Below are positions 1 through 64,000 of a stretch of 64,000 nucleotides of DNA, one piece after another. Numbering within the stretch: position 1 is the stretch's first letter; the number at the start of each line of letters is the position of its first letter. Both the position numbers and the translations under genes were made by a program. A model generated the notes under the pieces. The model made no database searches, was not told the DNA's origin, and saw only the letters and a list, made by a program, of their open reading frames with translations. The stretch is from a bacterium (GTDB taxonomy: Bacteria; Zhuqueibacterota; Zhuqueibacteria; Residuimicrobiales; Residuimicrobiaceae): contig JAKQNR010000052.1 in assembly GCA_029565685.1 (NCBI GenBank), forward strand, positions 157,290-221,289, written 5' to 3'.

Positions 1-854
1 GAGTCTGAAATATCCTCATAGCGCAGATGCAGGGCGATGTATTTGGCCAGATCGATGACGCAGGAGCTGATGTTAGCCGCAGGGATCAATCCCTGGCTTT
101 CCGGAAAATCAAGACGAAGGCGCGTGCCATCCGGCAGCAACCGATCATAGCTGGCGGCCAGGCGGGAGCGCTGTTCAGCGGCTGGCACCACGCTGGTATT
201 GTCCATGTGCAGCGGCTGCAATATGTGTTTGCTGACATAGGACTCATAGGGCTCGCCGGAAGCGGCCTCGACAATCTGTCCGGCCAACGCCAGGCCGAGG
301 TTGGAATAGTGATAGGCAGACCATGGCGCCTGAATCAACTCCTGATTCGGCACAGTCCGGCGGATTTGTTCCGCAGTCGGAAATCGGTGATCCGTCCAGT
401 AGGGGAAAGCCGCTTCTCCGGGCAGTCCGCTGGTGTGGGTGAGAAGATTTTCAATGGTGATCGGGGGTTCAGCGGCAAAGCGGCTTTTAATTTGGAACCA
501 GGGAAGAAAGCGGGTGATCGGGTCATCGAGCCGCAGCTTGCCCTGATCGCGCAGCTGCATGATCGCTGCAGCGGTGAACGTTTTGGTGATGGAGGCGATG
601 CGGCACAAGGTCTCCGGCGTCATGAGCTTTTTACTTTCCACGTCGCTGTAACCAAAGCCTTTGGCCCAGATCAACTTTTGATTGTCGACCACGCCGATGG
701 CAACGCCGGGAATTTTATAATAGTCGATGCGCTCCTGAATCCAGACGGACAGCAATTCCAGCTCAGCGTTCAGATCCTGAGACCATGCAGAATGGGGTCG
801 GGCAAAAGCTGAAAAAAAACAGAGCAGTGTGAACAGCCATATGCGTCTGATCAT
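1..854 (-). CDS. Serine hydrolase, beta-lactamase/class C-like family (partial, runs off left edge)
   Basis: Reverse strand reads MIRRIWLFTLLCFFSAF... then VWIQERIDYYKIPGVAIGVVDNQKLIWAKGFGYSDVESKKLMTPETLCRIASITKTFTAAAIMQL, with the SxxK motif (SITK), then LLTHTSGLPG and YHYSNLG (YxN). Absent from the ORF track because no stop lies inside the window. Confidence 0.88.
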   Translation of the reverse strand, partial: MIRRIWLFTLLCFFSAFARPHSAWSQDLNAELELLSVWIQERIDYYKIPGVAIGVVDNQKLIWAKGFGYSDVESKKLMTPETLCRIASITKTFTAAAIMQLRDQGKLRLDDPITRFLPWFQIKSRFAAEPPITIENLLTHTSGLPGEAAFPYWTDHRFPTAEQIRRTVPNQELIQAPWSAYHYSNLGLALAGQIVEAASGEPYESYVSKHILQPLHMDNTSVVPAAEQRSRLAASYDRLLPDGTRLRLDFPESQGLIPAANISSCVIDLAKYIALHLRYEDISD

Positions 855-860
855 AGGACC

Positions 861-1871
861 TCACAAGCGGATTTTTTCTCTGGTTTCCATGGATTGGGCT
901 TCTGCCAGCGCGATTTCGATGCTCTGCCGGGCGCTGGCCGGCGTGATCCGTTGCGGCGCCTGCCGGCGTTGCAGGCAGGAGATGAAATAGTCGTATTCAC
1001 GACTGTAGCCATCGCCCGGCTCCACCGCTACAGGCTCCGGCGCCTGCGCTCCGCTGCGGGTGAGGGTGAGCGTCGGAGTGCGGCTGCTGTCGTATTCCAA
1101 CGCTCCCTTTTCGAACACCGCCGTATAGCTCATCTTGAATCCGAGCGGATAATTCCAGCTGCCCTCGGCCATGCAGAGCAGGGGTTCGGCGAACTCGTAT
1201 TGCGTCAGCACAGAATGGTTCAGGCCGGAGGCAGTCGATAAGCCCTGAGAAAAGACCGCGCTCGGCCGGCCCAGACTGTAGTGGATAAAATCCACGTCGT
1301 GCACGTGCAGGTCAAAGAGGCAGCCGCCGCTTTTCGCGGCCACGGCAAACCAGCTGTCGGCGCCGCTCCAAAAGGGCGGAGCGCTGACCCGGCGTAGGAG
1401 CAGCGATTGAAGGGCGCCCAGCTCTTTGGAATCGATGTACTGCTTCAGCTTTTCATATTCCGGCCAGAAACGCAGGCATTGTGCGATAATCAAGGTGGCC
1501 CGATTGTGCTGAGCAGCGGCGATCATCTCATCACAATCTTCCAGGGTCAAGGCCATGGGCTTTTCGCAGATCACCGACCGGCCGGCCTCCAGCGCTTCCA
1601 CAGCCAGAGCACGATGCAGGTGCGTCGGCAGGCAGAGACTGACGCAGTCGATGTTTTCCCGGCGCAGCAGCTCGCCAAGGGTGGGGTAGACCGCCACGCC
1701 CTGCAGCAGGTTCTTCTCCGGAGCATCGCCCAGGTTGCCCTGCGTGCTCTGTTTGATTTTGTCGGGATTGCTTTCCACTACCGCCACCAACTCTGCCTGA
1801 GGGTGACGCTTGATCTGGCCGGCATGGGTGACGCCCATAAAGCCATAGCCGAGGACTGCGAAGCGGATCAT
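861..1871 (-). CDS. Gfo/Idh/MocA family NAD(P)-dependent oxidoreductase
   Basis: MIRFAVLGYGFMGVTHAGQIKRHPQAELVAVVE Rossmann start, CEKPMALTLEDCDEMI motif; start moved to the internal ATG at 1871. Confidence 0.9.
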   Translation of the reverse strand: MIRFAVLGYGFMGVTHAGQIKRHPQAELVAVVESNPDKIKQSTQGNLGDAPEKNLLQGVAVYPTLGELLRRENIDCVSLCLPTHLHRALAVEALEAGRSVICEKPMALTLEDCDEMIAAAQHNRATLIIAQCLRFWPEYEKLKQYIDSKELGALQSLLLRRVSAPPFWSGADSWFAVAAKSGGCLFDLHVHDVDFIHYSLGRPSAVFSQGLSTASGLNHSVLTQYEFAEPLLCMAEGSWNYPLGFKMSYTAVFEKGALEYDSSRTPTLTLTRSGAQAPEPVAVEPGDGYSREYDYFISCLQRRQAPQRITPASARQSIEIALAEAQSMETREKIRL

Positions 1872-2007
1872 AAGGACTCCTGTGGAAGGGGTTATATGTG
1901 ACAGCGTCAATTTACAAAATCATGCGGGGAAATCAAAGCCTTTACAAAAGCGATTGATAAAAAAAAAAGGATTGCTTAATTTAGTTCACTCATTTATCGG
2001 AGAAGAC

Positions 2008-2394
2008 ATGAAGCCAAAGATCGTGGCGGGGGTTGTCGTCATCATTGCTGCATTAGCCTATCTTTTTGTCGGCAGCTTGAAAAACAGCGCATTATATTAT
2101 TTGACGGTTTCCGAGCTGTTCGCCCAGTCCGAGTTCCCGGTAAACGAAGGGTTGCGGGTGAACGGCTATGTGGCGCCTGCATCCATTCGCTGGGATGCGA
2201 ATAAAGGGGAAACCAGGTTCCTGTTGTTTGAAGGCAAAGACAGTCTGCGGGTGTGCTATAAGGGCGTGGCGCCGGATCAACTGGCGGAAGCGCAGCAGGT
2301 GGTGGTGGAAGGCAAAATGGCCGCCAATGGTGAACTCGCAGCGACAAAAATCCTGCTTAAATGTCCCTCCAAGTACGAAGTTAAAAAACAGTAA
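2008..2394 (+). CDS. ccmE: Cytochrome c maturation protein CcmE-like heme chaperone, CXXXY variant
   Basis: MKPKIVAGVVVIIAALAYLFVGSLKNSALYYLTVSEL... N-terminal TM, OB-fold-like RVNGYVAPASIRWD... and VVVEGKMAANGELAATKILLKCPSKYEV tail; Cys replaces the usual heme-binding His. Confidence 0.82.
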   Translation: MKPKIVAGVVVIIAALAYLFVGSLKNSALYYLTVSELFAQSEFPVNEGLRVNGYVAPASIRWDANKGETRFLLFEGKDSLRVCYKGVAPDQLAEAQQVVVEGKMAANGELAATKILLKCPSKYEVKKQ

Positions 2395-2433
2395 AGCAGC
2401 GTATTTGTGCGGTCGGATTCCGGTGGAGGAATC

Positions 2434-3720
2434 ATGAGGATTTTCTTTTGCTTGATCGCGCTGATATGGCCGATGGCGGCGGATCGCCTGTTTGCCGACG
2501 GGGTCTATTGGCAGAAACTTGTTGTCGATAGCGCCGGCTCTAATCCTCATCTCTTTACAGCGGTCGCCATCGATTTTTGGCAGAATATTTTTATCGGAAC
2601 GCGGCAGAGTGAAATCTATCGTTCCGGCGACGACGGCAGCACTTGGAATCTAGTTCACAAGCATTCGGATATTCATGCCAACGCGTCCTATCCGATCAAG
2701 TTTATCGCTGTGATGCCCACAGGGCATCTATTTGCCGCCCTGACAGGCGATGGACTGTACTTGTCCAAAGATCATGGCGATCATTGGAGCATAATCGGAT
2801 TGCAGGATTATTTTCATTTATGCTCGGCGGTGCATCCGGATGGTCGCATCTATGTCGGCGGCTCGAATCCGAATGGTCTGTTTACTTCTCATGACGAAGG
2901 CAGAAATTGGCGGATCGTGCATTATCAACAGCCGGATTTTCATAGATCTCCGGTGGTTTCGGATGTTGCCATAGGCGCAGACTATCGGATCTATTTGATT
3001 GCTGATGGACATCCCAGTGTTAGCATCAATGAATCGCCTTATGCCTTTCTTTTGGAGCGTGCTCAGTTTGCGACATCGATCTTTGTTAGTCGAGATCAGT
3101 CGATTTACATCGGCGCCTTTGAAGGTCATGTACTTTATTCGGCCGACCGGGGTGCTCATTTCACGCGGGTGTCCATTCCCGGGCTGACCGCAACGATCTC
3201 CTGCTTTAGCGAGGATCGTGATGGCGCTCTCTATTTCGGAACAGAGGGCAATGGCATTTGGCGATCGGATGATCGCGGCAACAGCTGGCTCAAGGAATCG
3301 TTGGCAGATTCGGTGATCAACGATCTGACTGCTGATTCGTCGGGCAGGATATACGCAGCCGCCAACTCGGGGCTTTATCGGCGGATGGAAAATTCGACAT
3401 GGGCTCAGAGGCGCAGTAGAATTTCTGATCGGACGATGCCGCTTGTTTCCGCCTATCCCAATCCGTTCAATTCCAGCATGGCCATTGAGGTACAGTTCGA
3501 CGGCGGACCCGCAACGGTTAAGATAGTGGATGCAATAGGCCGTCCTGTTGCAACGCTTTACGATCAGGCGTTGGCCAAAGGGGTTCATCGATTTCATTGG
3601 AATGGGAAAGACGAGGATGGTCGCGCCATGTGCAGCGGGGTATATTTTGTTGCCGTTCAATGCACCGTGCAGGGTTCGACTTTTAAGCCAGAGCTGCATA
3701 AAATAATTTTGCTGCGATAG
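2434..3720 (+). CDS. Secreted BNR/sortilin-like beta-propeller protein with YPNPFN-type C-terminal domain
   Basis: Repeated SGDDGSTWN / SKDHGDHWS / SHDEGRNWR / SDDRGNSWL motifs; C-terminus SAYPNPFNSSMAIEVQF...DAIGRPVATLYDQ...GVYFVAVQ. Confidence 0.8.
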   Translation: MRIFFCLIALIWPMAADRLFADGVYWQKLVVDSAGSNPHLFTAVAIDFWQNIFIGTRQSEIYRSGDDGSTWNLVHKHSDIHANASYPIKFIAVMPTGHLFAALTGDGLYLSKDHGDHWSIIGLQDYFHLCSAVHPDGRIYVGGSNPNGLFTSHDEGRNWRIVHYQQPDFHRSPVVSDVAIGADYRIYLIADGHPSVSINESPYAFLLERAQFATSIFVSRDQSIYIGAFEGHVLYSADRGAHFTRVSIPGLTATISCFSEDRDGALYFGTEGNGIWRSDDRGNSWLKESLADSVINDLTADSSGRIYAAANSGLYRRMENSTWAQRRSRISDRTMPLVSAYPNPFNSSMAIEVQFDGGPATVKIVDAIGRPVATLYDQALAKGVHRFHWNGKDEDGRAMCSGVYFVAVQCTVQGSTFKPELHKIILLR

Positions 3721-3721
3721 T

Positions 3722-4002
3722 CGCCGATGGGATCGGCGCCGGTGGTTTCCTTTTCGGCAACTCGCCGATCCACGGCGAAATTAAACGCAGCGATACCCGC
3801 GATCAGATCAAGGGCGTTAATCCGGTCAAGCCCGCCGGCGAATGGAACAGCTACGCGATCACCTGCCCGGACAGCCTGCTCAGCCTGGTGGTCAACGGCG
3901 TCGCCACCACACGCCGGCAGGGCCCTGGTCCTCAAGGGCCATGTCGGTCTGGATGAAGAGGGCTATGCCATAGAGTTTAAAAATTTTCGGATTCAAGAAT
4001 GA
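3722..4002 (+). pseudogene. Frameshifted remnant of a DUF1080 / 3-keto-disaccharide hydrolase-like domain
   Basis: One frame reads IGAGGFLFGNSPIHGEIKRSDTRDQIKGVNPVKPAGEWNSYAITCPDSLLSLVVNGVATT; another continues LKGHVGLDEEGYAIEFKNFRIQE*. Together they match the C-terminal half of a DUF1080-like fold; no 5' part is present. Confidence 0.65.
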
Positions 4003-4160
4003 TAAGACGCTCTCCGGCTGAGCCAAATCCTTCCCCGGACCTTGAGCTTCGCTCCCAGTTCTCCGTATAAATAATAATATAACTATGATTTTTAAAAATT
4101 ATTACTTATTTTAAATATCTCAAATAGAGAAGATTTGACAATAATTAAGAGGAGTTATCG

Positions 4161-5168
4161 ATGCGAAAAGGTCTTTTAGTCCTGGTGGTCCTGGCGCTCT
4201 GCTTCAACGGCTGCGGATCCAAAAAAGGCATCAAGCTGGAAAAAGGCACCCCGCTGTATGATCTGGCCAAAGAGATTGCGAAAAAATATCCGGCCATGGA
4301 TCCGGATGTCAACAAAGATTTGGTCTCCTGCAAATATTTTACTCTCACCCCGGGCACTTTTTTCACCGAGCTGCAACGCGGCATGGGGAAGAACACCGAT
4401 CAGCTGAAAACCCTGGATGAAAAACGGCTGCAGGATTTTTTCAAGGCCAATGTCGAACGTCTCGGCGAACGTCAGCTGTTCCTGGAAACCGCCAAGGCCG
4501 AGGGCATCAAGATTACGCCGGCTGAATTGGACAGCACCCTGCTGAAAATCTACACCCAGAACGGCGGCCAGGAAGCGTTTGCCAAACGCATCGGCGATCA
4601 GGGGATCACGCTGGATGTCGTGCGTCAGGATGTCGAGCGGGAGATGACCTTGCGCAAATATTTCGATAAAAAGAACAGTGAGATCAAGGTCGCTGCGGAA
4701 GAGCTGGAAAACATCTACAACCAGGATAAAACCGCCAGCGTCCGGCACATTTTACTGACCACCCGGGGCCTGAGCGATTCCGCCAAGGCGGTGAAGCGCA
4801 CGATGATGCAGGGTCTTTTGGATCGCGCCAAAGCCGGCGAAGATTTCGCCGCTCTGGCTAAACAGTATACCGAGGATCCGGGTTCCAAGAACAACGGCGG
4901 TCTGTATGAAAACTTTCCGCGCGGGCAGATGGTCAAACCTTTTGAAGACGCCGCGTTCACGGTGCCGGTGGGCCAGCTGTCCGATATCGTCGAGACCGAT
5001 TACGGATATCATATTCTCCAGATCGTGGACCGCAAGAAAGAAACCCGCCCGCTGGCGGATGTCAAAGCCGAACTGGAGCAACAGTTGTTGCGCGAAAAAC
5101 GCCGCAACATGACTCAGACGCTTCTGGAAACTCTGAAAAAAGAAGCGGACTATAAAATTTCCATCTAA
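4161..5168 (+). CDS. Parvulin-type peptidyl-prolyl isomerase lipoprotein (PpiC/SurA-like)
   Basis: Lipobox LALCFNGCGSKK; parvulin core SVRHILLTTRG...GEDFAALAKQYTEDPGSKNNGGLYENFPRGQMVKPFEDAAFTVPVGQLSDIVETDYGYHILQI. Confidence 0.92.
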   Translation: MRKGLLVLVVLALCFNGCGSKKGIKLEKGTPLYDLAKEIAKKYPAMDPDVNKDLVSCKYFTLTPGTFFTELQRGMGKNTDQLKTLDEKRLQDFFKANVERLGERQLFLETAKAEGIKITPAELDSTLLKIYTQNGGQEAFAKRIGDQGITLDVVRQDVEREMTLRKYFDKKNSEIKVAAEELENIYNQDKTASVRHILLTTRGLSDSAKAVKRTMMQGLLDRAKAGEDFAALAKQYTEDPGSKNNGGLYENFPRGQMVKPFEDAAFTVPVGQLSDIVETDYGYHILQIVDRKKETRPLADVKAELEQQLLREKRRNMTQTLLETLKKEADYKISI

Positions 5169-5196
5169 CCGGATTCCGATGATTCTGTCTTTATCA

Positions 5197-5228
5197 ACAG
5201 CCTCTGCCCGTCGGGGATCAGAGGCTGT
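5197..5228 (+). terminator. Putative intrinsic terminator downstream of the PpiC lipoprotein gene
   Basis: acagcctctg ... cagaggctgt stem followed by gttgtttt. Confidence 0.55.
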
Positions 5229-5294
5229 GTTGTTTTCACCCTTTGGGACAAGTCTGCCGCACTACAGCAGAGACCGCGTACCAGGAGGAACGCC

Positions 5295-6560
5295 ATGAAC
5301 AGAATTCTAATATTTCGGGGAACACGGCCGCTTTGCTTCACCGCTCTGGCTCTTGGGCTGGCGTGGGCGCTGCGCGGTCATTTCGGCCATGAACAGGGCG
5401 CCGCCTGGGCCGGCGCTGTGGGCTCTCTGGCCCTCATCCTGATCAGCGGGCGGCCGGACTGGCAGCGCAAAGCTTTGCCGGCGTCTCTGCTGGGCGGCAT
5501 CGGCTGGGGCGTGGGCGGCATGATGAGCTACGGTCTGGTAGTGGGGTACGGCCGATCCGGTGATTTTGCCAATGCGCTCTATGGGCTGTCCATGCTGGCG
5601 GTGATCGGTGGACTGTACGGTTTTATCGGCGGCGGTTTTTTAGGTCTGGCTTTAGAGTCCGAAAAAGATAAAAAGCCGGACTGGCCGGCGCTGCTCACGC
5701 AGATGGTGGCAGCCGGACTGCTGTTCTGGGGCGTGCTGATCTATCAATGGGAGCTGTGGATGACGCCCCCGCGTTCAGAGCTTTGGGCCGCCTGCCTCGG
5801 CGCGGCCGCAAGCCTGGCCTGGTATCTGCAAAGAAACCGATTTCATCGCGCGCTGCGCACTGCGCTGTGGACAGCCTTTGGCGCCGGCTTTGGTTTTGCT
5901 CTGGGAAATTTTTTTCAGACACTGGGTGCGGTCAGCGGCCTGCCGTTCAACTGGTGGAATGTCATGGAATTTACGCTGGGAGCGTGCGGTGGATTGGGGC
6001 TGGCCTACGGAGCCTACACTCAGGAGTGGCCCGAGAGCGCCGATCTCTCCGGCCGTTCCAGCACCCTCGCGCTGCTGGGACTTTTTATTGCCCTGCCGCT
6101 GGTGAACGTGTGGCAGGCCTTCAGCCTGGAGGAATTTGCCCGAATGGCCGCCAGCCTGAATGCCGTGAATCCCGTTCAATTCGCCCACGCCCAGTATTAT
6201 CTGGCTGCAACCGCGGTGATTCTGTTCGCTTTTACCGCCTGGTACGCCTGGAAAAAACGCAGCATCACCACGCTGTTCTTCCTGTTAACCGCCCTTTATA
6301 TCCTGCTGAGCCATTTGAAAAAAGGATTCTTTTTTCTCAACGATCTTTTACAGCTGGAACAATATGTATACTGGCTGCTGTTCTTCTGCCTGGTATTGCT
6401 CTATTCCGCCTCACAATCCAAACCGTCGCCATTGTTTGCTGAACGTGCGCGAGCGAACGGTCTGGCAATGGCAGCGATCCTGGCGGCCGCGCTTCTGCTG
6501 ATGGCCTTCATTTCTGTCGTCGTTTCAGACGGGATCGCCGGCGGACAGCGGCGTTTTTAG
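5295..6560 (+). CDS. Polytopic integral membrane protein, hypothetical
   Basis: Many Gly/Leu-rich hydrophobic segments (e.g. AVIGGLYGFIGGGFLGLAL, YWLLFFCLVLLYSA); gaggaac RBS region upstream. Confidence 0.72.
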   Translation: MNRILIFRGTRPLCFTALALGLAWALRGHFGHEQGAAWAGAVGSLALILISGRPDWQRKALPASLLGGIGWGVGGMMSYGLVVGYGRSGDFANALYGLSMLAVIGGLYGFIGGGFLGLALESEKDKKPDWPALLTQMVAAGLLFWGVLIYQWELWMTPPRSELWAACLGAAASLAWYLQRNRFHRALRTALWTAFGAGFGFALGNFFQTLGAVSGLPFNWWNVMEFTLGACGGLGLAYGAYTQEWPESADLSGRSSTLALLGLFIALPLVNVWQAFSLEEFARMAASLNAVNPVQFAHAQYYLAATAVILFAFTAWYAWKKRSITTLFFLLTALYILLSHLKKGFFFLNDLLQLEQYVYWLLFFCLVLLYSASQSKPSPLFAERARANGLAMAAILAAALLLMAFISVVVSDGIAGGQRRF

Positions 6561-6667
6561 CGGTCAGCCGGCCGTCCAGGGGGCGGTGCAGGTGGACTGC
6601 GGCTCAAAGGACTTGGCGCTGCTGTGCAGATAAAGCGTTTTTTTATACCATGCGATGATTATTTTCC

Positions 6668-6696
6668 TTGACAGTTAAACTAAATTGGATTAATTT
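6668..6696 (+). promoter_or_regulatory. Possible sigma70-type promoter upstream of the TonB-dependent receptor gene
   Basis: TTGACA at 6668-6673, 17-nt spacer, weak taattt -10-like hexamer; AT-rich context. Confidence 0.3.
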
Positions 6697-6966
6697 CTTT
6701 ATCATTTTTTACGGTCGCTGGACGTGCGTAATCCATTACCACTGTTTGATTCTGCGTGCCGTGTCTCCCTCCTCAAATGTCTTGTACAAATCTCGCTGAA
6801 TTCATCTGACCTGCAACCTGCCGGAGATGAAGGATGGGGTGCAGCTGATTTCGAGGCGAATGAGAGAGCCCCGATGGAGGAGGATCGACGGCTTGGGATG
6901 AAATTTATAAACCGTGCTAAATTTCCAATATAGTAATTGCCAAGTTACAGCGTGAAGAGAGTTAAA

Positions 6967-9870
6967 ATGAAAAGAGGTAGAATGAAGCTGCAAGCAAAAG
7001 TGTTAAGCCTGTTTGTCGTTGTCGGGCTTTTGCTGACCGTCAGCGGGCTGCTGGCCGGCACTTCGGGAAAAATTGCCGGCCGCATCATCGACCGAGACAA
7101 CAAAGAAGGCCTGCCAGGCGTGAATGTGCTGCTGGTCGGCACCACCTGGGGCGGGGTGACGGATCCGGACGGCTATTATCAGATCATCAATGTCCCGCCG
7201 GGTACCTACAAGATCGCAGTGTCGATGATCGGCTACACAACGCTGACCGTTGAAGATGTCAAGGTCAACGTGGATCGAACCACTACCCAGAACGTCTCGC
7301 TCAGCTCCAAGACGCTGGAAGGTCAGGAGGTGGTGATCAAGGCGGAGCGCCCGGTGATCGAGAAGGACCGCACCAGCACGGCGTCTTACGTCGATGCAGA
7401 GACTATTCGGGATCTTCCAGTTCAAGAAGTGTCCGAGATCATCCAACTGCAGGCCGGCGTGGTGACCGGCGCCGGCGGCGACTTGCATTTCCGCGGCGGA
7501 CGCTCCCGCGAGGTCGCTTATCTGATCGACGGAGTTTCGGTTTCCAACGCTTTTTCCCAGGGCGGCGGCAGCAACGTGGCTATCGAAAATTCGATCATCA
7601 AAGAACTGCAGGTCATCAGCGGCACCTTTAACGCGGAATACGGTTCGGCCCAATCGGCCATCATCAACGTGGTGACTAAAAACGCCGAGACCGATTATCA
7701 TGGCGAGATACAAGTATTCGGCGGAGACAATGTGAGCAGCCACTCCGATCGTTTTCTCGGCGTCGAAAAGATAGATCCGCTCAACGAGAAGGATGTGCAG
7801 GCCACCTTTTCCGGCCCTGTGCCCAAGTTGAAGAACCTCGGCTTTTTCGCCACCGCCCGCTACAACAACAGCGACGGTCATCTTTTCGGCGAACGCCGTT
7901 ACGCCGCCATCGATGGATGGAAGATCGACGCTTTCCGCCATTGGTTCACCCAACGCTATGCTGATCAGCTCTCCTCCTACGGCCGCATTCCGGTGCCTGA
8001 TTCGCTCAAGACCGGCGACCGGGCGTTGATCCCCATGTCCGAGAGCCAGCAGCTCACTTTTACCGGCAAGCTGACCTATATCCCCAAACCGGCCGTCGGC
8101 ATCACCTATTCGTTGTTCGGTTCCAGGGGCGACAGCCGGGGATATAACAACAGCTGGCGCTACGCCCCCGATGGCCGCACGCAGTATCGCGGTTACAGCC
8201 ATCACCACTTTCTCTCTTTCCGGCACAGCCCCTCTGCTTCTATTTTTTACAACATCCGTGGTTCTTATCAATACAATTACGGACGATCTTGGCTATACGA
8301 AAGCACCAAGGTGGCCGAATTCCCCGGCGATGACGGCTATTTGCCCCTCGGCGCTGCGGACGATCAGACCGGCTTTGTGCAGGGGGACAACCAGTACGGG
8401 CGCAATAAAAATATCCGTAAAGTCTACATGATGAACGGCGATTTAAATTGGCAGATCGATCGCATCAATTTTATCAAATTGGGATTCGAGGCGCGGCAGC
8501 ATGACATCCATTACATGAATCAGCCCATGCTGGAAACCGATCTTTGGAAAAGCTACAAGTACAGCAACGACATCAACGGCAAGGGGCTCGAGTTTAACGA
8601 TTATTGGGCGGCGATGCGCGATTATTGGATGAATTGGAACACCGCCTATGAATCGGACAAGCTCCGTCTCGCCAACGCGACGGACGGCGATTATACGAAT
8701 TATGTGCGCCGGCCGCTGGAATTCGCCGCGTATATTCAGGACAAGATCGAGCTGGGCGAGATCGTGCTCAACGCAGGCGTCCGCCTCGATTATTTCCAGC
8801 CCAACGCCAAAACCCTGGTCGACAAGCGCACCCTCTCCGAGCAGATCGGCGATGCCGCCAATCTCGATCAGGCTGCGGCCAAGAAGCAGCTCTCCCCCCG
8901 TCTGGGTTTTTCGTTTCCTGTTTCCGACCGGGGCGCCTTCCATGTCTCCTACGGCCATTTTTTCCAGATGCCGAGCTTTCAGTATCTGTTTGAACGTCCT
9001 GTGGACGTCAATATGACGCCCCTGCTGCTGGCCGGCGCCAGTGTGGGAGATCCTAATTTAAAGCCGGAGCGCACCATTGCTTACGAAGTGGGATTGCAGC
9101 AGGAGTTGAACGGGCAGTTCGGCGTGGATGTGACCCTTTTCTACAAGGATATTCGCAATCAGCTGGGCCTCGAATCGGTTAAAACCGTGGATGCCGTGGG
9201 CTACTACCGCTACATCAACCGCGACTATGGCAACGTGAAGGGATTAACTGTTTCGCTGGAGAAAATGCGCACCGGTTTGTTCTCCGGATCTCTGGACTAT
9301 ACCTTTCAGTATTCGCGCGGCAGCGCTTCGGACCCCAACTTTCTCCAGGTCATTGAAGTGGCCACGCGCATGAGCGGCGAATCCATCGTGTTCCCGGAGC
9401 GCCAGATTCTGCCTCTGGATTGGGATCAACGCCACACCGTGAACCTGGTGGTGGGTCTCAACAAACCCGGCGACTGGGGGATGACCTGCATTGCTACAGC
9501 AGGCAGCGGCATGCCCTATTCGCCCTCCAGCGTCGAGCAGCTGGCGCTGCCTGACCGCGAATTTAAAAACAGCGCCCGCAAACCGATGCAGTTTAATGTC
9601 GACCTCAAAGCCAACAAGCAGTTCACTTTCGGCAAAATGACCTATTCTCTGTTCTTAAGGGTTTACAACCTGCTGGACCGTATGAATGAAAATTCGGTTT
9701 ACCCGGTGACCGGCCGGGCCACGGAAAACGCCCGTCTGCCCTATGATCAGCTGGTGCAATTGCAGATGCTGCAACAAGGCGGCCAGTTCACCATGGACGA
9801 GTGGGACAATCAACCGTCCTGGTTTTCAGAGCCGCGTCGGGTGCAGTTAGGATTGGCGGTTCGCTTCTAA
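6967..9870 (+). CDS. TonB-dependent receptor with N-terminal carboxypeptidase-regulatory-like domain
   Basis: Signal peptide; GKIAGRIIDRDNKEGLPGVNVLLVGTTWGGVTDPDGYYQIINVPPGTYKIAVSMIGY; plug region EIIQLQAGVVTGAGGDLHFRGGRSREVAYLIDGVSV; C-terminal beta-barrel ending VQLGLAVRF. Confidence 0.92.
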   Translation: MKRGRMKLQAKVLSLFVVVGLLLTVSGLLAGTSGKIAGRIIDRDNKEGLPGVNVLLVGTTWGGVTDPDGYYQIINVPPGTYKIAVSMIGYTTLTVEDVKVNVDRTTTQNVSLSSKTLEGQEVVIKAERPVIEKDRTSTASYVDAETIRDLPVQEVSEIIQLQAGVVTGAGGDLHFRGGRSREVAYLIDGVSVSNAFSQGGGSNVAIENSIIKELQVISGTFNAEYGSAQSAIINVVTKNAETDYHGEIQVFGGDNVSSHSDRFLGVEKIDPLNEKDVQATFSGPVPKLKNLGFFATARYNNSDGHLFGERRYAAIDGWKIDAFRHWFTQRYADQLSSYGRIPVPDSLKTGDRALIPMSESQQLTFTGKLTYIPKPAVGITYSLFGSRGDSRGYNNSWRYAPDGRTQYRGYSHHHFLSFRHSPSASIFYNIRGSYQYNYGRSWLYESTKVAEFPGDDGYLPLGAADDQTGFVQGDNQYGRNKNIRKVYMMNGDLNWQIDRINFIKLGFEARQHDIHYMNQPMLETDLWKSYKYSNDINGKGLEFNDYWAAMRDYWMNWNTAYESDKLRLANATDGDYTNYVRRPLEFAAYIQDKIELGEIVLNAGVRLDYFQPNAKTLVDKRTLSEQIGDAANLDQAAAKKQLSPRLGFSFPVSDRGAFHVSYGHFFQMPSFQYLFERPVDVNMTPLLLAGASVGDPNLKPERTIAYEVGLQQELNGQFGVDVTLFYKDIRNQLGLESVKTVDAVGYYRYINRDYGNVKGLTVSLEKMRTGLFSGSLDYTFQYSRGSASDPNFLQVIEVATRMSGESIVFPERQILPLDWDQRHTVNLVVGLNKPGDWGMTCIATAGSGMPYSPSSVEQLALPDREFKNSARKPMQFNVDLKANKQFTFGKMTYSLFLRVYNLLDRMNENSVYPVTGRATENARLPYDQLVQLQMLQQGGQFTMDEWDNQPSWFSEPRRVQLGLAVRF

Positions 9871-9925
9871 CCTTTGTCCAAACGGATTCAGTCAGGAAAT
9901 ACAAATAAAGAGACAGGATGCAAAC

Positions 9926-12900
9926 GTGATGACAAATAAAAAAATGAGCGCCATGGCCGGTTTGGGGATTGCTTTAGCCATGGTGTTGTCCCTAGGCCTG
10001 CCGGCCCGGATCTCGGCAGAAGAAGAAGCCATCAAAGCGCTCTACCGCGCTCCTGCCGGCAGCGAACAAACCAGCTATCTAAGTTCCCGCACTATGATGC
10101 CGGCGCTGTTGAAAAGTCAAGCCACGCCGACCGGTCTACAGCGTTTTGTCCGCCTTTCCAAACATGACGGCAACCTCATCGAGACCGGTTGGGTGAATCA
10201 GGGGCAGCTTGCTGATGGGTATGTGGATAATTCCCCGGGCTGGTCCATGATCTGGCCTAAAGGATCAGGAATCTCCTATGGCTTTCTCTTTGGTTTTTTC
10301 GTCGGTGCAGAAGTGAGGGATGCCAAGGGTAATCTCATTCATATCGTTTCCTCGCGATTCCATCGCAGCGGCATCAAGCAGTCGGCCGACAAGAGCCACT
10401 GGTATGACTGGAAGCCATTGCCTCGCTACTTCAACAACCATCATCTCAATTCTACAACCTATGACATCGGCGGCATCAATGAAGACGTGGGCATCGATGG
10501 ATTTCCCAATACACAGGATTTAGGCGAGGGAGATGGCGTGCTGCAGCAGGCGGAAGACTTTAACCGCAACGGCCTGCTGGACCATAGCATGATCAACGTA
10601 TCCGAATGGGGGGCCATGACCAATTTACGCGAGACCTGGCCCACCGATTGGCCGCCGCAGAGCTATGAGGGCGATTCGCGCGCCCTCACCGATACGCTCG
10701 GCATCGGCCCTTGCAGCGGCCGTTGGAACGGCGAATTCGGCTATTACGCCCGCGCGGATCAGGAATCCTACTATGTGATGGACGACCGCGAAATCGATCA
10801 ATTCGCCTATTATCCCTTCAATCTGCCCGGAACCGATACGCCGGACACCCGGCCGTGGCCCAACGGCCGTCGCGGCCTGGGATTGACGGTGCAGGTGCGA
10901 AATTATCAATGGGTGGCTCGGCAGGCGGAAGACATCATGATCTCCCGCTATGACATCATCAACTATGGCAAGGCCATCGCCAAATCCGTCATCGGCATGT
11001 ACAGCGACGTCGATGTCGGCGGCACCTTGCCGATGGATGATTCTGACTTTGACACGATCGACGACATCACTTATGTCTGGGACAAGAGCGGCAAGTCCAG
11101 TCAGGGTTTGCCGACCGGCTATTTCGGTTTTGCCTTTTTGGAGAGCCCGGGCATCAGCGACAACCGCAAGGATGATGATGAGGACGGTTTCGTCGACGAG
11201 AGTCAATGGGACCTGATTGACGATGATGGGGATTGGCGTCGGTGGGAAGACGCCAACGGCAACGGCAAATGGGATACAGAGGACCGGAACTTTAACAGCG
11301 TTTTGGATGAAGGGGAAGACGACAACCAGAACGGCAAACTCGATATGGAAACGGTCTGGGATGACGTGGGCTCCGACGGCATCGGTCCGGAGGATGAAGG
11401 CTATGCCGGCCCGGATCCCAACGGCTCCGAGGCGAACGGCAAGCCGGATCAGGGCGAGCCCAATTTCGGTAAAACCGACAACGACGAGGCGGATCAAATC
11501 GGTCTGACCTCCTGGTATCTCAAGGATGTGGACAACCGCTTGGCCTACGACGAAGAATTTTGGACCGTGGAACTTCAACCCGGCACCTTTGCCATCGATG
11601 AAGAGTACACCCGCGACGTGGCCTTTAGCTACGGCAGCGGCTTTATCCGTCTGGAGCCGGGCAAAGAGGGGCGGCAAAAGTACGCCATCGCCTGTTTGTG
11701 CGGCAACGATCTGCCCGACATCCTGCGCAACAAACGCACCATGCAGCGCATTTACGATTCCGACTATAATTTTTCCAAGCCGCCGCGCCTGCCTGTTCTG
11801 TCCACCATCGTCGGCGATCGCAAGGTGGTGCTGATGTGGGATAACAATTCGGAAAAATCAAAAGACCCCATTTACGGGTCTGACTTTGAGATGTATAAAA
11901 TATACCGCAGTACGGATCCGCAGTTCAGCGACATCAAGACCGTCTCCGACGCCTTTGGCAACCCGCTTCTGTACAAGCCGTTGGCTCAATTCGATCTCAA
12001 AGACGGCCTGACCGGTCCGCACCCCATTCCCATCGGCGGCAATGGTTCGGGCGACGGGCTGGACCTGGGTGTGGCGTATGATATGGGCGAGGACACCGGA
12101 TTGCGCCACTCGTTTGTGGACACCAATCTCACCAACGGCCGGACTTATTATTATGCGGTGGTGTCTGTGGACAAAGGCTATGCCGCTGATTTCTTCAGCC
12201 GCGGCCTGTCCGATCGGCAAAATCTCACGCCCAACAGTCCGACGGAATGCACGGCGGTCATCCAGACCAACATACTGGGCCAGACTGTTTTTGTCGACCG
12301 CAACTGCGCGGTGGTGGTGCCCATGGAAGCGGCGGCCGGCTATATGCCGCCGCAACTGGAATCCGGCGTGGAGCATACCGCCGGCATCGGCACCGGTTCG
12401 ATCCACATTGAAGTGTTGATTCCGGACAGCATCAAACGAAATCACGAGTATCAATTGTCTTTCCGGGACGATGGTTCGATCGAGAAATTCGACAAGACGT
12501 TCAAGACCGGCTTGACGAACGGCGCTATTCTGGTGGATGTAACCAGCGGCGATACGCTGTTGCGCGCTAAAGACAAGTATAAAAGCGATGAATTCGCCGA
12601 AAAACTGTTCCACGGCTTCAAGATGGACATTATGAATCATGATTCCATCAAGACCGACTGGGCGGGATGGGTCAAAGGTGCGAGCAACCTGATCGGCGAT
12701 CCGCGCGGCTATGATTCGCAATGCCGGGCTGTGCCGCGTGATTATGAAGTGCGCGTCTTGTCCATGGGCGCCGATACCTCTTATTCCGCGGTGCCCGGCC
12801 GCGAGATCCGCACCAATTATAAAGTGTACGACATCACAGATCCGGATCACCCCTTTGAAGTGGTCTTTGGTTTGTCGGAAAACGGCGATTCCCTGAAAGG

Positions 12901-13480
12901 GGTGCTGAGCGCCGGCGATCAGATCGCCATCAAGGCCTCTCCGCTCGTGGTCACCGTGGGCGGCGTGGTCAAGTACATCTACACCGAGACCTCCTGGCGC
13001 ATCAACTTTGCGCTGCCGCGCGGTGTGGACAATATTTATCAATTGCTTCCGAAACACGGCGATGTGTTCCGGTTTCTCACTCGAAAGCCTTTTGACCGCC
13101 ACGATGTTTTCACCTTCAAAGTCATCGGCGCTGAAGTGCGCCAGGAACTGGTCAAGAGCGCCATGGAAAACATCTACACCGTGCCGGATCCCTATATCGC
13201 CGCCAGCACGCTGGAAAAGCGTCTGGTCAGCCAGGACGTGGGGCGAGGGGATCGGCGCATCGATTTTGTCAATCTGCCGGCTGAGTGCAAAATTTCCATC
13301 TTTACCAGCGCCGGACGATTGGTACGGGAAATCGAACACCATGGACTGGCAGAACAGGGCCGCGAGAGCTGGGACCTGCGCACCAAAGATGGGCTGGAGG
13401 TGTCCCACGGCGTGTATTTTTACCATGTGGATGCACCCAATGTGGGCAGTAAAATCGGCAAGTTGGCCATCATCAAATAA
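9926..13480 (+). CDS. Large secreted/surface protein with Asp-rich calcium-binding-like segment and CTD-like C-terminus
   Basis: Signal peptide; DANGNGKWDTED / DDNQNGKLDMET segments; FN3-like RVLSTIVGDRKVVLMWDNNSEKSKDPIYG...YYAVVSVDKGY; C-term KISIFTSAGRLVREIEHHG...GVYFYHVDAPNVGSKIGKLAIIK. Confidence 0.75.
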   Translation: MMTNKKMSAMAGLGIALAMVLSLGLPARISAEEEAIKALYRAPAGSEQTSYLSSRTMMPALLKSQATPTGLQRFVRLSKHDGNLIETGWVNQGQLADGYVDNSPGWSMIWPKGSGISYGFLFGFFVGAEVRDAKGNLIHIVSSRFHRSGIKQSADKSHWYDWKPLPRYFNNHHLNSTTYDIGGINEDVGIDGFPNTQDLGEGDGVLQQAEDFNRNGLLDHSMINVSEWGAMTNLRETWPTDWPPQSYEGDSRALTDTLGIGPCSGRWNGEFGYYARADQESYYVMDDREIDQFAYYPFNLPGTDTPDTRPWPNGRRGLGLTVQVRNYQWVARQAEDIMISRYDIINYGKAIAKSVIGMYSDVDVGGTLPMDDSDFDTIDDITYVWDKSGKSSQGLPTGYFGFAFLESPGISDNRKDDDEDGFVDESQWDLIDDDGDWRRWEDANGNGKWDTEDRNFNSVLDEGEDDNQNGKLDMETVWDDVGSDGIGPEDEGYAGPDPNGSEANGKPDQGEPNFGKTDNDEADQIGLTSWYLKDVDNRLAYDEEFWTVELQPGTFAIDEEYTRDVAFSYGSGFIRLEPGKEGRQKYAIACLCGNDLPDILRNKRTMQRIYDSDYNFSKPPRLPVLSTIVGDRKVVLMWDNNSEKSKDPIYGSDFEMYKIYRSTDPQFSDIKTVSDAFGNPLLYKPLAQFDLKDGLTGPHPIPIGGNGSGDGLDLGVAYDMGEDTGLRHSFVDTNLTNGRTYYYAVVSVDKGYAADFFSRGLSDRQNLTPNSPTECTAVIQTNILGQTVFVDRNCAVVVPMEAAAGYMPPQLESGVEHTAGIGTGSIHIEVLIPDSIKRNHEYQLSFRDDGSIEKFDKTFKTGLTNGAILVDVTSGDTLLRAKDKYKSDEFAEKLFHGFKMDIMNHDSIKTDWAGWVKGASNLIGDPRGYDSQCRAVPRDYEVRVLSMGADTSYSAVPGREIRTNYKVYDITDPDHPFEVVFGLSENGDSLKGVLSAGDQIAIKASPLVVTVGGVVKYIYTETSWRINFALPRGVDNIYQLLPKHGDVFRFLTRKPFDRHDVFTFKVIGAEVRQELVKSAMENIYTVPDPYIAASTLEKRLVSQDVGRGDRRIDFVNLPAECKISIFTSAGRLVREIEHHGLAEQGRESWDLRTKDGLEVSHGVYFYHVDAPNVGSKIGKLAIIK

Positions 13481-13526
13481 CGGTTCGAATCCGCGGAGCT
13501 TATCCTAGAATAGTGTGGAGTTGATC

Positions 13527-14579
13527 ATGTATAGAAAAGCAATCAATCTGGTCTGGGCTGCGATGTTCGCCGTTACCTTGGCGACGGCGCAGGAGAAGAA
13601 TCAGACCTCTTCCCAGTTTGTCACCGATGTCGCCGGCGTCGGCACCAGCGCCGCCACGTTTCTGGAGATCGGCGCCGGCGCCCGAGCTATGGCCATGGGC
13701 GCCGCCTATGTGGCCCAGGCTACCGATGCGACGGCTCTGTATTGGAATCCAGCCGGCATCGCTTTTATACCCGGGTTTCAGATCGAATTCATGAACTGCC
13801 AGTGGCTGGCGGAAACGCAATACAATTTTTTCGGCCTCGTGGCGCCCATTCCGGCCATCCGTTCCTCAGTGGGAGTGAGCCTGATCAGTCTGGATTACGG
13901 GGAAAACCCGGTGCGAACCGTGGAACGGCCTGAAGGGACCGGCGAGAAATACGGCGCCCGCGATGTCGCCGTCAGCGTCAGCTATGCTATGGCCTTGACC
14001 GACCGTTTTTCTTTCGGCCTCTCTGGAAAATATATCAATCAACGCATCTGGAGCGAAAGCGGTTCTGCAGTGGCCATGGACGTCGGCGTCTACTACAACA
14101 CCATGCTCAAGGGCTTGCGTCTGGGCGCTTCGGTCAGCAATTTCGGTTCCGACATTCAGATGGCCGGCCGCCATCTTACCACCGTGGTGGACCCCGATGA
14201 GGCGGTGCAGAACTTTGACCGTGTGCCGGTCAACTATAAAGTCGGCAGCTATTCACTGCCGCTGCTGTTTCGGGTGGGATTGGCGTACACCCGCAGTTTG
14301 GGCTCTTTGGGCACAATTACCGTGGCCGGCGACGTCAATCACCCCAGCAATACAACCGAGAGCATCAACCTGGGCGCGGAGTACGGGTTCGCCAACATGT
14401 TTTATGTCCGTGCCGGCTATGAAAACCTGTATGAACGGGATCACCAGAACGGCCTCACTTTCGGCGGCGGCGTGGAATATTTCCGCCGCGGCATGATGGG
14501 CTTTCGAGTGGACTATTCCTGGGCTGATTGGGGGATCCTGACCAACACTCAGCGCTTTTCCCTGGGTTTGCTTTTTTAA
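13527..14579 (+). CDS. PorV/PorQ-family (UPF0164-like) outer membrane beta-barrel protein
   Basis: TFLEIGAGARAMAMGAAYVAQATDATALYWNPAGIAFI typical N-terminal signature; beta-barrel ending FRVDYSWADWGILTNTQRFSLGLLF. Confidence 0.87.
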   Translation: MYRKAINLVWAAMFAVTLATAQEKNQTSSQFVTDVAGVGTSAATFLEIGAGARAMAMGAAYVAQATDATALYWNPAGIAFIPGFQIEFMNCQWLAETQYNFFGLVAPIPAIRSSVGVSLISLDYGENPVRTVERPEGTGEKYGARDVAVSVSYAMALTDRFSFGLSGKYINQRIWSESGSAVAMDVGVYYNTMLKGLRLGASVSNFGSDIQMAGRHLTTVVDPDEAVQNFDRVPVNYKVGSYSLPLLFRVGLAYTRSLGSLGTITVAGDVNHPSNTTESINLGAEYGFANMFYVRAGYENLYERDHQNGLTFGGGVEYFRRGMMGFRVDYSWADWGILTNTQRFSLGLLF

Positions 14580-14721
14580 CAAATGACGATGCGCACACTG
14601 CGGGAAATGCATGGCGTCGCTGATTAAAACCGTATTTCACGAAAGGAGGGCCGGGGAATCGTTCAAGGAACTTGTGCGTTGCTATAAATCGTTCGGTTGT
14701 TCACCCTTTCAGGAGGAAGCA

Positions 14722-17700
14722 ATGAAAAGAAGTGCTATCATGCTGGTTGTTTTCATGCTGGCGACCGTTTCATGGCTCTCGGCACAGACGTTTCTGGCGC
14801 CGGCTAGCGAAGTAGAACCCAATAACTTTTTCAAAACCGCGACTCCGATGCCGGAAAATACTCTCATGTTTTCGAGTTTTTCCAGCAACGGGGATGTGGA
14901 CGTCTACACCATGAACATGTCGGTGGACAGCATTTACCACATTTACTCTGATTCCGTAAGCCTGCCGGCCAGCATGCACGTGGAGATCTTTTTCAGCCAG
15001 GATACCACCAAAAACCTGTTTGTCGGCAAACCCGATGGCCGCGCCGGCTGGAGAAATTTCCGCGTCGCCGGCTGGGTGCCCAGGGAATACGGCTCCGGCG
15101 TTTACTATCTACGCGTCACCCATCCCAACTCGATCACCGCCGAGTACAACGGCTCCTACCGAATCCGCTACATCTCTCAGGGTTTGAGCTATTGGGCCGG
15201 GCTGCATGAACCGGACAATACCTTCCAAGAATCCTTCAGCCAGTTCCCGTTGCCCATCGACGGCAGCCGTTTTAACGGCATGTTGTACAACATGGACAGT
15301 TTTCCGCACGGCTGGGACGACCGCGATATTTTCTACATGGTCGGCGAGCAGGGCATGCGCTTATGGGTGGAGACCGAACCGGTCCAGGGCTATCCACACA
15401 CCCGCGATATGGACAGCGCCATCGATATCTGGGACGGCGACGGCAACACCCGCTTTTTACAGAATGACGATAAAGACAATCAGGAAGAGGATTTCGGCGA
15501 GAACAACGTGTTCTCTTTAGCCGTGATGGACAGTTTGCCCTATAGCGGCTTGTATTATGTGACCATGATCACCTGTTATTCTTCATGGTACGATGGAACC
15601 GCCAGCATGACCGATGAGGATCCCTCCACCGGCGGCTATATCGCCTATGCCTGGATGGGTGAACGCTCCAAGGAGCGGGAACCCAACGACGTCTCCGACC
15701 AGGCAACGCCGTTGTGCGAGCCGGTCACCGGTTCGCGAGTGGGCCCGACCAACAACTTTCTCATCAACGCGCAGTTCAGCAGCGATGGGGATGTGGACTG
15801 GTTCGCCTACAATTTGAAAAGCACCAAGATGTATTTTTTCACCACCACTCACAACGGCACCATCGGCGCTAATATAAACCTCGAAGTCTACAATCGCAAG
15901 GACATGACCACCAACCTGGCCAGCAGCCAGGTGAACGGCCGTTATAACAACGGCAACTTCCGTTTCTGCGGTTTCGTTCCTCCGGAAGACGGCGTCTATC
16001 TGTTCAAGCTGACCCCCTCGGCCGGAACGGTCACCGGCGCCTTTACCGGCGAATACCAGCTGCGCATGGGCTGGGCGACGCCGCGCACGACCAACCGCCT
16101 CAACGAACCGGCCAACAATACCCAGAGCGGCGCCGTGGCCGTGGCTTTCGACTCCAGTAAAACCATCGGTTCCATCTATCCGGCCGGCGACGAAGACTGG
16201 TATAAATTCGAAGGCAAGGCCGGCGATATCATCGATGTCGAGCTTTTCAGCGCGCTGGATGTCGAAGGCAAAAAGTGGGCGCGGGATCTGGATACGGTGC
16301 TGGAGCTCTATGATCCGAGCGGCAATAAAATGGAAAACGACGATTATCGTCCAGGTCCGGAGCGTCATCCCGGCAACGTTTTCTCCGCTATCAAGAACTA
16401 TGTGCTGCAGGGCAGCGGCACCGTGTACATCAAAGTGGCTTGCGGCTATACCGATCCGAGTCACAAAGGCAACAACCCGGTCGGTTTGTATCGCATGGTG
16501 GTTTATTCCAGCGCCGCTTCTCCGGCTTTCAAAGAGAAAGAAAAGAACGACGTGGTGGCTATGGCCATGCTGTTGCCCGAAGGCAAAGAGGTGGAAGCCA
16601 CTTTCTCCAGCGCCGGCGATGTCGACTGGTACAAGATGGAACTGCAGGCCGGGCGCATGTACTTTATCAACACCACCAACAGCGAACTGGCTGCCAACAT
16701 CCATGCCGAGTTTTTCGCTGAAGCCGATACGGCCGCCAACGTACTCGATGCAAGTGTGGACGGCCGCTACAACAACAAGAATTTCCGCATCTCGGGATTC
16801 CTGCCGCCGGCCAGCGGCGTCTATTACTTGAAATTGACCTGTCCGACCCCGGGCGCCGGCACCTATGTGCTGCGCATGCGCAGCAGCGACGTGGCGGAAG
16901 TCGGCTCCTTCCATGAACCGGACAATTCCATCGCCGAAGCGGACGCGCTGGGCGACTATCCGGTCGACGGCGTAACGGTCAAGAGCGCTTTCTACAATCC
17001 AGCGGATCCCAAGGGTTACAACGACATCGATATCTATCGATTCAATCTGACCAAGGGACAGGTCTTTGAGGCTAAATTGACGCCGGTGGGCGGACCGACC
17101 TGGCATCGGGACACCGATTCTTACATCTTCCTCACCAACGCCAACGGCGATACGCTGGCCGACAACGATGACGATTCCGGAACCACTCTCTCCAAAGTCG
17201 CCATCGAAGTGCCGGCGGACGGCGTCTACTATGTTCTCGTGGCCGCCTGCTACTCCACTCAGCTGAACGATCCGGCCAATGACAGAAACCCGGGCACCGG
17301 CGATTATCTGCTCACGTTCAGCGGTTCGGTGAGCGAATCGGAACCGAACAACTCTGCCGAGCAGGCGAACCTCATTCCGATTTCCAACAGCAGTCTGGTG
17401 GAAGCCCGATTCGCCCCCAACGATGTTGAGGATTGGTTCAAGGTGAATCTGGAACACGGCCGTTTCTACTATTTCAACTCGGCGGATTCCAAGGTTGCGG
17501 AAAACATCACCCTCGAGGTCTATAAAGAGGCTGACCCGAAAGAAAATATCATCGACAGCAGCCCCATGGGCCGTTACAGCAGCAAGGATTTCCGCCTCAG
17601 CGGCTTCAATCCGCCTGAGACGGGCACCTATTTGCTCAGACTCACCGTGCCCGTCGGCGCCATCAATGACCAAAACATCGGCACCTACAAACTGCACGCC

Positions 17701-18495
17701 GCCGGCGGCGAACTGATCTCCGAAGTCGCGGCACTGCACGAACCCGATAACACCCTGCAGCAGGCCAATAGCGTCGCCAAGTTGGCCACTGACGGCAAGC
17801 CGGTCAAAGTGGCTTTTGACAGCAACGCCGATCTGGACATTTTCGCCATCGACGGCATTGCCGGCCAGACTCTGACCGTAACGCTGTCGCCCGGAACCGG
17901 TCCGCGCTGGATCCGTGAATTGGATACCGGCATGCGTCTGCTGACGGCGGACAGCACCGTGCTGGACGATAGCGACGATTACGACGACTGGTACGAAATT
18001 AACTATTACATGGGCGATATCAGCTGCACCTATTCCCAGGTTAAGAGCGTCTCTCTGCCCTACACCGGCACCTATTACGTCGTCGCCATGCCCTACTATG
18101 GCCTGGCGTATCAGGGCGGCAGCACCTCCTTCGGCAACAACGCCACCGGAAGCTATCACATTTCCGCGACTATGATGATGCCGACCGGAGTGGAAACTCA
18201 GACGGAGATGCCGCAAGAGTTCGCGTTGGATCAGAACTACCCCAATCCGTTCAATCCGACGACCACCATTCAGTACCGTCTGAAAGAAAATGTGCATGTC
18301 AATGTGTCCATTTACAACATCCGCGGCCAGTTGATCGCCACGTTGGTGGACCGCATTCAGACCGCCGGCAGCTATTCGGTGCGTTGGAATGCGCTGGATC
18401 AGTTCGGTCAACGGGTGGCCAGCGGCATGTATCTCTATCGCATTCAAGCTGGCGATAAATTCATTCAAACTAAAAAATTGCTTCTGATGAAGTAA
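14722..18495 (+). CDS. Multi-PPC-domain secreted protein with T9SS-type C-terminal domain
   Basis: Repeated EPNN/EPDN...GDVDWF/GDEDWY modules (bacterial pre-peptidase C-terminal domain-like); C-term QNYPNPFNPTTTIQYRLKENVHVNVSIYNIRGQLIATLVD...SGMYLYRIQAGDKFIQTKKLLLMK; aggaggaagc RBS before ATG 14722. Confidence 0.87.
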   Translation: MKRSAIMLVVFMLATVSWLSAQTFLAPASEVEPNNFFKTATPMPENTLMFSSFSSNGDVDVYTMNMSVDSIYHIYSDSVSLPASMHVEIFFSQDTTKNLFVGKPDGRAGWRNFRVAGWVPREYGSGVYYLRVTHPNSITAEYNGSYRIRYISQGLSYWAGLHEPDNTFQESFSQFPLPIDGSRFNGMLYNMDSFPHGWDDRDIFYMVGEQGMRLWVETEPVQGYPHTRDMDSAIDIWDGDGNTRFLQNDDKDNQEEDFGENNVFSLAVMDSLPYSGLYYVTMITCYSSWYDGTASMTDEDPSTGGYIAYAWMGERSKEREPNDVSDQATPLCEPVTGSRVGPTNNFLINAQFSSDGDVDWFAYNLKSTKMYFFTTTHNGTIGANINLEVYNRKDMTTNLASSQVNGRYNNGNFRFCGFVPPEDGVYLFKLTPSAGTVTGAFTGEYQLRMGWATPRTTNRLNEPANNTQSGAVAVAFDSSKTIGSIYPAGDEDWYKFEGKAGDIIDVELFSALDVEGKKWARDLDTVLELYDPSGNKMENDDYRPGPERHPGNVFSAIKNYVLQGSGTVYIKVACGYTDPSHKGNNPVGLYRMVVYSSAASPAFKEKEKNDVVAMAMLLPEGKEVEATFSSAGDVDWYKMELQAGRMYFINTTNSELAANIHAEFFAEADTAANVLDASVDGRYNNKNFRISGFLPPASGVYYLKLTCPTPGAGTYVLRMRSSDVAEVGSFHEPDNSIAEADALGDYPVDGVTVKSAFYNPADPKGYNDIDIYRFNLTKGQVFEAKLTPVGGPTWHRDTDSYIFLTNANGDTLADNDDDSGTTLSKVAIEVPADGVYYVLVAACYSTQLNDPANDRNPGTGDYLLTFSGSVSESEPNNSAEQANLIPISNSSLVEARFAPNDVEDWFKVNLEHGRFYYFNSADSKVAENITLEVYKEADPKENIIDSSPMGRYSSKDFRLSGFNPPETGTYLLRLTVPVGAINDQNIGTYKLHAAGGELISEVAALHEPDNTLQQANSVAKLATDGKPVKVAFDSNADLDIFAIDGIAGQTLTVTLSPGTGPRWIRELDTGMRLLTADSTVLDDSDDYDDWYEINYYMGDISCTYSQVKSVSLPYTGTYYVVAMPYYGLAYQGGSTSFGNNATGSYHISATMMMPTGVETQTEMPQEFALDQNYPNPFNPTTTIQYRLKENVHVNVSIYNIRGQLIATLVDRIQTAGSYSVRWNALDQFGQRVASGMYLYRIQAGDKFIQTKKLLLMK

Positions 18496-18507
18496 CCGTT
18501 GGAATGC

Positions 18508-18539
18508 TCAAGCCTCAGGAAGCGATTCCTGAGGCTTGA
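18508..18539 (+). terminator. Intrinsic terminator with perfect 14-bp stem and GCGA loop
   Basis: tcaagcctcaggaa-gcga-ttcctgaggcttga followed by ttattt. Confidence 0.8.
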
Positions 18540-18559
18540 TTATTTAAGGACCTTACGCT

Positions 18560-20104
18560 TTGAAAAAAATCGTGTTGCTCCTGGGCGCCGTTTTTTTACT
18601 TTTCGTCGCCTGCGGAAGACGGGCGCCGCGGTCCCCTGTGCTGGCTGAGATAGGCGATCGAAAGATCACGGTGGAGGACTTTCGCCGCAATTATGAATTC
18701 GGCTTATCCCATCTCAAAACCGGTCCGGACCGTAAGCGAACCTATCTGAACTATATGATCAACGAGGCGATCCTCGCCCAGCAGGGCTACAAGCTGGGGT
18801 TGCAGAACTCGGAACGAGTCCGCCGCCTGGAGCAGGACTTGATGGACGAGCTGCTGGTGGAGGCCTGGTTTGATCACGAGGTTGCCAGCAAGATCACAGT
18901 GACGCCGCAGGAGATTCGCGACGCCATCACCAAGGCCAAGGTGAGCTGGAAACTTCGCTACTGGTACGAACCCAACGTCGAGTTCGCAGGCCGCGTTCAT
19001 CAGGCCATGTTGGAGCGCGGCTATACTTCGGTGGTGGATGAGATATTGCGCAGCAACCCGGAAGTGCAGATGCAGCCCAAAGATTTTGAAACCGGCTATC
19101 TCACCTATCTGGACGTCTCGGATGAATTGCTCGCCGCCATTCAGGATCTGCCCATGGGTGAAATCTCCCAACCGGTTGAGATGGAGGGGGGCTTTTTCAT
19201 CTTTCAGGTGCTGGACATCCGCCGTCAAGGGATCACCGAATATGAATACCAGGAACGGGCTGAGAGTTACCGGCAGATCCTGTATTACCGGAAATTGAAC
19301 AAAGCCGCTGCCGCCTATACCGCCCAATTCATGACCCCTAAGAACGTCACCACCAAAGGCGAGCCGTTTCGACTGCTCGCCGACGCCCTGCAGGCCTGGG
19401 CTGCGCAAAAACAGGAAGGCCCCCGGGATTTCCTCAAGGCCGTGCGCACCGCTCAGCCCGAGGATGGAAAGCTGTACGAGCTGGGGCAACGGCTCGGAAC
19501 GACGCTGGTCACCTTTGAGGGCGGCGCTTGGACCGTAGAGGATTATCTCAAACACCTCAATCCCGGAGTGCTCAAGAGACATTTTGCCGACCGTTCTCAA
19601 CTGCGCAATGCCCTGAATAATGAAATAGCGATCGCTGTTCGTGATCATTTCTTTACCGAAGCGGCGCGTAAGAAAAAACTGGACCGGTTGCCCTCGGTGC
19701 AGAGTGAGTTGACCGCTTGGCGCAACAAGTGGGTGTTTGAGGAGTGCCGCCGGTATTATGGTCAAAACGTGCAAGCGGTGGATGATCAAGCGGCGGCTGA
19801 CTTTTTCAACGCCCATCTCGCACAGTACAGAATGAGGCCGGATGACCAACCGCTTCTGGCGCAAAACCTCGAGCGGGCCCGCCGCGACGCCTATCACCAC
19901 CAAATGCTCCGCCGTCTTGACCAGGTGATCGATTCTCTCCAGGTTGCCTTTCCGGTCGTGGTCCATCAGGACGTGCTGGATACGATTAAAACAGTCGAAT
20001 TCGAAAAATCGCGCTGGGCCAGCATGCAGGTCTACAAACGCAGCAGCAACCGTCTGGCGGTGCCGATCGTGGATCCCGGATGGGGAGCCTTCATCAAACA
20101 GTAA
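18560..20104 (+). CDS. SurA/PpiC-like lipoprotein (divergent parvulin family)
   Basis: Lipobox FLLFVACGRR; PVLAEIGDRKITVEDFRRNYEFGLS N-terminal SurA-like region; LPMGEISQPVEMEGGFFIFQVLDIR parvulin-like end. Confidence 0.78.
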   Translation: MKKIVLLLGAVFLLFVACGRRAPRSPVLAEIGDRKITVEDFRRNYEFGLSHLKTGPDRKRTYLNYMINEAILAQQGYKLGLQNSERVRRLEQDLMDELLVEAWFDHEVASKITVTPQEIRDAITKAKVSWKLRYWYEPNVEFAGRVHQAMLERGYTSVVDEILRSNPEVQMQPKDFETGYLTYLDVSDELLAAIQDLPMGEISQPVEMEGGFFIFQVLDIRRQGITEYEYQERAESYRQILYYRKLNKAAAAYTAQFMTPKNVTTKGEPFRLLADALQAWAAQKQEGPRDFLKAVRTAQPEDGKLYELGQRLGTTLVTFEGGAWTVEDYLKHLNPGVLKRHFADRSQLRNALNNEIAIAVRDHFFTEAARKKKLDRLPSVQSELTAWRNKWVFEECRRYYGQNVQAVDDQAAADFFNAHLAQYRMRPDDQPLLAQNLERARRDAYHHQMLRRLDQVIDSLQVAFPVVVHQDVLDTIKTVEFEKSRWASMQVYKRSSNRLAVPIVDPGWGAFIKQ

Positions 20105-20133
20105 ACCAGTAATGATCTCATGGAAACGGAACG

Positions 20134-23007
20134 ATGCGTCAACTAGCCTATGCTTTGATTTTTTTTCTCTTCATCAATGGCCCTGTCTGGGGGCAGTCCC
20201 TGCCGTGGATGGATTCCTTTGCCGATAACGATCTCGCCGGCTGGACTATTGTCGACGATGAACCGAACCGGGAAGGCCCAGGTCTGTGGCGAGTGGACGA
20301 ACAGACCCTGCGGCAGACTTCTAATATCTATTATGGGCTGACGCCTGAAGACGAATACGCCAAATTTCTCGGCACCCACATTCACGCTGGGAATCCCGAA
20401 TGGAAAGATTATTCCTTTAATTGCCTGATGCGTTCTGAGGACGATGACGGCATAGGGATTCTGTTTCGTTACCGGGATGCGCAGAACTATTATCGTCTGA
20501 TCATGCTCGATGACGCGAATAACCGGGGACCGTTTACCCGGCTGCAAAAATATGTGGCTGGCGTCATGACCACTCTGCAGGAAACCCAGTCCACGGCAAA
20601 GGCCATTCCGGCCGGCTGGTTCAGCGTCACCGCGGATGTACGCGAGGACCGCATTACGATTTACCTCAACGGGGCACTGCTTTTTTCAACCACCGACGCC
20701 GCTTTTTCCAGCGGCGGCATCGGATTCATGTGCTACGCCAACAGCGGCGCGCATTTCGACAGCGTGCGGGTCACCTCGGAATCCCTGGTCTATGAAAAGC
20801 CGGCGAACGCGACCCCGGTTGTTCAGAGGCTGCCCTATATCCAGTCGTCGACGCAGCATTCCGTGCAGATCGCCTGGCGCACTTCCACGGCCGCCATCGG
20901 TGCGGTGGAGTATGGAACGACGCTCGACTATGGTTCCACGGTCCAGGAGGACTCGCTCGGCTGGAAACATTGGCTCACTCTCACCGGGCTGGAGCCGGAC
21001 ACCCGCTATTTCTATCGGGTGACCAGTAACGGCGTCGTGATGACCGAAGGCGACACCTTTCGCACCGCTCGCCCGGCCTCTGATCCTCGTGCCAGTTTTT
21101 TGATCTGGGGCGACAGCGGAACCGGCGGCGCCGCTCAGTACGGCGTCGCTGCGTTGATGGAACAGCAGCAGGTGGATTTCTGTCTGCATGTGGGCGACGT
21201 TTCGCAGTCCAACGGTTCCGAGTACGACAACATCTTTTTCAAACCCTATAAGAACATCGTGAAATACCGCCCGGTTTTCACCAGCATCGGCAATCACGAC
21301 ACCTATTTTGATCAGGCCGCCACCTATCTGGAAAATTTTTATCTGCCGCACAACAATCCGGACAGTACCGAGCGCTGGTATTCGTTCAACTGGGGCCATG
21401 TTCATTGCATCGCTTTGGACAGCAACGTCGATTTCGGCCTCGGCAGCCCCCAATACACCTGGCTGGTCGACGACCTGAACTCGGAGGCGCGACGGCAAGC
21501 GACCTGGACCGTGGTTTATTTCCATCATCCGCCCTATTCGGTCGGTTGGGATGTGTGGGCCGGCGACACGCGCGTCCAAACGATCCTGCAACCGCTGTTC
21601 GAAGCGAAAGCGGTTGATATGGTGTTCAACGGCCACACCCATGATTATGAGCGGGGTTATCTGAACGGCGTTTACTGGATTATCACCGGCGGCGGAGGAG
21701 GGGGCTTGGATGTCTGGGGCCGCGATTACCGCCATGTGGCCAAAGATATTTACGAGTTTCATTACACGCGGGTCGACCTGGTCGGCGACAGCCTGCGGCT
21801 GCAGGCTGTCAGCATCAACAACCAGATCATCGACGATCTTCGCATCCGCAAAGGCGATCCGCCGCCGCTGCAGCCGGAAGAAAAGAGCGAGCGGGAGAAC
21901 AACGACACGGCGGCCTCAGCCACCATGATGGCCGTCGGCGATACCCTCTCCGCCGTATTTTCTTCCCCTGCCGATGTGGATTGGTTCAAGTTCAAACTGC
22001 AGGCGACCCATCTCTATTATTTCACCAGTTTTTCCAGCTTGCCGACCCAGCTGGAGCCGGATCTCGCCCTCTATTATGAAGGGGACTATGAAGCCAACCT
22101 GTTGAATGCTTCGGTGCGCGGCCGCAACAACGGCGGCGATTTCCGCCTGGCCGGCTTTTTAGCGCAGAAGACCGGTATCTATTACGCAAAAATTTCCAAC
22201 CCAATGGGCGTAAACGGCTCGTACCGGCTGCGGCTGGTGGGCGGCAGAGGCGTGCAGGACCTTTTTCAGCATGAACCGGATAACACTCTGGCACAGGCAG
22301 GACTGAGGCCTCGTTTGGCCTCCGGCGACACGCTGCACGGCGCCATTTTCCCCGCCGATGATAAAGACTGGTATCGCCTCACCGGTCAGGCCGGCCGAGC
22401 GTTTGAGCTGGGCGTGATTCCGCTCCAAGACCTTGCTATCCGCGACGTAGATACTTTTGTGTCACTGTTGGATTCCAACGGAACAGTGCTGGCTGAAAAC
22501 GATGATCGCGGCTTGCAAGTGGTCGCCACTGGAGAAACTATCAACAACACCTTTTCGGCCTTAACCGGCGTCTTTCCTTATACCGGCGTTTATTACCTGG
22601 CTGTGGAATGTTACTACACTTCGACGCGCGGCGGCGTGAATGATGCCAACCCAGGCGTCGGCGAGTATCGCGTGGTCTTCACCTCGCAACAGGGAACAGC
22701 GGTCAGCCGAGAGGACTTGGCCGTACCGGCCGGCTATGCGCTGCACGCCAATTATCCCAATCCCTTTAATCAAAGCACTGCGCTTACCTTCGACCTGCCG
22801 AAACAGGAAGGAGTGGTGGTGGAAGTGTTGGATCTTCTGGGCCGTCGGGTGGCCCTGATCTGCCAGGCTGTCAAGCCCGCCGGCCGCTATCGCCTGCAAT
22901 GGAACGGCGCTGACCAGATGGGCCGGGCTTTGCCCAGCGGCCTCTATTGGGCTCGCCTAAGCGCCGGATCGTTCAGTCAAACGATCAAGATGATGCTGCT
23001 GCGCTAG
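20134..23007 (+). CDS. Secreted metallophosphoesterase (purple acid phosphatase-like) with LamG-like N-terminus, PPC domains and C-terminal sorting-type domain
   Basis: PAP-like N-domain HSVQIAWRTSTAAIGAVEYGTTLDYGS; metal motifs WGDSGTGG, HVGDVSQSNG, SIGNHDTY, YFHHPPYSVG, FNGHTHDYERG; PPC EPDNTLAQ...DDKDWYRL; CTD ANYPNPFNQSTALTFDL. Confidence 0.9.
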   Translation: MRQLAYALIFFLFINGPVWGQSLPWMDSFADNDLAGWTIVDDEPNREGPGLWRVDEQTLRQTSNIYYGLTPEDEYAKFLGTHIHAGNPEWKDYSFNCLMRSEDDDGIGILFRYRDAQNYYRLIMLDDANNRGPFTRLQKYVAGVMTTLQETQSTAKAIPAGWFSVTADVREDRITIYLNGALLFSTTDAAFSSGGIGFMCYANSGAHFDSVRVTSESLVYEKPANATPVVQRLPYIQSSTQHSVQIAWRTSTAAIGAVEYGTTLDYGSTVQEDSLGWKHWLTLTGLEPDTRYFYRVTSNGVVMTEGDTFRTARPASDPRASFLIWGDSGTGGAAQYGVAALMEQQQVDFCLHVGDVSQSNGSEYDNIFFKPYKNIVKYRPVFTSIGNHDTYFDQAATYLENFYLPHNNPDSTERWYSFNWGHVHCIALDSNVDFGLGSPQYTWLVDDLNSEARRQATWTVVYFHHPPYSVGWDVWAGDTRVQTILQPLFEAKAVDMVFNGHTHDYERGYLNGVYWIITGGGGGGLDVWGRDYRHVAKDIYEFHYTRVDLVGDSLRLQAVSINNQIIDDLRIRKGDPPPLQPEEKSERENNDTAASATMMAVGDTLSAVFSSPADVDWFKFKLQATHLYYFTSFSSLPTQLEPDLALYYEGDYEANLLNASVRGRNNGGDFRLAGFLAQKTGIYYAKISNPMGVNGSYRLRLVGGRGVQDLFQHEPDNTLAQAGLRPRLASGDTLHGAIFPADDKDWYRLTGQAGRAFELGVIPLQDLAIRDVDTFVSLLDSNGTVLAENDDRGLQVVATGETINNTFSALTGVFPYTGVYYLAVECYYTSTRGGVNDANPGVGEYRVVFTSQQGTAVSREDLAVPAGYALHANYPNPFNQSTALTFDLPKQEGVVVEVLDLLGRRVALICQAVKPAGRYRLQWNGADQMGRALPSGLYWARLSAGSFSQTIKMMLLR

Positions 23008-23053
23008 CATGACGGCGTGAGACAGGCCTATACTTACTGTGAAGGACCGATAG

Positions 23054-24064
23054 ATGAAAAACATTTTTCAAACAGCTGCATGGGTGTTGATTTTCACCTG
23101 GATGGCCGAGGGAGGGGAACGCGTCGTCTATGTCACCACGCTGGCCACTAGTCACACCCATGTCGGCCAAAATCATACCCTGTCAGGTCTATTCTATCAG
23201 ACGCCGGGCGACAGCGCTTGGGGATTCATGGCTAGGCCCAATAATCGCGTCTATTCGATGGATGCCTATCTGCCCAGCGGAGGCAGGATACTGGCCATGG
23301 CGACGCACACCGGTGTGCAGCAATCCTGGGACGGCGGCAAGACCTGGAAGACCACCAGCGACTGGCGCATGACCGAGGTCAGCGTCATCCGGTTTGCGGC
23401 GGATAATCCGCGCAAACTGTACGCCGCTTCTCCATATGGCTTTTACAAAACAACCGATGACGGATGCACCTGGACGGCGCACAACAACGGACTGGACAAT
23501 CCCGACGCCACTTTTGTCACCGCTTTGGTGATCGATGACAGCCGGCCCGGTCGCTTGCTGATCTCCACAGAGGCCGGCCTCTATGAAAGCGACGACGATG
23601 GCGAACACTGGCACGCCGGAACTTTGGAGGTGAATCACGTGCGCACCCTGGTGCAGCACCCACGCAATCCGGAGGTGTGGTTGGCCGGCACAGAGGATCA
23701 TGGCCTGTATCGCAGCGTCAACCACGGCAAAAACTGGCAGAAATGCGACAGCGGAATTCTGCATGCCACGTTTTACTCGATCGCCTTTGATCCATCGCAT
23801 CCGGATACCCTGTACGCCGGCGGTTTTCAAACAGGCGTCTATAAATCCAGTGATGGCGGCAAAACCTGGAAACAGTTTTTCAGCGGCCTGACGTCGCTCG
23901 ATGTTCATTCTCTGGCGGTGGACCCGGCTGACAGCCGTTGCGTCTATGCCGGTTCTACGGCGCAGGGCGTCTTTCTTTCCCAAGACGGCGGCCTGACCTG
24001 GCGCAATCACGGCATCGCCGGCGGCTATGTCTGGACCATTAAAATTCTCAATTATGAAAGATAG
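23054..24064 (+). CDS. Sortilin/BNR-repeat glycosidase-like beta-propeller protein
   Basis: Repeats SWDGGKTWKTTSDW, TTDDGCTWTAHNNGL, SDDDGEHWHAG, SVNHGKNWQK, SSDGGKTWKQF, SQDGGLTWRNH. Confidence 0.82.
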   Translation: MKNIFQTAAWVLIFTWMAEGGERVVYVTTLATSHTHVGQNHTLSGLFYQTPGDSAWGFMARPNNRVYSMDAYLPSGGRILAMATHTGVQQSWDGGKTWKTTSDWRMTEVSVIRFAADNPRKLYAASPYGFYKTTDDGCTWTAHNNGLDNPDATFVTALVIDDSRPGRLLISTEAGLYESDDDGEHWHAGTLEVNHVRTLVQHPRNPEVWLAGTEDHGLYRSVNHGKNWQKCDSGILHATFYSIAFDPSHPDTLYAGGFQTGVYKSSDGGKTWKQFFSGLTSLDVHSLAVDPADSRCVYAGSTAQGVFLSQDGGLTWRNHGIAGGYVWTIKILNYER

Positions 24065-24067
24065 ATC

Positions 24068-25891
24068 ATGAATAAATGGCTGAGTTTTGCGCTTGTACTT
24101 GTTTTTGCCGCTGCGGAAGGGATACCGGCTCCATTACAGTCTGAATCAGTCTACCGGCGCAATTTTGAGCTTCGCAGGAAAGCGTTTTTCGCTGTGTATG
24201 ATACCATGCGAGCCGTCAATTTCAATACCATCGCTGCACGCTATCGGACCGGTAAGAATCTGGCCTGGGCGGATTCCGCTTTCATCGAATTGGTGAAGAA
24301 TCCCAGCGGTGATATGTTCTGGATGTTTCCCTGCATCGGCACCTATCTCGCGGGCAAGGGCAGAATGTCGGCGCAGACTGCCGCAGCCGTGCGGCAAGCG
24401 TGGAAAACCTATGCGCCGACCCGCGGCGATACTGAGAACCACTGGGCCATGTACTATGCCACGCTGTACCTGGCGGCGGAACAATGGCCTGATCTGCCGG
24501 GCTCTGAATGGTACAACGGCAAAAGCTCGAAGGAAAACCGTCAGGAAAGCCGCGAATACCTCTTTTCCTGGGCCCGATTGACCACCACCCGAGGCCAGGG
24601 CGAATTTGATTCTCCGGACTACTTGGCTGAGTATATGATCGCCGCGACCCTGCTCTCGGGCTATGCTAAGGACCGCCAGGTCAAACAGCTGGGCGCCATG
24701 CTGGCTGACTATTTTATGGCCGATTTCGCGGTGGAACATTTGCAACAGCAATACGGCGGCGGACACAGCCGCATCTATGAGGTCAATCTGATGCGGTTCG
24801 ATCGCTCCACCTCCAGCGGTTTCGCCTATTTATACTTCGGCGCTGGGGACCCGATCACAAGCGGCTGGTGCTATTATGCTCTGCAATCCGGATACACGCT
24901 GCCCTATATGATCTATCAAATGGCCATGGACCGAAGCACGCCCTATGTGCATCGAGAACGCAAACGGGTGCGCAACAACATCCGTTTTGGCAAGGAGCTC
25001 AATCCTCCGGTCTTTAAATATACCTACATGAACCGTGAATACGTACTGGGATCGCTGCATGGCGGATTGCTGCAGCCCATTCAACAACAGACCTGGTGTC
25101 TGCGCTACCTCCACGGTAAACCCTTCTCCATGATTTTCGGCCTGCATCCTTATTGGTCGATCGAGGAGATCGGAACATTTTTTCCCGAGGAGATCAAACC
25201 CTCCATGGCCGGCATCACCGCTTCCAAGGCGACCTATAACAATCCGGACAAGTGGACCGGGGGCTCGTATTACGAATACACCTTTCAGGATAAAAATACT
25301 TTACTGGTGCTTTATGACATCCCCGTGGGCACGACCAGCAACCATATCGACGGCTTTTTCCCGGCTAATCTGCAGGAGCGCAGGATCGATCCCAGCGGCT
25401 GGATTCTGTGCAAGGCCGGCGATGTCTACGCAGGCTGGTATCCCCTGCAGCCGGTGGAGTGGAGCGAAGAGTTCGAGTTGCGCACGCTGGTATGGAACCT
25501 GGGCACCGGCAGCACTCGCAACGACGGCACCATGGACCTGCGTAATTATCGCCTGCGCAGCTGGCCGTTGCAAAACGGCTATGTGATTCAGGTGGGTTCT
25601 TTGTCCGAGAACGGATCTTTTGACGCGTTCTGTCGGGCGGTGGCGGAAACCAGGCCGGTGGCGGTTCTGCAGCCCGGCCGGGTTGCTGTAGACTATCGAA
25701 CATGGGACGGCCGGCGGATGGAATTCGCCTACCCTGATCAGCGCAAACTGAACGGTGAGAAGGTGGCTTATGAGCAGTTCAAGCTGTTCGACGGCCCTTT
25801 TCTTCAGGCGGAGGTGGACAGTGAGATGCTGACGATGCGTTACGGGGGGAAAACGCGGATTTATGATTTTAAAACAATGACCATCAAGTGA
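24068..25891 (+). CDS. Secreted protein of unknown function (607 aa)
   Basis: Complete ORF with signal peptide, starting 4 nt after the previous stop; helical N-terminal half (GDMFWMFPCIGTYLAGKGRMSAQTAAAVRQAWKTYAP...ENHWAMYYATLYLAAE) and beta-rich C-terminal half. Confidence 0.7.
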   Translation: MNKWLSFALVLVFAAAEGIPAPLQSESVYRRNFELRRKAFFAVYDTMRAVNFNTIAARYRTGKNLAWADSAFIELVKNPSGDMFWMFPCIGTYLAGKGRMSAQTAAAVRQAWKTYAPTRGDTENHWAMYYATLYLAAEQWPDLPGSEWYNGKSSKENRQESREYLFSWARLTTTRGQGEFDSPDYLAEYMIAATLLSGYAKDRQVKQLGAMLADYFMADFAVEHLQQQYGGGHSRIYEVNLMRFDRSTSSGFAYLYFGAGDPITSGWCYYALQSGYTLPYMIYQMAMDRSTPYVHRERKRVRNNIRFGKELNPPVFKYTYMNREYVLGSLHGGLLQPIQQQTWCLRYLHGKPFSMIFGLHPYWSIEEIGTFFPEEIKPSMAGITASKATYNNPDKWTGGSYYEYTFQDKNTLLVLYDIPVGTTSNHIDGFFPANLQERRIDPSGWILCKAGDVYAGWYPLQPVEWSEEFELRTLVWNLGTGSTRNDGTMDLRNYRLRSWPLQNGYVIQVGSLSENGSFDAFCRAVAETRPVAVLQPGRVAVDYRTWDGRRMEFAYPDQRKLNGEKVAYEQFKLFDGPFLQAEVDSEMLTMRYGGKTRIYDFKTMTIK

Positions 25892-25914
25892 TCTGAACCC
25901 GCGGCGCTCAGCGC

Positions 25915-27714
25915 TCAGGTGGCGGGCGACTGTTCCCCATCTGAACGCCGGGCAGCGAAGAGCCGCGCCCAAAACGGCGCTATCTCGAAGGAGGCGGCGC
26001 CGGACGAGTCCACGGAAACTGATGCTCCTTCGGTCCAAAGATCGTGCAAGCCGTCGACGCCTTTTAAACAGCAGTTTACTCTATGGGGGCTGTTGTTCAG
26101 CGCGACGATGATCTGTTCCTCCCCACAGGATCTGCTGAAAACATAGATCCTTTCTTCATCATTCACCAGCAGGGTTTGAAAATCGCCACATTGCAGCGCC
26201 GGATGGCGGTTACGCAGATGGATCAGCCGGCGATAGAGTTGATGCAGCTCATGGTCAAAGGCGACGACTTCCGCTTCGCGTCGCGTCGAGCCGTCCGGTA
26301 GAAAGCGGGCCGGGGCATACGGACGGTCCGGCCAGAGCATCGGCTGCCGGCAACAGGGATCGTTGGCCCCCCACATGCCCGCTTCATCGCCGTAATAAAT
26401 CATCGGGCTGCCGACATAGGTCATCTGAAACAGCGCCATTAATTTTTGTATTTGCCGGTGTTGGGGTGTGGGTTTGGCAATGCGGTAGCGTGGATTCTGC
26501 GCCTGGGACCAGCGGCTGTGTCGGCGCCACTGGCGGTAGGGCGCCCCATCCGGATTTGCGATCAAGGTGGGCAGGCGGGGTGTATCGTGGCTGTCGTACA
26601 GGTTCTGCATCGCGTAGGCGACCTCGGCGGGAAAAGCCTGGCGCAAGTCGCGCAGCCGTTGATCAAAAGCGGAGGTGGAGATTCGGGTCTTTTGGTTGAT
26701 GAAATACTCTGCGCAGCAAAAAGCGAAATTATAATTCATCACGGCATCGAATTCGTCGCCCTGCAGATAGGGCTGCAAGACCGGAATGGCATCGATCACC
26801 TCTGCGGTCAGATAGGCCTGCGGGTTGATCGATTTGACCAGGCGGCGCCACTCTTGCCAGAATGGGTGGGCGACGCAGAACGCCACATCCAGACGCCATC
26901 CGTCGATGCCGGCGGAAAGTTCGCCGTTGTTATAGGGATCCATCCAGCGTCTGGTCGCCTGAAAGATATAATCCCGCGGTCCTTGAACAATGCCGTTTGT
27001 ATCCTGCTTCCACTCCGGCAGCTCCCTGAATCCGAACCACCCCTGATAATCGAAAGTTTTCCCAGTCAGCGGATCATCCCAGCTTGTAACCTTGAACCAA
27101 TCCCGGTAGGCGGATCTCTGCTGCTTTTCCTGTAAATCCTGAAAAGCCCAGAAGGTCACTCCCACATGATTGAACACGCCGTCCAAAATGAGATGCATGG
27201 AGCGGCGATGGATTTCCTGAATCAGGGTCAAAAGGGCGAGATCCGCCTGAGTCCATATCCAAGTGGAAGGATCTGCGGGATTTTCTTTCGCCAGCGCCTT
27301 GCGGTCCCTCTGTGGATCCGGACCCAGATTGGGATCGATGTGATGATAGGTGGCGCCGTCGTATTTATGGCTGGAGGGTGCGGAGAAAACCGGACAGAGA
27401 TAGAGCGCGGTGACGCCCAGGTCCTGAAGATAATCGAGTTTGTTGAGAATGCCCTGCAGATCGCCGCCGTAACGGCGTCGCTGCAGATGAAACCAGATAT
27501 CGCGATGGGGATGGGCCTGTTCGTAAGGCTGTCGTTCGTACCAATCTGAGGTCCATGGATGGATCTGCCAGGGTTCGCTGAGGTCATGGGGCCAAGCGCC
27601 CCGCTGGTCGGCCAGGGTGGGATCGTTGTCAGGATTCCCGTTGCAGAACCGCTCCGGAAAGATTTGGTACCAAACGGCCTTCTTTGCCCATTCAGGGGGA
27701 AATTGTGCAATCAC
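25915..27714 (-). CDS. Glycoside hydrolase family 13 (alpha-amylase/neopullulanase-like)
   Basis: AVWYQIFPERFCNGNPDNDP; LILDGVFNHVGVTFWAF; GIDGWRLDVAFCV; TAEVID; YDSHDTPR; SPMIYYGDEAGMWG. Confidence 0.94.
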   Translation of the reverse strand: MIAQFPPEWAKKAVWYQIFPERFCNGNPDNDPTLADQRGAWPHDLSEPWQIHPWTSDWYERQPYEQAHPHRDIWFHLQRRRYGGDLQGILNKLDYLQDLGVTALYLCPVFSAPSSHKYDGATYHHIDPNLGPDPQRDRKALAKENPADPSTWIWTQADLALLTLIQEIHRRSMHLILDGVFNHVGVTFWAFQDLQEKQQRSAYRDWFKVTSWDDPLTGKTFDYQGWFGFRELPEWKQDTNGIVQGPRDYIFQATRRWMDPYNNGELSAGIDGWRLDVAFCVAHPFWQEWRRLVKSINPQAYLTAEVIDAIPVLQPYLQGDEFDAVMNYNFAFCCAEYFINQKTRISTSAFDQRLRDLRQAFPAEVAYAMQNLYDSHDTPRLPTLIANPDGAPYRQWRRHSRWSQAQNPRYRIAKPTPQHRQIQKLMALFQMTYVGSPMIYYGDEAGMWGANDPCCRQPMLWPDRPYAPARFLPDGSTRREAEVVAFDHELHQLYRRLIHLRNRHPALQCGDFQTLLVNDEERIYVFSRSCGEEQIIVALNNSPHRVNCCLKGVDGLHDLWTEGASVSVDSSGAASFEIAPFWARLFAARRSDGEQSPAT

Positions 27715-27769
27715 GAGTCAGCGTAATGTATGGTGAAGGGAGGCCGAGCCTTTATGTCCGGCGCGGCGA

Positions 27770-29338
27770 TTATCGTTTTATCATCTTTTCGCGCAAAGCG
27801 AACGGATCCGCTGTGGAGGATTTTCCGCGCACGCGTTCGCTCAACGCCTGGAACACCTGCTTTTGTAGGTGATGGATTTCGCAGTTGGCCGGAATCGGCT
27901 TGCAGCGTCGTTCTTCACGCATCACCACATAAGGACGAACCAGGTCTTTCAAACTGACCGGCTGCCCGGCTTCTTTGTAATACACCCAGGCCGCGTGTAT
28001 TGCAGCGCCAAGGGCGGCGCCTTCGCCTTCCACCGGCACCGCCTCTGCTGTGAAAATATCGGCAATGGTCTGGCACCAGGCCGGCGACTGAGCCAGGCCG
28101 CCGGTGAGGCGGATCTCTGTCGGCCTTATGGGCATCTTGCGGAATCCATCGTAAAGGTTGAGAATGTGGCCTTCAAGCACAGCGCGGCAGAGATTTTCTT
28201 TGCTGAACTCTTGCACGCCGAAACCGAAATAGACTGGTCCGGCGATGGGTACATCCGGCGTGCGTTCGCCGACATACCAGGGGATGAGCAGGCGGCCGTG
28301 GTTTCCCGGCGGCGTCTGCCGAATGAGTTCATCGAATTCCGTATGGCTCAAACCATACTGCTGCACGATCGCATTATAACCATTAGCCAGATTGGATACG
28401 CAGAGCAGCGGCAGAAATCGTCCTGTGCTGTCGCAAAACGCAGCTATCTCGCCGTTGGCATCGATATACGCTTGCTCCATACATGTGTAGGCTGTACCGC
28501 TGGTGCCTAGACTCACGGTGACGATGCCCGGCTCAACATTGCCGGTGCCGACAGCGCCGTACATGTTGTCGCCGCTGCCGGCGTCGATGCGGCACCGAGG
28601 ATCCATCTCAAAGCGTTGTGCCAAGTCGGCGCTGATGGCGCCGATGGTGGCATCCGAAGGCCGGATCTCGGGCAGTTTGGCCGGTAAATCCGCAGAGATG
28701 GCTGCAAGCACCCGAGCGGACCAGCGGCGGGTTTGCGGGTGCCAGAGCGCCATGCCCGAGGCATCGCCCGGTTCCATAACCCGTACGCCGCCGGTCAAGT
28801 ACCAGTTTATATAATTATGCACCAGGAAACACGTAGAGGTTTTGCGAAAGGCTTCGGGTTCATGCCGCGCCATGTGAAAGATCTTGGCAGCGGTATAGCC
28901 GGTGCGCTGGCTGTTGCCCACTTCTTGAATCATGTTCTCCGGACCGCCCACCGCTTCGGTGAGCAAGCGGCATTCTTCTTCGGTGCTGAAATCGTTCCAT
29001 AATTTGCTGCGTTTACGGGTGAGCGCTCCCTGCTGATCCAGGGTGACCAGACCATGTTGTTGACCGGATACAGACAGGCAGCGGATCTGCCGCTGATCGA
29101 GTTTCGATCGACGCAGGCGTTCCAGCAGGATATCGACGGCTTCAATCCACATGGCAGGGTCAGATTCCGAAGCGCCCAACTCCAATCCCTGAACCACGCC
29201 GTTGACGGTGCCATAATGCGGCAGATCCTGATCATACTGGACCGAGTCCTTGTAGACCATCTCTTTTTTATCGTCGTCGATGACCACCAGTTTGGTGCTT
29301 TGGGTTGAGCTGTCGAGGCCGGCGAACAGGTGCGCCAT
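27770..29338 (-). CDS. xylB: Xylulokinase (FGGY family carbohydrate kinase)
   Basis: MAHLFAGLDSSTQSTKLVVID; SVSGQQHGLVTLDQ; VSLGTSGTAYT; EIRLTGGLAQSPAWCQTIADIF. Confidence 0.9.
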   Translation of the reverse strand: MAHLFAGLDSSTQSTKLVVIDDDKKEMVYKDSVQYDQDLPHYGTVNGVVQGLELGASESDPAMWIEAVDILLERLRRSKLDQRQIRCLSVSGQQHGLVTLDQQGALTRKRSKLWNDFSTEEECRLLTEAVGGPENMIQEVGNSQRTGYTAAKIFHMARHEPEAFRKTSTCFLVHNYINWYLTGGVRVMEPGDASGMALWHPQTRRWSARVLAAISADLPAKLPEIRPSDATIGAISADLAQRFEMDPRCRIDAGSGDNMYGAVGTGNVEPGIVTVSLGTSGTAYTCMEQAYIDANGEIAAFCDSTGRFLPLLCVSNLANGYNAIVQQYGLSHTEFDELIRQTPPGNHGRLLIPWYVGERTPDVPIAGPVYFGFGVQEFSKENLCRAVLEGHILNLYDGFRKMPIRPTEIRLTGGLAQSPAWCQTIADIFTAEAVPVEGEGAALGAAIHAAWVYYKEAGQPVSLKDLVRPYVVMREERRCKPIPANCEIHHLQKQVFQALSERVRGKSSTADPFALREKMIKR

Positions 29339-29399
29339 GTCTCCTCCTGTCCAATGCGCGGATCCAGCAAAGGGTCAACCTCTGCCGGATCCGGTCTAG

Positions 29400-29573
29400 T
29401 CATTTGCTGATCGCTTTTTTAATTTTTTGCGCTGTTTTCGGGCCGTAATAGTTGCAGGGCCCCTTTTTGGCGTCCGGGGTGATGCCGAGGTCCTTGATGG
29501 CTTTTTTCACCAGGTTTTCTGAAACAGCCCACGCTTTCGCCAGTTTCGCAGCGGTCAACAGTTCCTCTGCCAT
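29400..29573 (-). CDS. Small HTH/IF2_N-like helical protein (57 aa)
   Basis: MAEELLTAAKLAKAWAVSENLVKKAIKDLGITPDAKKGPCNYYGPKTAQKIKKAISK; start moved to ATG 29573 with upstream aggaggacc RBS. Confidence 0.7.
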   Translation of the reverse strand: MAEELLTAAKLAKAWAVSENLVKKAIKDLGITPDAKKGPCNYYGPKTAQKIKKAISK

Positions 29574-29878
29574 GATGGTCCTCCTTTTGTATGGCCTTGT
29601 GTCCTGAAAAAGATAAGGTTTTTTAAATATAAAGCAATGAAAATGTCTTTGATCCGGCCGCAGGCCCGGGGGCCGCTTCCGCTTGATGAACGAATGTTCA
29701 TCCTCCTCGGGACGCTGCCGTTTTCGTGGCGACGGTCGGTTATGAAAGCAATTCATTTTCCTGCATGTTAAAACCTTAGGCGGCAATTTTCATTTTGGTT
29801 TTCACGCTTAAAATGTGTATTTTTTGATCGCCTTCTGTGAATCATTATTTATCAATCAGCGCTTAGGAGATGTGTTGC

Positions 29879-31072
29879 ATGAAAGTTCTTGTTCTTAACT
29901 GCGGAAGCTCCTCGATAAAATTTCAGCTCATCGAAATGGAAAATGAAGAAGTGCTGGCGAAAGGCCAGACGGAAAAAATCGGTTCTCAGGAAGCGATCTT
30001 TACCTACAAACCCAAGGGCAAAGAAAAAATCGTTCGCACTCAGGCCATCGTATCCCATGACGTCGCTATTGAAGTGGTATTGCGGGCGCTCATGGATCCC
30101 TACGAGGGGGTTCTTAAATCCAAGACCGAGATCGACGGCATCGGTCACCGGCTGGTGCACGGCGGAGAAGAATTCGTGGATTCGGTTCTCATCGATGAAG
30201 AGGTGAAAAAGGGTGTGCGCCGCTGCATTCAGTTTGCGCCGTTGCACAATCCCCACAACCTGCGCGGCGTGGAAGCCTGTGAACAACTTTTGCCCGGCGT
30301 CCCTCAGGTCGGCGTTTTTGATACGGCGTTTCACCACACTCTGCCGCTTCAGGCTTACCTTTATGCGCTGCCGATAAAGTTTTATCGTGAGCACAAGATC
30401 CGGCGCTATGGTTTCCATGGCACCTCGCATGCGTACGTGGCGCGCAAAGCCGCTGAATATGTCGGCAAGCCGGTTGAGTCCCTGAAGATCATCACCTGCC
30501 ATCTGGGCAACGGCGCCAGCATCACGGCGGTCGACCGCGGACATTCGGTGGAGACGAGCATGGGTTTTACGCCGCTGGAAGGGTTGATCATGGGCACGCG
30601 CTGCGGCGACATCGATCCGGCGCTGATCCCGCATATCGCTGACCTGGAAAAATTGACGTTGGCGCAGGTGGACGCGCTGCTCAATAAAAAGAGCGGTATG
30701 CTTGGTTTGACTGAAAAGACCAATGATTTCCGTGAAATCGAAGACGCCGCCGCTGCGGGCGATCAGCAATCGATTTGGGCGCTGGAGGCTTTTTGTCACC
30801 GGCTGAAAAAATACATCGGCGCTTATTCGGCGGTGTTGGGGGGACTGGACATTCTGGTGTTCACCGCCGGCATCGGCGAGCATTCCCCGCTGGTGCGTGC
30901 CGCCACTTTGAAGAACATGGAGTATCTGGGCATCAGCGTGGATGAGGCGAAGAACCAGGCCAACGCTTTTGATATCGGCACTGGCCGGGTCAAGGTGCTG
31001 GTGATCCCGACCAATGAAGAACTGGCGATTGCGCGCGATACGCTGAGGATTTTAAAAGAGCGTTCAAGTTAG
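29879..31072 (+). CDS. ackA: Acetate kinase
   Basis: MKVLVLNCGSSSIKFQLIEM; GHRLVHGGEEF; VFDTAFH; RRYGFHGTSHAYV; HLGNGASITA; FTAGIGEHSP. Confidence 0.97.
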   Translation: MKVLVLNCGSSSIKFQLIEMENEEVLAKGQTEKIGSQEAIFTYKPKGKEKIVRTQAIVSHDVAIEVVLRALMDPYEGVLKSKTEIDGIGHRLVHGGEEFVDSVLIDEEVKKGVRRCIQFAPLHNPHNLRGVEACEQLLPGVPQVGVFDTAFHHTLPLQAYLYALPIKFYREHKIRRYGFHGTSHAYVARKAAEYVGKPVESLKIITCHLGNGASITAVDRGHSVETSMGFTPLEGLIMGTRCGDIDPALIPHIADLEKLTLAQVDALLNKKSGMLGLTEKTNDFREIEDAAAAGDQQSIWALEAFCHRLKKYIGAYSAVLGGLDILVFTAGIGEHSPLVRAATLKNMEYLGISVDEAKNQANAFDIGTGRVKVLVIPTNEELAIARDTLRILKERSS

Positions 31073-31160
31073 CCGGTTTTTAATCTGTCCTTGTGAGCGA
31101 AGGCGCCGGGTGAACCATCCTGCCGGCCCTTTGTTAGAGCAAAGCAATCCCCCAGTTCCC

Positions 31161-31312
31161 TGTCATTGCGAGGGCCGCGGCAAGCGGCCCGAAGAAATCC
31201 CCCCAGTCGAGGATCTGTCGTCGTAAAGGGATTGTCCTCTGTCATTGGCTTGCTTCGCTTCAACGCAGAGTGGTGCGAGCCTCGGGAAAAGAGACTCAGC
31301 TCGCAATAACGT
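31161..31312. repeat. REP/MITE-like intergenic palindromic element (CATTGCGAG family)
   Basis: Ends gtCATTGCGAGg ... gCTCGCAATaacg form an imperfect terminal inverted repeat; internal ggccgcggcaagcggcc hairpin and ggcttgcttcgcttc. Confidence 0.6.
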
Positions 31313-31313
31313 C

Positions 31314-31353
31314 AAAAGCCCCTGTTTCAAGGATCTGAAACAGGGGCTTTTTT
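31314..31353. terminator. Strong bidirectional intrinsic terminator between convergent genes
   Basis: aaaagcccctgtttca-aggatc-tgaaacaggggctttttt; A- and T-tracts on both sides of a 12-bp GC-containing stem. Confidence 0.85.
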
Positions 31354-31448
31354 ACGGATCAACGCCATCCCCGCGCAGGCTTAAATCTGTTGCGGGTCCC
31401 GCCGCTCCGCTTTGACGAACAGCCTATTTTCAATTAGGAAAATTTTCC

Positions 31449-33302
31449 TTATTTCGTCAGAATCATCTTTTGAGTTTGTGAAAAAGCATCCGTCTTTAGC
31501 CGATACAGATACACCCCGCTGGGCAGGGAGCTGCCGTCCGCGGCCTTGCCGTCCCAGATCGCGCGATACACGCCGGCCGCCTGTCTGCCATGCAGCAGCA
31601 CCGCCACCTGCTGTCCCAACGCATTGAACACTGTCAGCTCCACCTGACTGTCGCGCGGCAGTTGATACTGAATCGCCGTGGAGGCGTTGAACGGGTTGGG
31701 ATAATTCTGCATCAGCTGAAAGGTCTCGGGTTGGGCGGCCTGCAATTGGCGTTCCACCTTTGTGGTTCCTGCGGATCTGGTGACGATGATATTGTCGAGT
31801 AGGATCTGATCCTTGGCCGAGGCGTTGCTTGGGTTGAGCAAACCAAAGAGGGTAAAGGTGCCGCTGACCCGCGGCTCCGGATCCTGCCCCTCCAGCATCC
31901 AGGCTTCAGGCTCATCCACCAATTCGCCTTCCCAGATTTTGGCCTTGATGTCTCCGTCTTTGAGATAATACTTGACCCAATACGGCACATCCAGGGTGAA
32001 AGAAAAAGCGCCCTGGGCAAAAACACTGTAGCCGGTTGGATTGAGAATAGCCAGGTCGCCGGCATATTTGCCCAGCATAACCGCGCCCTGCAACGGACTG
32101 ATAAACAGCGCATAGCCGGGCGACTCGGTGGGATCCGAGTCCAGGCTGTCGCTGTCGAACTCGAGACGGGTGGTGCAGAGGAAGAAAGAGCTGGTGATCT
32201 TTTTAAAGTTCACCTGAAAGGTGATCACCTGGTTTGGATCGCTGTAATCGTCCTTTTTGATTGCGTCTTTGGTCGCCTGGGTCGGCTTGTTGTTAGCGTC
32301 GAACAGAATGGCCGGAACGCCGTTGGTTTCAGCCAACACCGCGCCCAGCATGCCGCCATAGCTGCCGGTTTGCAGGAACAGGCCGCCCTCCTGCTGCTGC
32401 ACAATGGCGCCGGAGAGGCCGTCACGTTCGTCATAATAGTTCCAGCCGACGTTCTCCCGCGCCGGCACGTCGCTGTCGCTGAAGGTGTCCCGCCACAGCT
32501 CGTCGCCCTCTTTGAAGACGTGGATGTTGTCGATCACCAGCTGGTCTTTGGCCGAGGCGTTGCTGGGATTGAGCAGGCCGAACAGAGTGAAATGACCCTC
32601 GACCCGCGGATCCGGATCAGTGCCCTCCATAAACCACTCCGCCGGCTCGTCCATCAACTCGCCTTCCCAAACCTTGGCTTTCATGTCGCCTTCATTCAGG
32701 TACAGACGGATCCAATAGTTGACATCCAGGGTAAAGCTATAGCCGCCCTGCGCCAGGGCGGTCCATCCGGTTGGATTGAGGATGGCCAGGTCGCCCTGGT
32801 ATTTGCCCAGCATCATCGCGCTCTGCAATGGGCTGATGAACAGCGCATAGCCGGGCGATTCAGTGGGATCAGAGTCGAGGCTGTCGCTGTCAAAGGTCAT
32901 GCGGGTGGAGAGGACGAAAAAAGAACCGGTGATCTTTTTAAAATTGACCTGGAACACGATGGACTGATTAGGATAGCTGTAATAATCTTTTTTAATGGCG
33001 CTCTTGGTCGAGTCCGTCAGTTTGCCGGTATCGGTGTACTTGATCTCCGGCAGGCCGTTGGTTTCAGCCAAAACAACGCTGAGCATGCCGCCATAGCTGC
33101 CGGTTTGCATGAACATAGCGCCGTCGCGCTGTTCGACGATCGCTCCCGCCAATCCGTCCGCTTCGCTGTAGTACTGCCACCCCACCTGTTTCTGCAGCTT
33201 GACGTCGTCGTCATCGAACGTGTCATGCCATAGCAGCTGACCCTGGCCAAAGGCCAGCACAGGGATGAGCAGGATGATGAAAAACAGTAGCCCTTTTCGC
33301 AT
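31449..33302 (-). CDS. Secreted protein with two tandem LamG-like domains and YPNPFN-type CTD
   Basis: Two ~250-aa near-identical blocks (FDSDSLDSDPTESPGYALFISPLQ...FTLFGLLNPSNASAKDQ in both); C-term QNYPNPFNASTAIQYQLPRDSQVELTVFNALGQQVAVLLHG...GVYLYRLKTDAFSQTQKMILTK. Confidence 0.83.
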   Translation of the reverse strand: MRKGLLFFIILLIPVLAFGQGQLLWHDTFDDDDVKLQKQVGWQYYSEADGLAGAIVEQRDGAMFMQTGSYGGMLSVVLAETNGLPEIKYTDTGKLTDSTKSAIKKDYYSYPNQSIVFQVNFKKITGSFFVLSTRMTFDSDSLDSDPTESPGYALFISPLQSAMMLGKYQGDLAILNPTGWTALAQGGYSFTLDVNYWIRLYLNEGDMKAKVWEGELMDEPAEWFMEGTDPDPRVEGHFTLFGLLNPSNASAKDQLVIDNIHVFKEGDELWRDTFSDSDVPARENVGWNYYDERDGLSGAIVQQQEGGLFLQTGSYGGMLGAVLAETNGVPAILFDANNKPTQATKDAIKKDDYSDPNQVITFQVNFKKITSSFFLCTTRLEFDSDSLDSDPTESPGYALFISPLQGAVMLGKYAGDLAILNPTGYSVFAQGAFSFTLDVPYWVKYYLKDGDIKAKIWEGELVDEPEAWMLEGQDPEPRVSGTFTLFGLLNPSNASAKDQILLDNIIVTRSAGTTKVERQLQAAQPETFQLMQNYPNPFNASTAIQYQLPRDSQVELTVFNALGQQVAVLLHGRQAAGVYRAIWDGKAADGSSLPSGVYLYRLKTDAFSQTQKMILTK

Positions 33303-33326
33303 GGATGGTTCCTCCTGTTTGATGGG

Positions 33327-34355
33327 TTAGAATGAAAAGGTGATGGAAAAACGGTGAATATCTTCGAAATAATCGGCGCTGCCATAGGCATAATCAAAAG
33401 AACCCTGCAGGCCGGAGACGTTAAATTCTGCACCCACCCCGGCGGTTAGAGATTCAACCTCATGATTGAATTTATAGCCGGCGCGCAGGCAGTACTTTTT
33501 CAAGTAGCTGAACTCGGCGCCAAGGTGAACCCGTTCGGTATGATCGTTGGGATGCAGGGCGTCCAATGAGACGAGCAACCCCACCGATTTGGCGCTGTCC
33601 ATAAAGAGATCGGTCACATCCATCGCCAAGCCCATGCGCAGCACCATCGGCGTCTGAAACTCTTCGTTCCAATATTTCATGTCGCGGGAAAAATTCTGCA
33701 TGGCCATGGCAAAGGTCAGGCTTTTCCAGCCCACGTTGTAATAGGTGCCGATGTCCAGCCCCCAATCGTTGAGCTTCCAGTCCTTCTCCTTGCGCGTGCG
33801 GATTTTTTCACCGGTCTCCGGGTCCTCATATTCGCTGACCACATAGGAGGCCCGACCCAGTCGTTCATGCAGTCGTTTGACCTTGACGCCGAGGCTGAAC
33901 TTGTCATTGATGCGGCGCGCATAGGCTAAACCGATCGCATAATCCTCCACGCCGATGTCTCCGGTGAGGACAAAACCGCGATAGTCCACAGATTTATCCA
34001 CCACACGAGTGCCGATGATCTCACCGTAATCCATATAGGTGATGTCCAGGGCGAAAGTGCCCCAGTTGCCCAAAGAGGCGGCCAGGGCTGTTCCGTAGAC
34101 CTTGGTGTCGATCAACCAATCCACTTGATTCACCGCCAGCGAGAATCGTTCAATATCCGCCAACGCCGCTGGATTGTGCCAGAGCCCGTTGATGCCGCGG
34201 GTGATGGCGGTGCCGGCGTCGCCCATGGCGGTTTCGCGGCTGCTCATGCTGATAGCCAGATAGGTCATGCCGCTCTGCGCCACTTTGTTTTTCATCGCCG
34301 GCAGCGATCCGGCCAGCAGCAGAATGCTCAAAAATAAAATGCCGTTTTTCTTCAT
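33327..34355 (-). CDS. PorV/PorQ-family outer membrane protein
   Basis: TYLAISMSSRETAMGDAGTAITRGINGLWHNPAALADIERFSLAVNQVDWL; beta-barrel C-terminus ending IHRFSITFSF. Confidence 0.85.
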   Translation of the reverse strand: MKKNGILFLSILLLAGSLPAMKNKVAQSGMTYLAISMSSRETAMGDAGTAITRGINGLWHNPAALADIERFSLAVNQVDWLIDTKVYGTALAASLGNWGTFALDITYMDYGEIIGTRVVDKSVDYRGFVLTGDIGVEDYAIGLAYARRINDKFSLGVKVKRLHERLGRASYVVSEYEDPETGEKIRTRKEKDWKLNDWGLDIGTYYNVGWKSLTFAMAMQNFSRDMKYWNEEFQTPMVLRMGLAMDVTDLFMDSAKSVGLLVSLDALHPNDHTERVHLGAEFSYLKKYCLRAGYKFNHEVESLTAGVGAEFNVSGLQGSFDYAYGSADYFEDIHRFSITFSF

Positions 34356-34452
34356 GGTTCAGCCTCTTTACGATGGTCGCTTTTTGCGTCGAGGATTTTT
34401 TAACATGGGGTTGCCCTTGTTTGGCGATGGCCCCGTTCGCAAGGTCGAGCAA

Positions 34453-36555
34453 TCAACGTATGACTACAAACTTGCCCTTGGCGAACCCCAGCGGTTCACC
34501 CTGCAAATTCCAGCCCTCCACGGTGTAGAAATAAACGCCGCTTTTCAGCGTCTGCCAGGAATCGGTGATTTGGAACCACATCTCGTCGGACGATTCCGGC
34601 ACGGAACGCAGGTTGTAGGGATTGGGGTGTTCCAGCTTGGCTACGAGATCGCCGGAGCTGGTAAAGATATGGATCAGGGCTTTGGCCGGCAGACCGACGA
34701 AAGAGATGCGGTCTTCGATGCGTGCGCCGATATCTGATTCGATATTCCAATCCTCTGCCACGGTGCCGCCGTATTCCAGGCCCTGAACATGGAAAGGATT
34801 GGGCACGACATAGATGGAATCCATGTTGCTGTGGGCGCCTTCGAACGGCACAGCGGCGAACTGGTAATTGCGGTTGCTGAACAAGCTGGATTCGACCGGC
34901 TGGCCTCGGGCGATCGAGCTGGAGTTCTGGCTGCCGTCGTCAAACGCGGTGACAAAATAGTAATAACCGACACCGCGTTTGACGTTGCGGTCGGTGTAGG
35001 TGTTGCTTACCGGCACGCCGGTGTTGCCGCCGCATTCCCAAATTTTGGTATAGTTGTTGGTGTAAGCCTCTTCCGCGCGATACAACCGGTAACCGGAGAA
35101 ATCCTGAACGCCGGTATCGACATCCGGCGCCGTGGGCGTAGTGGAATGGGCGCCATAGTTGCCGTAATACCATTCCAATTCCACCTTGCCCGGGCCGGCG
35201 TTCAAGCGCAGGTTGGGAGATTCCGGGCCATCCGGCACTGCGGCGATGCCGTTGCGCCAAGTCCACTCGGCGCGGTAGACGATCTGATGCAGAGAATCTT
35301 TGCCGGTTGCCAACAGCGCATTCTTTGCTTCGTCGCCGGTTTTTCCCTGAAATTGCAGGGAGCCGTTTTTCCACTGCCGGCCGAGTTCAACGGCCTGTTT
35401 GCGGCTGATGCTGCCGACCGCATCAAAGAGCACGATGCGCACATTTTGGCCAAAGGGGATATCATAAGGGCCGAATGCGATCAAGGTTTCCGGGCGCTGC
35501 ACCTGCGCATCCCAGGGAGAGGCGACGCCCAGGACGTCTGAGCCCTGGCTTTGCACGCCACTGCTCAGATCATAGTAAAGAGTCTGATCCTGGTCGCCCT
35601 TGGTGTGGGAGTGCACCTGCTGACGCGGCCAAAAATTGACCGTCGTCGGCTGCGAGCGGTTGTCCAATTCATTGTTTACATCCGTGTCCGCATGCAGCAC
35701 GCCGAAGGAGACATACTGGGGGGAGAGCAACTCGCCGTTGATCTCCGAAGGATCGCCGGTGTCGTCAAAGGTTTTACGGAAATTATCGCCGTCATAGACA
35801 TACCAGAATCCGCGCAGAGTGTCGCCCGGCTGGTTGCCGTAATAATGGCACCATTCGTCGTGTTCACCGCCCATCTGTTCGTGGCCATAATCGCCGCAGG
35901 GGATAAAGTCCCGCCAGAAGCCAAAATATACGCCCTGCAGGTTCTGATTGGGCAACTCGATGGTGGTGGTTTTGGCATCGACATTGCCGGTGTTCTTGAA
36001 AATGAACTCCTGGATGATATAGGAGCCATGCTGCGGATTGGCAAACGCCCAGCTGTTGCGGGTGACCTCCACGCCGACATCCGTGGCCCAGACGGTGGTG
36101 ATCATCTCGTCGCTGAGCAGATCTGGCTTGTAGGTGCTGCTCGTGCGATTGTCGAGAATGCGTTGCTCGCGGCTTTCATTGACATCCACCAGCGGCAGGC
36201 GCTGCCGCACCCACTTTCGGTTGCTGATGCTCTTCAGGATATCCTGGGCGTCATAGTTGAGAAAGCCGCCTTCAGACACATAAAAAGTTTTAAACTGTTT
36301 GAATTTATCGGTCCAATCCTTAACCCCGATCCACACGCCGGTGTTGTCGCAGTTTTTGCGCGTTTGCCCCCAGAAATCGCCGCCTGGATAGGTCATCAGG
36401 TCGGCGATCGGCGCATAGTTGGGACGGCTGCCGACTGGAAACATGCTCAGCCATAAATCGCCGATCTCATGGCTTTTCCATTGCGCCGGACCGCTCGTCG
36501 TCAGGGTCAGCATCATCAGGACGATCAACGGGAATACTATAATTTTTTTTAACAT
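34453..36555 (-). CDS. Large secreted/surface protein with FN3-like region and VPNPF-type C-terminal domain
   Basis: Signal peptide; PESPNLRLNAGPGKVELEWYYGNYG...YRLYRAEEAY...YYYFVTAFDDGSQN; IYVVPNPFHVQGLEYGG...KALIHIFTSSGDLVAKLEHPN...GVYFYTVEGWNLQGEPLGFAKGKFVVIR. Confidence 0.77.
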   Translation of the reverse strand: MLKKIIVFPLIVLMMLTLTTSGPAQWKSHEIGDLWLSMFPVGSRPNYAPIADLMTYPGGDFWGQTRKNCDNTGVWIGVKDWTDKFKQFKTFYVSEGGFLNYDAQDILKSISNRKWVRQRLPLVDVNESREQRILDNRTSSTYKPDLLSDEMITTVWATDVGVEVTRNSWAFANPQHGSYIIQEFIFKNTGNVDAKTTTIELPNQNLQGVYFGFWRDFIPCGDYGHEQMGGEHDEWCHYYGNQPGDTLRGFWYVYDGDNFRKTFDDTGDPSEINGELLSPQYVSFGVLHADTDVNNELDNRSQPTTVNFWPRQQVHSHTKGDQDQTLYYDLSSGVQSQGSDVLGVASPWDAQVQRPETLIAFGPYDIPFGQNVRIVLFDAVGSISRKQAVELGRQWKNGSLQFQGKTGDEAKNALLATGKDSLHQIVYRAEWTWRNGIAAVPDGPESPNLRLNAGPGKVELEWYYGNYGAHSTTPTAPDVDTGVQDFSGYRLYRAEEAYTNNYTKIWECGGNTGVPVSNTYTDRNVKRGVGYYYFVTAFDDGSQNSSSIARGQPVESSLFSNRNYQFAAVPFEGAHSNMDSIYVVPNPFHVQGLEYGGTVAEDWNIESDIGARIEDRISFVGLPAKALIHIFTSSGDLVAKLEHPNPYNLRSVPESSDEMWFQITDSWQTLKSGVYFYTVEGWNLQGEPLGFAKGKFVVIR

Positions 36556-36603
36556 GAAGGGCCTCCACGACCGTTGATTCGATTGAACGTATCGAGCTTG
36601 ATG

Positions 36604-39573
36604 TTACAGATGGATCCGAACCCCGAAAACGAGCTCTTTCAGGGTTGCCCAGTAGACGTTGTCGCTCTCTGTGCGCAGAATCAGGGGATCGGAAACTTTA
36701 TCCGTGCCCACTTCATCGATCCGGCCGGAGGCGAACAGATCGTCGTAATAGTCCTCGCCGGCTGTGCCGCCGGGCGGGTTGCGGAATTTTGTATGTAAAA
36801 TATTGCTGATGTCCATGTAGGTCTCGATGCTCATCCTGCCGGGCGTGAACATGCGCGACAGCCGCAGGTTGGCCCAGTAGCGATCCAGCTCGTGAAAATA
36901 GAGGTCTGGATGCAAATCACGAAAACTGGAACGGGGATGCTGCAACCGGGCGCCGGATTGATAATAGACCTGAAAGCTCAAATTGGTGTTCTGCAAAACC
37001 GGATAGCCGGCGAGTCTGGGACCCCAGTCCCGCGGTGAGGAGAAGGTGATGACGCCGCGTGCGTTGGGCTGAATGTTGATGATGTTCGAGCGCGGCACTC
37101 CCCAGAGCACGCCGTTGCGGCCGATATTGGGATCGTCGGTAATAATGGGGATCTGGCTGAGGTTGGGGATCTCCAGGTTGGCTTCGCTCTTTTTGATGTA
37201 ATTGTAGTTCAGCCAACCGGTGATGAAACGGCCGGCGGTCTTGCGCAATTCGATCTCCACCCCGCGGATCTCTGCATAGTTGTTGTGCGCCGGCCATTCG
37301 ATCACCAGGCTCTGATCCGAATGGGCGTAGACCATGCCGCTGGCGACGTCGAAATAGTCTTTGTAAAAGGCGCCGACATGCAGCTGAAAGTAATCGCTGA
37401 TGCCCATGTCGTAGCCGAGCTCATAGGCGATGGTTTTTTCCAATGGAAGATTAGAGTCGCTGATCCATTGCATGCGCGGCATGGCGCCGTCCACCTCAGT
37501 GCGGAACAGCCCCATGGTCGGAGGCGTCTGCACAAAATGGCCAAAGTTGAAATAAATCTTGCTGCGCACCGATAGGGGGTGGGAGATGCCGATGCGCGGG
37601 CTGAAATAATACTTGGGTTTGGCCCGGGTGGTGGGATAGGCGCCGGTGGTAAAGGCCTCCCAGATCTCCCGGTTGGTGCCATAGGTCAACGCCTGGTGGA
37701 TATCGGCGACATCCGTGTTGGTGTTGAAATAGTCGAAACGGAGGCCGATGTTGGCGACCATGCCCTGGAATTCGATCTTGTCCTGAGCATAGAGCCCTAA
37801 TTCAAACGGCTTTGCTTTGAAACGACGCAGGAATTCCTGAGTGGCATCTTCGTTGTGCCAATGGACGCGATTCTCGCGCAGAATGTCGTAATTGAATTCA
37901 AAGCCGGTTTTCAACTCATGGGCCGGATGAAATTGATAGGTCATCGCTCCGTTCAACGACGTGCGGCGGTTGTAAGAATCATCCCAAGTGTATCCGCCGC
38001 CGTATAGACGGTAGCCCGAGGCCACATCCACGATGCCCTTGTCCTTGGGTATCCAACCCGATTGCGGATCGTAATAAAGCCGGCCGTGAAAGATGCGGCC
38101 GTCGGAGGCTTTAGCTGAATCCCCCCGGCCCATATGCCATTTAACGTAAAAGTGGCTCAGATTCACTTCATAATACATTTTGGCATTCAGGGCGTGGGTC
38201 AGCTTGGCGCCGGCCAGGGTGGTATAGCGATCGATAGTCGGTTTATAGAATGGATAATAGGTCTCATAACCGCCTCCGCTGTAGGACAGACGGTCCTCTT
38301 CGCTCCAGCTGCTGGTGGAGTTGCCCTGGGTTACGGAACGCACTTCACTGTAAATGCTGTTCAGGGTCAATTTCATGTTGCTGCCGAGCTCATTGAGGAT
38401 TTTCAGCGATCCCAGCCGTTCATCGTAATGGGTTCGCGATTGTGGATAGGAGAACGGGTGATATTCATATTTGCCGCCAAGCATGAAATTGGCGCGCCAA
38501 GGGATCACCGGCACTCGGCTGCTCAGCGTGGCGTCCACATTATGGCCGTTGCGATGGCCGTACTCAATGGGCCGGTGAAGCCACTTCCACAATTCAAAGG
38601 CCTCGTCAGCGGTCAGATCATTGTTCGGATCTTTGTCGTTGAGCAGATTCTCGGAAAATTTGTTCCATCCGATCCAGGTCTTTTTAATGCCCTCTCGGCC
38701 CTCGGCCAGCGTGATCTCTCCGCCCTCATAAGCCATGGGGCCGGCGAGCAGCCGCCACTCCCAGCGGTAATTGGTGTCATAGACGCTGCGGCCCGAGTGC
38801 GGTCGGTTGGCAGGATCAAATTGATAATCGATGGAAAAGTGCGTTTGATCTGAGGGATTTTTAGAAACCACGTTGATCATGCCGGAGCGGGATTGGCCAT
38901 ACTCGGCGTTGAACCCGTTGCGCATGATCTTGATCTCCTGCACGGTGCCGGGCTGCACGGCGATGACCGGCCGGTTGAATTTGCGGTCGGTCATGCTCAT
39001 GCCGTCCAGAAGAAAACCCACCTCCCTCGTTTCGCCGGCGCGAATCTGGATCTCCCCTTCGATGATATTGCCGCTGACGCCTGACTGCAAACCGAGGATG
39101 TCTTCCACCCGGTTGGCAAAGGGCGTGTTTTGGTACTGCTCCGCTGAAACATAGCTCTCCGTGGCGGCCACATCCAGCTGGAGCAAGTCTTTGGTCGCAG
39201 TTACCACCACCTCGCCGCCTTCCAGCACAGTCTGGGTTAGAGTAAAGTCAACTGTGGTGGTGCGGTCCACGCTCACTTTGACCCGCTGCTGAGTAAAGGG
39301 CGTGTACCCGAGCATCGACGCGGTGAGCGAATAAACGCCGGGGGGGACGTTGAGGATGATGTATTCGCCGTTGATCGAGGTGGCGGCGCCGAATTCGCTC
39401 CGCACCGCTGTAGTGCGGTCCTCCTGCCAGATGTGGGTGATCACCACATTTACTCCCGGCAACTGCTCTCCGGTCCTGGCGTCTTTAACGATGCCGCGGA
39501 TTTTTCCCGTGATGCCGGCTGATGCCGCTGCGGCATAAAGCAGGAGCCCTATCACGGTGTAACGTGCTTTCAT
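36604..39573 (-). CDS. TonB-dependent receptor with carboxypeptidase-regulatory-like N-terminal domain
   Basis: GKIRGIVKDARTGEQLPGVNVVITHIWQ...INGEYIILNVPPGVYSLTASMLGYTPFTQQRVKVSVDRTTTVDFTL; plug VEDILGLQSGVSGNIIEGEIQIRAGETREVGFLLDGMSM; C-terminal VFGVRIHL. Confidence 0.92.
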   Translation of the reverse strand: MKARYTVIGLLLYAAAASAGITGKIRGIVKDARTGEQLPGVNVVITHIWQEDRTTAVRSEFGAATSINGEYIILNVPPGVYSLTASMLGYTPFTQQRVKVSVDRTTTVDFTLTQTVLEGGEVVVTATKDLLQLDVAATESYVSAEQYQNTPFANRVEDILGLQSGVSGNIIEGEIQIRAGETREVGFLLDGMSMTDRKFNRPVIAVQPGTVQEIKIMRNGFNAEYGQSRSGMINVVSKNPSDQTHFSIDYQFDPANRPHSGRSVYDTNYRWEWRLLAGPMAYEGGEITLAEGREGIKKTWIGWNKFSENLLNDKDPNNDLTADEAFELWKWLHRPIEYGHRNGHNVDATLSSRVPVIPWRANFMLGGKYEYHPFSYPQSRTHYDERLGSLKILNELGSNMKLTLNSIYSEVRSVTQGNSTSSWSEEDRLSYSGGGYETYYPFYKPTIDRYTTLAGAKLTHALNAKMYYEVNLSHFYVKWHMGRGDSAKASDGRIFHGRLYYDPQSGWIPKDKGIVDVASGYRLYGGGYTWDDSYNRRTSLNGAMTYQFHPAHELKTGFEFNYDILRENRVHWHNEDATQEFLRRFKAKPFELGLYAQDKIEFQGMVANIGLRFDYFNTNTDVADIHQALTYGTNREIWEAFTTGAYPTTRAKPKYYFSPRIGISHPLSVRSKIYFNFGHFVQTPPTMGLFRTEVDGAMPRMQWISDSNLPLEKTIAYELGYDMGISDYFQLHVGAFYKDYFDVASGMVYAHSDQSLVIEWPAHNNYAEIRGVEIELRKTAGRFITGWLNYNYIKKSEANLEIPNLSQIPIITDDPNIGRNGVLWGVPRSNIINIQPNARGVITFSSPRDWGPRLAGYPVLQNTNLSFQVYYQSGARLQHPRSSFRDLHPDLYFHELDRYWANLRLSRMFTPGRMSIETYMDISNILHTKFRNPPGGTAGEDYYDDLFASGRIDEVGTDKVSDPLILRTESDNVYWATLKELVFGVRIHL

Positions 39574-39886
39574 GCACTTTGCTCCTTACCATAGAGTCAA
39601 TCGCCCCACGCTGTGTGCGGACGCAGGGTTAGAGGATCTGATTTATCGTTTCTATTGTCTGGTTGAAAGAGTGTAAAGCAGAGAGTGTCACAGCTTATCC
39701 GAACGACAACGGTATAGACTTGTGCGTCATCCATATCAGTACGAAATTGGCTGTTCAATAAAAATTGGAAAGCCGGGGCTGTAAAAAAACGCCACAGAGC
39801 CAGCGGACAAAAGCAATTGGCTGATGTGTTGTTGCCTAAACCAATATAGAAATTATATTTAAAATATCAAGAAAAAAAGCATTGGT

Positions 39887-40846
39887 TTATGATTTATTCC
39901 GGTTGATGGTTAGGAATTCTTCGCACATGGCTTGTACGGCCTCCGGGCGATGGCCTGCGCCCTGTGGATCCGAATACCAACGCGGAATAAAGCCGCCGCC
40001 GGGACGACTCAGATGTTCGATCATGGAATGGCAGTAAGCGCGAATTTCCTCCAGGCTGCCTTTGGCCATGGTGGCTTGGATATCCACCGGCGAGAAGAAA
40101 GTGATCCTGCCGCCGAACCGCTTGCCTAAAAGTTCCAGCCCCATGTTCTCCTGCTGGTCCATATGGACGACCGTGAGACCGATGTCGATCAGATCGTCCA
40201 GGATATCGACGATATAGCCGCAACTGTGCATAAAAGTCAGCACGCCTGCCTCGCGGCAGGCGTGGAAGATGCGCTGGTAGGCCGGCTTCCAGATTTCGCG
40301 CCATTTGTCCGGCGAAATCATCAGCCGGTTCTGCAGCCCCCAGTCGTCGGTGATGATAAAGCCGTCCGCACCGGCCGCTGCATAGATCTCTATGGCGGTC
40401 AGGTTCATGTCCACCAGCAGGTCGATCAACCGGCGCAGTTCCCGCGGGTGTTCATAGATGTCCACCCAGGTGTTTTCCAGGCCGCGGATAAAGTGCACCC
40501 GTTCATAGATCGAGATGCCGGAACTGAGAATAAACCGATCGCCGGCTTGCGTCCGGCTGTTTTTTACTGCGGTCCAGCGTTGCGGATCGAGGATGTCGGG
40601 TATGCGCAGGTCGGCAAACTCTTTCCAGTCGTCGAGCGCCGGCTTTTTCACCTCGCCGAGATTGCACACGCCGATGTTATGCCATTCGGCCCCCCACTCG
40701 TCGATCCCCTGCGGCGGCCGTTTGTCCGGCGAAGGGGTCATATCCACCCAGTAAAAGTCGCTGCCATAGGGCTCGGGAAAATCGACCGGCAGTCGGCCGT
40801 GGTTTTTGAATAAAATAGTGTCGATAACACGTTGACGAGAGGTCAT
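39887..40846 (-). CDS. Uroporphyrinogen decarboxylase (URO-D)-family protein, probably a methyltransferase-like paralog
   Basis: MTSRQRVIDTILFKNHGRLPVDFP; AAGADGFIITDDWGLQNRLMISPDKWREIWKPAYQRIFHACREAGVLTFMHSCGYIVDILDDLIDIG. Confidence 0.8.
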   Translation of the reverse strand: MTSRQRVIDTILFKNHGRLPVDFPEPYGSDFYWVDMTPSPDKRPPQGIDEWGAEWHNIGVCNLGEVKKPALDDWKEFADLRIPDILDPQRWTAVKNSRTQAGDRFILSSGISIYERVHFIRGLENTWVDIYEHPRELRRLIDLLVDMNLTAIEIYAAAGADGFIITDDWGLQNRLMISPDKWREIWKPAYQRIFHACREAGVLTFMHSCGYIVDILDDLIDIGLTVVHMDQQENMGLELLGKRFGGRITFFSPVDIQATMAKGSLEEIRAYCHSMIEHLSRPGGGFIPRWYSDPQGAGHRPEAVQAMCEEFLTINRNKS

Positions 40847-41047
40847 GGAAGATCCTTTTTTGTGTTCGTTGTCCCAGGAGTGCTTGAATGATGCAGGACA
40901 GCAGACGCTGGAGTATAAAAATAAATCTTTAAATATTCAATGTCTTTTAATATATTGCGGGGTTCGTTTGATCAGGCCGGGTTGATCGTCGCTTCAGGGA
41001 TGCGGTGCAGGACCGGCGCATCGGCGGTGTTCCGCCCCTAAAAAGAA

Positions 41048-42268
41048 ATGAGGATTGCCTTGTCAACGCCTTCAGCTGGTTTTCCCTTATATAAAGCGCT
41101 TTTTCTGATGTCTGTCCTATTCCTTGTAAGAGCAGAAACCGGATTCAGCCAGCAGCCTGCTTTCGCTGAACCGGTGGATCGAGGTCTCATCGAGGCAAAA
41201 GAGATCAACGAAGCCTCTGGCCTGGCGGCATCGCGCTTGATGCCCGGCGTGCTCTATACGCACAACGATTCGGGCGACCGGACTCGCGTTTTTGCCATCG
41301 ATGACCAGGGAGCGCTGTTGGCCACGATCGTGCTCGATGGCGTGACCGCCCGTGATTGCGAGGACATCGCTACGGGCGTCGGGCCAAAGGAAGGCACGGC
41401 CTATCTTTATTTGGCGGATATCGGCGATAATAACGCCGAACATAAGGTCAGCCGTATCTATCGTTTTCCAGAACCTGAGATCCAGCTTTCGGATCGTGGT
41501 CAAGTGATTGTCATCGATGCGGTGGAGACCATCGCTTTCACCTATCCGGACGGACCGCGTGACGCAGAAACCCTGCTGGCAGATCCCGTGACCGGTGATC
41601 TGTTCATTGTCAGCAAACGTGATGAACCGTGCCGCCTGTATCGCCTGCCCTTTCCGCAAAAGAGCGGCATGCTGATGACCGCCGAGGCCGCCGGCGTCTT
41701 GCCGCTTACTCTGGCGGTGGCGGGCGATCTATCCGCCGACGGCGGTGAAATTCTGATTAAGAATTACCTGACGGTGTTTTATTGGAAGAGGGAGGTACAG
41801 CAGCCGGTGGCGCAGGCGTTGACCGCTTCTCCGGCGATCATCCCCTACGAGATGGAGCCTCAGGGCGAGGCCATCGCCTGGAGGGGGGATGGGGCGGGTT
41901 TTTACACCTTGAGTGAAGAAACCTTCAACATCGAGGCGCATTTGTACTATTATCCCCGTCTTCCCTCACTCTACGCCAGTTCGCCGGTCGACCGGGCGGT
42001 TGAACTGACTCTGCAGCCGAACGACCCCAATCCCTTTGATCAGGCCGCCACCATTTCCTTCACAGTGCCGGAGATGATGAAGGTGGAACTGAGCGTTTAC
42101 AACGAACAGGGACAGCGGGTGGCGCTGTTGTTTCAGCAGACCGCTGTCCCTGGTCTCTATCGCGTGATCTGGCAGGCCGGCGTTTACGGTCCTGGCGTGT
42201 ATCAGTGTCGGCTGCACACGCCGCTAAAGACGCTGACGCAGGTCATGACCCTCGGCCGCGAGCGCTGA
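41048..42268 (+). CDS. Secreted protein of unknown function with PNPF-type C-terminal domain
   Basis: Signal-peptide-like N-term; YTHNDSGDRTRVFAIDDQGALLATIVLDGVTARDCEDIATG; C-term NDPNPFDQAATISFTVPEMMKVELSVYNEQGQRVALLFQ. Confidence 0.72.
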   Translation: MRIALSTPSAGFPLYKALFLMSVLFLVRAETGFSQQPAFAEPVDRGLIEAKEINEASGLAASRLMPGVLYTHNDSGDRTRVFAIDDQGALLATIVLDGVTARDCEDIATGVGPKEGTAYLYLADIGDNNAEHKVSRIYRFPEPEIQLSDRGQVIVIDAVETIAFTYPDGPRDAETLLADPVTGDLFIVSKRDEPCRLYRLPFPQKSGMLMTAEAAGVLPLTLAVAGDLSADGGEILIKNYLTVFYWKREVQQPVAQALTASPAIIPYEMEPQGEAIAWRGDGAGFYTLSEETFNIEAHLYYYPRLPSLYASSPVDRAVELTLQPNDPNPFDQAATISFTVPEMMKVELSVYNEQGQRVALLFQQTAVPGLYRVIWQAGVYGPGVYQCRLHTPLKTLTQVMTLGRER

Positions 42269-42278
42269 GCAAGCCGGG

Positions 42279-43229
42279 TTATTTTTTAACCGGCGGCGAC
42301 GCTGGAATCGATTCGCTCATGGTGCTGAACACTTTGGCCACTGCGGCGACCGTGCCGGCCACGTCCGCCAGATTGCTCGGAATAATCATAGTGTTGTTGA
42401 CGTGGGCCAGTTTGCCGAACTCGTTCAGGTATTGTTCGGCGATGCGCAGGTTGACCGCCCATTGACCGCCCGGCTCCTGAATCGCGGCGGCGATTTCCCG
42501 GATCCCCTTGGCTGTGGCCATGGCCACGCGTTCGATCTCCTGCGCACGGCCTTCCGCCTCGTTGATGCGCTTCATCTTTTCGCCTTCCGATTTGGCGATG
42601 GCCTCCGCTTTGTCGCCCTCGGCGCGGTTGATCTTGGCTTGTTTGTCCCCTTCCGATTCAGCGATCAACGCCCGTTTTTCCCGCTCCGCGCGCATCTGTT
42701 TTTCCATGGCATCCTTGATGGAGGGCGGCGGCACGATGTTCTTGATTTCGTAGCGCGTCACCTTGAGCCCCCAGGGGATGGACGCTTTGTCCACCGCGGT
42801 GACGATCTCTGCGTTGATTTTTTCTCTTTCCTCAAAGGTTTTGTCCAGATCGATCTTGCCGATCTCGCTTCGCATGGTGGTCTGCGCCAGCTGTATGGAG
42901 GCAAAGGCGTAATTATTGATGCCGTATGAAGCTTTCACCGGATCGATGATTTGGAAGTAGAGCACGCCATCCACCTCCACCTGAATGTTGTCCTTGGTGA
43001 TACAGGTCTGCGACGGCACGTCGATGGCGTTCTCCTTGAGCGAGTGCTTGTAGGCGATGCGGTCGATGAAGGGGATCAGAATATGAAAACCCGCATCCAG
43101 CGTGGCATGGTACTTGCCGAGCCGTTCGATGATGTAAACAGTTTTTTGCGGCACCACCCGGGCGGTTTTCATCAGAATGATCAGGGCGAGGAATATCAAC
43201 CCCAACAGGATGACGGTTTCAATTGGCAT
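42279..43229 (-). CDS. SPFH/Band 7 (stomatin/QmcA-like) membrane protein
   Basis: ARVVPQKTVYIIERLGKYHATLDAGFHILIPFIDRIAYKHSLKENAIDVPSQTCITKDNIQVEVDGVLYFQI... canonical paraslipin-like sequence. Confidence 0.93.
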   Translation of the reverse strand: MPIETVILLGLIFLALIILMKTARVVPQKTVYIIERLGKYHATLDAGFHILIPFIDRIAYKHSLKENAIDVPSQTCITKDNIQVEVDGVLYFQIIDPVKASYGINNYAFASIQLAQTTMRSEIGKIDLDKTFEEREKINAEIVTAVDKASIPWGLKVTRYEIKNIVPPPSIKDAMEKQMRAEREKRALIAESEGDKQAKINRAEGDKAEAIAKSEGEKMKRINEAEGRAQEIERVAMATAKGIREIAAAIQEPGGQWAVNLRIAEQYLNEFGKLAHVNNTMIIPSNLADVAGTVAAVAKVFSTMSESIPASPPVKK

Positions 43230-43257
43230 GGTTTCTCCCTTTCAATGAATGAATGGC

Positions 43258-43704
43258 TTACAGCGCTCTGACGCGCAGAGTCAGGTTATTGCGTTCGAGG
43301 ATTTCCACCAACCGACCGCGCTCGATCACCTCATCGGAGACCGCCTCCCACAACGTGCCGTGCAATTCCACCTTGCCGCCGATTTGATCCGGACGAATGT
43401 CCTGTATGACCACGGCTTTTTCTCCAGCGATCTCATCCACCGGTTGCCCCTGTCCCGCCACCTTGCCTTCGAATATGGTTTTGCTCTTTTTGCGGAACAA
43501 GATCAGAGTGGCGAGGGAGATGAGCAGAAAGACCAGCATCTGCCCGTTAAAGGACGGCAACAGGCCGGCGAAGACCAGCAGCATGACCAACCAAGCGCCG
43601 ATGCCGAAAAAGATCACCACAAAGCCCGGCAGGGCCAATTCCGCCAGTGCCAGCACCAGGCCGATGAGGAACCAGAAGAGGGCCATCATCTTGCCGACGA
43701 ACAT
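43258..43704 (-). CDS. NfeD-like protein
   Basis: Short N-terminal TM region plus OB-fold DEIAGEKAVVIQDIRPDQIGGKVELHGTLWEAVSDEVIERGRLVEILERNNLTLRVRAL; 28 nt upstream of the stomatin gene. Confidence 0.88.
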   Translation of the reverse strand: MFVGKMMALFWFLIGLVLALAELALPGFVVIFFGIGAWLVMLLVFAGLLPSFNGQMLVFLLISLATLILFRKKSKTIFEGKVAGQGQPVDEIAGEKAVVIQDIRPDQIGGKVELHGTLWEAVSDEVIERGRLVEILERNNLTLRVRAL

Positions 43705-43822
43705 AGAGCCTCCTTTTGTGTTGTGAAAGCGTGCAGCGTCATTCCCGGCTGGAACGGCTCCAGCCGGGCGGCATACCTCCGCTCGTGCTTTCGATGGGCT
43801 ATGAACCGGGGATCGAAACCAT

Positions 43823-43915
43823 CTAGAACGACTGTGCCGGAGCGGGTTTCCGCTCAGCGCCGCTAAGCAGTCGCTCCGGCGGGACGGAGCTTTTTACAGC
43901 GTGTGCTCGTTCTAG
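43823..43915. other. Nested inverted-repeat element in nfeD/efp divergent intergenic region
   Basis: Outer arms ctagaacga (43823-43831)/tcgttctag (43907-43915); inner arms gccggagcg (43836-43844)/cgctccggc (43872-43880); alternative hairpin gctccg-gcggga-cggagc followed by ttttt (43873-43895). Confidence 0.5.
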
Positions 43916-44088
43916 GGTACGAGAAAACCCCACCCCGGTTACAAAAAACGGACAACCGAGGTTCGGCTGCAACCGATGTCCACTGTTTTTCGTCCTGCAA
44001 AAAAAACTATTTATCTTGAGAGAAAAATTGTTTAAATTACAGACTGAGCAAAAACGACAAATCGTTAACCTGCTACTCAGGAGATCAT

Positions 44089-44655
44089 ATGGCTTCTATT
44101 TCTGAATTCCGGACCGGTTTGGCAATCCGTTTCAACAACGATATCTGGATTATTACGGAATTTCAACATGTCACGCCCGGCAACTGGCGGGCGATGGTTC
44201 GCACCCGTTTAAAGAACGCCCGCACCGGCCGCGTCATCGACAACACTTTTCGCATGACCGATAATATCGAGGAGGTGCGTCTGGATACCAAACAGATGCA
44301 GTTTCTCTATGAAGCGGACGGCCATCTTTATTTCATGGATTCCGAGACCTATGAACAAACGTTTATTCCGGCTGAGATGCTGGGCGATCAGAAAAAATTC
44401 CTCAAAGAGGGCGGTCTGTGCACTATCAATTTTCTCGAAGCTGAGCCGTTGACCGCGGAACTCCCCAATTTCATAGATCTGTTGGTCGTCGAAGCGGAGC
44501 CCGGCGTGCGCGGCGATTCGGCGAGCAATGTGACCAAATTTTGCACTCTGGAGACCGGCGCTAAAATTCAAGTGCCCCTGTTCATCAAAGAAGGGGATGT
44601 GCTTAAAATCGACACGCGCACGGGCAAGTACCTGGAGCGCGTTTCTCGCGGATAA
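44089..44655 (+). CDS. efp: Elongation factor P
   Basis: MASISEFRTGLAIRFNNDIWIITEFQHVTPGNWRAMVRTRLKNARTGRVIDNTFR; C-term IKEGDVLKIDTRTGKYLERV. Confidence 0.94.
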   Translation: MASISEFRTGLAIRFNNDIWIITEFQHVTPGNWRAMVRTRLKNARTGRVIDNTFRMTDNIEEVRLDTKQMQFLYEADGHLYFMDSETYEQTFIPAEMLGDQKKFLKEGGLCTINFLEAEPLTAELPNFIDLLVVEAEPGVRGDSASNVTKFCTLETGAKIQVPLFIKEGDVLKIDTRTGKYLERVSRG

Positions 44656-44700
44656 AAAATCCCTGCGAGCTTTTCCGGCCGGCGTTTTGCGCCGGCTTTT

Positions 44701-45024
44701 TTATTCGCTGTCCTGCCTGCGGACGTTGATTTGAACCTGCACCGGCCTCTCCAGCCCTGCCTCGATCTCCAACCCCTTGAGCGCTGAAAACAGAAAAGGG
44801 CAGGCCCGGTGAGGCAGCTGATCCGCGATGCGGGTGAGGACGCTGTCCGCTGACCGGAACAGCTCGATCATGGGATCCAGGGCAACCGGTTGATTCTGCA
44901 CCGTGTTCAACAGATGCGGACATTCGCTGTCGATGCGCATGCCGATGGCGTCTTCACTGAGCTTGGTGAACTCGAGTGTGGTCTTGAAGCTGTGCTGGGT
45001 AGTGAGGATGTCGACCTGGGTCAT
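44701..45024 (-). CDS. Small conserved-looking hypothetical protein with Cys motifs (107 aa)
   Basis: MTQVDILTTQHSFKTTLEFTKLSEDAIGMRIDSECPHLLNTVQ...HRACPFLFSALKGLEIEAGLERP; start overlaps the upstream GNAT stop by 4 nt. Confidence 0.62.
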   Translation of the reverse strand: MTQVDILTTQHSFKTTLEFTKLSEDAIGMRIDSECPHLLNTVQNQPVALDPMIELFRSADSVLTRIADQLPHRACPFLFSALKGLEIEAGLERPVQVQINVRRQDSE

Positions 45025-45551
45025 GGCTTCTCCACGAGCGGGGACGGAGTGACTCCGTCGTCTTTTTTGACCATCAGAATATGGGGGATTCCGGCCTCGT
45101 CAAACAGATCGCCGATGGGCTGAAAGCCGTGGCAGCTGTAAAAATGGACCAAATGCGCCTGAGCGTGCATTTTGAATTTTTTGAACCCGCGCTGTCTGGC
45201 CACGTCCAGCATAAAATCCACCAGCCGATGTCCCTGGGCGCGGCCGCGCCACGCCTGACGTACGCAGATGCGTTCCAGCTTGGCATAGTCGCCGAGAAAA
45301 CGGATGCGGCCGGCCGCTATGGGCTCGCCGGCGGTCCTACCGCCGGTCTCGCCGAGGATGTGCACACAGGCATATTCGTGCTCATCCACCTCCTCAGCAT
45401 AAGAGACCTTTTGCTCTTCCAGAAACACGATGGCGCGCACCAGATAGGCTTTGATCAGCTCATCCAGCGTCGTGACTATCTTGAAGCGGATGTCTGTTTC
45501 CACAGGATTCATGACGATCGCTCTGACCCCGGATGAATGTGATGCGATCAT
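45021..45551 (-). CDS. GNAT family N-acetyltransferase
   Basis: IAAGRIRFLGDYAKLERICVRQAWRGRAQGHRLVDFMLDVARQRGFKKFKMHAQAHLVHFYSCHGFQPIGDLFDEAGIPHILMVK; start may be internal ATG 45512. Confidence 0.9.
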   Translation of the reverse strand: MIASHSSGVRAIVMNPVETDIRFKIVTTLDELIKAYLVRAIVFLEEQKVSYAEEVDEHEYACVHILGETGGRTAGEPIAAGRIRFLGDYAKLERICVRQAWRGRAQGHRLVDFMLDVARQRGFKKFKMHAQAHLVHFYSCHGFQPIGDLFDEAGIPHILMVKKDDGVTPSPLVEKP

Positions 45552-45795
45552 AGACCGTGCAGGCCGCTGTATGGTTTTCAGCGTTTGAAATTAAATGAAA
45601 TCCGAATAGAATGCAAGCGATTTATCCGGCCTATGCTCTTTAATGATGCCGACAGGGTGATGCAAATAGAATGACAACGGAATAACATGAACAGCCGCTG
45701 CCGGTTTATGTCCAGCTCGGGAAAAGCTGTTGCAGGGACGGCCATTGCGAATTGGCGCCGCAGGCGATGCTTTTCTTTCCAGCCCGCCTCGTACT

Positions 45796-46956
45796 TTACC
45801 GTTCCATCAGGGCCAGGATTTCGATATGAGCTGTGGCTGGAAAGAGATCCAACGGTTGAAGAGTGCGAATCCGGTAGCCTTGGTTCTGCCACAGGGCCAG
45901 TTCCGTGCGAACTCGGTCGATGTTGCAGAAAATATGCAGCACCCGCGCGGGGCAGCGCTGCGCCAGAGCGGGAATCACCGCCGCGTCCGCGCCCTGGTAG
46001 GGCGGATCCAGCACCATCGCCTCCTGCCGTCCGTCCATTTTGGGCAGCCCGCGGCGCGCCACGCGGCCGTCGATGGCCAACGCCTGAAAATGCATACGTC
46101 GGTCTGGATGCAGCCGTTTTTGGTTGAGTCGGGCTGACTTAATCGCCTCGGAATTTACATCCACCCCCCAAACCTCCGCATACCGCTCCGCTAAAAGATG
46201 GCTGAAAAAACCATACCCGCAATAGAGATCGATCAGCCGCTGTTCGGGCTGCGGCGCCAGCATGTCTTCCACTGCGTCGATAAAAGCCGGCAGGATGGAT
46301 TGATTGATCTGCGAGAATGCGGTGGCTTCGTACACCAGCCTCCTGCCGCGGATGTCGAGGTGCAACAGTTGGGAGCCGAAGAGTTTTTTGTAGCTGACCG
46401 CTGCCGGCGGCCGCTCGCTCTCCAGATAATATTCGGATCGGGAGGGATCAAAATAGATGAACACGGCCGAGACCCCCAACGCCGCGTGCTGCAGATGTTC
46501 TGCCAGCAGTTTGCATTTGCGCACCACCACGCCATTCATCTGAGCGACATTGAGGATGACGCAAAAGGTCTCATAGTCGCCGCGGAGGATGACATAGTTC
46601 AAATGCCTGGTCAACTCCCGATAGCCGGGTTTCGCCAGGAAGGAGAGAATGAAATCATAAAGCACGCTATGACCTTCCGCCTCCAGCCGCCGATCCACCT
46701 CCTCCCGGGAACCGGCGCGTTGCCAGAGGATTCTTTCGCCGTGACGGACCACCGTGCGTTTGGACAGCGTGCGATACTGCCGCGGCCGCGGCGAGGGGAT
46801 GACCGGCCGACACGAGGCCGGCCAGTGTTGTTCGCGGGCAAAGGCTTCCAACGCTTGATTCTTCAGATTCAGCTCCTGATCATACGGCAGTTCCACCAGA
46901 TGATCGTTATGGATATACTGAGAGAATTTTTTTTGTCGAATCGTTTGCTGCATCAT
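45796..46956 (-). CDS. Class I SAM-dependent RNA methyltransferase (TrmA/RlmD-like)
   Basis: QRLIDLYCGYGFFSHLLAERYAEVWGVDVNSEAIKSARLNQKRLHP motif I region; MVLDPPYQGADAAVI; C-term RIRTLQPLDLFPATAHIEILALMER. Confidence 0.86.
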   Translation of the reverse strand: MMQQTIRQKKFSQYIHNDHLVELPYDQELNLKNQALEAFAREQHWPASCRPVIPSPRPRQYRTLSKRTVVRHGERILWQRAGSREEVDRRLEAEGHSVLYDFILSFLAKPGYRELTRHLNYVILRGDYETFCVILNVAQMNGVVVRKCKLLAEHLQHAALGVSAVFIYFDPSRSEYYLESERPPAAVSYKKLFGSQLLHLDIRGRRLVYEATAFSQINQSILPAFIDAVEDMLAPQPEQRLIDLYCGYGFFSHLLAERYAEVWGVDVNSEAIKSARLNQKRLHPDRRMHFQALAIDGRVARRGLPKMDGRQEAMVLDPPYQGADAAVIPALAQRCPARVLHIFCNIDRVRTELALWQNQGYRIRTLQPLDLFPATAHIEILALMER

Positions 46957-46978
46957 AGTGTGAAATTATCCAGCGGGC

Positions 46979-48047
46979 TTAAAAAGGAACCGTCACTCCG
47001 CGCTCCCGGCCGATGGTCTGCAGCATCTGCACCGTTTTGTCGTCCAGCGGCACGCCTTCGCGTTTATGCTTTTCGTAGCGCTCTTGCTCTTTCTCGCCGT
47101 GGATGAAAATGCGCGGTTCATCCTTCGCTCTGGCCGAATTTTTCAGGCGGTCGATCAGATCGTCCATCTTTTCGCAAAAGGTGTTGCGGTCGACAAAATT
47201 TTCGATTTTCAGCGCCATGAAAAAATGGGCGACGTTGGCCGGCTGATGCTCACCTTGAGGCCCCTTGCTGTCCACCAGATCGGCATAAGCGCCGCCGGAG
47301 AGCACGCCGCAGAGAATATCCACCAGCACCGCCAGGCCATAGCCCTTATAGCCGCTAAGCGATTCACCCGCGCCGCCCAGAGGCAGAATGCCGCCGCCTG
47401 CGCGCGCAACCATGTTCTTTAGCACATTGGCCGCGTCGCCGGTCACCCGGCCCAGCTCATCCACCGCCCAGCCTTCCGGCATGGTTTTGCCTAGGCGGTC
47501 GTACACTTCCAATTTGCCCCGCGGCACCACGGACGTGGCCATGTCGAGGAAAAAGGGCTTGTTGCGTTTTGCCGGCGCCGTGAGGCTGATCGGATTGGTG
47601 CCGATGATCATATCGCGGCCAAACGTCGGCACCACCAGCGGCGCCGAATTGGTCATGGAGATGCCAAGCAGACCGGCCTCCAGCATCATCTGACTATAGT
47701 AGCCGGCGATGCCATAGTGGTTGCTGTTGCGTACGGTCACCACTCCCACTCCACTGGTGGACGCTTTGTCAATGGCCAGTTGGCTGGCAAAATGACCGAC
47801 GATCTGGCCCAAGCCGGCGCAGCCGTCCACCGCTGCGGTGCAGGGATGATCCTGAATCACGCGCGGCCGCGCCAGCGGCAGGATGGTGCCGTTCTTCATT
47901 CCATCCACATAGCGCTTGAGTCGCGCAACGCCATGCGAAGGTATGCCGCGCAGATCTGCCAGCACCAGGTTTTCGGCGCAGATTTGAGCGTCCCGCTGAG
48001 TGAGGTCAAAGGTTGAAAAGACCTGTTGAATGAATTGCAACAGAATT

Positions 48048-48070
<23 letters not shown>
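46979..48070 (-). CDS. Ldh-family malate/L-lactate dehydrogenase-like oxidoreductase
   Basis: LADLRGIPSHGVARLKRYVDGMKNG; SNHYGIAGYYSQMMLEAGLLGISMTNSAPLVVPTFG; GTNPISLTAPAKRNKPFFLDMATSVVPRGK. Confidence 0.92.
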
Positions 48071-50776
<2,706 letters not shown>

Positions 50777-50780
<4 letters not shown>

Positions 50781-52000
50781 GCCTCTTGCCTCGTTGTTTG
50801 AATGTTCTTTCTCAGCGATCCCCATCGGTTCTGCAGATAGGGATCCTGCAGCGTCTCCATCAGATAGTCGCAGAACTGACGGCTGGTGGCGCCATCCGCC
50901 CGGCCGGTGATCACCCGCTCTTTTTCGAAACGGCTGCAGATGTCCAGCGCCATTTCGATCTTTTCCGCATTGGCGATAAAACCGATGTGGCGCAGCATCA
51001 TGGCCGCTGCCCGAATCAAGCTGCAGGGATCAGCGTACTGGCCGCGCCCCTCTTCCATCATGCGCGGCGCAGAGCCGTGAATGGCTTCGAACATGGCATA
51101 GCGCTTGCCGATGTTGGCGCTGCCGGCCGTGCCGACGCCACCCTGAAACTCGGCCGCCTCATCGGTGAGAATATCGCCGTAAAGGTTGGGCATGACCAGA
51201 ACACGAAATTGCGTACGGCGTTTGGGATCGATCAGCTTGGCCGTCATGATGTCGATGTACCAGGCGTCCCATTTGATGTCCGGATAGCGCTTGCCGATCC
51301 GCTCAGCGGTCTCGAGGAACAACCCGTCCGTGGTCTTGATGACATTGGCCTTGGTGACCACCGTGACTTTGGGGATTTTATTGGTATGCGCATAGTTGAA
51401 GGCCATCTCGATGATGCGTTCACACCCCTGTTTGGTCACAGCGGTAAAATCGATGGCCAGATCCTCGGTCACTTGAATGCCTTTGCTGCCGAGGATATAG
51501 GCGCCCTCGGTGTTCTCGCGGAAAAAGATCCAATCGATGCCTTCCTGCGGCACTTGCACAGGCCGCACATTGGCGAACAGGTCCAGTTCGCGCCGCATGG
51601 CCACGTTGGCGCTTTCGATGTTGGGATAAGGCCCGCCTTTTTCCGGCGTCGTGGTGGGCGCCTTGAGGATCACATGACAGGCCTTGAGTTCGGCCAGCAC
51701 ATCATCAGGAATCGCCTTGAGATGTTTGATCCGGTTCTCTATGGTCAACCCTTCGATGGTGCGAAAAGCCACCCGGCCCTCGCGGACCTCCTCCGCAAGA
51801 ACATGCTCCAGCACCCGCTGGGTTTCCTGGGCGATAATGGGTCCGATGCCGTCGCCCCAGCAGACGCCGATGAGGATCGGCTTGAGCGACGCGTAATCGA
51901 TCCATTGCGCATTTTTTTTCATCTCCGCCACGCGCGCCAGCTGCTCTTCGATCAGCGCACTGAAATGGGCTTTGGCTTTTTCCAATTCGGAAGAGGACAT
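50777..52000 (-). CDS. Isocitrate/isopropylmalate-family dehydrogenase, probable isocitrate dehydrogenase
   Basis: GVCWGDGIGPIIAQETQRVLEHVL; FRENTEGAYILGSKGI; VLVMPNLYGDILTDEAAEFQGGVGTAGSANIGKRYAMFEAIHGSAP; 4-nt ATGA overlap with acnA. Confidence 0.9.
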
Positions 52001-52031
52001 AGGGGCTTTTCCTTTCTATCGGTTATAACCT

Positions 52032-53909
52032 TCAGGGGTGATTGCTCGGTCGCTTCGGCTTATGGTCTATGATACGTTGGTTGATTTGCTTCAGCTCTGT
52101 TTCGATCCGTCCCAGCATCAGGCGGCAGTACGAATCGTACTCTGCGCTGCACTTCAGCGCCTCTTCCTTCAGCCCTTTTTCCACTAGGGCGATAAAGGCG
52201 TTCAAAGAAGACGCTGACACCGGCATCGGCTGCGCCGCCCAGTCCACCAGCGATTGTTCGATCTCTTCATAGTGCGCCTGAAACGGCCGCTCTTTGACGC
52301 CTTTGAACGGATAGGGGTTGGCGGCGATCTGAAATCCTTTCAAGGCCATGATCAGCGGCTGGTAATCCCGGCCGGCCGTCAGTCTGGGAAATTGAAATTC
52401 CACCACCGAAGACCATTTGCGGTCCGATGGATTCTGATGATGCCGATTCAGCCGCGACAGGCAGACGCCGACCTCCGGATGGGTGATTTCCTCTTTGTAA
52501 ATGCGCCATTCGCGCAACCGCCCCTGATCGTCCTCATGCAGATCTCCGCCCAGCAACAGCAGGCAGAGAAAAAATTGCGGATCGTCGATCCTGCGAAAGG
52601 GGCGGTCCGGCAATATCTCCATACTGATGTGCAGACTGTGCGGTCGAACATCGATATAGTCCACCGCCAGTTCGATCATGCGGCTGAGCACCCAGGCGTC
52701 GTCGGTAGCCGGTTTGCTCACATCGCCCAGCAGACGATAGCGGCCGAAAGCGAGCTCCATAAAACCGCGGGTGCGCACATCCGGCGAAGTCAAAAAACCA
52801 TGATCATCGATATGTGCGCCCAGCTTCCATCCGCGGCGCATGAGATCAAAGTCATAAAAATAATAAAAGCCGTCGTAGACCGGATCCTGGCGTTCCACGG
52901 CAGCGACGGCCTGGACGCCGAGGTTGGAGAACTCGAGTTCCGCGCCCAGCGGATGGTTTCCGCTGCGCCGGTTCTTCTTGACCTGATAGACGATCTCATC
53001 AGCCAGGTCCAGATCAAAGATCTCCTCGGCGATCATGATGGCTGCCACGCCGTAATCGATATAGCGCAGGTCCTCGCGATAGGTGTTGACGCCCATCTGA
53101 GTCATGGCGGTTTGCACCCGCGTCCGCTGCATCTGCAGCAGCTGGAGCGCCATCAATCCGGACAGTGTGTGATGATAATAGTTCGGTTTTGTCTGGACGC
53201 TGCCGCGGTACTGGTCGCGAAATTTTTCCTCTAATTGATTAAAAATAATAAATTTAATTACCATATTCAGATAGGCGTCCGCATAAGCTTGGGCCTTGCG
53301 ATCCGCGGCCAGCCAGTCCAGGGACGGCAGGCTGGCGCTTTCGATTTCATGCTTGATGATGAACGGCGGCAAGCCGGCGTCGATAAAATGCTGACTGAGC
53401 AGTGATTCAACCTCTTCGGACAGCAGTTCGCGGGTGACCATGAGCGACAGGTGTTTGCGGTCCATGAGCAGGTTTCGATCCGCTTTGTTTTCCAGATAGC
53501 GCTCTACCTGGCGGGCGACAAACTCCTCGATCCGATCGCGGTCGTTGAAGCCTTTTTTAAGATAGGGTTTGAGCGCTTTGGGATCGCCGACATAGACATA
53601 GGCCTGAGTGATCTCCGCGCCGATTTTGACCCGGGCGATGCGCCGGTGGTAGAGGTGGCCCTCGCCCTCATATTCGTCCAGTTTTTGTAAAGCAGCCGAG
53701 GTGACGCCGGAGAGCAGTTTTCCGCTGATGCGGGAGCCGTTCCAGGGCAGGGCAAAAGCAAAGCTGTTGCGCCGCTGCACGCGACGATGATCCAGCAATT
53801 CAGCCGGCTGCGCGGAAAAGGAGCGGCCGGTCAGAATGTGAAAATACTGTTCATTGTTCAACGAGCCGTAGACGAACAGCTTGTCCAATGTCGGGTTTGC
53901 GGTTTCCAA
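52032..53909 (-). CDS. GGCT/AIG2-like gamma-glutamylcyclotransferase domain fused to a putative glutamine-synthetase-fold amidoligase-like region
   Basis: KLFVYGSLNNEQYFHIL and LQKLDEYEGEGHLYHRRIARVKIG (GGCT signatures); C-terminal region GNHPLGAELEFSNLGVQAV, PHSLHISMEI and SSVVEFQFPRL compatible with amidoligase motifs. Confidence 0.65.
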   Translation of the reverse strand: METANPTLDKLFVYGSLNNEQYFHILTGRSFSAQPAELLDHRRVQRRNSFAFALPWNGSRISGKLLSGVTSAALQKLDEYEGEGHLYHRRIARVKIGAEITQAYVYVGDPKALKPYLKKGFNDRDRIEEFVARQVERYLENKADRNLLMDRKHLSLMVTRELLSEEVESLLSQHFIDAGLPPFIIKHEIESASLPSLDWLAADRKAQAYADAYLNMVIKFIIFNQLEEKFRDQYRGSVQTKPNYYHHTLSGLMALQLLQMQRTRVQTAMTQMGVNTYREDLRYIDYGVAAIMIAEEIFDLDLADEIVYQVKKNRRSGNHPLGAELEFSNLGVQAVAAVERQDPVYDGFYYFYDFDLMRRGWKLGAHIDDHGFLTSPDVRTRGFMELAFGRYRLLGDVSKPATDDAWVLSRMIELAVDYIDVRPHSLHISMEILPDRPFRRIDDPQFFLCLLLLGGDLHEDDQGRLREWRIYKEEITHPEVGVCLSRLNRHHQNPSDRKWSSVVEFQFPRLTAGRDYQPLIMALKGFQIAANPYPFKGVKERPFQAHYEEIEQSLVDWAAQPMPVSASSLNAFIALVEKGLKEEALKCSAEYDSYCRLMLGRIETELKQINQRIIDHKPKRPSNHP

Positions 53910-53969
53910 AAAAATCAGGTTGTCAATGGCCGTACAGGATTAAACGATGTGCGTTCCGCCCAAAGGGGA

Positions 53970-55331
53970 TCAGACGGAATCAAAGTGTTTTTTGAACAGC
54001 TCGGCCATCTCCTCCGGCGAGATGGCGGTGATGCGGCCGTTTTCATACTGGGTTTCCACCCATTCGAACATTTTAGCGATGCGGGGATCGCGTTTATCCA
54101 ACGCCGGTTTGCCCCGTTTCTGCAGTTCGCGGTTCACCCAGAAACCGACGCCGGCGATGCCGGAGCGATCGGTGATGTTGACGTCCAACGGCCGGTTGAG
54201 AATTTTGCCGGTATCGAAAATATTATAGATCTCTTCGTTTTTAATTACGCCGTCGGCATGGATGCCGGCCATGGTGACGTTGAACCGTTCGCCGACAAAG
54301 GGAAAGTTGGCCGGCACCGGCGTACCGATCTCGCGCACATAATCAGCGATGTCGCTGACCGCGGTCAGATCCATGCCGTTGGTATGACCGGTGAGGGAGG
54401 CGTATTCCACCGCCAGCGCTTCTAGAGGCGAATTGCCGGTGCGTTCGCCGAATCCCAGAAGCGCGCCGTTGACGCTGGCGACGCCGGACAGCCAGGCGGT
54501 GAGGGAGTTGATGTGGACCTTGTGGAAATCGTTATGGCCGTGCCATTCCAGGTTTTCCGACGGAATGCCGAATTCCCGTTGCAGATAAAACACCATTTTG
54601 GGGATGGAGCGCGGCAGAGCGGCGTTCGCCCAGGGCACGCCGTAGCCCATGGTGTCGCAGAGACGGATTTTAATGCGCAATCCGGATTTCTGCGAAAAGT
54701 TCATCAGCTCTTCTGTAAAGGGCATGACGCAGCCCCAAAAGTCGGCGCGGGTCACGTCTTCATAATGGCAGCGGATGGCTTCCAGGCCCGCTTCCGCGGC
54801 TGCCCGCACCACCTGCATAAAGGCGTCCAGCGCCTGTCGCCGCGTTTTTTTCAGCTTTAAAAAGATGTGATAGTCTGAGATAGAGGTGAGCATGCCGGTC
54901 TCTTTCAACCCCACCTGCTTGACCAGCTCAAAATCAGCGGGATTGGCGCGGATCCAGGCCGTTACCTCTGGATAACGATAGCCCTTGCGGCGCACCTCTT
55001 CGAGGATTTCGCGGTCGTGGCTGGAATAGATGAAAAATTCTGACTGGCGGATGATGCCGTGGGGCCCGGAAAGCCGGTTGAGCAGATCGAACAGTCGTGA
55101 TACTTGTTCCACCGTGAACGGCGTCCGCGACTGCTGTCCGTCGCGAAAAGTGGTGTCGGTGATCCAAATCTCGTCTGCCGGTTCAGGGGCGACCCACACG
55201 CCGTCAAAGATCGTTTTGGGTATTTCGCTGTATGGAAACTGATCGCGCATGAGCTGCGGTTCATCGACATCAGCCAACGGGTAATGCGCCGTCGCCCGAT
55301 TCAATAGCCAGGGGTGAGCAGCGGTGGTCAT
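53970..55331 (-). CDS. Re-type citrate synthase (isopropylmalate/homocitrate synthase superfamily)
   Basis: WITDTTFRDGQQSRTPFTVEQVSRLFDLLNRLSGPHGIIRQSEFFIYSSHDREILEEVRRKGYRYPEVTAWIRA; LKETGMLTSISDYHIFLKLKKTRRQA; RLCDTMGYGVPWANAALPRSIPKMV; EWHGHNDFHKVHINSLTAWLSG; GIHADGVIKNEEIYNIFDTGKILNRPLDVNITDRSG. aaggag RBS before ATG 55331. Confidence 0.82.
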   Translation of the reverse strand: MTTAAHPWLLNRATAHYPLADVDEPQLMRDQFPYSEIPKTIFDGVWVAPEPADEIWITDTTFRDGQQSRTPFTVEQVSRLFDLLNRLSGPHGIIRQSEFFIYSSHDREILEEVRRKGYRYPEVTAWIRANPADFELVKQVGLKETGMLTSISDYHIFLKLKKTRRQALDAFMQVVRAAAEAGLEAIRCHYEDVTRADFWGCVMPFTEELMNFSQKSGLRIKIRLCDTMGYGVPWANAALPRSIPKMVFYLQREFGIPSENLEWHGHNDFHKVHINSLTAWLSGVASVNGALLGFGERTGNSPLEALAVEYASLTGHTNGMDLTAVSDIADYVREIGTPVPANFPFVGERFNVTMAGIHADGVIKNEEIYNIFDTGKILNRPLDVNITDRSGIAGVGFWVNRELQKRGKPALDKRDPRIAKMFEWVETQYENGRITAISPEEMAELFKKHFDSV

Positions 55332-55541
55332 AGGCAACTCCTTTAAATATCAAAACCAGTAAAGCATAACGCAGGCAGCGGCCGGGGGTAAATCCGGTGA
55401 AGAGGCTGAGCGTCAACTAGTATAATGGGTTTCGACCATAATGTCAAGGGATAATTTCATTGCATTTTACATTGGATTGCACTAATTTATATCAGTGCTT
55501 ATTACCATGGTCCGTCAATTCTATAGAAAGTCCAGCGAACG

Positions 55542-56093
55542 ATGAGATGCTTTCTGTTTGTGCTCTGCAGCTTTGCCGTCGCTCCGGGGCAAATTCCTGC
55601 CGTGACCACGACCAACGCTGGAACCTCGACGTCCCAGGAAGAGGACCGGTTCACGCTGGATGAGTCCTGGGATCCAGCCGCATTGCTGGATTTGAGCCTG
55701 GACACCAGCGCTGTGCGCCAGCAGGTGATTCGCAAAGAACAGTTTGAGGCTCTGCTAAAGGGACGCAGCAAAGTGGAAGAGAGCGCGGGTTTGTATGCCA
55801 ATGGGTATCGGGTGCAGTTGGTCGCCACTCGGGAAGAGGCGGAAGCTCGGGCCAACATGCAGAGCGCGCTGCTTTCGTTCAGCGAAAACGTCTATCTGCT
55901 GTTCGATAATCCCTATTACAAGCTGCGCGTGGGCGATTGCCTTTCTCGCAGTCAGGCTGATTCGCTGCAGCAGCGCGCCTTGGCCAAGGGGTTTGCCAAA
56001 GCGTGGATCACCCGCTCTCAGGTGTACAAGCAGCCGCCTGACCGCAACAGTCTGATCTCCTCGCCCGGCGATTCTCTGTTCCTGCATCGCTGA
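55542..56093 (+). CDS. Secreted SPOR-domain protein
   Basis: Signal peptide; C-terminal GYRVQLVATREEAEARANMQSALLSFSENVYLLFDNPYYKLRVGDCLSRSQADSLQQRALAKGFAKAWITRSQV is SPOR-like. Confidence 0.75.
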   Translation: MRCFLFVLCSFAVAPGQIPAVTTTNAGTSTSQEEDRFTLDESWDPAALLDLSLDTSAVRQQVIRKEQFEALLKGRSKVEESAGLYANGYRVQLVATREEAEARANMQSALLSFSENVYLLFDNPYYKLRVGDCLSRSQADSLQQRALAKGFAKAWITRSQVYKQPPDRNSLISSPGDSLFLHR

Positions 56094-56278
56094 GTCCTTT
56101 TGGCCGCGTGCTCTCCCCCCGTTACCCCTTACGCCGCCCCCATTTTTCCGGTTGTTTTTAAGCGTTTTTTTTATTATATTTTAAGACGGCTGATTTTTTT
56201 TTATTTTTTCTAGCTGCCAACCGATCCCACCCAGATCCCGTTTACCGATCCGGTAGCGGGCTTTTTTTAGGAGGCACT

Positions 56279-57028
56279 ATGTCCGGACATTCCAAATGGG
56301 CGACCATCAAACGTAAAAAAGGTAAAACCGACGCGGAACGCGGCCGGCTATTTACCCGGTTGATCAAAGAGATCACTATCGCTGCGCGCAACGGCGGTGG
56401 TGATGAAGCCGCGAACCCCCGTTTGCGCACCGCTGTCCTGGCGGCCAAGGCGGCGAATATGCCGGCGGTCAACATCGACCGCGCTATCAAAAAGGGCACC
56501 GGCGAACTCGAAGGCGTGAATTATGAAGAGGTCGTGTACGAGGGATTCGGTCCGGGCGGCACGGCGTTTTATGTCGAGGTGGTGACTGATAACAAGAACC
56601 GAACCGTGGCTGAGATGCGGCATCTTTTTTCCAAATACGGCGGCAATCTCGGCGTGACCGGCAGCGTGGCTCGATTGTTCAGCAAAAAGGGAATCATCGT
56701 TGTACCGGCCGCCGGCGTGACCGAGGATGATCTGATGGTTGCGACTCTGGATGCCGGGCCGGATGATATTCAGCAGGATGGAGATATCTTTCAAATCCTC
56801 ACCGAACCCGCCAAGTTGGAGCCGGTTAAAAAAGCGCTGGAAACCGCCGGCATTAAATATGATTCGGCAGAGGTCAGCATGCAGCCCTCCAACACGGTCA
56901 AGGTGGAAGGCAAAACAGCGGAATCGCTGATGAAACTCGCCGAGGCGATCGAAGAACATGATGATGTGCAAAACGTTTATTCCAATTTTGATATAGATGA
57001 AAACACTCTGGCCTCGTTGAACGACTGA
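56279..57028 (+). CDS. YebC/PmpR family protein
   Basis: MSGHSKWATIKRKKGKTDAERGRLFTRLIKEITIAARNGGGDEAANPRLRTAVLAAKAANMPAVNIDRAIKKG. Confidence 0.97.
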   Translation: MSGHSKWATIKRKKGKTDAERGRLFTRLIKEITIAARNGGGDEAANPRLRTAVLAAKAANMPAVNIDRAIKKGTGELEGVNYEEVVYEGFGPGGTAFYVEVVTDNKNRTVAEMRHLFSKYGGNLGVTGSVARLFSKKGIIVVPAAGVTEDDLMVATLDAGPDDIQQDGDIFQILTEPAKLEPVKKALETAGIKYDSAEVSMQPSNTVKVEGKTAESLMKLAEAIEEHDDVQNVYSNFDIDENTLASLND

Positions 57029-57531
57029 TGCGGGTGATGGGCATTGACCCCGGCGGGGCGGTGACCGGATATGGGATCGTGGACGGCGAGCCGCAGGGAC
57101 CGTTGCACTGCATCGTTTGCGGATGTGTGCGAACGCGCTCCGGTTCCCCCTTTGAACAGCGACTGAAACTGATTTATGACGAGATCGCTGGAGTGATCGG
57201 CCGCCATCAGCCGCAGCAGATCGTGTTTGAAGAGATCTTTATCAGCCGCAATATGCGGGCGGCGTTGCAGCTGGGGCAGGCGCGCGGCGCGGCGCTGATC
57301 GCTGCGGTCCATGCCGATCTGCCGGTTTTTTATTACGCGGCCCGGGAGGTGAAACTGGCCGTTACCGGGTATGGCGGAGCCGGCAAGGAGCAGGTTCAAA
57401 GCATGGTGAGCGGGTTGCTGCAGCTGAACCTTGCGGACTGGCCGCTGGATACGTCCGATGCCCTTGCCCTCGCCATCTGTCATCATCATCGAACCGCATC
57501 CTCATTTCGTCTGCAGGGAGATAGGCGATGA
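57028..57531 (+). CDS. ruvC: Crossover junction endodeoxyribonuclease RuvC
   Basis: MRVMGIDPGGAVTGYGIVD; VFEEIFISRNMRAALQLGQARGAAL; YGGAGKEQVQSMV; DTSDALALAICH. Confidence 0.96.
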   Translation: MRVMGIDPGGAVTGYGIVDGEPQGPLHCIVCGCVRTRSGSPFEQRLKLIYDEIAGVIGRHQPQQIVFEEIFISRNMRAALQLGQARGAALIAAVHADLPVFYYAAREVKLAVTGYGGAGKEQVQSMVSGLLQLNLADWPLDTSDALALAICHHHRTASSFRLQGDRR

Positions 57532-58124
57532 TCGCTTTTATCAGCGGCGTTCTCGTCAGCAAGACCGCCACCCGCGCCGTGATCCGGACCGCGGGCGTGG
57601 GGCTGGAGGCGCTGATTCCGCTCTCCACCTTTGAAAAATTGCCTGACCCCGGCGCTGCGGTCACGCTGCAGACCCACCTGCACGTTCGCGAGGATGCCCT
57701 GTCGTTGATCGGTTTTTTTTCGATCGAAGAAAAGGAGCTCTTTCAGATGCTGGTGTCTGTAAACGGCATCGGCATCAAATTGGCTCTGGGCATCCTCTCC
57801 GGCTGCAAGATCGCGGATTTGTACAAATACCTGGCAGAGGGCAACGAAGCGAACCTCACCCGGATCCCCGGGCTGGGAAAAAAGACCGCGCAACGGTTGA
57901 TTCTTGATCTGAAGGACAAAGCCGCGGCTCAGCTCGGCAAAATCGCCGCCGACTTTTCCATGCCGGCGCGGCTTAACCGGGATATGCTGGAGGAAGCAAT
58001 CCAGGCCATGATCTCTCTGGGCTATACCAGACCCGAGGCCTTGCGCAGCATAGAGAAAGCGGCGCACGCTCTGGGCGAAGAGGCGAGTATAGAAAAACTG
58101 CTGCGCCAGGCGCTGCAGGGCTGA
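57528..58124 (+). CDS. ruvA: Holliday junction branch migration protein RuvA
   Basis: [73 protein letters not shown]. Confidence 0.96.
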
Positions 58125-58171
58125 TTCTCAGCCGCCGGCGTCGACCAATACTCTGCGACACGCATTCATCC

Positions 58172-59221
<1,050 letters not shown>

Positions 59222-59332
59222 ACAACGCCGGAGGGAACGCTCGAGCACCCTTTTGGTTGTATGCCCCAGTATTTTGCGTCTAAACCCGACGGGTCATAGA
59301 AGGATTTAAAACTAATCGGAGGAATTCACCCG

Positions 59333-60361
59333 ATGAAGCTATCTGATTTTAAATACAATCTGCCGGAAAAGTTGATCGCACAGTATCCCAGCGAACAGCG
59401 CGACAAATGCAAATTACTGGTCGTCCAGCGCAGCGATGAGAGCTTGCAGGAAGGCCTTTTTTCCGATGTGCTATCTTACATGCATGAAGGCGATTGCCTG
59501 GTGCTGAATGAGACCAAAGTCTTTCCCGCACGTCTGGAGGGCACCAAGGACAAGACCGACGCCAAAGTGGAGGTGTTTCTGCTGCGCGAGCTGGAGGCCG
59601 GCCTGTGGGAGGTGCTGGTGCGCCCAGCGCGCAAGGTGCGCGTCGGCAATCGCCTGAGCATCGGCGACGATCTGGTGTGCGATGTGATCGACAACACCGT
59701 GTCCGGCGGCCGCGTCGTGCGTTTCAATTACGGCGGCGACTTTTACAAAATCGTCGAAAAGATCGGAAAATCTCCGCTGCCGCCCTACATTAAAAGGGAT
59801 CCAGAGTCCTCGGACAAAGACCGCTATCAGACCGTGTACGCCAAGGTGCGCGGCGCCGTGGCTGCGCCCACTGCCGGCTTGCATTTCACCAACAAACTGA
59901 TCGACCGCATTGAAAAAAAAGGCGTGACCGTGGTGCGCATCGTCCTTCATCTCGGACTGGGCAGCTTTCGTCCGGTGGTGGTCGAGGACCTGAGCCGGCA
60001 TAAAATGGACTCCGAGTTCTTTGACATTTCAGACCAGGCCGCCAACCAGATCAATGCGGCCAAGCGCAACAAGAAAAAGGTGATCGCAGTGGGAACCAGC
60101 GTTGTGCGCGCACTGGAGACCAGCGTGACCTCCGAAGGATGGGCCAAATCCGGGCGCGGGTGGACCGACAAGTTCATCTATCCGCCCTATGATTTTAAAA
60201 TCGTAGACAGCATGATCACCAATTTTCATCTGCCCTGCTCCACTTTGCTGATGTTGGTCTCTGCCTTTGCCTCCCGGGATCTGATTTTAAAGGCCTATCG
60301 CAAGGCTATTCGAGATAAGTATATGTTTTACAGCTATGGCGACGCGATGATGATTCTCTAG
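59333..60361 (+). CDS. queA: S-adenosylmethionine:tRNA ribosyltransferase-isomerase QueA
   Basis: MKLSDFKYNLPEKLIAQYPSEQRDKCKLLVV; APTAGLHFTNKLIDRIEKKGV; FHLPCSTLLMLVSAFA; YMFYSYGDAMMIL. Confidence 0.97.
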   Translation: MKLSDFKYNLPEKLIAQYPSEQRDKCKLLVVQRSDESLQEGLFSDVLSYMHEGDCLVLNETKVFPARLEGTKDKTDAKVEVFLLRELEAGLWEVLVRPARKVRVGNRLSIGDDLVCDVIDNTVSGGRVVRFNYGGDFYKIVEKIGKSPLPPYIKRDPESSDKDRYQTVYAKVRGAVAAPTAGLHFTNKLIDRIEKKGVTVVRIVLHLGLGSFRPVVVEDLSRHKMDSEFFDISDQAANQINAAKRNKKKVIAVGTSVVRALETSVTSEGWAKSGRGWTDKFIYPPYDFKIVDSMITNFHLPCSTLLMLVSAFASRDLILKAYRKAIRDKYMFYSYGDAMMIL

Positions 60362-60506
60362 GCTTTCGGTCGGGCAAGGGCAGCCCGGCCATGGACCGCT
60401 GCCATGCAGATGAGCGCCGGAAAAGGCGTTTCTTTTATTTTTTCCATGGCTCGCCGGACCGGCGGATTTTTTTGCGCTGGTTTTTTTGCTGATTGGGAGC
60501 ATGACT

Positions 60507-61202
60507 ATGCAGAGAGAACGGGTGGCTGCCATTCTGGTCGCCGCCGGAAGAGGAAGCCGGTTCGACGCCGGGGTGCGCAAGCAGTACCGGCTGCTGTCCG
60601 GCAAACCCATTCTATATCATACCCTGGCCAGCTTTTGCAGCTGCCCGGACGTCGATTGCGTGGTGGTCGTGGTTCCTGAAGGCGAAAGAGCGGACGCAAT
60701 GCAACGGATCAGCGGCTGGCCGCTCTCCTGTTCGCCCATCGTTGTCGAAGGCGGCGAGGAACGGCATCATTCTGTAATGAACGGGCTGGAGGCTGCACCA
60801 CTGGAATGCGAATGGATCATCGTGCATGACGGCGTGCGCCCTTTTGTCGCTCATGCGCTGATTCAGCGGGTGCTGGAGGCAGCCCGGCGCGAGGGCAGCG
60901 CTGTGGCTGCGTTGACGCCGTCCGATACCATCAAGACTCGCGTGGATCAGCGGGTGGGCGAGACGCTGGAGCGAAGCCGTCTGGTGGCGGTACAGACGCC
61001 GCAGGCGTTCCGCCGATCTATTCTGCAACAGGCTTATGCGGCGGCTGCGGCAGAAGGGCGGTTCAGCACTGACGACGCCGCCCTGGTCGAGCGTCTCGGA
61101 TTGCCTGTGGCGCTGGTGCAGGGCGATGATCGCAACATCAAGATCACCACCCCCATCGACCTGGCGATCGCCGACGCGATTATGGAAGGATGGAACCAAT
61201 GA
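60507..61202 (+). CDS. ispD: 2-C-methyl-D-erythritol 4-phosphate cytidylyltransferase
   Basis: [72 protein letters not shown]. Start could be 60486, 60501 or 60507. Confidence 0.95.
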
Positions 61203-61681
61203 TGCGCATCGGTCACGGATACGACGTTCATGCGTTCGCTGTCGGCCGCAGGCTGGTTCTCGGCGGCGTAGAGATCCCCTACGACAAGGGGCTGCTGGGC
61301 CACTCAGATGCGGATGTTCTCTGTCACGCTGTCAGCGATGCGCTGCTGGGCGCCGCTGCGCTGGGCGATATCGGCGGGCATTTTCCCGACACAGATTCGG
61401 CTTTTCACCAGGCGGACAGTCTGCAGCTGCTGCAGCGAGTGGTCGGACTGCTCAACCAAAAGGGGTATTGCGTGGCCAACGTGGATGCCACTCTGATTCT
61501 GCAGCGCCCCAAGATCGCGCCGCATGTTCCGGCCATGCGCCGGAATCTGGCCCAGGCTCTGCGGGTTGCGGTCAATGCGGTTTCGGTCAAAGCCACCACC
61601 ACCGAGGAATTAGGATGGGAAGGTCGCGGAGAAGGCGTGGCGGCCCATGCGGTGGCGTTGATCGAGAGGGAGGGCCGGTAA
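61199..61681 (+). CDS. ispF: 2-C-methyl-D-erythritol 2,4-cyclodiphosphate synthase
   Basis: [65 protein letters not shown]; overlaps the ispD stop. Confidence 0.97.
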
Positions 61682-61791
61682 GCTTTTAATGGAATCCGCA
61701 CTAGGAAACGATGGGGCGGTCCGCCTCTGAATGACGGTATCTTTTGCTCCTTATGCTGCTAACGATTTTCCTTAATGAGATCGGATAACCC

Positions 61792-63210
61792 ATGTCTTTG
61801 CGCATCTATAACACCCTGAGCCGACAAAAAGAAGAATTTCATCCGCTGCAGGCCGGACGCGTCCATATGTATGTCTGCGGTCCCACGGTCTATGATTATC
61901 CGCATATCGGCCATGCTAAAAGTTATATCAGCTTTGATGTGGTGGTTCGTTATTTCCGCTGGCTGGGCTACCGCGTGCGCTATGTGCAAAACATCACCGA
62001 TGTGGGCCACATGCTGGATTCCGGCGAGGACCGCATTCTCAAAGGTGCGGCGCGCGAACAGATCGAGCCCATGGAACTGGTGGAAAAATATACCGCTGCC
62101 TATTTCAAAGCCATGGATCAGCTGAACGTGTTGCGGCCGGACATCTCGCCGCGCGCCAGCGGTCATATCCCTGAACAGATCGAACTGGTGCAAAAGTTGC
62201 TTGAGAACGGCTATGCCTATGAAGTCAACGGCTCGGTCTATTTCGACGTATCCAAATGGCCCGAGTACGGCAAACTATCCGGCCGCAAAGTGGAGGAGCA
62301 GATGGCCGGCGCCCGGCTGGACATCAATGAGGAGAAGCGCCACCCAGCGGATTTCGCTTTATGGAAAAAGGCGGCGGATAACCATCTGATGCAATGGAAC
62401 AGCCCCTGGGGCCGTGGTTTTCCGGGTTGGCACATCGAGTGTTCCGCCATGTCCGCTAAATATCTGGGCGAGACCTTTGACATCCACGGCGGCGGCATGG
62501 AGAACCAGTTTCCCCATCACGAATGCGAGATAGCGCAAAGCGAAGCGGCCAGCCGCAAGCCTTTCGTCCGCTATTGGATGCACAACAACATGGTGCTGGT
62601 GGACGGCGTCAAGATGAGCAAATCCCTGGGTAATTTTACCACCATTGCGGAAGCGCTGAAGAAATTCAGCGGCGAGCAGGTCCGGTTTTTCATTCTGCAG
62701 TCGCATTATCGCAGTCCGGTGGATTTTTCCGACGCTGCCATTGCGGCGGCTGCTCAGGGTTTAGAACGGTTGCGCAACACTCGGATTGAATTGCGCAAGA
62801 GGCTGACGGCGGATGCCCATGTCAGCGCGGACGGCGGCCGTGAGCTGGCGGAGCGCCATGTGCAGCTGTTTCGGCAGGAGATGGATGATGATTTCAACAC
62901 GCCGGCCGCCATCGGCCGCCTGTTCGATTTTTCCCGCGATCTCAACCGTGCGCTGGCAGAGGGTGCGCCCCTGGGCGCAGCGGTTGCGACGGCCTTTGAG
63001 GAGCTGTATGTAAACGTGCTTGGCCTGGGTTCAGAGGCGACTGGGCCGGGACTGGATGCCGATCCGTTCATCGATCTGCTGGTCAGCCTGCGCAACGAGT
63101 TGCGGCAGAAAAAGGAATGGGCTTTGGCCGACCGGCTGCGCGATGGGCTGGCCAGTCTGGGCGTGCAGATCAAGGACGGCAAGCAGGGGGCGACCTGGTC
63201 CCGCGGCTAG
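61792..63210 (+). CDS. cysS: Cysteinyl-tRNA synthetase
   Basis: [96 protein letters not shown]. Confidence 0.98.
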
Positions 63211-63304
63211 CCGCTTCAGGCAAAAAAAACGTGATCATGAAAATTTATCTTGCTTTTAATGCAAATTTCCCTATATTATAAGGCTACGTTCATAATCTTG
63301 TTAA

Positions 63305-63377
63305 GCCACCATAGCTCAGTTGGTAGAGCACCTCACTTGTAATGAGGACGTCGCGGGTTCGATTCCTGCTGGTGGCT
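63305..63377 (+). tRNA. tRNA-Thr (anticodon TGT)
   Basis: GCCACCA...TGGTGGC acceptor stem, anticodon arm CTCACTTGTAATGAG, T-arm gcgggttcgattcctgc; CCA not encoded. Confidence 0.96.
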
Positions 63378-63394
63378 CGGGTGAGCAGCGTAAC

Positions 63395-63477
63395 GGAGAG
63401 GTACCCGAGTGGCCAAAGGGAACAGACTGTAAATCTGTCAGCTTACGCTTTCGGAGGTTCGAATCCTCCCCTCTCCA
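63395..63477 (+). tRNA. tRNA-Tyr (anticodon GTA)
   Basis: GGAGAGG...CCTCTCC acceptor stem, cagactGTAaatctg anticodon arm, long variable arm. Confidence 0.96.
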
Positions 63478-63597
63478 CGCAATCGAATTCGGTCGGGCGC
63501 GCCTGCCCGATTGATGAAAAATCCAGACTGTCCGAGGGCGATTTGTTTGCGTCCGATAGAAGGACCCATACACTTCAAGACGTCTTGACCCGGTCCT

Positions 63598-63671
63598 GCG
63601 GGAGTAACTCAGTCGGTTAGAGTCACAGCCTTCCAAGCTGTTGGTCGCGGGTTCGAGTCCCGTCTCCCGCT
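63598..63671 (+). tRNA. tRNA-Gly (anticodon TCC)
   Basis: GCGGGAG...CTCCCGC acceptor stem, cagccTTCCAAgctg anticodon arm. Confidence 0.95.
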
Positions 63672-63711
63672 CAAAGAACAGTTCTTGCTTTTCATCGCGT
63701 TACCTATTTCA

Positions 63712-63784
<73 letters not shown>

Positions 63785-63883
63785 CATCAGCGGCAACTCG
63801 AAAGCGTCCCGGAGCGTCGAGGTTGGGTGAACCGGACCCCATTTGACATCATTTTAAAAATTATCATTGAAGGAGATAGTGAG

Positions 63884-64000
63884 ATGGCCAAGGCAAAGTT
63901 TGAGCGAAACAAGCCGCATGTGAACATCGGCACGATTGGGCACGTGGATCACGGCAAGACGACGTTGACGGCTGCGATCACGCAGGTGTTGTCGTTGAAG
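63884..64000 (+). CDS. tuf: Elongation factor Tu (partial, runs off right edge)
   Basis: [39 protein letters not shown]; aaggagat RBS. Confidence 0.98.

Follow-up and report, generated by a model that had tools for sequence, protein, structure and literature searches.

The 64,000-nucleotide stretch of DNA analysed here (the window) encodes a 625-residue protein that is a real, conserved domain fusion, in which a cyclotransferase of the GGACT/AIG2 family is joined to a larger part for which no family model exists and whose core likely adopts the fold of glutamine synthetase (GS). Its domain layout, conservation, gene linkage and GGCT family membership are established. To our knowledge, pairs of a GS-fold amidoligase and an AIG2-type cyclotransferase are known only as neighbouring genes, and a conserved single-chain version would offer a purifiable object for testing whether such pairs make and break one amide. 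A survey of amidoligases from 2009 reportedly linked this superfamily with AIG2-like cyclotransferases, usually encoded by adjacent genes. This premise of the original prediction is independently visible in the gene table of phage UFV-P2 (PMC3890496). The locus is summarised in Table 1.

Table 1. Features of the fusion gene and its surroundings (window positions; residue numbers refer to the fusion protein).
Feature	Position	Strand	Basis
Fusion protein, GGCT - helical region - GS-like domain	52032..53909	minus	625 aa, full-length homologues
GGACT/AIG2-like gamma-glutamyl cyclotransferase domain, residues 11-110	53580..53879	minus	Pfam PF06094; PDB 2g0q/3jub
E81, predicted cyclotransferase acid/base Glu of LDEYE	53667..53669	minus	invariant; aligned with E82 of human GGACT
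Conserved all-helical region, residues about 120-300	53010..53552	minus	conservation, predicted helices, without Pfam match
GS-like core domain, residues 306-545	52275..52994	minus	Foldseek; mean column identity 77%
GAELEFSN, residues 322-329, ExE, predicted metal-binding strand	52923..52946	minus	ExEF invariant; predicted strand 316-327
WKLGAHIDDH, residues 361-370, counterpart of amidoligase G-x-x-x-E-x-D segment	52800..52829	minus	by spacing; low-confidence structure
GFMELAFGR, residues 382-390, predicted second metal-Glu strand (E385)	52740..52766	minus	conservation and predicted strand
PHSLHIS, residues 423-429, HxS counterpart of HxN/HxH	52623..52643	minus	conservation; predicted strand 423-431
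SRLNRH, residues 485-490, predicted substrate-Arg strand (R486)	52440..52457	minus	R486 invariant; predicted strand 485-490
VVEFQFPRL, residues 502-510, counterpart of GS E-x-R strand	52380..52406	minus	E504 and Q506 invariant; predicted strand 500-508
DRE-TIM synthase (HMGL-like), probable Re-citrate synthase, operon's first gene	53970..55337	minus	PF00682 E 5e-29
Isocitrate dehydrogenase family protein, gene after fusion	50777..52000	minus	PF00180 E 8e-67
Aconitate hydratase, AcnA type	48048..50825	minus	TIGR01341 1294 bits, cut-off 945
Malate/L-lactate (Ldh_2) dehydrogenase family, next gene of run	46979..48118	minus	PF02615 E 9e-123
Sigma-70-like promoter match, 11/12, just upstream of synthase gene	55419..55447	minus	from a consensus scan, which does not show function

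Architecture of the fusion protein

The open reading frame lies exactly where it had been placed (52032-53909, minus strand, 625 aa) and begins with TTG, which is the first ATG, GTG or TTG after the preceding stop; since FVYGSL starts only 11 residues further on, a non-ATG start is likely. Each of the motifs singled out originally (FVYGSL, LDEYEGEGHLYHRR, GAELEFSN, LHISMEI and VVEFQFPRL) is found in this frame. They are not chance occurrences, because FVYG[ST]L, [LI]D[DE]YE, GAE[LM]EFS, PHS[LV]Hx[ST] and V[VI]E[YF]QFxRL are colinear in all homologues spanning the region and because the C-terminal motifs sit in invariant or nearly invariant columns (alignment of 11 sequences, 51-59% identity). 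The original prediction of a GGCT-like N-terminus followed by one large, GS-like C-terminal part is partly supported; its remainder of about 480 residues actually measures about 515 and comprises three sub-regions, namely an all-helical region of about 180 residues (about 120-300) that had been overlooked, a GS-like core of about 240 residues (306-545) and C-terminal helices (546-616).

The cyclotransferase domain is the firmest of these assignments. Residues 11-110 match PF06094 with an E-value of 6.7e-16 and 59.4 bits (Pfam cut-off 22.8). Nine of the 11 members of alignment A1 match this family too, the other two rows being contig-edge fragments that lack the N-terminal domain. A profile made from the nine fusion N-termini leads to AIG2/GGACT structures in the PDB, and Foldseek likewise bears out the GGCT-like character. 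The catalytic Glu of this fold is retained as anticipated: in the alignment to 3jub, E81 falls on E82 of human GGACT, which is the residue mutated in PDB entry 3jud (entry title), and no homologue covering this position departs from Glu. The likeness to human GGACT (PF06094, 3juc) extends over the N-terminal 100 residues and includes the catalytic Glu that aligns with E82 and the YGSL loop; in the fusion, however, the cyclotransferase shares one chain with its partner of about 515 residues. GGACT enzymes cyclise gamma-glutamylamines to 5-oxoproline. The N-terminus of the fusion, which yields the sole GGACT match in the window's genome, is by sequence a member of this GGACT/AIG2 family and is predicted to release 5-oxoproline.

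The middle region is conserved among homologues (47-61% identity, alignment A3) and helical in the predicted structure. A Pfam search with residues about 120-300 returned zero family matches, and hhalign detected no relation to the neighbouring RsbR_N/HisK-N-like protein of about 170 residues that is described below. As a guess, this region may act as a substrate lid or an oligomer interface.

Fold and motifs of the C-terminal part

Searches of Pfam and NCBIfam, neither of which has a model for the core domain, did not match the C-terminal part to any GS-fold family. Neither Pup_ligase (PF03136) nor Amidoligase_2 (PF12224) matches the fusion protein, the latter being without a match in the window's own genome as well, and GCS2 (PF04107) and Gln-synt_C (PF00120) gave zero matches at the locus. 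Profile-profile comparisons were also made against glutamine synthetase, GCS2, PafA and Amidoligase_2, each represented by fetched sequences; they were blank, but equally so between known GS-fold families, and are hence powerless. A match to PHROG 23382 at residues 341-377 (E 0.0007-0.003) was set aside, as the family is short and the match too weak.

The evidence for the fold comes instead from AlphaFold models, which were built with 11 sequences of the protein's own family. The full-length model is of moderate quality (pLDDT 71) and that of residues 298-618 slightly better (pLDDT 73, pTM 0.78), with residues 327-396 poorly modelled in the latter (pLDDT < 50). When the 298-618 model was compared with the PDB by Foldseek, ranks 1-12 were all taken by GS-fold proteins: PafA (probability 0.98), Dop (0.96) and glutamine synthetases, both archaeal and from Azotobacter (8tfc and 8oon, 0.80-0.85). 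Gamma-glutamylcysteine synthetase of E. coli followed at rank 22 (0.30), and the next non-GS folds listed were lipoate and biotin ligases at about 0.1 or less. Against BFVD, a library of viral models, phage proteins named "amidoligase enzymes" occupied ranks 2, 3, 5, 7 and 9, and with the full-length model PafA (0.92), Dop (0.82) and GshAB (0.30) were retrieved. Because the E-values are weak (the best is 9e-4, the sole PDB match at E<=0.001) and the TM-scores low (0.2-0.44), the claim concerns the fold class and not the detailed geometry. Modelling followed by a Foldseek search had been named from the outset as the check on this region, and its outcome, a PDB top 12 made up of GS-fold proteins throughout, favours the original prediction, low TM-scores aside. 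Summed up, two separate models and two libraries point to GS-fold carboxylate-amine ligases, low TM-scores and the missing sequence family match weigh on the other side, and a GS fold of the C-terminal domain is likely, being supported though not proven by these models. The reading as a fusion of a GGCT with a candidate ligase is contradicted at neither end, the N-terminus being GGCT-like by Pfam, PDB profile and Foldseek and the C-terminus GS-like by the two models and two libraries, although sequence families do not back the latter.

In total, 106 columns are invariant among 11 aligned C-terminal halves, the predicted catalytic acids included. E324/E326, E385 and H427 are invariant, and the ExE strand, the second Glu strand (a predicted strand at 382-386 carries ELAFG) and the His strand occur in the same order as in amidoligases. 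By comparison with glutamine synthetase, E324/E326, E385, H427, R486 and E504 are the candidates for binding metal and substrate. What GS has as its E-x-R strand (RIExR) is not preserved as such: the counterpart, placed according to its motif and its rank in the strand order, reads E504-x-Q506 with Gln for Arg in every homologue.

Amidoligase_2 and the phage COOH-NH2 ligases resemble the fusion in the order and spacing of G-x-E-x-E-F, D, E and H-x-N/S. The distance from ExE to D is 44 in the fusion and 46 in fetched Amidoligase_2 proteins, that from E to H 42 and 37-40, respectively. A spacing pattern of G-x-E-x-E-F, D, E-L/I and H-x-N/S was found in eight of nine amidoligases and in the fusion copies that include the region, in nothing else among 542 ORFs and in none of 20,000 shuffles. 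It was read off Amidoligase_2, but its last residue class and its loop range were broadened in view of the fusion, which makes it supportive but not blind. Phage amidoligases are not only among the best BFVD matches but also share the co-occurrence with AIG2, as in phage UFV-P2 (PMC3890496). Unlike Amidoligase_2, however, the fusion has HxS, a Gln in the E-x-R strand, an extra helical region and another gene context, and shows no significant sequence match.

Distribution and gene neighbourhood

Named relatives place the host in candidate division KSB1 (NCBI: Zhuqueibacterota). Within this phylum (82 genomes searched), the fusion occurs in 14 genomes, always intact and all of one order; a fifteenth match (G066) covers the cyclotransferase part only. 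It is also present in KSB3, in the bacterium UASB14, which bears the name Moduliflexus flocculans (PMC4312070). A chimera or an assembly error as its source is ruled out by the identical architecture in 14 genomes and a second phylum. A profile of the C-terminal part, run across the whole of KSB1, retrieved only fusions and chance-level matches and no stand-alone copies, and tblastn of phage and plasmid collections and of viral contigs yielded no relatives of this part.

The most informative context, which the original prediction overlooked, is an operon with a citrate-synthase-like gene. This synthase gene directly precedes that of the fusion wherever the junction is assembled, at a gap of 0 to about 140 bases (first-start ORF calls) and with start/stop overlap at two loci. 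At 73-100% identity, the synthase is found in exactly the 14 KSB1 genomes that carry the fusion, and in KSB3 the fusion is likewise paired with a synthase of at least 73% identity. Downstream, the KSB1 loci usually encode the RsbR_N/HisK-N-like protein of about 170 residues and isocitrate dehydrogenase, in several cases also aconitase. The RsbR_N/HisK-N-like gene adjoins the fusion in most relatives, KSB3 included; it is absent beside the fusion in the window, in its sister genome and at locus L012 (window positions 51990-52040, L012 and L003), and a profile search of the window's genome found no copy. As an isocitrate dehydrogenase homologue was not found within the stretch fetched for UASB14, the tie of the fusion is perhaps to the synthase alone. 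The AcnA-type gene of the window may truly start at an internal ATG near 50780. By eye only, two or three LutA-, LutB- and LutC-like genes lie downstream of isocitrate dehydrogenase at five loci (L019, L020, L023, L024 and L025), and a divergent gene for a conserved small protein (55542-56093, plus strand) is equally placed in most KSB1 relatives.

The synthase falls in the homocitrate/isopropylmalate synthase group, to which Re-citrate synthases belong and as which they are often misannotated (PMC12016533). Ordinary Si-citrate synthase (PF00285) is missing in 12 of the 14 fusion genomes, G000 among them, compared to 10 of the 68 others; it is thus present in 58 of the 68 genomes without fusion (Fisher p 5e-7, not corrected for ancestry; p 0.05 within the order alone). 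Since these 12 genomes lack the ordinary enzyme, the synthase is probably a Re-citrate synthase, an assignment made from its HMGL-like domain and from a genome without Si-citrate synthase. Adjacent aconitase and isocitrate dehydrogenase make this the natural reading, so that the operon would represent the citrate-to-2-oxoglutarate (glutamate) branch. The absence of PF00285 despite an aconitase/isocitrate dehydrogenase operon, in G000 and 11 further fusion genomes of the order, points to Re-citrate synthase in KSB1. A second synthase group, 53-55% identical, occurs in G052, G053, G037, G045, G039 and G040, of which G039 and G040 are without fusion.

Proposed function and related systems

GS-fold ligases typically phosphorylate the gamma-carboxylate of a glutamyl group and then pass it to an amine. 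Taken together with this chemistry, the simplest joint reading, and a plausible one, is that one domain makes a gamma-glutamyl amide which the other unmakes. At the expense of ATP, the C-terminal domain would couple an amine to a carboxylate, for which the gamma-carboxylate of glutamate is the most likely candidate, and the GGACT-type domain would later strip the glutamyl group as 5-oxoproline, freeing the amine. An amine of a metabolite or protein would in this way be tagged or protected reversibly by a gamma-glutamyl group. Through its operon with the probable Re-citrate synthase and usually isocitrate dehydrogenase and aconitase, the fusion may use or gauge the glutamate end of the pathway. 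Ligase activity, glutamate as substrate and the make-and-break cycle are what we infer, and for the whole, a bifunctional enzyme that makes and later cyclises off a glutamyl amide and is tied to the citrate-to-glutamate branch, we consider the case evenly balanced. Through the obligate pairing with a probable Re-citrate synthase, amidoligase/AIG2 chemistry is linked with primary metabolism, not with phages or with secondary metabolites.

Another scenario, unlikely though by no means far-fetched, is that the fusion modifies proteins. The GS-like domain would transfer a glutamyl or peptide group onto a lysine, either in the neighbouring synthase or in some other protein, in the manner of PafA and Pup, and the cyclotransferase would reset the modification, which would put the pathway's first enzyme under the control of the fusion. 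The genomic tie is tightest with the synthase gene, which accompanies the fusion in 14 of 14 genomes and also in UASB14, where the stretch fetched shows no isocitrate dehydrogenase; PafA and Dop (PF03136) are the fold matches of highest probability, and the RsbR_N/HisK-N-like protein that often adjoins the fusion resembles a sensor. Yet GGCT-type enzymes are known for small gamma-glutamyl compounds, no sensor-like gene adjoins the fusion in the window's genus or at L012 (nor does a profile search find one in the window's genome), and, unlike in PafA/Dop systems, the fusion has no PF03136 match and neither a Pup-like gene in the operon nor a proteasome context was seen. The chemistry of PafA and Dop is described in PMC3511204. 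In a bolder and quite unlikely version, a writer (the GS-fold ligase) and an eraser (the cyclotransferase) in one chain would modify, or be metabolically coupled to, the Re-citrate synthase and thereby set, in two candidate phyla, the flux that leads from acetyl-CoA to glutamate; if true, this would amount to an unrecognised control system in central carbon/nitrogen metabolism.

The example of Dop also raises the distinctly unlikely alternative of a two-step breaker without ligation, in which the GS-fold domain is an amidase or deamidase and the two domains cleave amides of a single class of substrates. Dop shares the fold at a high match probability, and a Gln that invariably replaces the arginine of ExR hints at changed chemistry, but Dop is an exception within a superfamily of ligases and the ExE and His-strand elements are laid out as in amidoligases. 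It is improbable, too, that the C-terminal domain is degenerate or non-GS and serves for sensing or scaffolding only, the Foldseek matches stemming from a partly wrong model: low TM-scores and a poorly modelled stretch of 70 residues would fit, whereas one fold emerged from two models and two libraries, and the 106 invariant columns with their predicted catalytic acids argue for catalysis. Highly improbable, finally, is a gamma-glutamylcysteine-type enzyme that replaces GCS2 in the synthesis and turnover of low-molecular-weight thiols, for although GGCTs break down gamma-glutamyl peptides and none of the 14 fusion genomes has GCS2, compared to 22 of the 68 others, GCS2 is missing throughout the order whether or not a genome carries the fusion, which may reflect ancestry alone, and glutathione synthetase was not noted beside the fusion.

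The make-and-break reading has parallels among known systems. In butirosin biosynthesis, the ligase BtrJ adds a gamma-Glu that the GGCT-fold BtrG takes off. Ligase and GGCT-fold remover are thus common to both, but BtrJ and BtrG are separate proteins of an antibiotic pathway and the ligase is of the ATP-grasp type. For fungal FluG, a comparable fusion logic has been proposed with other parts: as in the fusion, one chain combines an amide-bond hydrolase-type domain with a GS-type gamma-glutamyl ligase, but the breaking domain is a TIM-barrel amidohydrolase instead of a GGCT, and the sequence of the GS part marks it as an ordinary relative of GS (PMC6478659). On three alphaproteobacterial plasmids (L106, L108 and L109), an amidoligase gene is directly followed by one of the class I glutamine amidotransferase or gamma-Glu-GABA hydrolase family, which represents another pairing of ligase and breaker.
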